Below are positions 1 to 64,000 of a DNA stretch of 64,000 bases, in pieces. This DNA comes from Coptis chinensis (Eukaryota > Streptophyta > Magnoliopsida > Ranunculales > Ranunculaceae), in NCBI GenBank assembly GCA_015680905.1, contig CM027377.1, positions 38,650,501 through 38,714,500 on the forward strand, given 5' to 3'. The translations under genes were made by a program, and so were the position numbers. Every line of letters begins with the position of its first letter. Within the stretch, counting starts at the first letter, position 1. The notes under the pieces were generated by a model. That model was not told the origin of the DNA, did no database searches, and saw only the letters and a list, made by a program, of their open reading frames with translations.

Positions 1-69
1 GTACTCAAAATAGCATGACGACATACCTTATTCCCATTGAGCTAAGCGCCTTGATTTCTTTCGAAATCA

Positions 70-309
70 TTAGAACCCTCCCGGGTCTTCAGATCGGTGA
101 GATACTTTGCATAGTTGAGTACATCTAGTAATGTGGAACACCCTTTCTCTCCATCTCTTGAAGTGTGAACCGTTGAAGGATTCAATCTTTGACACATTAG
201 GTAAATTCATGCGAGCATTCAAGAGGTGCAAAGATCTCTCATAGGCGAAGTTACTTCCATGACTCGCACTAGTTTCTTTGATCGGGCGTGGTGTCAACAG
301 TGTAGACAT
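70..309 (-). pseudogene. Copia retrotransposon gag, N-terminal fragment
   Basis: A 79-codon open frame on the minus strand begins just inside the LTR described at 376-854. It contains a motif of the kind found near the start of plant Copia Gag proteins (F-N-G-x-H-F-K-R-W). Gag would form the nucleocapsid of the retrotransposon particle. The frame stops at 70, and related sequence continues towards base 1 in another frame, so the copy is frameshifted and also cut by the window edge. It belongs to a different Copia subfamily from the array at 5020-21624. Recognition rests on the FNGxxFKRW motif and on the position behind an LTR. Confidence 0.6.
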
Positions 310-375
310 CTTGTTCTTTCCTTAAGATTGTTGTATGCGATAAAAGAAAACAATAGAAAACAAGACGAGAATAAA

Positions 376-4924
<4,549 letters not shown>

Positions 4925-5019
4925 GATTGAGATACTGGTCATATTGATACTCAGTTGAACCTTTTTTAAGTTTTGTCATACGGTTGAACTTTTCTTGCTG
5001 TAATATTGTTGTTTATCTC

Positions 5020-5713
5020 TGTTGGAAATGTGAATGAATTTGTGTCCTCATGGGTTTGAACCCATGACCTTTTGTATCTACTACACTCTAATGTGGGGGG
5101 CTTTAGTCCCACATTGGTTACTAAACTTAAGACTCTTAAGTTTATATTGGTTGTGTCCTTATGGAGGATAGTGTAGAGATATAAGGAGGTAAAAAGCTCG
5201 CCAAAGGCCTCCTTGGTTTGGGGACTCGGGGAGGTGGGAGCTCCAGAAAACCTTAGTCTTGCGTGTGCCCACACACGCCGCGGCTAGGTGCAAATCCACC
5301 CAATTGGGCTTCGCGGTCTTCGGGCTTGTTTTTTGCGTTTTTGGTCTTCTTTCCAAAACTCAAACCAGAATGATCTTTCCTTGATTCGAAGTCAAACAAT
5401 AAAGGCAATAGCCCCAAGTTGCGCTTTTTCAGGATCTATAAAACAAGTCTCTCCCTGTTTTGAACAAAAGACTAAAACACAACATTATTTTTCCTCCGCT
5501 TTAAAACTTGTCCGAGTATGTCGAGGGTTCCCGCAGAGTGGGTCATTGGTCGGTGACACGCTTCATACATTCGCCAGATCCCTGGGAGACGATTGAGGTC
5601 GGCAAAGAACCATACCGGGCGTTTTGTCTTAAGGAAATTGTGCCGAGCACAATCCTCGATGATAAGTTTTACCCGCTTTATTATTATTCTTTTTTCGATT
5701 ACTAGATATTACA
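5020..5713 (+). mobile_element. Copia array: LTR 1
   Basis: The first of four related LTRs, starting TGTTGGAAATGTG and ending near TTACA. The end is placed by where LTR 4 stops matching and by analogy with the LTR at 376-854. It carries the type I middle segment (CAATAAAGGCAATAG), shared with LTR 2 only. No five-base repeat matches the bases before LTR 1 (ATCTC) and after LTR 4 (GGTGG). Confidence 0.85.
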
Positions 5714-5790
5714 ATCTTAAGACGAAAAAATTGATTGTGAACGATCCGTTATTATCTAGTATCAGGCTCGTTGTTGTTAATCTTGCTAAG

Positions 5791-8700
5791 ATGGAAAAAC
5801 CTAGTGGTAAGTCCGTCAAGCCCGAAATTTTGATGGCAGAATTTTTGTTACCGCGGATGAAAATGAGATTTTATCCGACTACTCGGAAATTGGTTGAATG
5901 GATTTCGATTGAGAAACCCATGTACAATGAAAATGAAGATGAACCCGGTCGCGGTGGTGGTGTGCCGGATGGGAAAAGAAAGACTATTTGTGTAGAAATT
6001 ATATACTTGATTGTCTTTCCCTTGATTTGTATGATGTTTATCTTGTGTAATGATCAAGCATGAATTGTGGAGTTTACTTGATAAGAAGTATGCTCACGAA
6101 GATGCGAGGTTCTAAGAAGTTTCTTGTAGGAAAGTTTCGAATTCAAGATGGAAGATGGGAAATCTGTTGTTTCTCAAGTGGAGGAGCCGCAAATAATTAT
6201 TCATGAGATTTTTGCGGGAAGGTTATAAAATCTGCAAAGGCTTCGTGTTGCTTCCATCATTGAGAAACTCCCCTTCCTCGTGGAAGGAGTACAAAAACAT
6301 CTCAAACATAAGAAGAAAGAGATGACACTAGAAGATCGATCGATCGTCAACCTTCCGGATCGAGGGAGGATAAAGGAAGAAGGTGAACTCAATGTGGAGG
6401 CTTGTAAATGAAGGCTAAGGCTAACCCGGTGGAAGGTAACGCCGCTAGTTCTTCTAAGTCTAAATCAACTAAATTCCCGTCAAAAAGAAACCATATGCTA
6501 ACAAGAATAAACATGTCCAACCACACTTTAAAAGAAACCTTACAATCCACGAAATTCATTGCTATGTGTGCGGATCTCGAGGTCATATAGCCCCGGTTGT
6601 AAATTCAAAAAAGGTCCGAATGATGGGAAAAGACAAGGCACAAGCAAATGTAGTTCGGGATGGTAACTTTTTCTCTTGTGGTTACCGAGGTTAACTTGGT
6701 GAGTAACATGGTGGTGGGTAGATTAATGGGGCTACCAAACACATCCGTGGCACTAAAAGTGCATTTCGTCCTTCACTCCCTCGGGAGAAGGAGAAAGTCC
6801 ATTCATGGGTAACTCATCTGCTTCTAGAGTTGAAGGAAAAGGGACTGTTAATTTGAAGTTCACTTCTGGAAATGTTCTTAATTTGAAGGATGTTCTTTAT
6901 GTTCCTGATATTAGGAAAAATCTGGTTTCTGGTTCCCTTTTAAGTAAGAAGGGGTTCAAACTTGTCTTTGAGTCAGACAAATTTGTTCTGACTAAGGGGG
7001 GAACCTTTGTGGGTAAAGGTTATTTAGATGAAGGCTTGTTTAAGCTCAATGTAACTGATTTTGAATTTAATAAAGCATCTGCTTCTTCTTATATGGTTGA
7101 GTCATTTGATCTGTGGCATAGTAGGCTTGGACACGTTAATAATGTTTCAATTAAAAACCGATGCATCTAGGTAACATATCCAAGAATACTATTTCTGAAA
7201 ATAAGAGATGTGAAGTATGTGTAGAATCTAAATATGCTAGGAAACCTTTCAAAAGGTAGAAAGAAACACCGAAGTTGTTGGCATTGATTCACAATCGACT
7301 TATGTGATCTTAAAGGTTACATGACTAGAGGAGGTAATAAATATTTTGTTACATTCATTGATGATGCTTCACGTTTCTGTCATATTTATCTTCTTAAGAG
7401 TAAGGATGATAGTTTAGCTAAATTTATTTCCTTTAAAACTGAAGTTGAGAACCAGTTAGACAAGAAAATAAAAATAGTTAGGTCTGATAGAGGAGGTGAA
7501 TATTCTGGTCCTTTCAATAAATTTTGTGAAAATAATGGTATTGTACATGAGACCACTGCCCCTTATGCTCCCCAATCCAATGGGATAGCAGAGAGGAAAA
7601 ATAGGACTCTCAAAGATATGATCAATTCAATGATCAATAGCTCGGGGCTTCTATGAACCTATGGGGGAGGCTTTGCTAACGGGCTGTTATATTCTGAATA
7701 AGATACCTTTTTAAAGACACAGATAAAACTCCATATGAGATGTGGAAAAATAGGACACCGACTTATAGATTCTTTAAAGTGTGGGGGTGTTTGGCTAAGG
7801 TATCTATACCAACACCCAAGAGGACTAAACTTGGCCCTAAACCGTAGATTGTGTCTTTATTGGGTATGCACGAGAATAGCGGTGCCTCTGAGTTTTAGTT
7901 TTCAAATCTAAAAATAGATTTGTTGATGATAATACCATTATTGAGTCTAGGGATCTTTGTCTTTTTGAGGATAAATTCCCATTTATTGAGAGATCGGGGA
8001 GGGACTCATAGTTCTTCTACACTTGCTCCTAGAGTTCGAGAAGATTCTTGAAGATGAAATTGAACTTCGGGAGGAGCAAAGACCTAGGACTAACACCTCT
8101 TTTGGACCTGATTTCCTTACTTTCTTGGTAGAGGATGATCCTCGCAGACCTATTTAGAGGCAATGTCATCTTTCGATGCCATTTTTGGAGGAGGCCATTC
8201 TAAGTGAATATGAGTCCATAATAACCAATAACACTTGGGAGGCGGGTTGAGTTGCCCCCCGGTTGTAAAACTATTGGGAATAAATGGTTATTTAGAAAGA
8301 AACTTAAAGGCAGATGGATCTATTGATAAATATAAAGCGAGATTAGTAGCAAAAGGCTATAAACAGAGAGAAGGGTTTGATTTCTTTGATACTTACTCTC
8401 CTGTGACAAGAATTACATCTATCAGAATGTTAATAGCCTTTGCTTCTACTCGTAATCTCGTAATTCACCAAATGGACGTTAAAACGGCATTTCTAAATGG
8501 GGAATTACAAGAGGAGATATATATGGATCAGCCAGAAGGGTTTGTCTTAGAAGGCCTTGAGAGAAAAGTTTGTAGGCTAAAGAAATCTCTTTCTGGTCTC
8601 AAACAAGCTCCTAAACAATGGCATGAGAAATTTGATAGTGTGCTAATCTCTAATGGTTTTAATATTAATGAGGCGGATAAATGCATTTATTGCAAATTTG

Positions 8701-9685
8701 AGGAACAATCGGTGTAATTATCTGTTTTATATGTAGATGACATGTTGATCATTGGAACCGGTTTAGAGACCGTCAATAAGACTAAATCTTTTTGAGTAAG
8801 CATTTTGACACATGAAAGATTTGGGTATCATTGATGTCATTCTTGGCATTAAGATAGTGTATAATTCTGATGGAATTACTTTGTCTCAATCTCATTATGT
8901 AGAGAAAATGCTTAAAAGATTTAATCAATTTGACTGTGTACCTGCCAGAACACCATATGATCCTAGTATACATTTGACAAAAAATACTGGATTAGGTGTA
9001 TCTCCTTTAGAGTTTTCTAGGGTTATAGGTAGTCTCATGTATCTTATGAACTGCACTAGACCCGACATAGCTTACGCCGTAAGCAAACTTAGTAGATACA
9101 CCATAAATCCCAGCAATGAGCATTGGGATGCTCTTATCAGGGTATTGAGATATTTGAAATATACTTCAAATTATGGTGTTCATTATGGCAGATATCCACC
9201 GGGCCGAGGGGAGAAGTGATGATGCCAATTGGATTGCTGATTCTCAGGAATCTAAATCCACTAGTGGTTATGTGTTCACTATGGCAGGGGGTGCAGTGTC
9301 TTGGAAATCATCTAAGCAAACTTGCATTGCCCGTTCCACTATGGAATCTGAGTTTATAGCTTTAGACAAAGCTAGTGAGGAAGCAGAGTGGATCAGGAAT
9401 TTTTTGATGGATATCCCGCTTTGGCCTAAACTGTTCCACACTGTCTCTATTCACTGTGATAGCCAAGCTGCTATCTTGAGGGCCAAAAATACTTCCTATA
9501 ATGGGAAATCTCGACATATTCGTCGAAGACATAACACTGTGCGACAGTTGTTAAGAGATGGGATCATAGCTATTGACTTTGTGAGGTCAAAAGAAAATTT
9601 AGCTGATCCTTTAACTAAAGGCCTAGCTAGAGAGCTGGTTTTTAGTACATCGAGGGGGATGGGGCTAAAGTCTATTAAAGACTAA
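5791..9685 (+). pseudogene. Copia array: gag-pol copy 1 (best preserved)
   Basis: The order Gag, protease, integrase, reverse transcriptase, RNase H is that of Copia. Visible parts: Gag start ATGGAAAAACC at 5791; CCHC zinc knuckle (CYVCGSRGH) at about 6560-6603; damaged protease DSGAT-like motif near 6725-6750; integrase with LWHSRLGH (about 7110) and an open core 7321-7656 containing DRGGEY; reverse transcriptase with MDVKTAFLNGE (about 8475) and YVDDM (about 8730); RNase H in an open segment 9173-9685 ending TKGLARE. Many frameshifts make it non-coding as written. A large share of them sit at positions where sister copies show CTG or CAG. The stop before the 3' LTR is at 9683-9685. Confidence 0.9.
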
Positions 9686-10282
9686 TTGCCTATTTAATTA
9701 AATCACCGATAACCGACACCCAACCTTGGTGAATGGAGATCGGGATCAAGGTTCAATGGGGAAACAAGTTATGCGTGATTTATTGGGGGTACTACACCTA
9801 GAGTGAAAACTCGTACCCATCCCTATGATGTAGTAGTACCTTCGTATCTTTTTAAAGGATGAGTGAATACTCTTAATGCTTTCTATAGCTGGTTTTTCAG
9901 GTGGGGTGTAATGATCTGACACTCCTCGATAGAGGCACCTATATGAGTGAGGAAGTAAAAGCCGCTTCCTATGAGAACTTATAGGCTTGTTCTCTAGAGC
10001 ACTCATGAAACACAGGAAGCTCATGGCTATCTGAAAGCACAACCGAGGGAACTCTATGATGATTTTTGAAGTTATGTGTGTTACTGTTGACTTGGCTTAC
10101 ATATAGGTTGAGCAGTTCAAGACTAAGGTCACCGGGTCAACTAGTAATCCCGACAGACAAACACCAAGCGAAGGTTCAAGTCGTATGACACCTTGACCCA
10201 TTCATAACTTCTTCATACTCCGGACATTCTTGTTTTGTTTTTCTTTTCTTACGTTTCTTAATAATTCCATTCATGTGGGGAT
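9686..10282 (+). other. Copia copy 1, 3' untranslated part
   Basis: About 600 bases between the RNase H stop and LTR 2, repeated behind copies 2 and 3. It ends in a short purine-rich tract (GTGGGGA) directly before TGTTGG, which is the likely primer for plus-strand synthesis. No open frame is convincing. Confidence 0.75.
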
Positions 10283-10999
10283 TGTTGGAAATGTGAATGA
10301 ATTTGTGTCCTCATGGGTTTGAACCCATGACCTTTTTGTATCTACTACACTCTAATGTGGGGGCTTTAGTCCCCATTGGTTACTAAACTTAAGACTCTTA
10401 AGTTTATATTGGTTGTGTCCTTATGGAGGGATAGTGTAGAGAGATATAAGGAGGTGCTCATGGCGCACACAAGGCCTCCTTGGTTTGGGGGCTCTCGGGA
10501 GGTGGGAGCTCCAGAAAACCTTAGTCTTGGCGTGTGCCCACACACGCCGCAGCGAGGGGGTGCAAATCCACCCAATTGGGCTTGGCGTGGAGTCGAAGTC
10601 TTGGGCTTGTTTTTCGAATCTTTTGGTCTTTTTTCTTTCCAAAAATAAAACCGTTTCAAAATCTTTCCTTGATTCGAGTCAAACAATAAAGGCAATAGAC
10701 TCTAGCGCTTTTTCGGATCTATAAAACAAGTCTCTCTGTTTTGAACAAAAAAAGCGAAAACACAACATTTTTTTTCTTCCGCTTTTCAAAAACTTGTCGG
10801 AGTATCCGAGGGTTCCTCGCAGAGCGGGTCATTGGTGGTGACACGCCATTCGTCCATTGTTGTATCTGGGAGGCGACGCTTGTGGCGGCAACCATACCAT
10901 ACGGCGTTTTTCGTCTTAAGGAAATTGTGCCGAGCACAATCCTCAGTGATAAGTTTTACCTGCTTTATTATTACTGTTTTTCGATTACTAGATATTACA
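10283..10999 (+). mobile_element. Copia array: LTR 2 (shared)
   Basis: Acts as 3' LTR of copy 1 and 5' LTR of copy 2 without a second LTR between them. It has the type I middle segment (CAATAAAGGCAATAG, 10688-10702) like LTR 1, and the same GATATTACA end. Confidence 0.87.
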
Positions 11000-11076
11000 A
11001 TCTTAAGACGAAAAATTCGATTGTGAACGATCTGTTATTATCTAGTATTGTGCTCGTTGTTGTTAATACTGCTAAG

Positions 11077-14000
11077 ATGGAAAAACCTAGTGGTAAGTCT
11101 GTCAAGCCTGAAATTTTTGATGGCAGAAATTTTAAGCGCTGGCAGATGAAAATGAGATTTTATCTGACTACTCTGAAATTGGTTGAATGGATTTCGATTG
11201 AGAAACCCATGTACAATGAAAATGAAGATGAACCCGGATTAAATTGGTGGTGTGGAGATGGGAAAAGAAAGACTATTTATGTAGAAATTATATACTTGAT
11301 TGTCTTTCCCTTGATTTGTATGATGTTTATCTTTGTGTAACATGCACTGAATTGAATTGTGGAGTTTACTTGATAAGAAGTATGCTCTTGAAGATCTGGG
11401 TTCTAAGAAGTTTCTTGTAGGAAAGTTTCGAATTCAAGATGGAAGATGGGAAATCTGTTGTTTCTCAAGTGGAGGAGCTGCAAATAATTATTCATGAGAT
11501 TTTTGCGGGGAAGGTTATAAAATCTGCAAAGGCTTCCGGTTGCTTCCATCATTGAGAAACTCCCTTCCTCGTGGAAGGAGTACAAAAACGATCTCAAACA
11601 TAAGAAGAAAGAGATGACACTAGAAGATCGATCGTCAACCGCCGGATCGAGGAGGGATACAGGAAGAATTTGAACTCAATGTGGAGGCTTGAAATGAAGG
11701 CTAAGGCTAACGGTGGAAGGTAACGCTGCTAGTTCTTCTAAGTCTAAATCAACTAAATTCCCGTCAAAAGAAACCATATGCGAACAAGAATAAACAGTCC
11801 CAACCACACTTTAAAAGAAACCTTACAATCACGAAATTCATTGCTATGTGTGCGGATCTCGAGGTCATATAGCCCGGGATAAATTCAAAAAGGTCCGAAT
11901 GATGGGAAGAAAGACAAGGCACAAGCAAATGTAGTTCGGGATGGTAACTTTTCTCTTGTGGTTCTTGAGGTTAACTTGGTGAGTAACATGGTCGACCGTG
12001 GTGGGTAGACGCTGGGGCTACCAAACACATCGTGGCACTAAAAGTGCATTTTCGTCCTTCACTCCTCGGGAGAAGGAGAAAGTCCGTTCATGGGTAACTC
12101 ATCTGCTTCAGAGTTGAAGGAAAAGGGACATTAATTTGAAGTTCACTCCGGAAATGTTCTTAATTTGAAGGATGTTCTTTATGTTCACGATATTAGGAAA
12201 AATCTGGTTTCGGTTCCCTTTTAAGTAAGAAGGGGTTCAAACTTGTCTTTGAGTCGGACAAATTTGTTACGACTAAGGGGAACCTTTGTGGGTAAAGGTT
12301 ATTTAGATGAAGGCTTGTTTAAGCTCAATGTAACTGATTTTGAATTTAATAAAGCATCTACTTCTTCTTATATGGTTGAGTCATTTGATCGTGGCATAGT
12401 AGACTTGGACCGTTAATAATGTTTCAATTAAAAGCCGATGCATCTAGGTAACATATCCAAGAATACTATTTCTGAAAATAAGAGATGTGAAGTGTGTGTA
12501 GAATCTAAATATGCTAGGAAACCTTTCAAAAGGTAGAAAAAACAACGAGTTGTTGGCATTGATTCTGTGACTTATGTGATCTTAAAGGTTACATGACTAG
12601 AGGAGGTAATAAATATTTTGTTACATTCATTGATGATGCTTCACGTTCTGTCATATTTATCTTCTTAAGAGTAAGGATGATAGTTTAGCTAAATTTATTT
12701 CCTTTAAAACTGAAGTTGAGAACCAGTTAGACAAGAAAATAAAAATAGTTAGGTCGATAGAGGAGGTGAATATTACGGTCCTTTCAATAAATTTTGTGAA
12801 AATAATGGTATTGTACATGAGACCTGCCCACTTATGCTCCCCGATCAATGGGATAGCGAGAGAGGAAAAATAGGACTCTCAAAGATATGATCAATTCAAT
12901 GATCAATAGCTCTGGGGCTTCTATGAACCATGGGGGGGAGGCTTTGCTAGCGGCCTGTTATATTTGAATAAGATACCTTTTAAAGACCACAGATAAAACT
13001 CCATATGAGATGTGGAAAAATAGGACACCGACTTATAGATTCTTTAAAGTGTGGGGGTGTTTGGCTAAGGTATCTATACCAACACCCAAGAGGACTAAAC
13101 TTGGCCCTAAAAACTGTAGGGTGTGTCTTTATTGGGTATGCAGAATAGCGGTGCCCCTGAGGGGTTTTAGTTTTCAAATCTAAAAATAAATTTGTTGATG
13201 ATAATACCATTATTGAGTCTAGGGATCTTTGTCTTTTTGAGGATAAATTCCCATTTATTGAGAGATCGGGGAGGGACTCATAGTTCTTCTACACTTGCTC
13301 CTAGAGTTCGAGAAGATTCTTCTGGCGAAGATGAAATTGAACTTCGGGGGAGGAGCAAAAAGACCTAGGACTAACACCTCTTTTGGACTGATTTCCTTAC
13401 TTTCTTGGTAGAGGATGATCCTCGGACCTATTTAGAGGCCATGTCATCTTCTGATGCCATTTTGGGAGAGGCCATTCTAAGTGAATATGAGTCCATTATA
13501 ACCAATAACACTTGGGAATTTGGTTGAGTTGCCCCCAGGTTGTAAAACTATTGGAAATAAATGGTTATTTAGAAAGAAACTTAAAAGGCAGATGGATCTA
13601 TTGATAAATATAAAGCGAGATTAGTAGCAAAAGGCTATAAAAGAGAGAGAAGGGTTTGATTTCTTTGATACCTACTCTCTGTGACAAGGATTACATCTAT
13701 CGAGAATGTTAATAGCCTTTGCTTCTACTTCGTAATCTTGTAATTCACCAAATGGGCGTTAAAAGCGGCATTTCTAAATGGGGAATTACAAGAGGAGATA
13801 TATATGGATCAGCCCGAAGGGTTTGTTTTAGAAGGCCTTGAGAGAAAAGTTTGTAGGCTAAAGAAATCTCTTTCACGGTCTCAAACAAGCTCCTAAACAA
13901 TGGCATGAGAAATTTGATAGTGTGCTAATCTCTAATGGTTTTAATATTAATGAGGCGGATAAATGCATTTATTGCAAATTTGAGAAACAATCTGGTGTAA

Positions 14001-14964
14001 TTATCGTTTTATATGTGGATGACATGTTGATCATTGGAACCCGGTTTAGAGACCGTCAATAAGACTAAATCTTTTTTGAGTAAGCATTTTGACATGAAAG
14101 ATTTGGGTATTGTTGATGTCATTCTTGGCATTAAGATAGTGTATAATTACGATGGAATTACTTTGTCTCAATCTCATTATGTAGAGAAAATGCTTAAAAG
14201 ATTTAATCAATTTGATTTTGTATACGCGAGAACACCATATGATCCTAGTATACATTTGACAAAAATCTTGGATTAGGTGTATCTCCTTTAGAGTTTTCTA
14301 GGGTTATAGGTAGTCTCATGTATCTTATGAACTGCACTAGACCCGACATAGCTTCTGCCGTAAAGCAAACTTAGTAGATACACCATAAATCCCGGCAATG
14401 AGCATTGGGATGCTCTTATCGAGTATTGAGATATTTGAAATATACTTCAAATTATGGTGTTCATTATGGCGGATATCGGTATTGTGCCGAGGGAATGACA
14501 GTGATGCCAATTGGATTGCTGATTCTCGAGGAATCTAAATCCACTAGTGGTTATGTGTTCACTATGGCGAAGTGCGGTGTCTTGGAAATCATCTAAGCAA
14601 ACTTGCATTGCCGTTCCACTATGGAATCGAGTTTATAGCTTTAGACAAAGCTAGTGAGGAAGCGAGAGTGGATCAGGAATTTTTGATGGATATCCGCTTT
14701 GGCCTAAACCTGTTCCACTGTCTCTATTCATTTGTGATAGCCAATTTTGCTATCTTGAGGGCCAAAAATACTTCTATAATGGGAAATCTCGACATATTAA
14801 ATTGAAGACATAACAACTGTCGACGGTTGTTAAGAGATGGGATCATAGCTATTGACTTTGTGAGGTCAAAAGAAAATTTAGGCGATCCTTTAACTAAAGA
14901 GCCTGGCTAGAAAGCTGGTTTTAGTACATCGAGGGGGATGGGGCTAAAGTCTATTAAAGACTAA
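11077..14964 (+). pseudogene. Copia array: gag-pol copy 2 (mosaic)
   Basis: Same gene order as copy 1, with Gag from 11077, zinc knuckle near 11845, protease motif near 12005 (VDAGAT), integrase about 12400-12900, reverse transcriptase about 13560-14050 with YVDDM, and RNase H to 14964. Its first part resembles copy 1 (for example GGTGGAAGGTAACG near 11710). From about 12400 onward it shares diagnostic bases with copy 3 (CAAATGGGCGTT near 13748, ACCTACTCTC near 13671). It has more frameshifts than copy 1 and no intact domain-length frame. Confidence 0.88.
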
Positions 14965-15555
14965 TTGCCTATTTTATTAAATCACCGATAAGCGACACCC
15001 AACCTTGGTGAATGGAGATCCCGGGATCAAGGTTCATGGGGAAACAAGTTATCTGCGTGATTTGTGGGGTACTACACCTAGAGTGAAAACTCGTACCCAT
15101 CCCTATGATGTAGTAGTACCTTACGTATCTTTTAAAGGATGAGTGAATACTCTTAATGCTTTCTATAGCTGGTTTTCGATTGGGGTGTAATGATCTGATA
15201 CACTCGATAGAGGCACCTATATGAGTGAGGAAGTAAAAGCCGCTTCCTATGAGAACTTATAGGCTTGTTCTCTAGAGCACTCATGAAACACAGGAAGCTC
15301 ATGGCTATCTGAGCACTGGAGGGAACTCTATGATGATTTTTTGAAGTTATGTGTGTTACTGTTGACTAGGCTTACATATATGTTGAGCAGTTCAAGACTA
15401 AGGTCTTCTGGTGACTAGTAATCTGACAGGACAAACACCAAGCCGAAGGTTCAAGTCGTATGACACCTTGACCCATTCATAACTTCTTCATACTCGGACA
15501 TTCTTGTTTTGTTTTCTTTTCTTACGTTTCTTAATAATTCCATTCATGTGGGGAT
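14965..15555 (+). other. Copia copy 2, 3' untranslated part
   Basis: Equivalent of 9686-10282, ending in the same GTGGGGA tract before LTR 3. Nothing else is seen. Confidence 0.75.
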
Positions 15556-16301
15556 TGTTGGAAATGTGAATGAATTTGTGTCCTCATGGGTTTGAACCCA
15601 TGACCTTTTGTATCTACTACACTCCCAATGTGGGGGCTTTAGTCCCCATTGGTTACTAAACTTAAGACTCTTAAGTTTATATTGGTTGTGTCCTTATGGA
15701 GGGATAGTGTAGAGATATAAGGAGGTGCTCAGCTAGCACACAAAGGCCTCCTTGGTTTGGGGGCTCTCGGGGAGGTGGGAGCTCGAGAAAACCTTAGTCT
15801 TGGCGTGTGCCCACCTACGTCGCCTTGAGGGAGTGCAAATCCACCTGATTGGGCTTCAGCGTGGAGTGCGAGTCTTGGGCTTGTTTTTGCGAATCTTTTT
15901 TGGTCTTCTTTTTCTTTCCAAAAATAAAAGCGTAACCGTTTCAAAATCTTTCCCTTGATTCGAGTCAAACAATTTTTGCTCTCACGGGCGTGACTGCGTT
16001 TTGAAGGGATGGCGGATCTATAAAACAAAACACTCTCTTGTTTTCGAAAAAGCTTAAAAAACTTGACTTGTTTTAGTTCTTCAAATCAAAACCTGATGCG
16101 AGGTATCCTAAGAGTTTCTACTTAGCGAGGTCATTGGTGGTGACACTGGCTTCATCCATTGTTGTATCACGGGAGGCGTGCGGCTTGGTGGCGGCAACCA
16201 TCGTGGCGTTTTTCGTCTTAAGGAAATTGTGCCGAGCACAATCCTCAGTGATAAGTTTTACCTGCTTTATTATTACTGTTTTTCAATACTAGATTACTAC
16301 A
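15556..16301 (+). mobile_element. Copia array: LTR 3 (shared)
   Basis: Same LTR family, but with a type II middle segment (CAATTTTTGCTCTC and TTAGTTCTTCAAATC) that is absent from LTRs 1 and 2 and present in LTR 4. It ends GATTACTACA. It is about 30-50 bp longer than LTRs 1 and 2. Confidence 0.87.
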
Positions 16302-16381
16302 ATCTTAAGACGAAAAAACGATTGTCTAATAACGATCTGTTATTATCTAGTATTGTGCTCGTTGTTGTTAATACTGCTAAG

Positions 16382-19300
16382 ATGGAAAAACCTAGTGGTA
16401 AGTCTGTCAAGCACGAAATTTTTGATGGCAGAAATTTTTTATTTGGCGGATGAAAATGAATTTTATCGACTACTCTCGAAATTGGTTGAATGGATTTGAT
16501 TGAGAAACCCATTTACAATGAAAATGAAGATGAACACAGTGGATTACGGTGGTGTGTGGCCGGATGGGAAAAGAAAAGACTATTTATGTAGAAATTATAT
16601 ACTTGATTGTCTTTCCCTTGATTTGTATGATGTTTATCTTTGTGTGTCGCATCTCTCTTGAATTGTGGAGTTTACTTGATAAGAAGTATGCTCTCGAAGA
16701 TCACGGAGTTCTAAGAAGTTTCTTGTAGGAAAGTTTACGGAATTCAAGATGGAAGATGGGAAATCTGTTGTTTCTCAAGTGGAGGAGCTGCAAATAATTA
16801 TTCATGAGATTTTTGCGGAAGGTTATAAAATCTGCAAAGGTTTCCGGGTTGCTTCCATCATTGAAACTCCCTTCCTCGATGGAAGGAGTACAAAACGATC
16901 TCAAACATAAGAAGAAAGAGATGACCCTAGAAGATCGATCGTCAACCCGGATCGAGGAGGATAACGAGGAAAATTTGAAATCAATGTGGAGACTTGAAAT
17001 GAAGGCTAAGGCTAACTGGTTGAAGGTAGCTTATTTGCTAGTTCTTCTAAGTCTAAATCAACTAAATTCCCGTCAAAAAGAAACCATATGCGAACAAGAA
17101 TAAAGCGGTCAACCTCACTTTAAAAAGAAACCTTACAATCCACGAAATTCATTGCTATATGTATGCGGATCTCGAGGTCATATAGCCCGGTTGTAAATTC
17201 AAAAAGGTCGAATGATGGGAAGAAAGACAAGGCACAAGCAAATGTAGTTCGGGATGGTAACTTTTTGCTGTGGTTCTTGAGGTTAACTTGGTGAGTAACA
17301 TGGTGGTGGTGGGTAGACAGGGGGGCTACCAAACACATCTGTGGCACTAAAAGTGCATTTCGTCCTTCTCTCCTCGGGAGAAGGAGAAACATTCATGGGT
17401 AACTTCATCGCTTCAGAGTTGAAGGAAAGGGGACATTAATTTGAAGTTCATACGGAAATGTTCTTAATTTGAAGGATGTTCTTTATGTTCACGATATAAG
17501 GAAAAATCTGGTTTACGGTTCCCTTTTAAGTAAGAAGGGTTCAAACTTGTCTTTGAGTCGGACAAATTTGTTCGACTAAGGGGAACCTTTGTGGGTAAAA
17601 GGTTATTTAGATGAAGGCTTGTTTAAGCTCAATGTGGCGATTTTGAATTTAATAAAGCATCTACTTCTTCTTATATGGTTGAGTCATTTGATCGTGGCAT
17701 AGTAGACTTGGACCGTTAATAATGTTTCAATTAAAAAGCCTGATGCATCTAGGTAACATATCCAAGAATACTATTTCTGAAAATAAAGAGATGTGAAGTA
17801 TGTGTAGAATCTAAATATGCTAGGAAACCTTTCAAAAAGGTAGAAAGAAACACCGAGTTGTTGGCATTGATTCACTGCGACTTATGTGATCTTAAAGGTT
17901 ACATGACTAGAGGAGGTAATAAATATTTTGTTACATTCATTGATGATGCTTCACGTTTACGTCATATTTATCTTCTTAAGAGTAAGGATGATAGTTTAGC
18001 TAAATTTATTTCCTTTAAAACTGAAGTTGAGAACCAGGTTAGACAAGAAAATAAAAATAGTTAGGTCCGATAGAGGAGGTGAATATTACGGTCCTTTCAA
18101 TAAATTTTGTGAAAATAATGGTATTGTACATGAGACCACTGCCCCTTATGCTCCCCGATCAATGGGATAGCGAGAGAGGAAAAATAGGACTCTCAAAGAT
18201 ATGATCAATTCAATGATCAATAGCTCGGGCTTCTATGAACCTATGGGGAGGCTTTGCTAACTTTGTTATATTGAATAAGATACCTTTTAAAGACACGAGA
18301 TAAAACTCCATATGAGATGTGGAAAAATAGGACACCGACTTATAGATTCTTTTAAAGTGTGGGGTGTTTGGCTAAGGTATCTATACCAACACCCAAGAGG
18401 ACTAAACTTGGCCCTAAACTGTAGATTGTGTCTTTATTGGGTATGCCGGAATAGCGGTGCCCTCTGGGTTTTAGTCTTCAAATCTAAAAATAAATTTGTT
18501 GATGATAATACCATTATTGAGTCTAGGGATCTTTGTCTTTTTTGAGGATAAATTCCCATTTATTGAGATCGGGGAGGGACTCAGGAGTTCTTCTACACTT
18601 GCTCTAGAGTTAGAGAAGATTCTTGGCGAAGATGAAATTGAACTTCGGGAGAGCAAGAGACCTAGGACTAACACCTCTTTTGGACCTGATTTCCTTACTT
18701 TCTTAGTAGAGGAGGATCCTCGGACCTATCCGAGAGGCCATGTCATCTTTCGATGCCGATTTTTGGAGAGAGGCCATTCTAAGTGAATATGAGTCCATTA
18801 TAACCAATAACACTTGGGATTTTGGTTGAGTTGCCCCTGGTAGTAAAACTATTGGAAATAAATGGTTATTTAGAAAGAAACTTAAAGGCGGATGGATCCA
18901 TTGATAAATATAAAGCGAGATTAGTAGCAAAAGGCTATAAGCGAGAGAGAAGGGTTTGATTTCTTTGACACCTACTCTCTGTGGCCAAGGATTACATCTA
19001 TCGAATGTTAATAGCCTTTGCTTCTACTTCGTAATCTTGTAATTCACCAAATGGGCGTTAAAAGCGGCATTTCTAAATGGGGAATTACAAGAGGGAGATA
19101 TATATGGATCACCCGAAGGGTTTGTTTTAGAAGGCCTTGAGAGAAAAGTTTGTAGGCTAAAGAAATCTCTTTCTGGTCTCAAACAAGCTCCTAAAGATGG
19201 CATGAGAAATTTGATAGTGTGCTAATCTCTAATGGTTTTAATATTAATGAGGCGGATAAATGCATTTATTGTAAATTTGAGAAACAATCACGGTGTAATT

Positions 19301-20271
19301 ATCTGTTTATATGTGGATGACATGTTGATCATTGGAACCGGTTTAGAGCCGTCAATAAGACTAAATCTTTTTGAGTAAGCATTTTGACATGAAAGATTTG
19401 GGTATTCATTTGATGTCATTCTTGGCATTAAGATTGTGTATAATTCTGATGGAATTACTTTGTCTCAATCTCATTATGTAGAGAAAATGCTTAAAAGATT
19501 TAATCAATTTTTTGTACGTATACCGCGAGAACACCATATGATCCTAGTATACATTTGACAAAAATTTGGATTAGGTGTATCTCCTTTAGAGTTTTCTAGG
19601 GTTATAAGGTAGTCTCATGTATCTTATGAACTGCACTAGACCGACATAGCTTACGCCGTAGTAAGCAAACTTAGTAGATACACCATAAATCCCAGCAATG
19701 AGCATTGGGATGCTCTTTATCGAGTATTGAGATATTTGAAATACACTTCAAATTATGGTGTTCATTATGGCGGATATCGGTATCTTTGGAGAGGGTAGTC
19801 TGATGATGCCAATTGGATTCTTGATTCTCGAGGAATCTAAATCCACTAGTGGTTATGTGTTCACTATGGCGGGGGGTGCAGTGTCTTGGAAATCATCTAA
19901 AGCAAACTTGCATTGCCCGTTCCACTATGGAATCTGAGTTTATAGCTTTAGACAAAGCTAGTGAGGAAGCGAGTGGATCGGGGAATTTTTGATGGATATC
20001 CCGCTTTGGCCTAAACTGTTCCACTTTGTCTCTATTCATTGTGATAGCCAATTTGCTATCTTGAGGGCCAAAAATACTTCCTATAATGGGAAATCTCGAC
20101 ATATTCGTGAAGACATAACTCTTGTCTTGGTTGTTGTTAAGAGATGGGATCATAGCTATTGACTTTGTGAGGTCGAAAAAGAAAATTTAGGCGATCCTTT
20201 AACTAAAGGCTGGCTAGAGAGGCTGGTTTTAGTACATCGAGGGGATGGGGCTAAAGTCTATTAAAGACTAA
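16382..20271 (+). pseudogene. Copia array: gag-pol copy 3
   Basis: Same gene order, starting ATGGAAAAACC at 16382 and ending at 20269-20271. Integrase core is at about 17858-18240, reverse transcriptase about 18860-19330 with YVDDM near 19310, RNase H to the end. It is type II throughout. Frames are broken every few hundred bases, often at CAG/CTG positions (for example GCAGAG read as GCGAGAG near 18170). Confidence 0.88.
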
Positions 20272-20872
20272 TTGCCTATTTTATTAAATCACCGAGATAA
20301 GCACGACACTGACCTTGGTGAATGGAGATCCCGGGATCAAGGTTCAATGGGAAACAAGTTATCTGCGTGATTTGTGGGGGGTACTACACCTAGAGTGAAA
20401 ACTCGTACCCATCCCTATGATGTAGTAGTACCTTACGTATCTTTTAAAGGATGAGTGAATACTCTTAATGCTTTCTATAGCTGGTTTTTCGATTGGGGTG
20501 TAATGATCTGATACACTCCTCGATAGAGGCACCTATATGAGTGAGGAAGTAAAAGCGCTTCCTATGAGAACTTATAGGCTTGTTCTCTAGAGCACTCATG
20601 AAACACAGGAAGCTCATGGCTATCACGAGCCTGTTGAGGGAACTCTATGATGATTTTTGAAGTTATGTGTGTTACTGTTGACTAGGCTTACATATATGTT
20701 GAGCAGTTCAAGACTAAGGTCAGCGGTCAACTAGTAATCCCGACAGGACAAACACCAGCGAAGGTTCAAGTCAGTATGACACCTTGACCCATTCATAACT
20801 TCTTCATACTCGGACATTCTTGTTTTGTTTTTCTTTTCTTACGTTTCTTAATAATTCCATTCATGTGGGGAT
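20272..20872 (+). other. Copia copy 3, 3' untranslated part
   Basis: Equivalent of 9686-10282 in the third unit, with the same purine tract before LTR 4. Nothing else is seen. Confidence 0.7.
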
Positions 20873-21624
20873 TGTTGGAAATGTGAATGAATTTGTGTCC
20901 TCATGGGTTTGAACCCATGACCTTTTATATCTACTACACTCTAATGTGGGGGCTTTAGTCCAGCATTGGTTACTAAACTTAAGACTCTTAAGTTTATATT
21001 GGTTGCGGTCCTTATGGAGGGATAGTGTAGAGATATAAGGAGGTGCTGCTCAGCGCACACAAGGCGTCCTTGGTTTGGGGGCTCTCGGGAGGTGGGAGCT
21101 CAGAAAACCTTAGTCTTGGCGTGTGCCCACACACGTCGTGCGCCGAGGGAGGGGTGCAAATCCACCAATTGGGCTTCAGCGTGGAGTGCATCGTCTTGGG
21201 CTTGTTTTTGCAGAATCTTTTGGTCTTCTTTCTTTCCAAAAATAAAACGTAACCGTTTCAAAATCTTTCCCTTGATTCGAGTCAACACGTTTTTGCTCTC
21301 GGACGTGACTCTCGCCTTGAGGGGCGAGTGGCAGATCTATAAAACAAAACACTCTCTTGTTTATCCAAAAGGCGAAACGCAGCTTATTGTTTTAGTTCTT
21401 CAAATCAAAAACCTAGTCCGGGTATCCCGAGAGTTTCTCCGAAAGCTGGTCATTGGTGGTGACACGCATTTCGTCCATTGTTGTATCTGGGAGGCGACGG
21501 CTTGAATTTGGCGGCAACCATACGGGCGGCGTTTTTTCGTCTTAAGGAAATTGTGCCGAAACACAATCCTCGATGATAAGTTTTACCGCTTTATTATTCT
21601 TGTTTTTCAATACTAGATTACTAC
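20873..21624 (+). mobile_element. Copia array: LTR 4
   Basis: Last LTR of the array, type II like LTR 3. Family homology stops at ATTACTAC (21617-21624) and unrelated sequence follows. This stop is what defines the LTR 3' boundary for the family. Confidence 0.85.
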
Positions 21625-22162
21625 GGTGGTGATTTTACTTGGAATGCACTTAGTGGTAGTGTCCATTTTGTAGTACATGTTGCCGCCATTTTTGCAAAGT
21701 CGGGCTTACTAGTGTTGAAAGTGTGAAATAAGTTTTTGGTTGGTGTTGTTGGAATTATGGTGTTTTTATAGTAATGGGCCGGTTGGTTGAGATTTTAATG
21801 GATTTAAGGGTCGAAGGTTGTGATGAATTGGATGTTTAAGTTTTTATTAGTGTCTTGCTTGACGGAGAAGACGATGGTTTGGAGAAGAATGTTTGAGAGT
21901 AAGACTTTGGTCTAAGTTGGTTCAAGTTTGGTCTTAAAAGGGTAAAGTTGGCAATATGAAAAATATCAACGTTTGGGTGACGGATGAATGACAAAGTGGG
22001 AGCAATTACTAATGGTTTTGAAAATGGAGGGTTTTCACGAAAAAAAAGTACAAATTTTGGGGGATTAAGTTAAAAAAGCCCGGTCCTATTTAGCATGTAA
22101 AACCGTTCAAATGGGAGTTTTTTTTAGCGAGGTTTATGTTTAGGTGAGCAGACGAGACAATT
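21625..22162. other. Unassigned stretch after the Copia array
   Basis: No recognised gene. The first ~105 bases read openly on the plus strand for 34 codons up to a TGA, with a hydrophobic stretch (HVAAIFAKSGLLVLKV). This could be a scrap of coding sequence but I cannot assign it. Confidence 0.4.
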
Positions 22163-22707
22163 TGTTAGGAGACATGGATAGAGGGCAGATGTACTAAAAA
22201 TGATCTTCAACTCTAAGTTTATGCTTAAATTATGGATTTTGTTATAAGATAATTAAATAGAGATATCATAGAAAATACTCTTATGAATTCTAAATCAAAA
22301 CCTTGACCAATAAGAAACAGTCCCAACTAATTAAGAGACTTGATTTTCTAAACATTGGCAAATTGGAGAGAATCCAACTAATACAAATATTTGCTTTTTG
22401 TTATGAAATCCATGGGCTTATGTGGATGCCCACCATTGATAGGTGTTATCCTAATCTTGGTATTTATCCTGATAACCTTCTATCTTGATGTTTATCCTGA
22501 TCATCCTCTATCTTACTGTTTATCATGTTAATCCCTTATCTTAGTAAGGAGGTTACCTAGTTGTATATAAAGGTAACCTCCTCCCATTTAGTTTTATCTG
22601 AAAGGAATAAGAATTATCTCTTTCTCTCTCTTTTATTGATTCAATCTACATGTTAAGTTAATGTTAAGTTAGTGTGGTGTTTTCTCCAAATCGGTTTAAT
22701 TCTAACA
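22163..22707 (+). mobile_element. Solo LTR candidate
   Basis: Begins TGTTAGGA and ends TTCTAACA, which are near-perfect inverted LTR termini. It contains a strong TATA box (TATATAAA) at 22564-22571. That TATA sits in the 14-base loop of a perfect 10-bp inverted repeat (GGAGGTTACC 22548-22557, GGTAACCTCC 22572-22581). Short TTATCCTGAT-like motifs repeat upstream. No convincing target duplication was found, so the boundaries are tentative. Confidence 0.4.
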
Positions 22708-23369
22708 CTTTTCTCTTTTTTGGGATTTTATCCCAAAACTAAATTAGATTATGTGAGTTTCGGTTTTTTTTGTTCTAAAACTCATATTACAATTTACATC
22801 ATCCTGTTCATTATTAGGTAGGTACATTGCCCAAAATTTAGGGTTTAAATTGGGATTACAAATATCATTGTTTGGTTATTCTAAGACAAAATATCATAGT
22901 TTGGCACTATTGGTATCAACAATAATTTTGATTCGTGTATTTTTTGTTTCTTTCTATTATCCATGTTATATAAATATTTATCATAAAAATTTGATGAAAC
23001 AATAAGCATAAACTTGTCTAAATCAATCCAAATATCTCAATGACATTATCATATGCGAATCGATTTCGCCAATTGCTAATGAGGCATATATGGAAATGTT
23101 ATCCCAATGTTAATTGTGACCAATTTGTTTTTTTTGTAGATCACAACGTCATTTTTAGTCAATAAATTAGTTGGATGTTAGTCATTTGTCTCAAGCAATA
23201 TTTGCAAGACCTAAACATCTTGTATAAAATAGTCATATCTGGGGATCCTCGAAATACCCAACATCTCGTGTGAATTGTGCTAAGCTCTTGGGCGCACGCG
23301 TCCCACAATGACTGCAAATAATTGGAATATTTATTGTATATAAATGATGTTGTGCCTTATATACGACAT
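22708..23369. other. AT-rich intergenic stretch
   Basis: No gene, repeat or RNA seen on either strand. Confidence 0.5.
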
Positions 23370-23560
23370 AGATACGCGCGTCTTCGGCGCCCCCAATGCG
23401 CATCCCGATACGTGCGTCTTCGGCGCCCCGGACACGCATCCCCCTCCCGTACGACACATATACGCACGCCTCTGGCGCTCCCGACGCATCCACCCCCGAT
23501 ATGACACATATACATACGCCTTCGGGTTTGGCGCCCCTGACTCACACCCGCCTCCTCCCT
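23370..23560. repeat. GC-rich degenerate tandem repeat
   Basis: Four imperfect units of about 36-53 bp built on TACGCRCGTCTTCGGCGCCCC...ACGCATCC lie in otherwise AT-rich DNA. Open frames on both strands here are by-products of the composition and the repeat, with no family resemblance. Confidence 0.7.
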
Positions 23561-24036
23561 CTACTCATGTTTTCAGAGCCCAACATCTCATTAAAGTTCA
23601 GCCCAAAAATAGTCCACACTTTTTTGGGTGGGGTGGGTGAGATGAGAATTTTTTTTAAACTCACTCCAAAAAATTTATTAACTCACCCCAAGAAAATAAT
23701 CTAGTGGCTATGGTGAAAGGGTGGCACGACCAAATATCACCTTATGAGGTGGAATTTGTCGTCCCACTTCTCTCTTCTTTGTTATATAGATGGGAAAAGA
23801 ACAGTGCATATGTTAATTCAATTGACTAAATTACAAAAGCCCAAATAAAACAAATTTAAGTAAATTTTCGTCATTTAGATTTAGATTGAACATACTTCTC
23901 CCAAAACACTTGGTCCAATGTACATGTATGCGTATTTTTAACAACCCCCGTACTTTAGTTTATTTACGAATTAGCTATGCAATCATACTATGATACTAGT
24001 TGATTTAGAAATCCAACAATTTTAGATATAATCTAA
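23561..24036. other. Intergenic stretch
   Basis: No gene seen. A run rich in CTCACCCCA / TGGGGTGGGTGAG forms a weak inverted repeat around 23625-23690. Confidence 0.4.
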
Positions 24037-24178
24037 GGGGGTGTGCATGGTGCATACGTACTGCATAAGCCAATGGGTCGGAGTTGAGAAACTAAAGACG
24101 GATTATTGGGGGTGTGCATGGTGCATACGTACTGCATAAGCCAATGGGTCGGAGTTGAGAAACTAAAGACGGATTATT
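24037..24178. repeat. Perfect 71-bp tandem duplication
   Basis: Two identical copies, 24037-24107 and 24108-24178, each starting GGGGGTGTGCATGGTGCATA. The identity implies a recent event or an assembly slip. Confidence 0.95.
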
Positions 24179-24305
24179 CATGTTTTGGGATCTGATTAAG
24201 GGACAAGCCCAAAAGATCCTTGAGCAAAGAATCTTTGGACAACGTTGACTACATTTATCCATTGAACAACAACTTTTCACCAATAAACTAGAATGCGTCG
24301 TCCTC

Positions 24306-24437
24306 TTAATTTACTCATGTTTCGCTTCTCTGTAACTCATTCCCACTCTCACTATCACTCGCCAAAACTTGAAAACATCGACTCTTCAATTATTCATATT
24401 TCGCAGCTTCTCTAGTAACTGATTCCCACTCTTACTC
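24306..24437. repeat. Diverged ~81-bp tandem duplication
   Basis: Two diverged copies of a segment containing TCATGTTTCGCTTCTCTGTAACTCATTCCCACTCT (in part), starting near 24306 and 24387. They are older than the duplication at 24037. Confidence 0.6.
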
Positions 24438-24754
24438 TAGCTGCGTGTTATTATGGTGGTTCGATTCAACAACTTCAAATCTTCAATACTATGGACTCCC
24501 TCAGGCTGAGCAACATTCACGATGTGATATCTCTGTCGTAGGTAAGTGTGACACCAATTTCAAACTGATTAGATTTTTGTTCTCAAAGTTTAAATTGATA
24601 CAATTGTGTTTTTATATATGTAAAATTCAGGTTAATTCTGAAGAGTTAGTCATTTTTAGAGAGCTTAACGGGAGACAACATGGTAGAATAACTGCTAAAA
24701 ACATTGTCTTTATCGAAGGATTAGGTGTGCAAACTATTCATCTACTAGAGACGT

Positions 24755-25125
24755 TAACTGTAGTGCTTATGGGAGGCAACCCATGTTTTTATTTTTGTTG
24801 AGTCTTTTGTGTACATATCTCATACATTCCACTCTAGCACATTTTCTCTGCCTTTTTGTAGACGTGTAACTCTATGGAATGAGATACGTGACATATTTTA
24901 GTCATTGTAGTAATTTGGTTCCTTGTATATATTATTACTCTTATGTCTTTTGTGAGGTATTAATTTCTACAGGTGACTCGAGCTTTTATTTTTCGTTCAT
25001 GTAGCCATTGGTAATCTATTTCTTTATTCTTCACTTGTCAATGATGTTAATTAGTTATTTCATTTGCACATATAGGTCAACATTGAGGACAATGTCTATG
25101 ATAAGTTGGGGGTAGGAACAAAATG
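24755..25125 (+). mobile_element. Gypsy-type retrotransposon 3'-end remnant
   Basis: Two sequence signatures that close the internal region of many plant Gypsy elements occur in the right order: CTTATGGGAGGCAACCCATG (near 24767) and CATTGAGGACAATGTC (near 25081). The second is followed by a purine tract AAGTTGGGGGTAGGAA (near 25104) that resembles the plus-strand primer. The AT-rich sequence after it could be a decayed LTR. No pol domain is left. Confidence 0.45.
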
Positions 25126-26060
25126 TTTTGTTTAGTGAAATTTATTATTTTATTTTTTTTATACTATGCACTTAGTGATAATGATATTATTTCATTTTCT
25201 GTGATGATAATAGTTTAGAAGTCTCACTTTAGGATTACAATTAAAAGTATAGTTTTTATAAATTTAGGTTAATATGTTGGTAATAGTAATTGCATTTGCT
25301 CGTAAATGTCTTGCATGAACATCATCATGATTGTACTTGGCAGTATTTTTCTGAGACCTAGGTTAGAATGTTTAATTTCACATATCCTGTAAGAATCTAG
25401 CCTAAAAGCCTCATATGAGTGAAATATATGAGCGATGACACAAAAGAGTAGTCAATTCCGAGTAGAGAAATCACACATCCACTTGTTTAATCACCGCACT
25501 ATATCCTAAGCGATAATTTAGGCAATTTTTGGATTGATATAGCAAGAACTTCCAACCTTAAAGAATATTTTTTCCGTTAGTCGGCCTACTGAGTTTTTCA
25601 TTAGCCTTTTCATAAACCACAAATTTCTTACCCTATATAAAACCCAAATAAAAATATAGTCTACCCATCTTGATAAGTTTGAGAAATATGATGAAATGAA
25701 GAAAAGATAAAAGAAAAACATGTGCAGAAACAAATATGGTTAGTTGCTACAAAAGAAATAGAAAGAAAAATAAAGTTTCCAAAATAAGAAAATCAAAGTT
25801 AGAATTCCAAAAATAAAATAAAAATGAGTCAAAATCCAAATCAAAATGACTAAGTATGGAACAAAAGTCTATAAGTAAAGCAAGAACAAATGTTTTATCT
25901 AGTAATGTAATTTATTTGAAGACCCTAATTTCTCAGACTTGTCTATTTAGTTTATCTATTCAATTTATTCTTAAACCATCACCTAAGTCGTACATAATAC
26001 CTAATAAATACCTCTATCTTAACTAGCTAGGAATATATTAGTGTGATAGTAAAAAAACAA
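25126..26060. other. AT-rich stretch, possible decayed LTR
   Basis: No gene. It follows the Gypsy-like purine tract and contains A-rich runs (AAAGAAATAGAAAGAAAAATAAAG) of the sort seen in decayed plant LTRs. The 3' boundary is not visible. Confidence 0.3.
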
Positions 26061-26062
26061 TA

Positions 26063-26778
26063 AATTGGTCCTCAAGGCCTATTTTAAAGTAAAAATCACT
26101 CTCAAAACCACCGTTTTTTTTAATCACTCTCAATGACAAATTTTCGGGTGAAAATAACCTGGAAAACCAATTTTCGAGTGAAAATAACCCTTAAAGATAA
26201 ATAACCCGGATTTGAAATAAATATTTTCCAATTTTATCTTTTCTGTCGTTTTGCTATGAACAATGAATGTTTATAACTTATGCTGATGTATGAACAATGA
26301 TTGTTTATACCCAAATAGGTGAACGTCCCTCGTACAATATATTGATGTATGATCAATAATTGTTCATAGTTCATGTTGAGGTATAAACAATGATTGTTCA
26401 TACTCCAATAGGTGTTTTTACTGATAATACATTATGTTTAGGGTATGAACAGTGATTGTTCATACCTATAAACCGGGTTGTTTCGGTATGAATAATCACT
26501 ATTCATACTATATACACGGGGTCGTTTCGGTTGGACCGGGCAGTTTATTATTTCACACTAGGGATATACTTGACATTTCATCTACCTAAGTCTTTTTTAA
26601 TTTTGCGTCAAGGGTATACTTGACCTTTCATCTATCCGGTCTTTGCGAGTGATTAAAAAAAAATGTGTCCTCTAGAGTTACTTTTTTCCCAATTTGTTAT
26701 GGATAGTCACTTCTTATTAAAAAAAAATCGCTGATTTTGAGAGTGATTTTCACTCGAAAATGGGCCTTCGAACCAATT
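26063..26778. mobile_element. 716-bp non-autonomous inverted-repeat element (TA target)
   Basis: The ends are inverted repeats of about 60 bp, starting AATTGGT and sharing AAAATCACTCTCAAAA, flanked on both sides by TA (26061-26062 and 26779-26780). There is no transposase. Inside are six degenerate 22-bp palindromes on the pattern GTATGAACAATGATTGTTCATAC, near 26249, 26286, 26347, 26381, 26439 and 26481. TA duplication points to a Tc1/mariner-like helper, but the termini are not the usual Stowaway type. Confidence 0.75.
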
Positions 26779-27085
26779 TAATCTAACTACTTTAAAGAGA
26801 AAGGTTTGGTGAACAGTGTCATTTGCCGATTATACCCTTATATGATTTTAATTATTACGATCACAATCAAAAGGGCATTATGTAATAACATAGTTGATGG
26901 AGGGGTAAAACTGTCTATATGTACAGTGAAATTCAGACGTTTCTCTCTTGATTTATCACAATGCTCTCTAATTTACGAATAATTGTGAGATTGCCATTGA
27001 CCGAAAATAGAATTTTTGTATTGTCCGGCCCAAACTAGCTCACTCCACACGTGGCGTAGACACTTGCCAGTTAACTAGTTTATTG

Positions 27086-27549
27086 TAAAAGCATTTTCAA
27101 TGCAGTCGACTATTATTCATCTCCATGTAGGCAATATTTCTCCTCTTTTCCACCGTTTTGGTGAAAAACAAGGTGAAACTGCCCAATGCAAAGGTGAATA
27201 TTAATCTCGAATGGGATGTTAGATTCAGTCTGGATGTAAAAATCGAAAAAACGCTTCGGATGGAATGAAACATCCCGTCTGAAATTAAAAAAAAAAACCG
27301 AAAAATCATGCGAGACTGAATAAAACATTCCGTCCGAAAAATAAAACCCATTTAAAAAAGAGAAAAACACACGAGATGGAATCCAACATTCCATCCGAAA
27401 TTCACAACTCAGTCACTATCTCGACTGAAGATTTCATCTTCGTTTTGACTTGAGAAAATAGTCAATATGGCAAAAATTAAAAAAAAAAAAAAAAGTGAAT
27501 AAATTGAAAAACCCACCGTATCCACCTGCTGCATTGGGAAATGCTCTTA
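27086..27549. mobile_element. MITE-like element with three hairpin motifs
   Basis: Imperfect terminal inverted repeats of about 20 bp: TAAAAGCATTTTCAATGCAG on the left and, on the right, the complement of TAAGAGCATTTCCCAATGCA. Inside, three short palindromes of the type GATGGAAT-x5-ATTCCATC recur about 60 bp apart (27258-27400). No clear target duplication and no coding capacity. Confidence 0.45.
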
Positions 27550-27790
27550 AATCGAATAGCCCAAGCCAATTGACCAATCTCTAGAATAAAAAATATCTAA
27601 TAAGCCGGGCCATTGACAGCGCAGTGAACTATGCAGCCCAATTGACTTACACGTTGTCTGAACTCTAAACAAATTTTCCATGATAGAGACGCCTGATACA
27701 CCACACGTCCACACCAGTTCCGGATTTCCAGTCAACAAAATCAGATAGGCCACCCCAAAACTCCAAAACCAGTTAAACCCAAAAAAACCT

Positions 27791-27840
27791 CACGTGTCAT
27801 CACTCACGTTAGCAAAAAACAAGGTTTCAAAGCCTATAAA
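27791..27840 (+). promoter_or_regulatory. Likely promoter of the glycerol-3-phosphate transporter
   Basis: A G-box CACGTG (27791-27796, in CACGTGTC) and a TATA-like CTATAAA (27834-27840) lie 240-290 bases before the start codon. The placement is reasonable for a plant promoter; function is inferred. Confidence 0.4.
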
Positions 27841-28078
27841 CCCGCCACGTCTTCACGTCAATCCTACATTCAAGGAAACACAAACACTCAAAACTGATTC
27901 ACCAAAACAAACCTAAAGTCCTCGAAAACGACATATATTGAGGAAGAAGAAAATTAAATCATTGTCTTTTTCCGCGTTGTTTTTTTAAACTTTATATCTA
28001 TATAAACTGCAAAAAAAAAAAAAAAAAAGGGAAAATGTTTTTTGAGTAGTGTTAATTGAGTTGTTTTGTTTTTGAAAG

Positions 28079-31000
28079 ATGAGAAGAGGAACACCACCTG
28101 GAATAAAGGTAATTGGAAAAGAATGGAGTTTAAAAACATATAGATACGTAGTTTTACTACTTACTTTTATAGCTTATGCATGTTATCATGCATCGAGAAA
28201 ACCATCTAGTATTGTCAAGAGTGTATTAGATCGTGAACCCATTGATCACAATATTAAGCATTTTAATTATCCGTGGCCACTTGGTGAGGTTTTCGTCAAA
28301 GAAAATGGTAATGTTAATGTTGTGGGAAATGGCGGAAAGGGGTGGAGACCATTTAATGGGAAAGATGGGACAGTGAAGTTAGGAGAGATAGATGTTGCTT
28401 TTCTAGCTTGTTATTCATTAGGAATGTATGTGGCAGGGCATTTAGGGGATACTTTGGATTTGAGATTGTTTTTAACAATGGGAATGATTGGGAGTGGGAT
28501 TTTTGTTGGACTTTTTGGTATGGGTTATTTTTGGAATATACATGTGTTTGGGTTTTATCTTGTCATGCAAATGATTGCTGGCTTGTTTCAAGCTACTGGG
28601 TGGCCTTCGGTTGTTGCTGTTATTGGTAATTGGTTTGGGAAGAGAAAGAGGGGTTGATAATGGGTGTTTGGAATGCGCATACTTCTGTTGGGAATATTAC
28701 TGGTTCGCTTCTTGCTGTTAGTGTTTTGCAGTATGGGTGGGGTTGGTCTTTTATACTTCCAGGTGGTTTGATTTGTTTGGGAGGGATAATGGTTTATTTG
28801 TTCTTGCCTGCTTATCCTGAGGATGTCGGGCTTCCTTGCCCAAATGGATGGGACACTAATAAGGCAGTGAAAGAGGATGAAGATGTAGAATCTTTACTAC
28901 CAAATGAAAATGCTATGCGAAAGGATGGTGTTGTAGAAGCGGAAACTAGTGATCTACAAAAACATGGGTCACTCAGTCGTACTAGTGCTGTTGGACTCGT
29001 GGAAGCTTGTATGATACCAGGAGTGATCCCGTTTGCGTTGTGTCTTTTCTTTGCAAAGCTGGTGGCTTACACTTTCCTGTATTGGCTGCCCTTTTATCTG
29101 AGCCATACTGGTATGTTTCGGTTCATAAAGTAGTCACATTAGATGAAATTGATCTAGTCAAGTAGACCTCTTGTAGCTCTGAAATTTGGTTAGTTTTAGG
29201 AATTTGTCTGTTTTAGTTGAGGAATCTTGGTCATAGTTACCTAATACCTAGGTTAAACATGATTATCACTCCTCATGTATTTGGTTTAATCTGCTGAATA
29301 GGTTGAATTTTTTTAATACAGGGTTCTGAATCTGAGTTTATAATTTAGCTTTCCAATTATTATCTTTGATACATTTCTGTTCAATTTTACTGATGAACGA
29401 ACAAAAAGAAAAGATTATGGCCCTGGTCGGTGAGTGAAGCTGAAACTAAGAAAGTAGTCTGGAGTTGGGCAGTAGAATGTTGTACATACCATAGAAAATC
29501 AATAATGATATAGAGTGAGTGTGAAATCTTTAATTTGTTATTTATGTAGCAACTTTAGTGGCTTCAAAATTGACAACTCCATCTATTTGTTATTCATTTG
29601 GAGTCTTCCAGCATGAAACCACAATCTCTGATATAATCAACTGAAGTTTTGAACTTCATTGCAAACTTATTCATGCGATTACTATTTACTCTGGTCCCTA
29701 AACAGTTTATGGTTACTACATTACACACCATTCTCTGCGAAAAGAACCTGCAAATTTTTTTTGTTGGTTCATTTGCCTCAGATTGCGATAATATATATTT
29801 TGAGCTCCTCTCAACCTATTGTCTGCAATTATCTTAGACCTTCAAGTACAGTTCTTTTACACGTCTTGTCTTGGTTTACAGATTTGTAATATTTTGCGGA
29901 TTTGTTCTCCCCACCTCTCCGCATTTGCGATATTTTTCTCGTTTTATAAATTTGCGATTATTTGTAAATCTTATTTTCCACTTGTTCCTCTTGTTTCAAT
30001 TGAGTCTATAAGTACCCATCTTTGATATTTGATGATACTTTAAACCACATTTTTTTTCCCTTGCTTTGCTCCATAGATTTTTGGGATGTAAGTGGTTTGT
30101 CTTTTTGTTTTAGGACCACACAGAGGTGGTTTTGACTACGACTGATTGCTTTAAAGATCTATAAAGACTATAGTTTAGTTACATAATGTGTAGTGAGATG
30201 ACTGAGATCTACGGTCATAGGAAGTTTTAGGTGTTCGGAGTTTTATTTTTCGCAGTTCTGTTTTTTTTATTTATCAGTTGGACATACAAAGTTTGCATGC
30301 TCTGACTCGAGGGGAGTGTAGAAAACTTTACAACCTTAAATTACTAAACAATGCCAAATTACTTGCTTTAGAATTATACAATCTGTTACTTCTTTATTGC
30401 TACAGTTATACCGAACTTCCAGGACTTGTGACTTCTTTGGGAGTTTTAATTCATTCTTACCACTAGTATTGTAAGAATTCACCTGTTACTTCTCGAACAC
30501 CATGTATTTACTCTCAAATTTTATAAATGTGGCATTGGGCAAGTCTTAGCATTACTTTTAGAAGAATCATTTCTTGTATATTTTGACTTAAAGACACGTC
30601 TAAGCATTGACAGGATTGAAAGGGCTCCCCTTTCATTTAGGTTGCATCTTCATGGGATTATGTTATATGTAATGGCTGATAATTTGTTATATATGCGTTA
30701 TTTTACGTATATGTATGTTCTTTTTTTTGGACAAGTGTGAACATTTTGATCATCTCTAGACATGTCATATAGCGTGTGGTGTGGACACAGGGTTCTCCAA
30801 GTTTCTTTGGATTTGGTCTGGTGGTGTAACTGCTAGGAGATTGATGGTTTTAGAACCTCTAGTGGCCCCAACGGCATGCCTGCATTTTCTTGATACTATT
30901 ACTGTACCTAATGTTCCTTTAACTTATGCAGTACAGCTTAAACATAAAATTTTGACTCTACTTTGTTTTCTTTTGCAGCAATTGATGGGGAGTATGTGTC

Positions 31001-32100
31001 TGTGAAGTCTGCAGGAAACCTTTCCACTCTGTTCGATGTTGGGGGAATTGTTGGTGGAATTCTTGCTGGCTACATATCTGACAAACTAGAAGCTCGGGCT
31101 ATTACAGCAGCTAGTTTTATGTATGCTGCAATTCCTTCATTGCTTCTCTACCGGTCATATGGAGGCACTTCAAAGTTTATGAACATTCTTTTGATGATGA
31201 TAGCTGGGTTGTTTGTGAATGGTCCCTATGCACTTATCACAACTGCTGTTTCTGCGGATCTGGGCACACATAGCTCTCTCAAGGGAGACTCTCGAGCACT
31301 GGCAACAGTAACTGCAATAATTGATGGCACTGGATCGGCTGGCGCAGCTCTTGGGCCTCTTCTCACTGGTATTATTTCCACAAAGGGTTGGGATGCAGTC
31401 TTTTATATGCTTGTCATTGGGGCTTTTGTTGCTGGTCTTCTTCTGTCTCGCCTAGTTTTAGTGGAGATTCTAGAGAAAACTTCAAAACAGTCACCTCCAT
31501 CTGATGTCTCAACGCAGCAAAGTATCACGGGTAAGACTTGCACCTTCTCATATAGTTGTATTTCTTTGAGTTTAGAGTTCTGGTCTTAAAATTCAAAGTT
31601 GATATTTTACTTTCTTAGATTGGGGAAGCTCGAAGTTAGCTTTTTATGGAGAGAAAGTATATTGCTGACTGTTGCTCATTTGTTCCCTCCCTCATCAGTT
31701 CTTAGGACAACGATCAGATGAGCTCCTTGACCTATTTGGTGTTTAGGCTGTGCTTGCTATTTATGCAAATTGAGCATTTGCACTAGGCATAACACACTAA
31801 TCCCAGGATTCTGTAAAAACGTAACAATATTTTTTGATTTTCGTCCACAATCTTTTAATTTACGTCCAGCAAAGATTTGCGACGAAAAAATAAAAGTGAA
31901 TAATTCTCTTAAACCCATCCCTTAGTAGTAATAGACTAAATAGTAGTCGTTGTAGTGGTGGTGGTTGTTGTTGGTTTTCATTTTGTTTTGTTCTTCAAGT
32001 AATAGTTTTCCTTTTTCTGGCCTCAAATGATATCTCACTTATTTAACATTATCCCTTTCCAGGTTCTGCATCTCAACCTCTTCTGAGAGATCAAAGGTGA
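28079..32100 (+). CDS. Glycerol-3-phosphate transporter (MFS, SLC37-like), frameshifted
   Basis: Three exons: 28079-29110, 30979-31530 and 32063-32100, with GT-AG introns. The product is a 12-helix major facilitator of the plant glycerol-3-phosphate permease (G3Pp) family, expected to move glycerol 3-phosphate or phosphate across a membrane. Seen: the N-terminal [22 protein letters not shown] block, the [13 protein letters not shown] motif, a charged central loop ([18 protein letters not shown]), a C-terminal half starting [22 protein letters not shown], and the end PLLRDQR. The exons total 1622 bases, one short of 541 codons. The lost base is a T at about 28655, where GGTTGATAATGGG should read GGTTTGATAATGGG; as written the frame stops at 28657. 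All else is intact, so it is a recent null allele or a sequencing error. The start is the only ATG matching the family N terminus. Confidence 0.9.
29111..30978 (+). other. Large intron 1 of the transporter
   Basis: 1868 bases, donor GTATGT and acceptor TTTTGCAG. No nested gene or element was recognised. Confidence 0.8.
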
Positions 32101-32868
32101 GATGGTCTATATTTCAAGGGATACCTTCAGAATTTTGGAAATTTAGAGCCAGAAGTTATAGAGTAGAACGGTGTTACAATAATCAATCATAAATCTTTTT
32201 GAATTAAGGACGGAAAATCCTTCTGGCTTCATACTTACTGTACAATTTTGTCAATCTAGAGTTGTGTTTGGTATGTTTGTCTTGCTAGTTGCTATGCAGT
32301 TGATACATGTCTGAGATTCTTTACTTAGTACCACACTCGGAATAATTCTTTGTGGTTCAACAACATTGGATAAGTGATTGATCCAAAGGCGATCCTTCTG
32401 GAACGATGTATTTTAGAGCGTACCTTGTAATAATATCTGGCAAGGGGCTGCTTAACCTCAACACATCATAGTAAATAATAACATTTGCCGTTTGTGGCTC
32501 TATTACCTGCTAATACACAAATATTTATGTAGCTATCCTGGTAAGAACTGGGTTGGAGTACAATCTTATATAATATGGTTTTGGTTATCAGGATCTTATA
32601 ATATTTTGAATCTAAATTGGACCTGGCTATACTCTGGATTGTCATTTCTGTAATTGTCAACTTGTTCATGCCATCTTCAACTAGTTTGGTAGTTTCGTTT
32701 GGTGGTGATTCCATCGGGCACTCATCAAATTGGATTGGGCAACCCTAAAAAAAAAAGAAATTTTATAAATTTGCCATATTACAAGTTTGCCATCAAAGCC
32801 CAAGCCCAGCAACCAATTCAACCGGTATTGCCAAAACGAACCCTAAGGTCGTTCGTTGTTTCTATTTC
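32101..32868. other. Downstream region of the transporter
   Basis: 3' flank and probable UTR. No gene. The last ~170 bases (GGGCAACCCTAAAAAAAA onward) may be the left end of the Mutator-like region, but I could not find a matching inverted end to the right. Confidence 0.4.
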
Positions 32869-33450
32869 AAACGACTTGGCCAAGTCGTTTGAGTATACAC
32901 ACAAACGACGTGACCACGTTGTTTGAGTGTACACTCAAACTACGCGATCACATCGTTTGAGTGTAAACTCAAACTACGTGACCACATCGTTTGAGTGTTA
33001 GTTTGAGTTTGAGTTACACTCAAACTACATGGCCAAGTCGTTTGAGTGTATACTCAAACAATATGGACAAGTCGTTTGAGTGTTACTCACACTAACACTC
33101 AAACTACGTGACCATATCGTTTGAGTGTATACTCAAACGACTTGATAAGTCGTTTGAGTATACACTCAAACGATATGGTCACGTAGTTTGAGTGTTAGTG
33201 TGAGTAACACTCAAACTACTTGTCCATGTAGTTTAAGTGTACACTCAAACGACGTGGTCATGTAGTTTGAGTATACACTCAAACGACATGGCCGCGTAGT
33301 TTGAGTGTACACTCAAACGATATGGCCGCGTAGTTTGAATGTTAGTGTGAGTAACACTCAAACGACTTGTCCATGTAGTTTGAGTATACACTCAAACGAC
33401 TTGGTCATGTAGTTTGAGTGTACACTCAAACGACGTGGACATGCACTCAA
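32869..33450. repeat. Palindromic array 1 (34-bp period, spacer AGTGTACACT)
   Basis: About 15 full cores of the form AAACGACNTGGNCANGTCGTTTG, often with the second arm written GTAGTTTG. They are separated by a palindromic spacer GAGTGTACACTC, mostly 34 bp apart, with four longer spacers containing GTGTTACTCACACTAACAC. Cores start near 32869, 32903, 32937, 32971, 33021, 33056, 33100, 33135, 33168, 33214, 33248, 33281, 33315, 33360 and 33394. The section 33064-33226 is one large inverted repeat centred on 33145. Confidence 0.93.
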
Positions 33451-33639
33451 ACGATTCCAAACGCACTCAAATGCATCCAAACGCACTCAAACGATTTCAA
33501 TTGAATTAGAAAAATTGAAACCCGATTTAAAAAATTGGGTTAAAAACAACACAATTACATCAATAAAACTACATGCACTCTGCACTCTTTATCTGTTATG
33601 ACATAATATCTTTATAACCAAGTTAAAACATGTAATCAA

Positions 33640-34330
33640 ACATGCTAAAATCTAAAATAATAATTTGTTTTATATATAAACTTGTTATTATTATTATTTT
33701 TTCAATTGTGAATCATAAACTAGTTTGGGGTTTGGAGTTCAGAGTTCAGGGTTTAGAAATTTCGTACCAACATATTTCACTTAATTATTTGAAATAATAA
33801 TTTGTTTTATATCTAAACTTGTTATTTTTTATTTTATTTTTAAAATTGTGAATTATAAACTAGGTTGGGGTTTAGGGTTTAGGGTTTAGGGTTTAAGGTT
33901 GTTTACAAATTTCATACTAACATATTTTACTTAATTATTCAAAATAATAATTTGTTTTATTTATAAACTTATTATTTATTATTTTCTTTTTCAAATTTTG
34001 AATCATAAACTAGTTTGGGGGGTTTGGGGTTTGGGTTTAGGGTTTAGGGTTTACAAATTTAAATGCAGACATAAAAAAATTTAATTTCAAACATATTTCA
34101 CTCAATTATCCAAATCTAAAATAATAATTTGTTTTATATCTAAACTTGTTATTTTCCATTTTTTTTTATTCAATTGTAAATAATAAACTAGTTTGGGGGG
34201 AGTTTAGAGTTTAGGGTTTACAACTATATATCACTCAATTATTTGAAATATATCAAAATTTCAAATATATATAGAATACTCATTCACTCAGTTTAGAGTT
34301 TAGGGTTTACATAGAATACTCAAGTTTCTC
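33640..34330. repeat. AT-rich tandem repeat with telomere-like runs
   Basis: Four diverged units begin AAATAATAATTTGTTTTAT near 33655, 33794, 33943 and 34120 (spacing 139-177 bp). Each contains AAACTAG/GTTTGGGG followed by GGTTTAGGGTTTAGGG-like stretches, the longest at about 33868-33895. The latter resemble the plant telomere repeat TTTAGGG. Confidence 0.8.
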
Positions 34331-34377
34331 TACATACTCAAGTTTCTTTACATATTATAATACTTAAGTTTCTCTAA

Positions 34378-34617
34378 ATGGAACATGAAGATGAAGAAGA
34401 AGTATTTGAGGTAATGTTTGAGGTACAACAACAAATTAGAGAAGAACAACAAATTAGAGAAGGAGAAAATAGAAGATATGTTGAAAGTGAAGAAGTGGAA
34501 CAAAATGTTGAAGGTCAAGGTGAAGAATTTGAAGATGCGACAAGTCGAGCAAATAAAATGCCGAGAAATCGTCGACGACAAAGTGTAAACCTAAATAATG
34601 AGGTAACACTTGATTAA
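34378..34617 (+). CDS. Short acidic open frame, possible 5' exon of the transposase gene
   Basis: 79 codons, very rich in Glu and Gln (EEEVFEVMFEVQQQIREEQQ), then a basic tail (RNRRRQ). A GT donor-like site (GAG|GTAACA) lies at 34602-34607. If spliced to 35037 or 35264, palindromic array 2 would lie in the intron. No family recognised; the link to the transposase is inferred from position only. Confidence 0.3.
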   Translation: MEHEDEEEVFEVMFEVQQQIREEQQIREGENRRYVESEEVEQNVEGQGEEFEDATSRANKMPRNRRRQSVNLNNEVTLD

Positions 34618-34692
34618 AATGAATACAAAATACTTGATTGATTGAATGAATGAATGAATGGATGCAAAACGAATGAATGCAAAACCCGAGCC

Positions 34693-34957
34693 CAAACGAC
34701 ATGGCTGGGTCGTTTGGGAACACTATAGAACTACATGGCGGTGTAGTATGAGAACACTATAGAACGACATGGCGGTGTAGTTTGAGAACACTATAGAACG
34801 ATATATCCATGTCGTTTGGTTACACTATAGGACTACATGGCTGGGTCGTTTGGTAAAACTATAGAACGACTTCTCCGGGTCGTTTGGGGACACTATAGAA
34901 CTACATGGCCGGGTCGTTTGGACCCTCTATGAAACTACATGGCTGGGTCATTTGGAC
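34693..34957. repeat. Palindromic array 2 (34-bp period, spacer GGAACACTATAG)
   Basis: Eight cores like ACGACATGGCTGGGTCGTTTGG at about 34-bp steps (near 34693, 34730, 34763, 34797, 34831, 34865, 34899 and 34934). They are separated by GGGAACACTATAGA or close variants. The core is the same as in arrays 1 and 3; the spacer is different and not palindromic. Confidence 0.92.
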
Positions 34958-35036
34958 TAAATTTAATTAAAAGTTTTTTTTTTGTGACTTTGAAACTAAA
35001 TGCAAATTGTTTGAGATTCTTGTTTTATTCTTCTAT

Positions 35037-38001
35037 ATGTATAATTCTTTGCCGCTATCTGGGAACCGATCCTCTGCAAACTCGAATGATGTGGATTGTC
35101 AACCGATTTTAAGTGATATAATAGAAATTTTTACTACGAAAGAGGTATGATTGAGTAGGCATTGATTTTATTTTATTTTAAAATTTTCTAAATATAATTT
35201 TATTAGTGTATTAATAATAGTTGTTGTTTTTTATGTGTTTATGTCTTTCATACACGTAGTGAGGCAATCGGTTGGGCAACCGCTAGAGGAAGACAAGTTA
35301 ATGTTGTTGTGGTCATTGAAAAGTCGGAGTGTGCCAAAGGAAACCGAGTAGCAAGATTGAATTTGGCTTGCGAGTGCTCGGGTGTGTATCGGTCACACAA
35401 GAAGGAAGGCGAAGAGAGGGCTAATAAGAGAAGGTCGGGAACCAAGAAATCGGGATGTCAATTTAAGTTAAAAGGTGTTTTCCAACACGGCACTGTCGAT
35501 AGTTGGAAAATTGTCGTTCTTAATGGTGTTCACAACCATCCATTAGCGAAGACCCTTGAAGGACATGCATTTGCTACTTAACTAACCGTTCCAGAGTTCG
35601 AGTATTTGTCAGAGATGAGTAAGTGTGGAATAAAACCTAAACAAATATTGGATTCCATCAAGAATAGGTATCATGATAACATCTCTAGTATATCCCAAGT
35701 CTACACTGCAAGGCAGAAAGTGAGGAAATTGGATATGAACGGTCTCACACAATTGCAGAGATTGCGTGAGTTGTTAGCAAAAGAACATTATTTTGAGGAG
35801 TTGAGACATGATGAGAATACCGAGGAGATAACGGAATTGTTATGGGCCCATCTAGAAGGTGTTAAATTGGCTCAGACTTTTCCAACAGTTTTCATGTTAG
35901 ACGCTACCTACAAAACTAACAGGTATCGGTGGCATTTCGTACAGTTTGTTGGGGTGACTTCAACGTGGAAATCTTTCACCGTGTGTCAGGTGCTGCTTCA
36001 GTCTGAAACAAAAGTCGACTATGAGTGGGCCTTGCATCATTTTAGTGGCTTGCTTGGTGACATAAGCCCATCCGCGGATGATAGGTGTTCCGATAGGGAC
36101 TTGGCCCTGATGAGTGCCGCTGACAGAGTTTTCCCTAACGCACACAAGCATCTATGTAGATGGCATATCGCTACGTGTGTCCTTTCAAAATGTTACGATA
36201 TTTTTCCAACTACAGAACTTGTAGAGAAGGTCCAGTTCTCATGGAACACTGTAGTCAAATCGAAGACGGAGGTTATTTTCCAGCGTAGATGGGATGCTTT
36301 GGAAAAATATTACAGGGTTGAGTACCCCAATTTTGTTTGTTATTTGCGAGAGACTTGGTTTCCTCACAGGGATCGATTCGTATGTTGTTGGACTGACCAA
36401 TACATTCACTTTGGGAGTACAATGACCAATAGAGTTGAAGGGTCTCATGCTCAGGTGAAGCGTGTACTAGGAAATGCAAACTGTCATGATTTTTTGAGTA
36501 TGTTTAGCTTAATCCACCCAATTCTAGAGATCCAGATGTTCGAGATTAGAGCTACCTTCGAGAGAAGTATGATTGTAACTCAGCACCACCACCGGATTCC
36601 TTTGTTTCGTGAACTCAGAGGCCTTGTCTCACGCAAGTGTTTGGACTTGTTATTTGAAGAAATAGATACCCGCGTAAAGTGTGTTAAAGATGGAGAGATA
36701 AGGTGTTGGTGTTATTTGCGCACGAGCCATGGACGCCATGTGCTCATGAATTAATTGAACTTGAAGAGCAAGAGCGGTCCATCCCTTTGACTGCTATCGA
36801 CCCCTTTTGGAAAACATTGTCTGCTTCTCCCAATATGTCAGTGGGTGTTGGTCCCGATGTTGCACCTTCGATGGACTTGTTCATGAATAGGTTTGCAATG
36901 GTTTCTGAAGAAGAGCAGAGGGTTATAACTAGGAAGCTTATGGAGATTGCCGTACCAAAAAGTACATGGCTAGTACCGCCTCGTGAGGAAGCAAAAACCA
37001 AAGGTCGGCCGAAAGGTAGCTGTAGCAGAAAGCTTCCAACTAGAGATGATAACTCTTCAAAGCGAGATCCATCTCATTTTGAACATTCTCAACGTGACCA
37101 TGAAGAGTGGGTCTCGTCACAACCAAACACTACGCCCACCCAAAACACCCACACCACACCAAGAAAGAAGTCTTCTCCAAAAATACCAACCCAAAACATC
37201 CACACCACACCAACAAATAAGCCTTCTCCAAAAACACCAAAAACAACCACACCAAGAAATAAACCTTCTCCAAAAATACCAAAAACAACCACACCAAGAA
37301 ATAAGCCTTCTCCAAAAATAGTCACACCACGAAATGTGAGAGATGGCTTAGACTTTGGAAAGACGAGGGGTCCTAAGGATTACGGGTTGGATATTCCTAA
37401 AGAAATGCATAAATACATTGTTAGAGTCCATGACCCTGTTGGCGATGGAAACTGCGGTTATAGAGCTTTCTGCATTACATTAGGAAGAAGTCAAGAAGAA
37501 TGGCCATAGATGAGAAAGGAGTTGTACGAAGAGCTTACTGACAACCTCCCCCTTTATTGTACTTTGTACAATCAAAGTGACGTTTTTTATTCGATGAAGG
37601 AAATCCTACATGAAGAAGGTTACACACCCTTAAATAAGTGGATGAGCATGCCCTTTGCTGGATACTTATTTGCTTCAAGATTTAATGTTGTTGTTCTGCA
37701 TTTAAGAGCTCGTCAGTGCTTCCTTCTCATGCCGCTGAGAACCCAAGCAAATCCTGAGAGAGTGACTCAAGTGTTGGGTAGCGCACATATTGGTGGAAAT
37801 CATTTTGTCAATGTTGAACTTGTTGAAGATTGTCCGGTTCCTCCAGTAATGCGCCAATAGCTTAGAGCTCGATATGATATTGTTGAAAGTTGGAATTTGG
37901 CCTTGACAGCAAGGCAATTGCAATTTATGGCATTGAACATTCCCAATTTAATATGGGAAAACGAGCTCGTTGAAGACCCAACAGTACATGTTATCGACTA
38001 A
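35037..38001 (+). pseudogene. Mutator-like transposase fused to an OTU cysteine protease
   Basis: Exon 35037-35144 (ATG at 35037) joins 35264 onward by GT-AG splicing in frame. Order: FAR1/MuDR-type zinc-binding domain (CECSGVY...GVHNHPL, to 35578); MULE transposase core with LDATYKTNRY (Asp near 35900), SDRDLALMSA, CRWH and the Glu of TNRVEGSHAQVKR (near 36436); SWIM-type CxC...PCAH finger near 36710-36745; Pro/Thr/Lys repeat linker (37127-37335); OTU domain with GDGNCGYRA (Asp/Cys, 37441-37467) and GNHFVNVEL (His, about 37794-37820). Lesions: TAA 35579-35581, a one-base loss near 36736 inside the SWIM finger (GGACGCCA where GGACTGCCA is expected), TAG 37507-37509 (Gln context) and TAG 37858-37860 (Trp context). 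The frame then runs to TAA at 37999-38001. The transposase would cut element ends; the role of the OTU part is unknown. Confidence 0.85.
37127..37335 (+). repeat. 42-bp coding minisatellite in the transposase-OTU linker
   Basis: Three to four units encode PKTTTPRNKPSPKI or a variant. It is low-complexity, positively charged, and separates the transposase from the OTU domain. Confidence 0.8.
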
Positions 38002-38029
38002 GTTGTTTGTATGTTGTCGATATGATATT

Positions 38030-38480
38030 TTGATGTAATTTGTATTTTGATATAATTTGGAACAAGTGTAATTTGATTTGATTTTTATGTTATCAATGTT
38101 AGGGCTTTTATTTGATTTGATTTGGAAATCGAGTAATCGACTAAGTTGATTCGGACGGCAATCGAGTGATTTGGAAATCGAGTGATCGACTATGTGATAT
38201 ATTGATGTAATTTGATATTTTGATGTAATTTGGAACAAGTGTAATTTGATTTTATTTTTATGTTATTTGGAAATAATGTTAGGGCTTTTATTTGATTTGA
38301 TTTGGAAATCGAGTGATCGACTAAGTTGATTCGGACGACAATCGAGTGATTTGGAAATAGAGCGATCGACTAAGTTGATTCGGACGGCAATCGAGTGATT
38401 TGGAAATCAAATGATCGACTAAGTTGATTCGGATGGGCAATCGAGTGATTGACTAGTTGATTCGGACTGCAATCGAGTGA
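38030..38480. repeat. Satellite behind the transposase-OTU gene
   Basis: Nested repeats: a ~180-bp duplication (38031 and 38210, each with TTGGAACAAGTGTAATTTGAT and GTTAGGGCTTTTATTTG), followed by about five ~48-bp units with GAAATCGAGTGATCGACTAAGTTGATTCGGACGGCAATC (in part). Confidence 0.85.
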
Positions 38481-38516
38481 TTTGAAATAATGTTCGTATG
38501 TTGTCAATAATGACCG

Positions 38517-38845
38517 AAACTACACGGTCAAGTCGTTTGGCTTTAATCCCAAACGATCTAGCCACATCGTTTGGGATTAAAAAAAATGACATGAGCAAGT
38601 CGTTTGTATTTTATACCAAACGATGTGACCATGTCGTTTGGTATAAAAGTCAAACGATCTGGCGAAGTCGTTTGGCCTTTATACCAAACGATGTGTCCAT
38701 GTCGTTTGGTATAAAGGCCAAACGATGTATATGGGTCGTTTGGGATTAAAAGAGAACGATCTGCCGAAGTCGTTTGGTATAAAGGGAAAACGATCTGATG
38801 AGGTCGTTTGGCCTTTATGCCAAACGATGCTGGGTCGTTTGGAAA
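38517..38845. repeat. Palindromic array 3 (34-bp period, spacers TTTATACC / TTTAATCC)
   Basis: Ten cores like AAACGATGTGACCATGTCGTTTGG at steps of about 34 bp (near 38517, 38552, 38585, 38618, 38651, 38686, 38720, 38753, 38788 and 38821). The spacers alternate in orientation (GCCTTTATACC then GGTATAAAGGC), so spacer plus flanks is again palindromic. It lies between the 3' ends of the transposase-OTU gene and the mobile-domain gene. Confidence 0.92.
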
Positions 38846-39157
38846 TTTTTTTTTTCAAAATTCATTTTGTTTTTACAACACTTTCATATTCATCAAATTC
38901 CACTTAATTCCATTCAAACATCAAATATCAAACACTCATTCATCAAATTCCATTCAAACATTTTCATTCATCCATTCAAACATCCAACATTCATTCAAAC
39001 ATCATATCCATCCATTCATTCGAAGTTAACAAAATTACAAACCCTAAACTGAAACAAATTACATCCATCAAACTAAAACTGAAACAAAGTTAACAAAGTT
39101 TCAAATAATCCATCCATCAAACAAATTACAAAGTTACAAACTCTAAACTGAAACAAA
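38846..39157. other. ATTCATTCAAACATC-rich stretch
   Basis: Low-complexity repeats of CATTCAAACATC / CATCCATTCATTC and AAACTGAAACAAA. No gene. Confidence 0.6.
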
Positions 39158-41473
39158 TCAACTATAGCGCCCACCAATGTACTTGCACCTAGTTAAGTTA
39201 TGCGCTGTTGAAGGAGGACCTTGCTTCCTCCTCGGCATATCATTCCCGACCAATTGCAGACCTCTCTCTAGCAAGCGACTGGTTTCATCGATGACGCCGT
39301 CATGTCGAAAAAAGGAAAATCAAGATAAGTTACCAATCGAATGCAAAAATCACGCAGTTAGAAACTCAATTAAAAATCACAATACTTACAATCGGTGAAC
39401 GGTTAAGTGTCTCCAGGGAGGGATGAATAGGAAGAAGCTCAGGGTTCACCAAAACTACATGAGAATTCCTCACATACCAAGTCATATAGTTTTGATGACA
39501 CTCCCATGGATAAGACGAGATAGGTCCTTGGTTGCAGGGTTGGATCAAGTGATTCTGCCACGACTCCCAGTAAAGTGGCCCAATATTGGTCCAGCTCACC
39601 TCATACCTGCGTCCTGCCACAGTTCTTGTTCTCCAATTTGGTATTGAAGGATCTTTAGGTACAAGCTGTACGTGACCCAACTGACGCACCACCCTTGCGA
39701 CAGCGTAAAGCTCGACAATGTTGAAAAAGCATAGCAATCCCTCAAAAAATGCAATGTCATCGATCGGGTTTGTATCTCTGACATTTTTGTAGGGATGCCA
39801 AACAACTTGAAACAAAATCAAATGTGTCATTAACAACTCCAATGATCAATTACTAAAAAAAATAAATATAAACAAACTTAAATACTTACATACATTGAAT
39901 TTAATACTTATATTGAACTCATTCAAATCATCAATTATCGCTTGATAAAACTGCAATGCATACGTTGTATCATAATAGTGTGGAACAACTGGGATGTGTC
40001 TATGAGCACGCGACTGAGACGAGATATAGTTGAAGTTTGGGACTGTCATGAATACCGGAAAATACTCATAGATCCATGCCTAGATATACACAAATAGTTA
40101 ATATATTGATAGAGTAATAAAATTAACATTAAAAAAAATAAACTCTAAAATACTCAAGTTTTACCTGTAGAAGAGTCATATAGCCTGTAACCCCTTTCAC
40201 CTTCACACATGTAGCAGCCCCGAGACCTCTATATAAAAACGCCAAAATTGTTGCTCCCCATGCATACTCTTCTATCTCACTGAATTTCAACAACGGCCTC
40301 AGATAACATATAAGCACTCCAGTCCCAGACTTGTCAGTAAAAATGGCACATCCAAAGAAAAACAGGATAAAAGCTCTAACAGTCCGTTGAACATCCTGGA
40401 AACTCGAGGCCTTCTCCACCACCTTCCCAGCAGCATCACATATAGGGCTATCATGAACCTTGTTCGCAAAATGCTTCCGAATGAATTCTAGCCTTACTTT
40501 TGAAGTGAACCTGCTAGATTCCATCTCCGCCCTAATCAAATCAATAGGGAGCCCCAGACCAAGATGTAGGAGATTTATCGATTGTTGTAAGTTCAGCTCA
40601 CTGTCCCCTTGCACCGCTCTTCCTCTAACTGTGACTCCACAGATTTGGACAACATCGTCCAAAGTCACAGTCATCTCCCCAACTGGCATATGGAAGGTGT
40701 TGGTCTTCGGATGCCATCTCCACAAACCAGAGATCAATGGTGGATCCATATGCTCGTGATAACCTTCCATGAGATCAAACAACCCGATCCTTCTCAACCG
40801 CGGCAAATTTAGGAGACTTTTCACATTCATTTTTGAAATCCCATTGGGATAACCGCTAAGTGTGAAAACACACTTCAACGCTCCGCGATCCTCACGAAAC
40901 AACCGAAAGCACGCATTAGATATATATGAGCGAAACAAAAGATTTTGTAAAAGAAAATCAAAGTACACAAGAAAAACAAAATATTACCCTTCTCTCCCAA
41001 ACATCGCGAGCGACATGCACCGCATAGTCATACAACAACTCTGACTCATACGGGCCTCCCCATACACACCTTTTTTGAAACTCCAAATCATCATTGGATT
41101 TTCTTACGAAATCAATACGGAGGTGCTTCTTCCACATTTGGTGGTGCGTCTTCTACCACATATTCTTCCACATCATCATCCTGCTCATCCTCCTCCTCAC
41201 TCTCCTCTTCTACTATACTCTTCCCTTTGTCCATATTTACATCTAAACCTACATTAGTATCACTATCTACACTATCTTCACTAAACGAATCAACCTCAGG
41301 AACCTCTTTTTCCAAATGGTCCCCTCTACTTGGCCGATCTTTGTTAAGCCGTCACGCGCTTTGTCTTTTCTTCCAACTGCGTCACCGCTAGAGGAACCGC
41401 CACCAAACAATTTCTTAACACCCTTGAATGTAGTTTTCGCTACATTCTTCACATTCTTTGATCGAGGACCCAT
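39158..41473 (-). CDS. Plant mobile domain (MAIN-like) protein, damaged
   Basis: Minus strand, start ATG at 41473. Exons: 40988-41473, 40165-40890, 39890-40079, 39390-39805 and 39158-39304. Exons 2 to 4 join in phase, and exon 5 is 49 codons including the stop. Exon 1 is basic, then acidic (EEESEEEDEQDDDVEEY). Exon 2 has the mobile-domain core: LISGLWRWHPKTNTFHMPVG, DDVVQICGVTVRG and GAATCVKVKGVTGYM. Exon 4 has WHPYKNV...RRYEVSWTNIGPLYW. PMD proteins act in silencing and meristem maintenance and are often carried by transposons. Damage: two frame breaks in exon 1 (one near 41353, fixed if CCGTC was CCAGTC; one near 41117), and the exon 5 acceptor reads CGA at 39305-39307 where CAG is expected. 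The gene converges on the transposase-OTU gene. Confidence 0.8.
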
Positions 41474-42784
41474 CGCTACAAAGAAAAATAAAACAAGTAT
41501 TAGTAAACCATATTTAAATAAACAATGTACAAAGAAAACCACTAGAAAAAAGAGATCATCCCAGTCGTAAAACTAATATACTTATAAGCTTGCTATGATA
41601 ACTCCAAGTATATATGAAGAAATAGAATGAGGCGTTACACTATCCAAATTCTATCGAATTTTGGGCAGAGTTTCCTTTGTTTAGTCAACATTTCGTATAC
41701 TTAAACCTGTCATAACCTGGAAATCAATAATGACATCCTTCCAACAACCATATGTACATAACACCCTATAAAATATTCAACCCACAATATAATTTCTAGC
41801 CACATAATAGGTGGACCCAAGTAGAAGGAAAAGATAGACTTCCAAAAGAAAAGTTTTTGTTCTTTCAAAACGCCATGGTTATATGTCTTGTAACTTGTTA
41901 ACAATATTAACAGTATTAAGAAAGGACAACCACTACAAGTTACAAGAAACTATTAACAGATGTCAAAGCTCGAACAACTGATTATTTACTGACATGTGAG
42001 ATCGAACAACCATATGTACATATAACCTAATTTTTACACGACAATGAAAATGTATATATATACAAGACTGTTTCTGTATGAACCGTCATTTATGTACATT
42101 AAGTATTACAACAAAATAACTGGACTCTCTCTACAACAAAATGAACTTGACTTTGTCCCTCGTCAAGCATAGGGAAACCACAAAAAAAAACCACCTTGAT
42201 TGTACATTCAGTAAATTTGATAACCAAAGAAAGAGCTTCTCACCTATAATGCTTTACCGCTTCAGTTTTGTTCCCCTGTATCCAGACCTTAAGCAAGTAC
42301 TCGTAAAAGCTGCATGTGATCAAGGTCATTACTCATTAGTCAAGACTCAAGAACATAAGCAGTATGAAAGGTGAGTAACAGAATGTACAGAAACACTAAT
42401 CATAAAATGGTAAAAGTATCTTCTCTTATAACATCAGGCCCTAAAGGAAAATACTAGGTATGAAAGATGAGCACTATGAAAGTTTAAGCCGTTGCGGTAG
42501 AATGCTAAGATTGCTAGGGCTATTGAATCAAAAGATTGCGGTAGAACTAAAATGACACAGACACTTAGCCACCAGTCATCAAAATATGCTAAATGCCGCA
42601 CCAAAATCATACAAGGAATCATTAAATATGCACCACTTTTAGCTGTTTTCCAATCCTTTTAATTCACAAACAGTAGTACAGCCCTACAGAAAAACCAACC
42701 AACCCAAGTTTTAATTTTCTTGCTCTTTTCTCTTTACTCTTTTCTCTTTTGTCCCAACAAGTCTTGCAAGATAAATACGTAGTC
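41474..42784. other. Intergenic stretch
   Basis: No convincing gene. The open frames are short and resemble nothing I know. I saw no array cores and no Mutator-like terminal repeat here. Confidence 0.5.
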
Positions 42785-43084
42785 ATGGAACATTTTAGAT
42801 CCAAGTCATGTGGTGATGATAAGATGCAGATAGAGAGTTATACATGAGAAAGACAAACTTCTCACGGTGTGCATGGTTTTAGAAGTTACAGTACTTCTTA
42901 TGCATCTTCTATGCCACAAGTTCAGATGGATAACAGAGAGATGAAGTTTAAAAAAGGTCAGGGTGGTGGGTCATCTTCTAAAAATTGGAGTTTCAATGAT
43001 CCTGAGATACAAAGGAAGAAAAGGATTGCTAGTTACAAGCTTTATGTTGTTGAAGGCAAGATGAAAGGGTCTTTCAGGAACTAA
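42785..43084 (+). pseudogene. DUF3511-family pseudogene
   Basis: Starts MEHFRSKSCGDDKMQIESY, has a TGA at 42845-42847, then continues in the same frame with FRSYSTSYAS and SSSKNWSFNDPEIQRKKR / VVEGKMKGSFR, the conserved core of this small plant family of unknown function. The frame stops at 43084, where family members continue for about 20 more residues ending in a WW-rich tail. Two lesions and the lost tail make it a relic. Confidence 0.8.
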
Positions 43085-44177
43085 AATGCTAGGATTGCTA
43101 GTATATAATTTTTTACTAGAATGCTAGGATTGCTAGGCACGGATTGTTGTGAAGTCTCTACCTAGTTCTTTCTTCTATCCTGATTATATATATGTTACCA
43201 TTTCCACCAAAAAACTAAATAAGAGCAAGAGAACCAATGAGCCTTGCCACCGATTACCAGCACCCACATGCACCTCTATTCTTCTCTATCTCAAGGGATA
43301 GAACCAATCAACTTTTCTTACATTTACCCCCAACGACAGCCTAGCACAATAGCTAGCAACTTATAAAGAAACTTGCACTGGACTTGTATCGTTTTGAAAA
43401 CTTGGTATGGTGTGCGTCTTTGTGATGCCTCCAGCCATAGTATGTAATATTGTATTTTTACGGCGATATGCTAGTGTTGATATTTGTAATATAATTTGCC
43501 AGTCCAGTGCAGTGCTCGACTAGCTAGTGCTGCAATTTCAGCCAAAAAACACAACTCTAACGGACGGTTCTGCTATGCCTCCACACCTACCTTGTGCTCG
43601 ACAAATTGAAACATGTTTCAACAATTTTTTTTTACGGTGAAGTCGGAATATCTCAAAAACAGTTGTTCTCATTGTTTTTTACTTTGCTTTCTTAATTCAG
43701 GTAACCAATAACCAAGAAATTTGTTCCAGACCAGAATTCCAACAGGAGAGAGTAAGAAATTTTGTTCAAGACCAGAACCCCCACAGTAGAGAGTTAGTCA
43801 AGAATTAAAACACATAAAACAAAACAAAATGACAAATAAACTATTAGTTATCACTATTGTTGAACTTCAAACGGAATAAAACATAAAGATTACAGTCTTC
43901 CAACTTTCCACTTCAACTACAGAAATAATGCCAAAAAGCCCAAAATATGTTCTCACAGCTACAATCAGAAACTACATGCACAAAGAGACTAAAAATACAT
44001 TGTAACCACTGGTTACAAAATATATGCACACAGAGATACACAATAATTAATTTGTACTAAAACATGTACATTACAAGCCTTCCAACTCCCCACTTCAACT
44101 ACAGGTACATACCAAAATATGTTCTTAAATTTGAGGGGGAGTTATAGTGGGTCTGGAGGTACCCTAAGAAAATTAGA
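43085..44177. other. Intergenic stretch
   Basis: Short direct repeats AATGCTAGGATTGCTAG at 43085 and 43120, with a related copy near 42502. Otherwise nothing recognised. Confidence 0.5.
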
Positions 44178-44345
44178 GTGGACAGTGTATACCATCAAAA
44201 GGTTTTAACAATTGGTCTGGGTGCTTGCTCTGAAATTGGTTTTATTACAATGGGGAGAGAGCTTCACGGTTATGCTGTTCATAGATGTTTTGATGGATTT
44301 GATATTGTTAAAAATGCATTGATCACAATGTATTCAAGGTGCAAT
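44178..44345 (+). pseudogene. Pentatricopeptide-repeat gene fragment
   Basis: About 55 codons resembling one to two PPR motifs: LGACSEIGFITMGRELHGYAV followed by VKNALITMYSRC (quoted in part). PPR proteins bind organelle RNA. The match ends at about 44345 in an unrelated repeat (ACTCGCAATACACTC). There is no start, transit peptide or further repeats. Confidence 0.7.
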
Positions 44346-44560
44346 GATAAAACTCGCAATACACTCAAACGATATGTATTGCGACTTGTAATACATACTC
44401 GCAACTTGCATACACACCCACAACTCGCAATATATACCAAGAACTTAACAGACTAAGAACTTAACAGACTAAGAACTCAAGATTTTTTGATAGTTCCAAA
44501 CATACTAATCTAAAAAAGAAACACACAAAACACAAAAACAAACATGATTGTGAGTTTGTT

Positions 44561-44719
44561 GTAGATGCTCAGGAAATTCAAAACCACTAAAATATTGTGA
44601 TCAAAATTCAAAAGGGCTACCTCAGAGGGCTAACAATGGCAAGCTGGAGAGTTAGGGAACCAAGTCAAAACAAGCGACAATCAGCCAGTGTGCGTGTTGT
44701 AGATGCTCAGGAAATTCAA
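44561..44719. repeat. 23-bp direct repeat pair
   Basis: TTGTAGATGCTCAGGAAATT (first 20 bases) occurs at 44561 and at 44697, 136 bases apart. Confidence 0.8.
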
Positions 44720-44939
44720 TACTCCATTGACAGCCACAATTCTAGCTATTGAATCACCTGGTAAAATTGTTGGGAGTTTTCAATTTAGAGGTGAGAAACT
44801 CGAATTGAGAAACTCGAACGAATTGAGAAACTCGAATCTAGTTTTCAATGACAACTTTCAACTTTCAATTTGGGGTTTTTTAACGGTGAGAAACTCGAAT
44901 TGTTGGAGATTTGTGGTAATTCAATCGGGCACTCGAATG

Positions 44940-45135
44940 TTTGCACACGAATTGAAATTGGGGGGTTTTTTGTTAGGGTTTCGAAGGGTTTGGGCGAAAG
45001 AGATGACCGGTAAGGGTAGGTTTTCCCGGTTTCGCAATTTGGTGGGGGGGGGGGGGTATATTGGGCTTTGTTGTTTGGGCTTGGGCTGGAGGCTGCCCGA
45101 TCTAATTTGAGTGGCGCCCAATACAGGACTCTTTA
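44940..45135. repeat. Dispersed repeat, copy A
   Basis: About 200 bases similar to 55000-55193 in the same orientation. They share TTTTTTGTTAGGGTTTCG, AGAGATGACCGGT, GGCTGGAGGCTGCCC and a CAATACAG-ACTCTTT end. It contains a 13-base G run. The pair brackets the RING-CH/CACTA region. Confidence 0.8.
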
Positions 45136-46451
45136 TAAAAGAGTGGTAACTAGTTACTTATAATAGCCGGTTCTTTATGCATGGTAACTTTTATTTTTTT
45201 GGTAAAGTAATGAAAAAAACACACTAAAAAGGTGATCTGTTGAAGATTTTTTTCCCTTTTTTTATTCGGATTTTTTCATTTAATTAAGATTTAGTTTTGG
45301 TTTTGGAAATGATCCTAAACTCTTGAATGGTAAATTTTATAACTTTTTTCTTAATTTTGAGCTAGGCAAAACATATCCTGAAATATTAGGAAAATTTGTG
45401 ATATATAACTTTTTTCTTATGTGGGGCATTTAGTTCAAGAATTCTAATGGTCAATATAATTTGTAACCTTAACAATTTTGGTCATTCAATAAAGTTTTCA
45501 ATTCTATGCTTTCAAGTTTCAAATGATCAATTAGTTTTTTTTTTTTGCTAAAATGATCAATTAGTACGTTACGTATTGAATTACATCAATTGAGGGAAAA
45601 TCTTTTGTAGTCTTGCCTAGTGGTGTCCAATAGTTCAATCAAAGTGGGTCTACTTGTATTATCAAGGAGAGACAAAAAGCTCAAATGTAGCCATTCTCTT
45701 TTCAGAGTCTAGACATTTAATAAAGACTTACAATACTGTATGATACATTGATACCATGAATGCCATCCTATTTTAAGGTGCAAGTTCAGAATTTCAGATA
45801 CAAAATTTCCAAAAGTCTCTATATTCCGACAAGAAAGACCTAAATTTTCAGTGATATCTACACTTTTCGGCACATTCCAGTACTTTTAGACCAAATTCTT
45901 CCTAACTGAATTTCTAATGGAACTTGTGTTTACGCACTAAGTTTAGAACAATATTAGAAGTTTAATCCAAGGTCGTTAAAATGGAGTTCTTGGGCCAATA
46001 ACAAGGATTAATGATCGATTTTTGTCATCAAGGACTCAGGGAAGAGTTCTCAGTGCTAGTGGAAGGTTGACATATAAACAAACTCATTGTCGTTGAATTG
46101 GTCCCATTAGAAAAGCATAGATACGGTTGGTTTTTGTAGGCATGATCTCCTAAGTAGAATCTATGATAAACCAAATTGCATACCTCAACCAAGTTGCATA
46201 GCTCTACCCCTTTTAGAAGTTGTTAAACATAAAGAGTACTCTAAATATAATTGGTGACCACATCTTGTATGTGCCTAGACATAAAGATAGCAGCTATAAC
46301 ATTTTAATAACACTTGGGGTTACCACTTCCACCAAGTGTGTAGGGACAAAGTGTGACTAACCTAATGATTTGGTTTGCTAATTTTTTTGAAAAGCTGTAG
46401 TGTTATTTCTATATATTATTAATTCTCTGTTGCATTTATTTTTCTTTGGTA
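45136..46451. other. Intergenic stretch / upstream of the RING-CH exon
   Basis: No gene. An acceptor-like TTTTTCTTTGGTAG ends at 46451, directly before the RING-CH exon. Confidence 0.5.
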
Positions 46452-46671
46452 GGTTCAAGATATAACTAGAATACTGAGGAAAGAAGATTGGGTCAACAAA
46501 AGAGACAACAAACCCTCCACCTAGATATACCCCCAAGAACTTTGGGTGTCTCGTCTCTAGAGTTTATGAAAATAGACATGCCCCCAACAGCAAGCCCAAC
46601 TGCCACAAAAGTAAATTTGCCCCCAGCACTCAGTCCTACTTCTGCTAGATTAAGTGAGTCCCCTGCCCCCT
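46452..46671 (+). pseudogene. RING-CH (RINGv) E3 ligase exon, 5' part
   Basis: Encodes a proline/serine-rich stretch (LDIPPRTLGVSS, DMPPTASPTATKVNLPP and LSPTSARLSESPAPS, close variants) typical of the region before the RING-CH finger in a plant family of membrane-associated ubiquitin ligases. The reading frame runs straight into the CACTA element and resumes at 53371. The RING-CH finger itself was not found, so only one exon is present. Confidence 0.7.
46669..46671. repeat. CCT target-site duplication, left copy
   Basis: Three-base duplication typical of CACTA insertion; the right copy is 53368-53370. Confidence 0.85.
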
Positions 46672-46699
46672 CACTACACCATAACACTGATTTTGCAAC

Positions 46700-49600
46700 A
46701 TATAGGAAAATTGATTCCTAACACATATTCAACCGTTACAAAGCGTGTGACACATTCATTCCGTTAGAAATGTTACCAACCGTTACATATTATATAAGCA
46801 AATACTTGATTTATTTGGTCACGTTTAGATAGATATTATGTAACAGATACAGAAGCGTGACCAAATATAAAAAATAAAATAAACCTGAAAATAAAAACAA
46901 GATAAGGTGGATGGAAACTTTGAGGGAGAATGCTTTTCATTCTCTCGCTCACTGGAAAAGAAAACTTAAGACATCTGGGGTGCGTCATTTCTTTGGTGTT
47001 GCTCTTATCGATGTTGTTGCTTATTGAGGTAACCCATCATTTTGCTTTTCTCCTTCATTTTCTTCATCTTCTCTTCTCCCCATTTTATAACAGTTAGGGT
47101 TTTGGCTACGGTTTTCGATTTACATTTAATCAATTACACAAATTGTTCAATCTACTCAAGGAAGGATTCTCTTTGGCCAAAGGTAGCGTGCAATGCTTAT
47201 CATTTAGTGAAGCCTCCTTTATGTAGGGTTTCTATTTTTCGAAAAAATGAATTAGCTTTGGCTAGACATGAAATTAGTATGGTTTTTTTCTTCTTGTTAT
47301 TGGTGTAACCTGTCAAACATGGCTAAAGGTTGCATCTTTGAATGTTAGATTTCAATTCCCTTTAAATTTTCTTATGTATCAAAGACAAGGGTAAAAATCT
47401 GCTTGTGTTGGCTTCATTCCCTTTCATTATTCGAGGGAACCTAATTACTATAGAAATTTTGTTAAATTTCCACTTCAATTTTTTATAATCTAATTGAACT
47501 AAGTTGTATGTTGATTCTTATCTCTTTGGCTTTTCGAATTATGTAAAAAGCTTTGTTCTCAAAGTGAAGTTGTATATTTTGAAGATGGTTGATTGTTTAA
47601 ATGATGGGTTACTTCACTTACTTGTGTTGATACTTAGATCTGGCATGTACGTTGTTATTGTTGGCCTTTTCCAAATGTGACTAATTTGATGAGGACCTTG
47701 TTTAAATACATGATTATTTGATTGTATAGTTTGTATGGAATTTGCTTTTATGTTACCATTTGCCCTTCTTGAGAATTGTATCTCTGTTTCCTCTATGTTA
47801 GGGTTGTTGTGCTTACCGGGAAAGTCTTGGCACTTCACCTGTCCAAATCCGAAACCACAAAGGTTCAAATAAAAGAGCAGGCAATACATGTTAATTTGAA
47901 CAATATATATATAGCGTTGATGTTAATAGAATCTATTGATTTGAGGAAGACAAAAAAAAAAGGAAAGGAGTTTATGCTGAGAGTGGTGAGTATGACTGAA
48001 TATAGTTGTAGTTGTCTTATTTTTTTTATTGAATTAGTACTATCTTATGGGTTTACCTATTCTTGGCATTTCCCTTTTTATTGAAAGTGGTTGTACTGAG
48101 TGAATATATGACCACATGACCCAGTTTCATTCACCTACTCAATCAATCTTTATAAGCCAAGGACTCGTAAGCGAAAACTAAGTCAGCTAATTTATACACC
48201 TCCACTTTTAAAATTAAGTATAGATTTGTAGTCATTTGAAGAAATTCATTATTAGGATGCATGGATGATTTGTATGTGCTCCTTTTGGTCACTTGGTCAC
48301 TTGATTGTTGTAGATATTTTGGAAAATTACTATTAATGATTGTGAACAAACAATGTTTTGACATTAAATTAGATTGTAGAATAAGAATTTTATCATTATG
48401 AAGTCGATTGGATTGAATTGAATTCGTTGATCTTGTCTTTGCACTCTTGCTATGCGATTTCCGGATGATAAATTTAAGTATTGAAATTATACATTATGTA
48501 GATTAGGGTAGTAAACTTGGAATAGACTTGAGATAAACACGTTATTATCTCAAGTCCAATATGTACCTTAAAGGCTTAAATACTTGGGTGTCGATCTTGA
48601 ATTTGTTTTCAGTTATTTGGCCATGAATAGATGTGAAACTAGCCTAATAAAGTGCTATTTAAAAGGATTGGGTTTTTACCCAAGGAAGTCAATAGGCAGA
48701 TAGTAACGCATAATGAACAAATGGTTTGGGTTGGATTTTCGATGCTCAGTATGGGTGAGGAGAACTACCAAATGTTGTATCTTGCTAGTCAATTTAAAAT
48801 GTACTCTAATTGTTGCATTTACTCCTAGTATACAATGAAATAAGAATACATGGAATGAGGTGGATTGAATTTAGTTTCTTTTTTTGCAGAGTTCTAGTTG
48901 TGGCTGGAGATATCAATGAAGGAATGGTAGAGGGAAAAATTTATGTTTTGGCCTTTTAATATTTTTATGTATTGGGCTGGAGATATCAATGTCCTATTTG
49001 GTGTTTAGGTAACAGGGGCAAGCTAACGTTGAGAATGGTCCAGTGTATAATGTCTGAGTGTTAACAAGTGAAGCGTCCTTGGTGCTTTCATGAGATGCTC
49101 ATGATTTCGATATGAGTCCCCTGAGGTATCTTGTATTCTTTTCGTTCATTAGTCATAGCTCGTATCCTATTTGAGGCCTCATCCTATTTACTTATTCTAT
49201 TAGGGGATACATAACAGAATATTAGGGAATACATAACAGAATAATGGTTGAGAAGATTTGGAGTTTGTGCACTGAACAAAATATGGTTGATAAGTTAGAC
49301 TTCTAACTTCTGTGTGAAACTGTTCACTCGAAAGAAACTGATATTTTTTTAGTTCTATGCGAACTTTTAAGGTTATTTTCACTCACTACAGAACAAAGCT
49401 GCAAGGAAGAGTTGTGCAAGAGACGCACTGGTATATGGCATCTTTAAATAGGTATGCCTTCAAAAGAATAAGAAATTAGTATTGATCTTAAATCCTTTGT
49501 GAAAAGGCATGGGAATGGCTGTTTGTATTCTGTAATTCTTATCTTTGCTTTTGAGCCTTGAATCCTGATGGCAATGGCTAGAGATGGATTGCTACCATAG
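46700..49600. other. CACTA interior, left part
   Basis: No gene recognised. There are short frames (47042-47308; 47776-48084, with LTGKVLALHLSKSETTKVQI) that could be eroded captured exons. A TTCTCC-rich stretch followed by GTTAGGGTTTTGG near 47050-47110 looks like a captured 5' leader. Confidence 0.4.
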
Positions 49601-50309
49601 TTCTTATCAGATGTTAATAAGCGCACTCAAGTTCGTGTCAAGAGTACAATATTGACTGGAATAGGTGCTGCACTCTTGGCCTTCTTTATGGATGTTTCAC
49701 AATTAGCAGGGATGGTAAGTGAACTTCATCATCATGAATCTTTTGTGTGTGTCTTACTGTATGTGCACATGTTTGAAATTAGGACTTGGGTACCATGTAA
49801 GATTTTTTACTTCTCTAAATTAGGCCCAAGTAAAAGTAAAATTATTATATTCTAACTTAAATCCACTGGGCCAACACACTAGGGACTGGTAGTGGTACCT
49901 ACCATTAGATGGGCCAAATTGGATTTTTTGTTAGCATTTTCTAGTCTGCATTTTGATAAACTTGTTCACCACTAATCAGTTGCTCCCTTCACTCACTCCA
50001 ATTCATGATATTTCGTTACCTGCTTCACTCACTCCAATTCATGATATTTCGTTACTATCAATTCATGATAAACTCAACTTCTTGTTCACTTATTTTATTC
50101 CCACTTCTTATTAGTTGGCTTGATATTATGTTTAATCTCTGTGTAATGAAGGACCTTTACTCTTTCTTTTCAAATTTGTTGAATATTTATCTCGTGCCTC
50201 ATGCCTGTTTTACTAATTTATAGCAAGTTGGCGATGCTCTTATAAAGAATGACGATACCGCCTCTGAGTTGCGAGGAATTGCTCCCACCAATGATAAAAA
50301 CAAGTCCAG
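49601..50309 (+). pseudogene. Captured exons of an unrecognised gene
   Basis: Exon 49601-49714 (38 codons, no stop, with a hydrophobic GIGAALLAFFMDVSQLAGM, donor GTAAGT) and exon 50224-50309 (acceptor TTTATAG, donor GTTAGT; QVGDALIKNDDTASELRGI) join in frame. The first has one likely membrane helix. I cannot name the family. It lies upstream of the sugar-transporter exons in the same orientation. Confidence 0.5.
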
Positions 50310-51067
50310 GTTAGTGATATATCTTCTTTTGTGATAAGTGTATTGAATTAAATCCAGGTTATTATACGTAAATTCCAAGGATGTTACAAACAGAGCTATT
50401 AGTGGGGCCATATGAGATGCAATTCGCTGAAGAATGAAAGGTTGCATGATGCATTTGAGCTCATAGCCACATTATATGTTGGTCACTCAATGACGTCTTG
50501 TTTTTGTGGTTTAATTGAAAATAGAAATTATCTTTTGCTGGATACTTCTAGTACCAAAATTATTAGTATCTTAGCAACTTAGTAAGTTTGATTCAACTAT
50601 CTTTGTTTTGAATATTGTTTCTAGGATCACACAGCGTAATAAAAGCAATTTACAACGGTTCTAAGTTCTTGAAGAGCTCATTTTGAATGAGTAAACACCA
50701 TTTAGAAGGGCCTTAGGACAGCACACAACCTTAAGGTATATTTTAGAATCTATGAAGTCGATGTATTTATATTTTAGTGCACTATTGTCCTTTTTGACGA
50801 GGACTATATATACAATGATGCCTTTATATTAACTGTGCGATATGATGTACCATATTCATTTGTGTGATAGCCAACTGCTGTGTCTTATATTACAGAAGTA
50901 TGTCTTATATTACAGAAGTATTATAGAGGTGGCATGATTACAGCCCATTAAATAGCATAAAACATACGGGCGCATCTTCTTGTGTGAGTAGGGTAGAGTA
51001 ATTCAACAATTGGTATCAATGCACCATCTTTTTTATTTTGTTGATCGATTTCATACTTGTCCAACAG

Positions 51068-51436
51068 GCAGAGGTTGGTCACAAGAAAGGCTTTGAAGAT
51101 GCATTACAAAGATTTCGAGGAAAGGATGCTGATATCTCTGAAGAAGCCGCTGAGATTAGTGTATGTTGTTCATTCATAAGGTTATGAGAAAATGATTGGG
51201 AAGACATGAGATTAGGCCATCTCCCTTTTTTGGTATAGGATTACACGGAAACCCTTCAACGCCTCTCAGAAGCTCGTGTATTAGACTTGTTTCAGAGGAA
51301 ATATGCTCATTCCCTCTTTGTAAGACTTATGCTTTGTACAAGCTGTGGCCTGTTGACTATACATGATGTCTCTACTGATCTTCTGTTTCATTCAAATTCG
51401 TTCTAGATTGGAGTTGGACTGATGGTATCTCCGCAG
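51068..51436 (+). pseudogene. Captured ERD6-like sugar transporter exons
   Basis: Exons 51068-51160 (GHKKGFEDALQRFRGKDADI, SEEAAEIS), 51239-51319 (DYTETLQRLSEA, LDLFQRKYAHSLF) and from 51407 (IGVGLMV) match the central cytoplasmic loop and next helix of vacuolar ERD6-like monosaccharide carriers. Introns are kept, so capture was at DNA level. Within the third exon the sequence switches to methionine synthase. Confidence 0.8.
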
Positions 51437-52730
51437 CTTGGAGTTGATACCGTTCCAGTCCTTGTAGGCCCTGTATCTTACTTGTTGCTCTCTAAGCCTG
51501 CAAAGGGTGTAGAAATCATTTCGCCCTCGTCCTTTTCGGGGAGAATCACGCCAATTTACAAGTGTTGACCTTGAAGTCTATATGTTGATGTTAATATATG
51601 ATAGACAATCCTTTGTAGGAAGTTGTGGCTGAATTGAAGGTAAAATTTGGTGCTTCTTGGATTCAATTCGATGAACCCACTCTTGTGAAGGATCTTGATT
51701 CTCACCAACTACAAGCATTTACTCGGGCTTACTTGAACTAGAAGCAACTTTATCTGGTCTAAATGTTCTTATTGAGACCTACTTTCTTCGATGTTAAATT
51801 TGAAGCATACAAGACTATCACCTCTTTGAAGGTTGTTACCGGGTTTGGATTTGATTTGGTTCATGGAGCAAAGACCCTAGATTTGATTAAAGGAGGCTTC
51901 CCATCAGGCAAATACCTGTTTGCTGGCTTTGGTTGATGGAAGGAATATTTTGGCTAATAATCTCGCTGCTTCTCTTAGCACACTTCAGGCTCTTGAGGGC
52001 ATTGTGGGCAAAGGTATTCCTCATTGTGTGCAGCATCACATATATTATCTTTTATTTTGAGGAGAAGTGTTGTTTGAGTTGTTCATTTTCCTCCTGCAGA
52101 TAAGCTTGTCGTTTCCACTTCAAGCTCTTCTTCTCCATCTTCTTTGTTGATCTGGTCAATGAGACTAAGTTGGACGATGAAATAATATCATGGATGGCAT
52201 TCTTTGCATAGAAGGTTGTTGAAGTGAATGCTTTGGCGAAGGCGTTGGCTGGCCAAAAGGATGAGGTATAAAACTTATTCTGGTCACTTGCTCCAGGCAT
52301 CCCCATTTAGATCTATGAGTGCCTTATCTAATGGTGTGGCATGTTTCGGTAGTTTTGTTTTCTCAATATGTATTGCTATATTTTCAGGTTTTTTTCTCTG
52401 CTAATGCTGCTGCTCAAGCTTCTAGGAAATCCTCCCCAAGGGTTAACAACGAGGCTGTGCAAAAAGTTGTAAGTGTTCAAGGATTATTTTATTTTGCTTG
52501 TATCATCATTGTACGGAAAATAAACCTGGTATTTACCCTGTTATTGTTCTCGTGCTTGTGCAGGCTGCTGCTTTGAAGGGTTCTGACCATCGTAGGGCTA
52601 CAAATGTGAGTGCGAGGTTGGATGCTCAGCAGAAGAAGTTAAACCTTCCCATCCTTCCAACAACCACTATTGGGTCTTTCACTCAGACCGCAGATCTTAG
52701 AAGAGTACGTCGTGAATACAATACCAGGAA
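51437..52730 (+). pseudogene. Captured methionine synthase (cobalamin-independent) fragment
   Basis: The enzyme makes methionine from homocysteine and 5-methyltetrahydropteroyl-glutamate. Exons: 51437 to about 51572 ([20 protein letters not shown]), about 51620-52013 ([33 protein letters not shown]), 52100-52265, 52388-52468 and 52564-52730 ([14 protein letters not shown]). This is roughly the second half of the N-terminal barrel plus the start of the catalytic one; the zinc-binding C-terminal part is absent. Stops and frameshifts occur (TAG at about 51739, and near 51930). Same strand as the transporter exons. Confidence 0.88.
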
Positions 52731-53367
52731 GTGAGTGTGGAACAACATTTTTATAAGAATTGTTTATTGATTTGTTGTGACAAACTTAAATTTATGGTTT
52801 GACTGTATCTATTTTTTTAGGATCTTGGTCGGATGAAAAATGTATGCTATTTGATGGAATGTAGTAATTACTTTGTTAGCATCACTGTTGGTTCACTTTG
52901 AAGAGATTGTTCTTGTTGAATTGTAGTTCTCAAATCTGTTTTTAAGTGTAGATATACCAATTGTAGGGCCAGAGAAACCAATTTATTTTTTTTATACAAT
53001 GGAAAATCGTTAGTAACGGATACAGAACCGTTAGTAATAGATTTTTTTTTTATACAATGAAAATTCGTTAGTAACGGATACAGAACCGTTAGCAATGGAA
53101 AATCAAAGTGACGCTTATATCCGTTACTAATAGATGATAAACAAATTTGATAACCGTTACTAATAAATTATAACGGTTATATATCCGTTACTGAAATTAA
53201 TTTTAGTGACACTTTATAACCGTTAGTAAATTTTGTAACGGATAATAAGTGTTACAAATATCCGTTACTAATATTAGTCACGCTTTTGTGTCAACGCAAA
53301 ATAACCGTTACTAATATTTTTTGTAACGGATGCATATCCGTTACAAATAGGCTGTTATGGTGTAGTG

Positions 53368-53370
53368 CCT
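53368..53370. repeat. CCT target-site duplication, right copy
   Basis: Matches 46669-46671. Confidence 0.85.
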
Positions 53371-53648
53371 CCACATCTAGAGCTAAATCATCCATAAAAA
53401 GTTTATTGCCGCGACTTAGTTTCAAGTTCAGGAATACTACTTCAGAGATAGAAAAAGCTGCCATCTTGTCAGTAGGTGCGTCGTCTGCGGGAGTTCGAGA
53501 AAAGTCTATTGTGTCAAGGATATCATCTCTTACCAAGATATTTATTCCTAAGGTTTGGAGAACATCTTTCCTTCCTGTTACCTCATTTGAACACTCAAAT
53601 CCGGAATCTTTGCATGGAGGTAGCATGGTCAATCCAATCACGTCAACT
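53371..53648 (+). pseudogene. RING-CH (RINGv) E3 ligase exon, 3' part
   Basis: Resumes the frame of 46452-46671: STSRAKSSIKSLLPRLSFKF, SEIEKAAIL, then SLTKIFIPKVWRTS and HSNPESLHGG, all characteristic of the same family. It ends at a good donor (ACT|GTAAGT). Nothing of the downstream RING-CH exons is visible within the next kilobases, so the host locus is itself a fragment. Confidence 0.72.
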
Positions 53649-54735
53649 GTAAGTTTCCCTCCCTTATTTGCTTCAGAACTAGGTTACATTGACAAAATCC
53701 TATAGATGCTATCTTTTATGTGTTATTAAAGCCAAAACCATAAGTACCTAATAACAGAACTCTAGGTACTTATATACACTCTTATCATCGATGCTCTAGA
53801 CAATCATCTACAGTCTCTAAGTCTAATCAAATTGGAATGGCCTAACATGATAAAGTGGAATACTTGGGATCATGAAATATGTACAAGTGTACAACATCAC
53901 TTGGAATATGGTTCTTGCAGCAGAATATATGATTAAATAAGGTCATAAAGAAAGGGAGGAAGTAAAAGCTCATGAACTGTAAAGAAACCCAACTACTTCG
54001 CCTTAACACAAAGATTCAAACATCATAATATCATAAACAAACAACAAAACTAAAGAAAACAAAAGTTAAGATTTATGTAATGTACCTAAAAAACGCAACG
54101 ACCACTGGGTTCACCAGAAATTCTCTTAACACCTCTTTGATCAACTATTCTAGTTGCACGCTCAAAATTCTTCCCAAATAAAAAATGCAAACTGCATAAA
54201 CAAAAAACAGCCAACACTTTAAAACGTTCTACATATAATTTTTTTTTCCTTCTAATTGACGTGAAATTTAAGAGAAAATAAGTATAACTTGGGGATGTGT
54301 AAATTCTTTTTATATAAGCCCCATTTTAGCTCAAGTTTCAAGTAGTTTTCATTGGTAGTTTATAGCATGTACTACAGTATTGAATATAACTAGTTTGGGC
54401 ATTGAAGACTATTGTATAAATCTGCAACATAGAAACCAATTAAGATTCAAGCATTCGGTAGAAGCATGTTAAAAGATTGCTTGTCAGTTTAAGCATTGCC
54501 CATTGCAGCCTCGAGATTTTTATTTTTTTGCCTCGATAAAAAAGGGGTTAAAGTTAACATCGTGTTGAGAATGCACAATAAGCAAAGTTAAAGCAAGGAC
54601 TGAAATTCTGGCAGTGGTAAAATGAAATAAAATATTGGGCTTCAAAGCTCACACAAACATAGTGATTGTAAGTTTGGTTGTGACATTGGTGTTTGCATTC
54701 ACTATGCAGGTGCAGGATATGAAGAACTAAATCAA
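53649..54735. other. Intergenic stretch
   Basis: No gene or element recognised. Confidence 0.5.
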
Positions 54736-54739
54736 ATTT

Positions 54740-54905
54740 CGTGAAGAACTAACCTGTTGCTGGGCTTCAATCCATCAAATTTCGAGAGATTGTTGTTGTG
54801 AGAAGAACTAAATCAGTTCAATCGCGAAGAACTAACCTGCTCAAGTTCTTCAATCCATCAAATTTCGAGAGATTGTTGTTATGAGAAGAACTAAATCAGT
54901 TCAAA
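54740..54905. repeat. ~83-bp tandem repeat, two copies
   Basis: Units contain GAAGAACTAACCTG, TTCAATCCATCAAATTTCGA and GAGAAGAACTAAATCAGTTC. Located just before dispersed repeat copy B. Confidence 0.85.
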
Positions 54906-54999
54906 CCAATAAACAATAGATTGTTTGATTGTTTATGTTGTGAGGTTGTAATTTCGTGATTGTTTATGGATTAGATTGCTTCAATTCACGAAATTGATT

Positions 55000-55193
55000 T
55001 TGGGTATTTTTTGTTAGGGTTTCGCGATAACGTCGAAGGATTTTGCGCGATAGAGATGACCGGTTGAAGGGGTTTTTCCGGTTTCGCGATTTGGTGGGGG
55101 GTGTACTGGGCTTTTAGTTGGGCTTTGTTGTTTGGACTTGGGCTGGAGGCTGCCCAATCTAATTTCAGTGGTGCTCAATACAGCACTCTTTCG
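55000..55193. repeat. Dispersed repeat, copy B
   Basis: Similar to 44940-45135, direct orientation, with the same GGCTGGAGGCTGCCC and CAATACAG-ACTCTTT blocks. Confidence 0.8.
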
Positions 55194-56099
55194 TTTTTGT
55201 GGTTTTAAGGACGGTTATGAGGACCTTTCTCGTTTGTGCTCGGTCCCTACCTTACTCACTAGCCAAGGCCCAAGGCTAACAATGCCTGGAGGCTGGAGAA
55301 GTGTACATGGGCCTATTGTGATTTTTTTTTTTGGTTTTCCATTTAGTAATTGCAGTTCCTATTGGGCGGTCTTCTTCAAACCAAACTTTTATTTTTGCAA
55401 CTTTTTTTTTTATGTGATGGTTATCAATTTAAGTTGTTTCTTCATTTCCAAACATCATGAAGAAATTGGAAATGTTTCTAGGGTAATTGCCTGAATCGTC
55501 CCTGATAAATCCACATTGTTTTCCAACCGGCTATGTCTTTCAATTTTAACCAATTCAACGTGTTTTTAACCTTTTTGCCCTTCCGTAAAACATTCTCTTT
55601 CCTCCTGCCATACTCTTTCTCCTCTGCAACACACACTCTCTCCTCTTGTACTTCTGATGTTGACATGCACAATGATAATTATCCGTTAGATTCTCTTAGC
55701 GAGACGTACTAGCGATTAATGACTGTTGGATTTCAACCCAGCAAAAATGAAAATGGACTTTAGCTATTGTGGGAATCAGGAACCAGCAACTTATGAACCT
55801 ACTATCAGCAATTTCTAGCTTGTTTTTGTTGTATGGACATGAAACAACGTTCACCTCGATTTTTGTGCCAAACTATAAAAGTATTTACAAAACCTCCAAA
55901 GCTTTCAATTTTTTTTCTTCATCTTCTTGGTTATCCTCTCCTTTGTGATTTTGGTAAGGTTTTTCATGGAGGACAAGAACACAAATCTTGATAATGGATT
56001 TTTCTAAGGTTCATCTTCTTGATTATCCTCTCCTTCTACGGTTTTCATTGTTTATTGATATGTTTTGAAATTTGGTTTGTTGTCTTTAGTGTTGGTTTC
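55194..56099. other. Intergenic stretch before the 425-bp array
   Basis: No gene recognised. A short direct repeat of CTTCTTGRTTATCCTCTCCTT occurs near 55920 and 56010. Confidence 0.4.
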
Positions 56100-59000
56100 T
56101 TTCTAGGTTGTCTTGGGTTTGTTTTTACGTAGTAGTGTATAGAGTTTTTTAAGGTTTCCATAGTTGTGTTTACTATTTCTACGTTTATTTTGTTCTTGTT
56201 GCATGGAGTGAAGAAGTATGTAACATGTGAGGTGAAATTGAGAGTGTTTGATGTGTATATTTTCTTAGAAGGATTCATGTGTCTTGTGGAAGGTTTGTCC
56301 AAGTGCATGAAATTGAGTTTTTGTATGATGTACTTGATGAACAAGTCCTTTTCTAGATCCATGAAAAAATTGACTACTTGAATATGATTCAAGGCATGAT
56401 TCAAAAGCAGAAGAAAACAACTGAGCAATCATTGTGGTGAGCTTGGATTGCCTTTTCAGTCGCGGTTCCGCCAGGTTTTAGCAATGAAGACTCTGTGGAT
56501 TCCACCATAAGCGACGCTTACATGTACCTTTGGCAACTTGGGTTTGTTTTTACGTAGTAGTGTATAGAGTTTTTTTAAGGTTTCCATAGTTGTGTTTACT
56601 ATTTCCATGTTGATTTTATTATTTTTGCATGGAGTGAAGAAGTATGTAACAGGTGAGGTGAAATTGAGAGTGTTTGATGTGTATATTTTCTTAAAAGGAT
56701 TGTGTCTTGTGGAAGGTTTGTCCAAGCGCATGAAATTGAGTTTTTGTATGATGTACTTGATGAACAAGTCCCTTTCTAGATCCATGAAAAAATTGACTAC
56801 TTGAATATGATTCAAGTCATGATTCAAAAGCAGAAGAAAACAATTGAACATTCATTGTGGTGAGCTTGGATTGCCTCTTCAGTCGCGGTTCCGCCAGGTT
56901 TTAGCAATGAAGACTCTGTGGATTCCACCATAAGCGACGCTTACATGTACCATTAGCAACTTGGGTTTGTTTTTACGTAGTAGTGTATATAGTTTTTTTT
57001 AAGGTTTCCATAGTTGTGTTTACTATTTCCATGTTGATTTTATTATTTTTGCATGGAGTGAAGAAGTATGTAACAGGTGAGGTGAAATTGAGAGTGTTTG
57101 ATGTGTATATTTTCTTAGAAGGATATATGTGTCTTGTGTCTTGTGGAAGGTTTGTCCAAGCGCATGAAATTGAGTTTTTGTATGATGTACTTGATGAACA
57201 AGTCTCTGTCTAGATCCATGAAAAAATTGACTACTTGAATATGATTCAAGGCATGATTCAAAAGCAGAAGAAAATAACTGAGCAGTCATTGTGGTAAGCT
57301 TGGATTGCCTTTTCAGTTGCGGTTCCACTAGGTTTTAGCAATGAAGACTCTGTGGATTCCACCATAAGCGATGCTTACATGTACCGCCAGCAACTTGGGT
57401 TTGTTTTTACGTAGTAGTGTATATAGTTTTTTTTAAGGTTTCTATAGTTGTGTTTACTATTTCCATGTTGATTTTATTCTTTTTGCATGGAGTGAAAGTA
57501 TGTATGTAAGGTGAGGTGAAATTGAGAGTGTTTGATGTGTATATTTTCTTAGAAGGATTCATGTGTCTTGTGGAAGGTTTGTCCAAGCGCATGAAATTGA
57601 GTTTTTGTATGATGTACTTGATGAACAAGTCCTTTTCTAGATCCATGAAAAAATTGACTACTTGAATATGATTCAAGGCATGATTCAAAAGCAGAAGAAA
57701 ACAACTGAGCAGTCATTGTGGTGAGCTTGGATTGCCTTTTCAGTCGCGGTTCCGCCAGGTTTTAGCAATGAAGACTCTGTGGATTCCACCATGTTTAGCG
57801 GCTTACATGTACAAAGAACTTGGGTTTGTTTTTACGTAGTAGTGTATAGTTTTTTTTAAGGTTTCCATAGTTGTGTTTACTATTTCCATGTTGATTTTAT
57901 TATTTTTGCATGGAGTGAAGAAGTATGTAACAGGTGAGGTGAAATTGAGAGTGTTTGATGTGTATATTTTCTTAGAAGGATTCATGTGTCTTGTGGAAGG
58001 TTTGTCCAAGCGCATGAAATTGAGTTTTTGTATGATGTACTTGATGAACAAGTCCCTTTCTAGATCCATGAAAAAATTGACTACTTAAATATGATTCAAG
58101 GCATGATTTAAAAGCAGAAGAAAACAACTGAGCAGTTATTGTGGTGAGCTTGGATTGCCTTTTCCATCCACGGGTTCCGCCCTTGAGTTTTAGCAATGAA
58201 GACTGTGGATTCCACCATATGCGACACTTACATGTACCGCCAGTAACTTGGGTTTGTTTTTACGTAGTAGTGTATAGAGTTTTTTTAAGGTTTCCATAGT
58301 TGTGTTTACTATTTCCATGTTGATTTTATTCTTTTTGCATGGAGTGAAGAAGTATGTAACAGGTGAGGTGAAATTGAGAGTGTTTGATGTGTATATTTTC
58401 TTAGAAGGATTCATGTGTCTTGTGGAAGGTTTGTCCAAGCGCATGAAATTGAGTTTTTGTATGATGTACTTGATGAACAAGTCCCTTTCTAGATCCATGA
58501 AAAAATTGACTACTTGAATATGATTCAAGTCATGATTCAAAAGCAGAAGAAAACAACTGAACAGTCATTGTGGTGAGCTTGGATTGCCTCTTCAGTCGCA
58601 GTTCCGCCAGGTTTTAGCAATGAAGACTCTGTGGATTCCACCATAAGCGACGTTTACATGTACCATTAGCAACTTGGGTTTGTTTTTACGTAGTAGTGTA
58701 TATAGTTTTTTTTAAGGTTTCCATAGTTGTGTTTACTATTTCCATGTTGATTTTATTCTTTTTGCATGGAGTGAAGAAGTATGTAACAGGTGAGGTGAAA
58801 TTGAGAGTGTTTGATGTGTATATTTTCTTAGAAGGATATATGTGTCTTGTGTCTTGTGGAAGGTTTGTCCAAGCACATGAAATTGAGTTTTTGTATGATG
58901 TACTTGATGAACAAGTCTCTGTCTAGATCCATGAAAAAATTGACTACTTGAATATGATTCAAGGCATGATTCAAAAGCAGAAGAAAATAACTGAGCAGTC

Positions 59001-61675
59001 ATTGTGGTAAGCTTGGATTGCCTTTTCAGTTGCGGTTCCACTAGGTTTTAGCAATGAAGACTCTGTGGATTCCACCATAAGCGATGCTTACATGTACCGC
59101 CAGCAACTTGGGTTTGTTTTTACGTAGTAGTGTATATAGTTTTTTTTAAGGTTTCTATAGTTGTGTTCACTATTTCCATGTTGATTTTATTCTTTTTGCA
59201 TGGAGTGAAGAAGTATGTAACAGGTGAGGTGAAATTGAGAGTGTTTGATGTGTATATTTTCTTAGAAGGATTCATGTGTCTTGTGGAAGGTTTGTCCAAG
59301 CGCATGAAATTGAGTTTTTGTATGATGTACTTGATGAACAAGTCCCTTTCTAGATCCATGAAAAAATTGACTACTTGAATATGATTCAAGGCATGATTCA
59401 AAAGCAGAAGAAAACAACTGAGCAGTCATTGTGGTGAGCTTGGATTGCCTTTTCAGTCGCGGTTCCGCCAGGTTTTAGCAATGAAGACTCTGTGGATTCC
59501 ACCATAAGCGACGCTTACATGTACCGTCAGCAACTTGGGTTTGTTTTACGTAGTAGTGTATAGAGTTTTTTTAAGGTTTCCATAGTTGTGTTTACTATTT
59601 CCATGTTGATTTTATTATTTTTGCATGGAGTGAAGAAGTATGTAACAGGTGAGGTGAAATTGAGAGTGTTTGATGTGTATATTTTCTTAGAAGGATTCAT
59701 GTGTCTTGTGGAAGGTTTGTCCAAGCGCATGAAATTGAGTTTTTGTATGATGTACTTGATGAACAAGTCCCTTTCTAGATCCATGAAAAAATTGACTACT
59801 TAAATATGATTCAAGGCATGATTTAAAAGCAGAAGAAAACAACTGAGCAGTTATTGTGGTGAGTTTGGATTGCCTTTTCAGTCACGGTTCCGCCAGGTTT
59901 TAGCAATGAAGACTGTGGATTCCACCATATGCGACACTTACATGTACCGCCAGTAACTTGGGTTTGTTTTTACGTAGTAGTGTATAGAGTTTTTTTAAGG
60001 TTTCCATAGTTGTGTTTACTATTTCCATGTTGATTTTATTCTTTTTGCATGGAGTGAAGAAGTATGTAACAGGTGAGGTGAAATTGAGAGTGTTTGATGT
60101 GTATATTTTCTTAGAAGGATTCATGTGTCTTGTGGAAGGTTTGTCCAAGCGCATGAAATTGAGTTTTTGTATGATGTACTTGATGAACAAGTCCCTTTCT
60201 AGATCCATGAAAAAATTGACTACTTAAATTTGATTCAAGGCATGATTGAAAACAAACAAGTGAGCTTGGATTGCCTTTTTCAGCGGTTTAGCGAGGTTTT
60301 CCGTGGATTCCACCAAAAAACATGTGAAAGAACTTGGGTTTATTTTACGTAGTAGAAGTGTATGAGTTTTTTAAGGTTTCCATAGTTGTTTACTATTTCC
60401 ATGTTGATTTTATTATTTTTTGCATGGAGTGAAGAAGTAAACGGTGAGGTGAAATTGAGAGTGTTTGATGTGTATATTTTCTTAGAAGGATTCATGTGTT
60501 TTGTGGAAGGTTTGTCCAAGCGCATGAAATTGAGTTTTTGTATGATGTACTTGATGAACAAGTCCCTTTCTAGATCCATGAAAAAATTGACTACTTAAAT
60601 ATGATTCAAGGCATGATTCAAAAGCAGAAGAAAACAACTGAGCAGTCATTGTGGTGAGCTTGGATTGCCTTTTCAGTCACGGTTCCGCCAGGTTTTAGCA
60701 ATGAAGACTCTGTGGATGCCACCATAAGCGACATTTACATGTACCATCAGCAACTTGGGTTTGTTTTTACGTAGTAGTGTATAAAGGCCTTTTAAGGTTT
60801 CCATAGTTGTGTTTACTATTTCCATGTTGATTTTATTCTTTTTGCATGGAGTGAAGAAGTATGTAACAGGTGAGGTGAAATTGAGAGTGTTTGATGTGTA
60901 TATTTTCTTAGAAGGATAAATGTGTCTTGTGGAAGGTTTGTCCAAACGCATGAAATTGAGTTTTTGTATGATGTACTTGATGAACAAGTCCTTTTCTAGA
61001 TCCATGAAAAAATTGACTACTTGAATATGATTCAAGGCATGATTCAAAAGCAGAAGAAAACAACTGAGCAGTCATTGTGGTGAGCTTGGATTGCCTTTTC
61101 AGTCGCAGCTCCGCCAGGTTTTAGCAATGAAGACTCTGTGGATGCCACCATAAGCGACACTTACATGTATCGTCAGCAACTTGGGTTTGTTTTTACGTAG
61201 TAGTGTATAGAGTTTTTTTTTAAGGTTTCCATAGTTGTGTTTACTATTTCCATGTTGATTTTATTCTTTTTGCATGGAGTGAAGAAGTATGTAACAGGTG
61301 AGGTGAAATTGAGAGTGTTTGATGTGTATATTTTCTTAGAAGGATTTATGTGTCTTGTGGAAGATTTGTCCAAGTGCATAAAATTGTGTTTTTGTATGAT
61401 GTACTTGATGAATAAGTCCCTTTCTAGATCCATGAAAAAATTGGCTACTTGAATATGATTCAAGGCATGATTCAAAAGCAGAAGAAGACAACTGAGCAGT
61501 CATTATGGTGAGCTTGGATTGCCCATGATTCAAAAGCAGAAGAAGACAACTGAGCAATCATTGTGGTGAGCTTGGATTGCCTTTTCAGTCGCGGTTCCGC
61601 CAGTTTTAGCAATAAAGACTCTGTGTATGTCACCATAAGCTACACTTAAATGTACTGTCAGCAACTTGGGTTTCT
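56100..61675 (+). repeat. Tandem array of ~425-bp exon/intron-like units (13 copies)
   Basis: The marker ACGTAGTAGTG recurs at 56127, 56552, 56975, 57409, 57834, 58262, 58688, 59122, 59548, 59972, 60348, 60769 and 61195. Spacing is 421-434 bp except one 376-bp unit. Each unit holds splice-like borders and open segments: a TTTTCAG acceptor, then 25 codons including PGFSNEDSVDSTISDAYMY and a CTTGG|GTTTGT donor, plus a second segment with AHEIEFLYDVLDEQV and IQGMIQKQKKTTEQS. The 71-codon frames seen in each unit (plus strand, MFTISMLIL) are another frame of the same repeat. Units 2-5 and 6-9 match in order (period ~1,710 bp). Confidence 0.93.
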
Positions 61676-61772
61676 TTTGAAATCCCACTTCCACTTCACA
61701 GATCACATTATGGAGTTTTGGAAGTATGTTTCACTGTATAGGTTTGGGCTTGAATCGATGTAATGGTATTTT
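61676..61772 (+). pseudogene. Possible terminal exon of the gene amplified in the array
   Basis: After the last unit's CAACTTGGG the sequence stays open instead of entering the intron-like part: HFHFTDHIMEFWKYVSLYRF, to TAA near 61770. It is the likely 3' end of the parent gene. Family unknown. Confidence 0.35.
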
Positions 61773-62686
61773 GTTGTTTGTGAAACGGCCGGTTCATTGT
61801 GCTTGAGTGTCAGCACAGTAACTGTTAATGTTCATATGTTTTGTTTGTGATTATATTAGGGGTACCCTTATATCACTGTTGTTGTTTATAAGGAGATAAT
61901 GAGCTAATAGAAAGAAATTTGTATGGAAACTCAATAAGAAGAAAAAAGAAAAAATGCATTTAGCATTCACAAAACTGGGCTGGACGTGTTATTCGAAACG
62001 GAGGTAATTGGCAGCATTTTATGTATGATATATCAGCAACGGAAGCCATAAACAAGAACACAATTAAGACTATCAGGTTGGCTTTAATATACACATATAA
62101 CTTATGTATAAAATAGTATTATCCAATAACAAGTTAAACAAAAGTTAACTTTGATAAGTTTATTCAACCCTTTATTCAATATAAAATAAAGCAAAAGTGT
62201 AGCATTTAATAACACATACTGAAGTTGAGAAGTAGTAACTAGCATCTCAGTGCCATATTTCACCATTGTTCGCACCCAACTCAGTTACAAGCTTGTCCGG
62301 AGCTTGTCCGTAGTTCAATATTTAAAAAATTTTCTTATACAAATAGCCAAAATGTTAGGAAGTCCCACCCTTTGTAAAATGACCAAACTCAGAAGTTGCT
62401 GATAGGTAGTACATAAGAACATGTCTGTACTAAGATAAACTGGTGAGATGAAGAATCTAGTTTGGGCGGGAAAAATCTTTGCCACGTGTTAGGAACGATA
62501 CAATAACATTAATTATTTGCCGAACTGTTGAAGAAATTATGATTTTTTAACCTTTAACTGACACGTGTCGGTAGTAATATGTTTGAGGGTATAAGGATGG
62601 TTCAGTGTTCATTTTCGGACAAAAAAAACCGCCCAAATTGAATACCTTGAATCCCTAATTTTCCGACCATTTCCAATCTTTCAAAA
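61773..62686. other. Intergenic stretch
   Basis: No gene. Two CACGTG(T)-type boxes (near 62484 and 62562) lie before the frame at 62687. Confidence 0.4.
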
Positions 62687-62863
62687 ATGAGAAAGCTTAA
62701 TTTGACTGTTCGTATGTCACTCGATAAAATGCATAAATTGTTCAAGACATTCACTACTGAAGAGAGGGAAGATTTTGAGAAGTCTTGCTTCGGGAAGTTT
62801 TTAATCATTAGCGAGAGAATGCACACCACTACTACGCTAGTATATGCTGTTTTGGGGCACCAA
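62687..62863 (+). CDS. Possible first exon of a DUF1985-like or transposon gene
   Basis: ATG at 62687, then 59 codons with FKTFTTEEREDFEKSCFGKF, then a donor CAA|GTAGGT at 62864. The pattern (short helix, then FGKFL) recalls the start of DUF1985 segments found in plant Ulp1-type transposon proteins, but the match is weak and no further exon was found. Confidence 0.35.
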
Positions 62864-62999
62864 GTAGGTAAACTTTGCTACCGAATTGGTAAGAAGGATG
62901 ATAAGAGCCCAAAACTGTAGTTTTAACCCCTTAACAATAATATTTTTAGACCAATTATGCGAGTAATAAATAAGAGTTAATGCTGATTACGTGTTTTTA

Positions 63000-64000
63000 T
63001 GTATTTCAGGCATTGGAATCAATTACGTGCAGAAATGTGTCATTTTTGCGAGATAAAGGAGCAAGGGTTGGTTGCTAAGAAGTTCTGTGATTAAAGGCCA
63101 AGACTCAAGGAGAAAAAACCTTTTTAAATCCTGGTAAAAGCTGAAAAGTCAATGCGGGCAGAAAAAGCGCCCAAAATTCAGCAGAACTTTCGAAGACTGT
63201 ATCTTTGGACTCAAACCTCAGAATTGGGCCTACCTTATGTCAAAACGACCATCTTGGAAAGAGATTTCCAATGGTCCAAGCCTTGACCCAATCAGAGGAG
63301 CAGAAGTAGACAAAAAGGCTGCTGAAGTCAAATCTAGCTGAAAAAGCCTCTGTGGACTGAAGAAATTGGGTTTTGGGCTCGATTTTTCGGCCCAAAACAT
63401 GGCTCCAGGCCATGCACGAAATTGGGGATCCCTTTCTCTTGTTGAAAAGAAGAAAAGAGGGAACTCATTAGCTAGACCTAGATTAGAAAATAAATTAGCT
63501 TAGACTCCATTAATTAGCTTTATTAACTTGTTTTGAATTCAGTTTTGAATAAGTATTGTTATTATTCATTAGATCAATAAAGTTAGTTAGTTATTTATAA
63601 ATCTAGTTTCATTTCATTAAATCATTTTAGCTTCAATTCATAGATTTAGTTAATTATCATTACTAGTTTCAATTCAATCTTGCATGATTAGATTTCCATT
63701 TTAAATCAAATAAGTAAATTTATAATCTTTTTTATCATGTCTTGTTATGATTTATATATTAATGATAGCATAATGATTCGAGGCTAAAACCTCCATTAGA
63801 GGGGTTTGAAGAAGCCTTGATTAAGCTTGCTCTTTGTTAGCGTAGAATAGTTCGTGATATTCCATTCCATTCTAGAAAACAATTAGTTCACCATGAGAAT
63901 GGGTTTGATTGTTTCATATGTTAGTTGTTAGTTGATAGATATTATCATGAACAATTAGGGATTAGGAAGACCAAATTGCTATGCGAAGGCATTTCAATTC
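63000..64000. mobile_element. LTR-like or leader segment running off the window
   Basis: Composition and phrases (TTTCAGGCATTGGAATCAATT, a run of tracts such as TTAGCTTTATTAACTTG, then ATTCCATTCCATTCTAG) resemble long LTRs/leaders of plant Gypsy elements. No boundary or coding domain can be seen. Confidence 0.3.

Follow-up and report, generated by a model that had tools for sequence, protein, structure and literature searches.

A 22-bp palindromic core, repeated with a 34-bp period in three arrays within a predicted Mutator-like element of Coptis chinensis, probably marks clustered docking sites for a protein encoded by the element. The best candidate for this protein is the transposase with its FAR1-type zinc finger, and we put the probability of this reading at about one half. 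It is based on the specificity of the core, the fixed places of the arrays in element copies, the sharing of one core between two families and its retention in mobile elements that consist of an array between two terminal inverted repeats (TIRs). The arrays were found in a 64,000-nt stretch of contig CM027377.1, hereafter called the window, and the features of the element are collected in Table 1.

Table 1. Features of the array-bearing element, in window positions
Feature	Position	Strand or orientation	Details
Predicted Mutator-like element	~32704-45132		arrays, transposase gene and convergent PMD gene
Left TIR (GGTGATTCC...)	32704-32800	+	homology of L006, L019, L020, L022 and L024 begins at 32703-32713
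Array 1	32869-33449	both	15 core units, spacer GAGTGTACACTC; holds a 129-nt inverted repeat
Transposase exon 1 (inferred)	34378-34602	+	ATG at 34378, 75 codons, then GT donor
Array 2	34694-34953	+	8 core units in a single orientation, spacer GGAACACTATAG; inferred intron 1
FAR1-type (WRKY-GCM1/AFT) DNA-binding domain frame	35207-35581	+	Pfam FAR1 1.8e-7, AFT 5.6e-6
MULE transposase domain	35582-36754	+	Pfam MULE 3.4e-19; at least 106 scored genome matches
C-terminal part: tandem-repeat linker and OTU-like tail	36688-37860	+	broken by stop codons in the window copy
Array 3	38517-38842	both	9 core units and one shortened, spacer TTTATACC/TTTAATCC; between convergent genes
PMD gene, several exons	39366-41472	-	Pfam PMD 2.6e-32 (40129-40983) and, below cut-off, 3.4e-7 (39366-39845)
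Right TIR	44960-45132	+	homologous ends in L012, L034 and L036 (near 45129-45140); aligns with left ends

The clear core units of Table 1 were counted in the window at up to 6 mismatches, and two shortened units, near 33135 in array 1 and near 38823 in array 3, were read by eye. The first-pass annotation had described three arrays with about 33 copies of the core and a spacer specific to each array. Both points are borne out, with 15 + 8 + 9 clear units, the two shortened ones and spacers that match the description. Its statement that the units are nearly always 34 bp apart holds for array 2 (7/7 spacings) and for array 3, where the nine clear units at 38517-38809 are separated by 34 bp in seven of eight cases and by 33 bp in the other, but not for array 1, in which nine of the 14 spacings are exactly 34 bp and the others are 45, 45, 45, 51 and 67 bp. 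The arrays had also been said to surround the transposase gene. This does not apply to array 2, which sits between exon 1 and the FAR1 exon, in an inferred intron. The inverted repeat of array 1 (94%) has its arms at 33015-33143 and 33147-33275. Weaker inverted repeats are present in array 3, and none of 30 nt or more was found in array 2.

Other tandem repeats are found in the same noncoding parts. A 150-bp repeat with telomere-like GGGTTTA runs (33654-34060) lies between array 1 and transposase exon 1, and 49-bp and 180-bp repeats (38023-38450) directly precede array 3.

Comparison of the window with itself yielded only chance-level matches for TIRs, and the element ends came from copy-to-copy comparison. 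The left and right ends of several copies align with each other and form an imperfect terminal inverted repeat. A right end at ~41506, suggested by early copies that stop there, was discarded when three more copies moved it to ~45132. No target-site duplication was found by eye around the window copy. Positions 3414-4560 of L035 are 92% identical to window positions 45578-46669, beyond the right end of the element, yet L035 is devoid of 42527-45577. The shared flank might be a duplicated flank or another repeat.

Pfam searches of seven open frames of the window element detected FAR1, AFT, MULE, ZSWIM RNaseH-like and PMD domains, together with others below threshold. Exon 1 has tblastn matches of 70-97% identity in 14 other loci. 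The FAR1-type frame, which is terminated by a stop codon in the window copy, also weakly resembles yeast AFT2 (4lmg, E 0.012). A 42-bp coding tandem repeat (37138-37320) lies in the linker that joins the MULE domain of the transposase to its tail; VANC proteins likewise carry tandem peptide motifs in their variable parts, according to the sections of PMC5735166 consulted. The possible OTU identity of the tail is weakly supported by a Peptidase_C65 match in the window copy (E 0.15) and, in the family-B relative, by matches to C65 (E 0.27) and to the OTUB2 structure (E 0.87), all below cut-off, and by a DGNC motif read by eye. The first-exon start of the PMD gene was placed by eye. Mean dN/dS, calculated over partly decayed copies with stop codons skipped, is 0.37 for MULE, 0.62 for FAR1, 0.47 and 0.66 for the PMD pieces and 0.75-0.84 for the OTU-like part; as far as such ratios go, they show the MULE and PMD frames to be under purifying selection. 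Relative to the window, L018 has a dS of 0.16 in the transposase and of 0.51-0.54 in the PMD gene, and it looks like a chimera of two lineages.

Judged by its MULE domain and TIRs, and by the 8-bp duplications of gene-less family-B relatives, the window element is a Mutator-like element. With a PMD gene predicted within its bounds, it is a PMD-bearing MULE. The pairing is recurrent: 32 of the at least 106 listed transposases have a listed PMD gene no more than 12 kb away, and 31 of these 32 pairs are convergent.

The core is highly specific genome-wide. With up to 2 mismatches it has 6047 forward matches in the 936-Mb genome, vs a single one for the pattern read backwards. The pair of half-sites from adjacent units, GTCGTTT-N12-AAACGAC, occurs 942 times (reversed control, 5), vs 91 times with a 13-bp gap (reversed control, 1), so that the 12-bp gap is strongly preferred. 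Neighbouring units are 34 bp apart in 207 of 336 cases, among 385 units in 26 sequences. When places at set offsets from strong cores were scored regardless of their own core match, 51% of the 611 at 34 bp reached 14/20 matches, vs 0-3% at eight other offsets.

The arrays have stereotyped places in the copies read: array 1 adjoins the left TIR, array 2 follows exon 1 and precedes the FAR1 exon, and array 3 separates the two convergent genes. Within the limits of each 10-kb stretch, the order at gene-bearing loci is array 1 (GAGTGTACACTC), array 2 (GGAACACTATA), transposase, array 3 (TTTATACC) and inverted PMD gene, with arrays missing or irregular at some loci. The array 1 spacer recurs in the same place in L019, L020, L022 and L024 and is inverted in L006, and array 3 is found in the same place with the same spacer in L007, L012, L013, L017 and L025. 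Array 2 with its own spacer is present in all four loci picked by their transposase, window excluded, and between four and eight cores separate exon 1 from the FAR1 exon in 14/14 other loci that match both.

Arrays picked by exact array 2 units have a listed transposase or PMD gene within 13 kb in at least 41 of 71 cases (chance, ~0.007 per array), a lower bound from lists of at least 106 transposase and at least 139 PMD matches. Near these units, the listed transposases are all downstream on the same strand (19/19), and the listed PMD genes are all downstream on the opposite strand (34/34). This proximity, with a constant order and strand, supports the earlier proposal that the arrays are part of a single element family, which has a transposase and a PMD gene. 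Six 5-kb stretches at family-A right ends (L031-L036) contain no cores, so that in long family-A copies the arrays do not mark both ends.

Twenty loci picked by an exact core all hold at least two core units, L009 having just two, 80 bp apart. Compared with the window proteins, 13 of them have clear matches, two have weak MULE matches and five have none. The genome-wide check proposed with the first-pass annotation was whether the core always flanks MULE or PMD genes. It does not in the strict sense, with seven of these 20 loci lacking a clear gene match. Moreover, among the listed N12 sites, 50 were typed by their spacers as 30 B, 8 A1, 5 D, 2 A2, 2 A3, 2 E and one other, and the 30 have the family-B spacer of the gene-less elements sampled. 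Nevertheless, these cores are still in the same transposon families. Of the first 51 core places listed, 18 are within 12 kb of a listed gene.

Family B is represented by L021, the transposase of which is 48-70% identical in pieces to that of the window. It has the same core with a different spacer (GGGACTAAGTCC); its arrays flank the transposase on both sides, with a PMD piece beyond. The TIR of L021 is matched by that of L008, a 1069-bp TIR-array-TIR element with an identical 8-bp duplication on each side. A genome search with the family-B TIR gave 649 + 631 matches (control, 0). To avoid picking by core, we fetched 16 of 100 listed matches at even steps. Thirteen of these 16 ends are followed within 1.3 kb by 2-18 cores, the shuffled-sequence control giving 0.03 core matches per stretch, and the other three (L037, L047 and L049) have no core within that distance. 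The opposite TIR is in reach of nine ends, and eight of the nine are TIR-array-TIR elements, the exception being L037. The ends without cores, one of them with its opposite TIR, indicate that arrays are not strictly required for mobility.

Several of the TIR-array-TIR elements are only 0.6-1.1 kb long. Among the nine in which 8-bp target-site duplications were measured, these are perfect in four (L040, L046, L052 and L008), match at 7/8 positions in L048 and are poor (0.33-0.70) in L038, L041, L044 and L051; the observed mean was reached in none of 2000 permutations. A gene-less family-A element, L053, has both TIRs and two short arrays, one of which, near the right end, has yet another spacer. 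A putative third family (L011, L014, L015, L016 and L023) was rejected. It corresponds to an amplified long repeat that contains MULE and SWIM fragments and a nested, array-bearing family-B element. Its copies are ~88-94% identical over kilobases, and the several sampled loci that share it are not independent.

If the arrays are docking sites, autonomous copies would encode a sequence-specific protein that serves every copy in trans, even the gene-less ones. The transposase is the likeliest putative binder because it is the sole protein searched that has a known DNA-binding domain (FAR1/AFT). Its FAR1-type (WRKY-GCM1) zinc finger might recognise both AAACGAC half-sites of a core, in the form of a dimer or of several subunits along the array. 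Loading of arrays close to the ends, inside intron 1 and in the convergent intergenic region would concentrate the transposase on the element, and it might also regulate or de-repress the genes of the element, like TnpA on En/Spm and VANC on VANDALs. Gene-less relatives that keep little beyond ends and arrays suggest landing pads for the protein of full elements. The internal places of arrays 2 and 3, where sites for end recognition only are not needed, count against the docking reading.

A bolder version, which we regard as doubtful, is that sequence-specific anti-silencing evolved a second time, independently. In this case, the arrays would recruit the FAR1/MULE transposase, the OTU-like tail of which is a possible deubiquitinase, with or without the PMD protein, and silencing marks would be removed from all copies that bear arrays, also from those that have no genes. 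The protein would hold the core constant, and the spacers would turn over, perhaps escaping small-RNA matching.

VANDAL elements are Mutator-like elements. By analogy with their VANC proteins, the PMD protein rather than the transposase might bind the arrays and strip silencing marks, and it is the main rival as putative binder. The arrays are placed where VANC21 binds VANDAL21, namely in introns, intergenic regions and terminal noncoding parts, as described in the consulted part of PMC5735166. PMD capture by MULEs is described in the portion of PMC5418596 consulted, where an anti-silencing service by the captured genes is speculation only. The apparent purifying selection on the PMD gene beside the transposase, and the recurrent, mostly convergent pairing of the two genes, are also in line with a role of this kind. 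Nevertheless, Pfam found no DNA-binding domain in the PMD pieces searched, and families A and B have a common core, whereas VANC targets differ between related families. We consider this reading to be unlikely.

It is distinctly less probable that the arrays are bound by a transcription factor or chromatin protein of the host and that the element uses them as promoter or insulator modules. Such a role could account for arrays that flank the transposase gene and sit inside it, and for the short, fixed contact pattern of the core. However, in the samples read, the core occurs only in these elements, it came as arrays of two or more units at each of the 20 core-picked loci, and the arrays are kept in gene-less mobile elements.

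The arrays could also be functionless tandem repeats that drift like ordinary satellites and are carried passively in the transposon. Slippage amplifies repeats easily, and the neighbouring 150-bp, 49-bp and 180-bp repeats are in the same noncoding parts. This idea bears on the earlier claim that the core is selected and the spacers are replaced, for which we compared rates with types assigned by spacer, loosely so for B, and with 37 of 385 units unclassified. Cores of different spacer types differ by 0.28-0.32 per site, barely above the 0.19-0.29 found within types, whereas the spacers differ by 0.57-0.72. Between loci within a type, the values for core and spacer are 0.187 and 0.291 in A2, 0.242 and 0.404 in A3, and 0.292 and 0.499 in B. 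In A1, they are 0.258 and 0.198. Thus, the claim is right in that the same core is held in at least four well-supported types with different spacers, but it fails for array 1, the spacer of which is at least as constrained as the core, as passive drift would allow.

Because finding units by their core favours the core, the test was repeated from the spacers. A core is present on at least one side of 74/100 A1, 37/56 A2, 14/18 + 14/19 A3 and 24/56 + 26/58 B matches, with cores at 0.13% of random places as a control. This persistence of the core in units found blindly to it, and its retention in gene-less mobile elements, make passive drift improbable. The arrays had also been thought to have been amplified separately. 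This holds for the family ancestor; it does not hold for individual copies, because the spacer at a given position does not change among the copies read.

Lastly, it is very improbable that the arrays work as foldbacks or hairpins through the secondary structure of RNA or DNA, for instance as a source of small RNAs: the long inverted repeat of array 1 and the weaker ones of array 3 would suit this reading, but array 2 has none of 30 nt or more, and the dyad positions that are free to vary do not covary. These are core positions 8 and 15, which are nearly free (0.07-0.11 bits, the arms having 0.8-1.7 bits) and for which the covariation is 0.27 vs 0.28 expected, with the same result within each spacer type. 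A selected hairpin should pair at free positions, and on this ground a hairpin function was rejected; free dyad positions without covariation favour a protein contact site. Overall, covariation is modestly in excess at positions 6/17 (z 3.4) and 7/16 (z 3.5), the excess at 7/16 coming from A2 and unclassified units when examined per spacer type.

As candidate docking arrays, those of Coptis can be set beside several known systems. Like the VANDAL/VANC targets of Arabidopsis, as presented in the parts of PMC5735166 and PMC10398659 consulted, they consist of a short, tandemly arrayed motif in introns, intergenic regions and terminal noncoding parts, with a copy number that varies between element copies. 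Unlike them, the Coptis motif is a 22-bp palindrome with a 34-bp period, common to two families, and a PMD gene takes the place of VANC; no VANC-type DUF1985 or DUF287 was found among the seven window-element frames searched with Pfam. As with the TnpA sites of En/Spm (CACTA), a repeated motif that serves as a subterminal cis-determinant there is kept in gene-less derivatives, and the En/Spm deletion derivatives move with proteins supplied in trans (PMC2613891, in the part consulted). In contrast with En/Spm, the Coptis arrays are also in intron 1 and between genes, the target-site duplications are of 8 bp, and the superfamily is another one. Nor do the frames searched include a separate repeat-binding protein of the CACTA type, the Coptis transposase being a MULE.

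Muta1 and other Aedes MULEs likewise have subterminal short tandem repeats in variable numbers, many gene-less derivatives and 8-9-bp duplications (PMC5225508, in the part consulted). Their repeats are 12-bp direct repeats inside the TIR, whereas those of Coptis are long palindromic units with type-specific spacers in at least three places. MULEs with a captured PMD similarly combine MULE and PMD within one element. According to the consulted part of PMC5418596, which does not mention arrays in describing them, the PMD of these MULEs, from grasses and Amborella, is fused to the transposase, unlike the separate, convergent PMD gene of Coptis. MULEs with tandem TIRs share the feature of end-associated repeats that may aid transposase recognition, but they repeat whole TIRs rather than a 34-bp palindromic unit (PMC3310237, in the part consulted).

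The layout combines two known themes, end-associated sites that gene-less elements keep (TnpA, Muta1) and promoter, intron and intergenic arrays (VANC21 in VANDAL21). We found no description of this array by title or abstract opening in the literature searched, most of it outside subscription journals, and we do not claim that it is absent from print. One core, one period and fixed places amount to a testable cis code for a clade of MULEs that captured a PMD gene, and the gene-less TIR-array-TIR elements are natural minimal substrates for binding, transposition and methylation tests. Should an anti-silencing factor indeed be recruited by the arrays, they would provide a case outside the VANDALs and possibly a sequence-specific tool to change chromatin.

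Two minor observations concern other parts of the window. A 434-bp tandem repeat of 9.7 copies with 94% matches occupies positions 56112-60252. Within the element, a lone 18-bp exact match to array 1, in its ACACTCAAACGATATG region, is located at 44359-44376, ~750 bp inside the right end.
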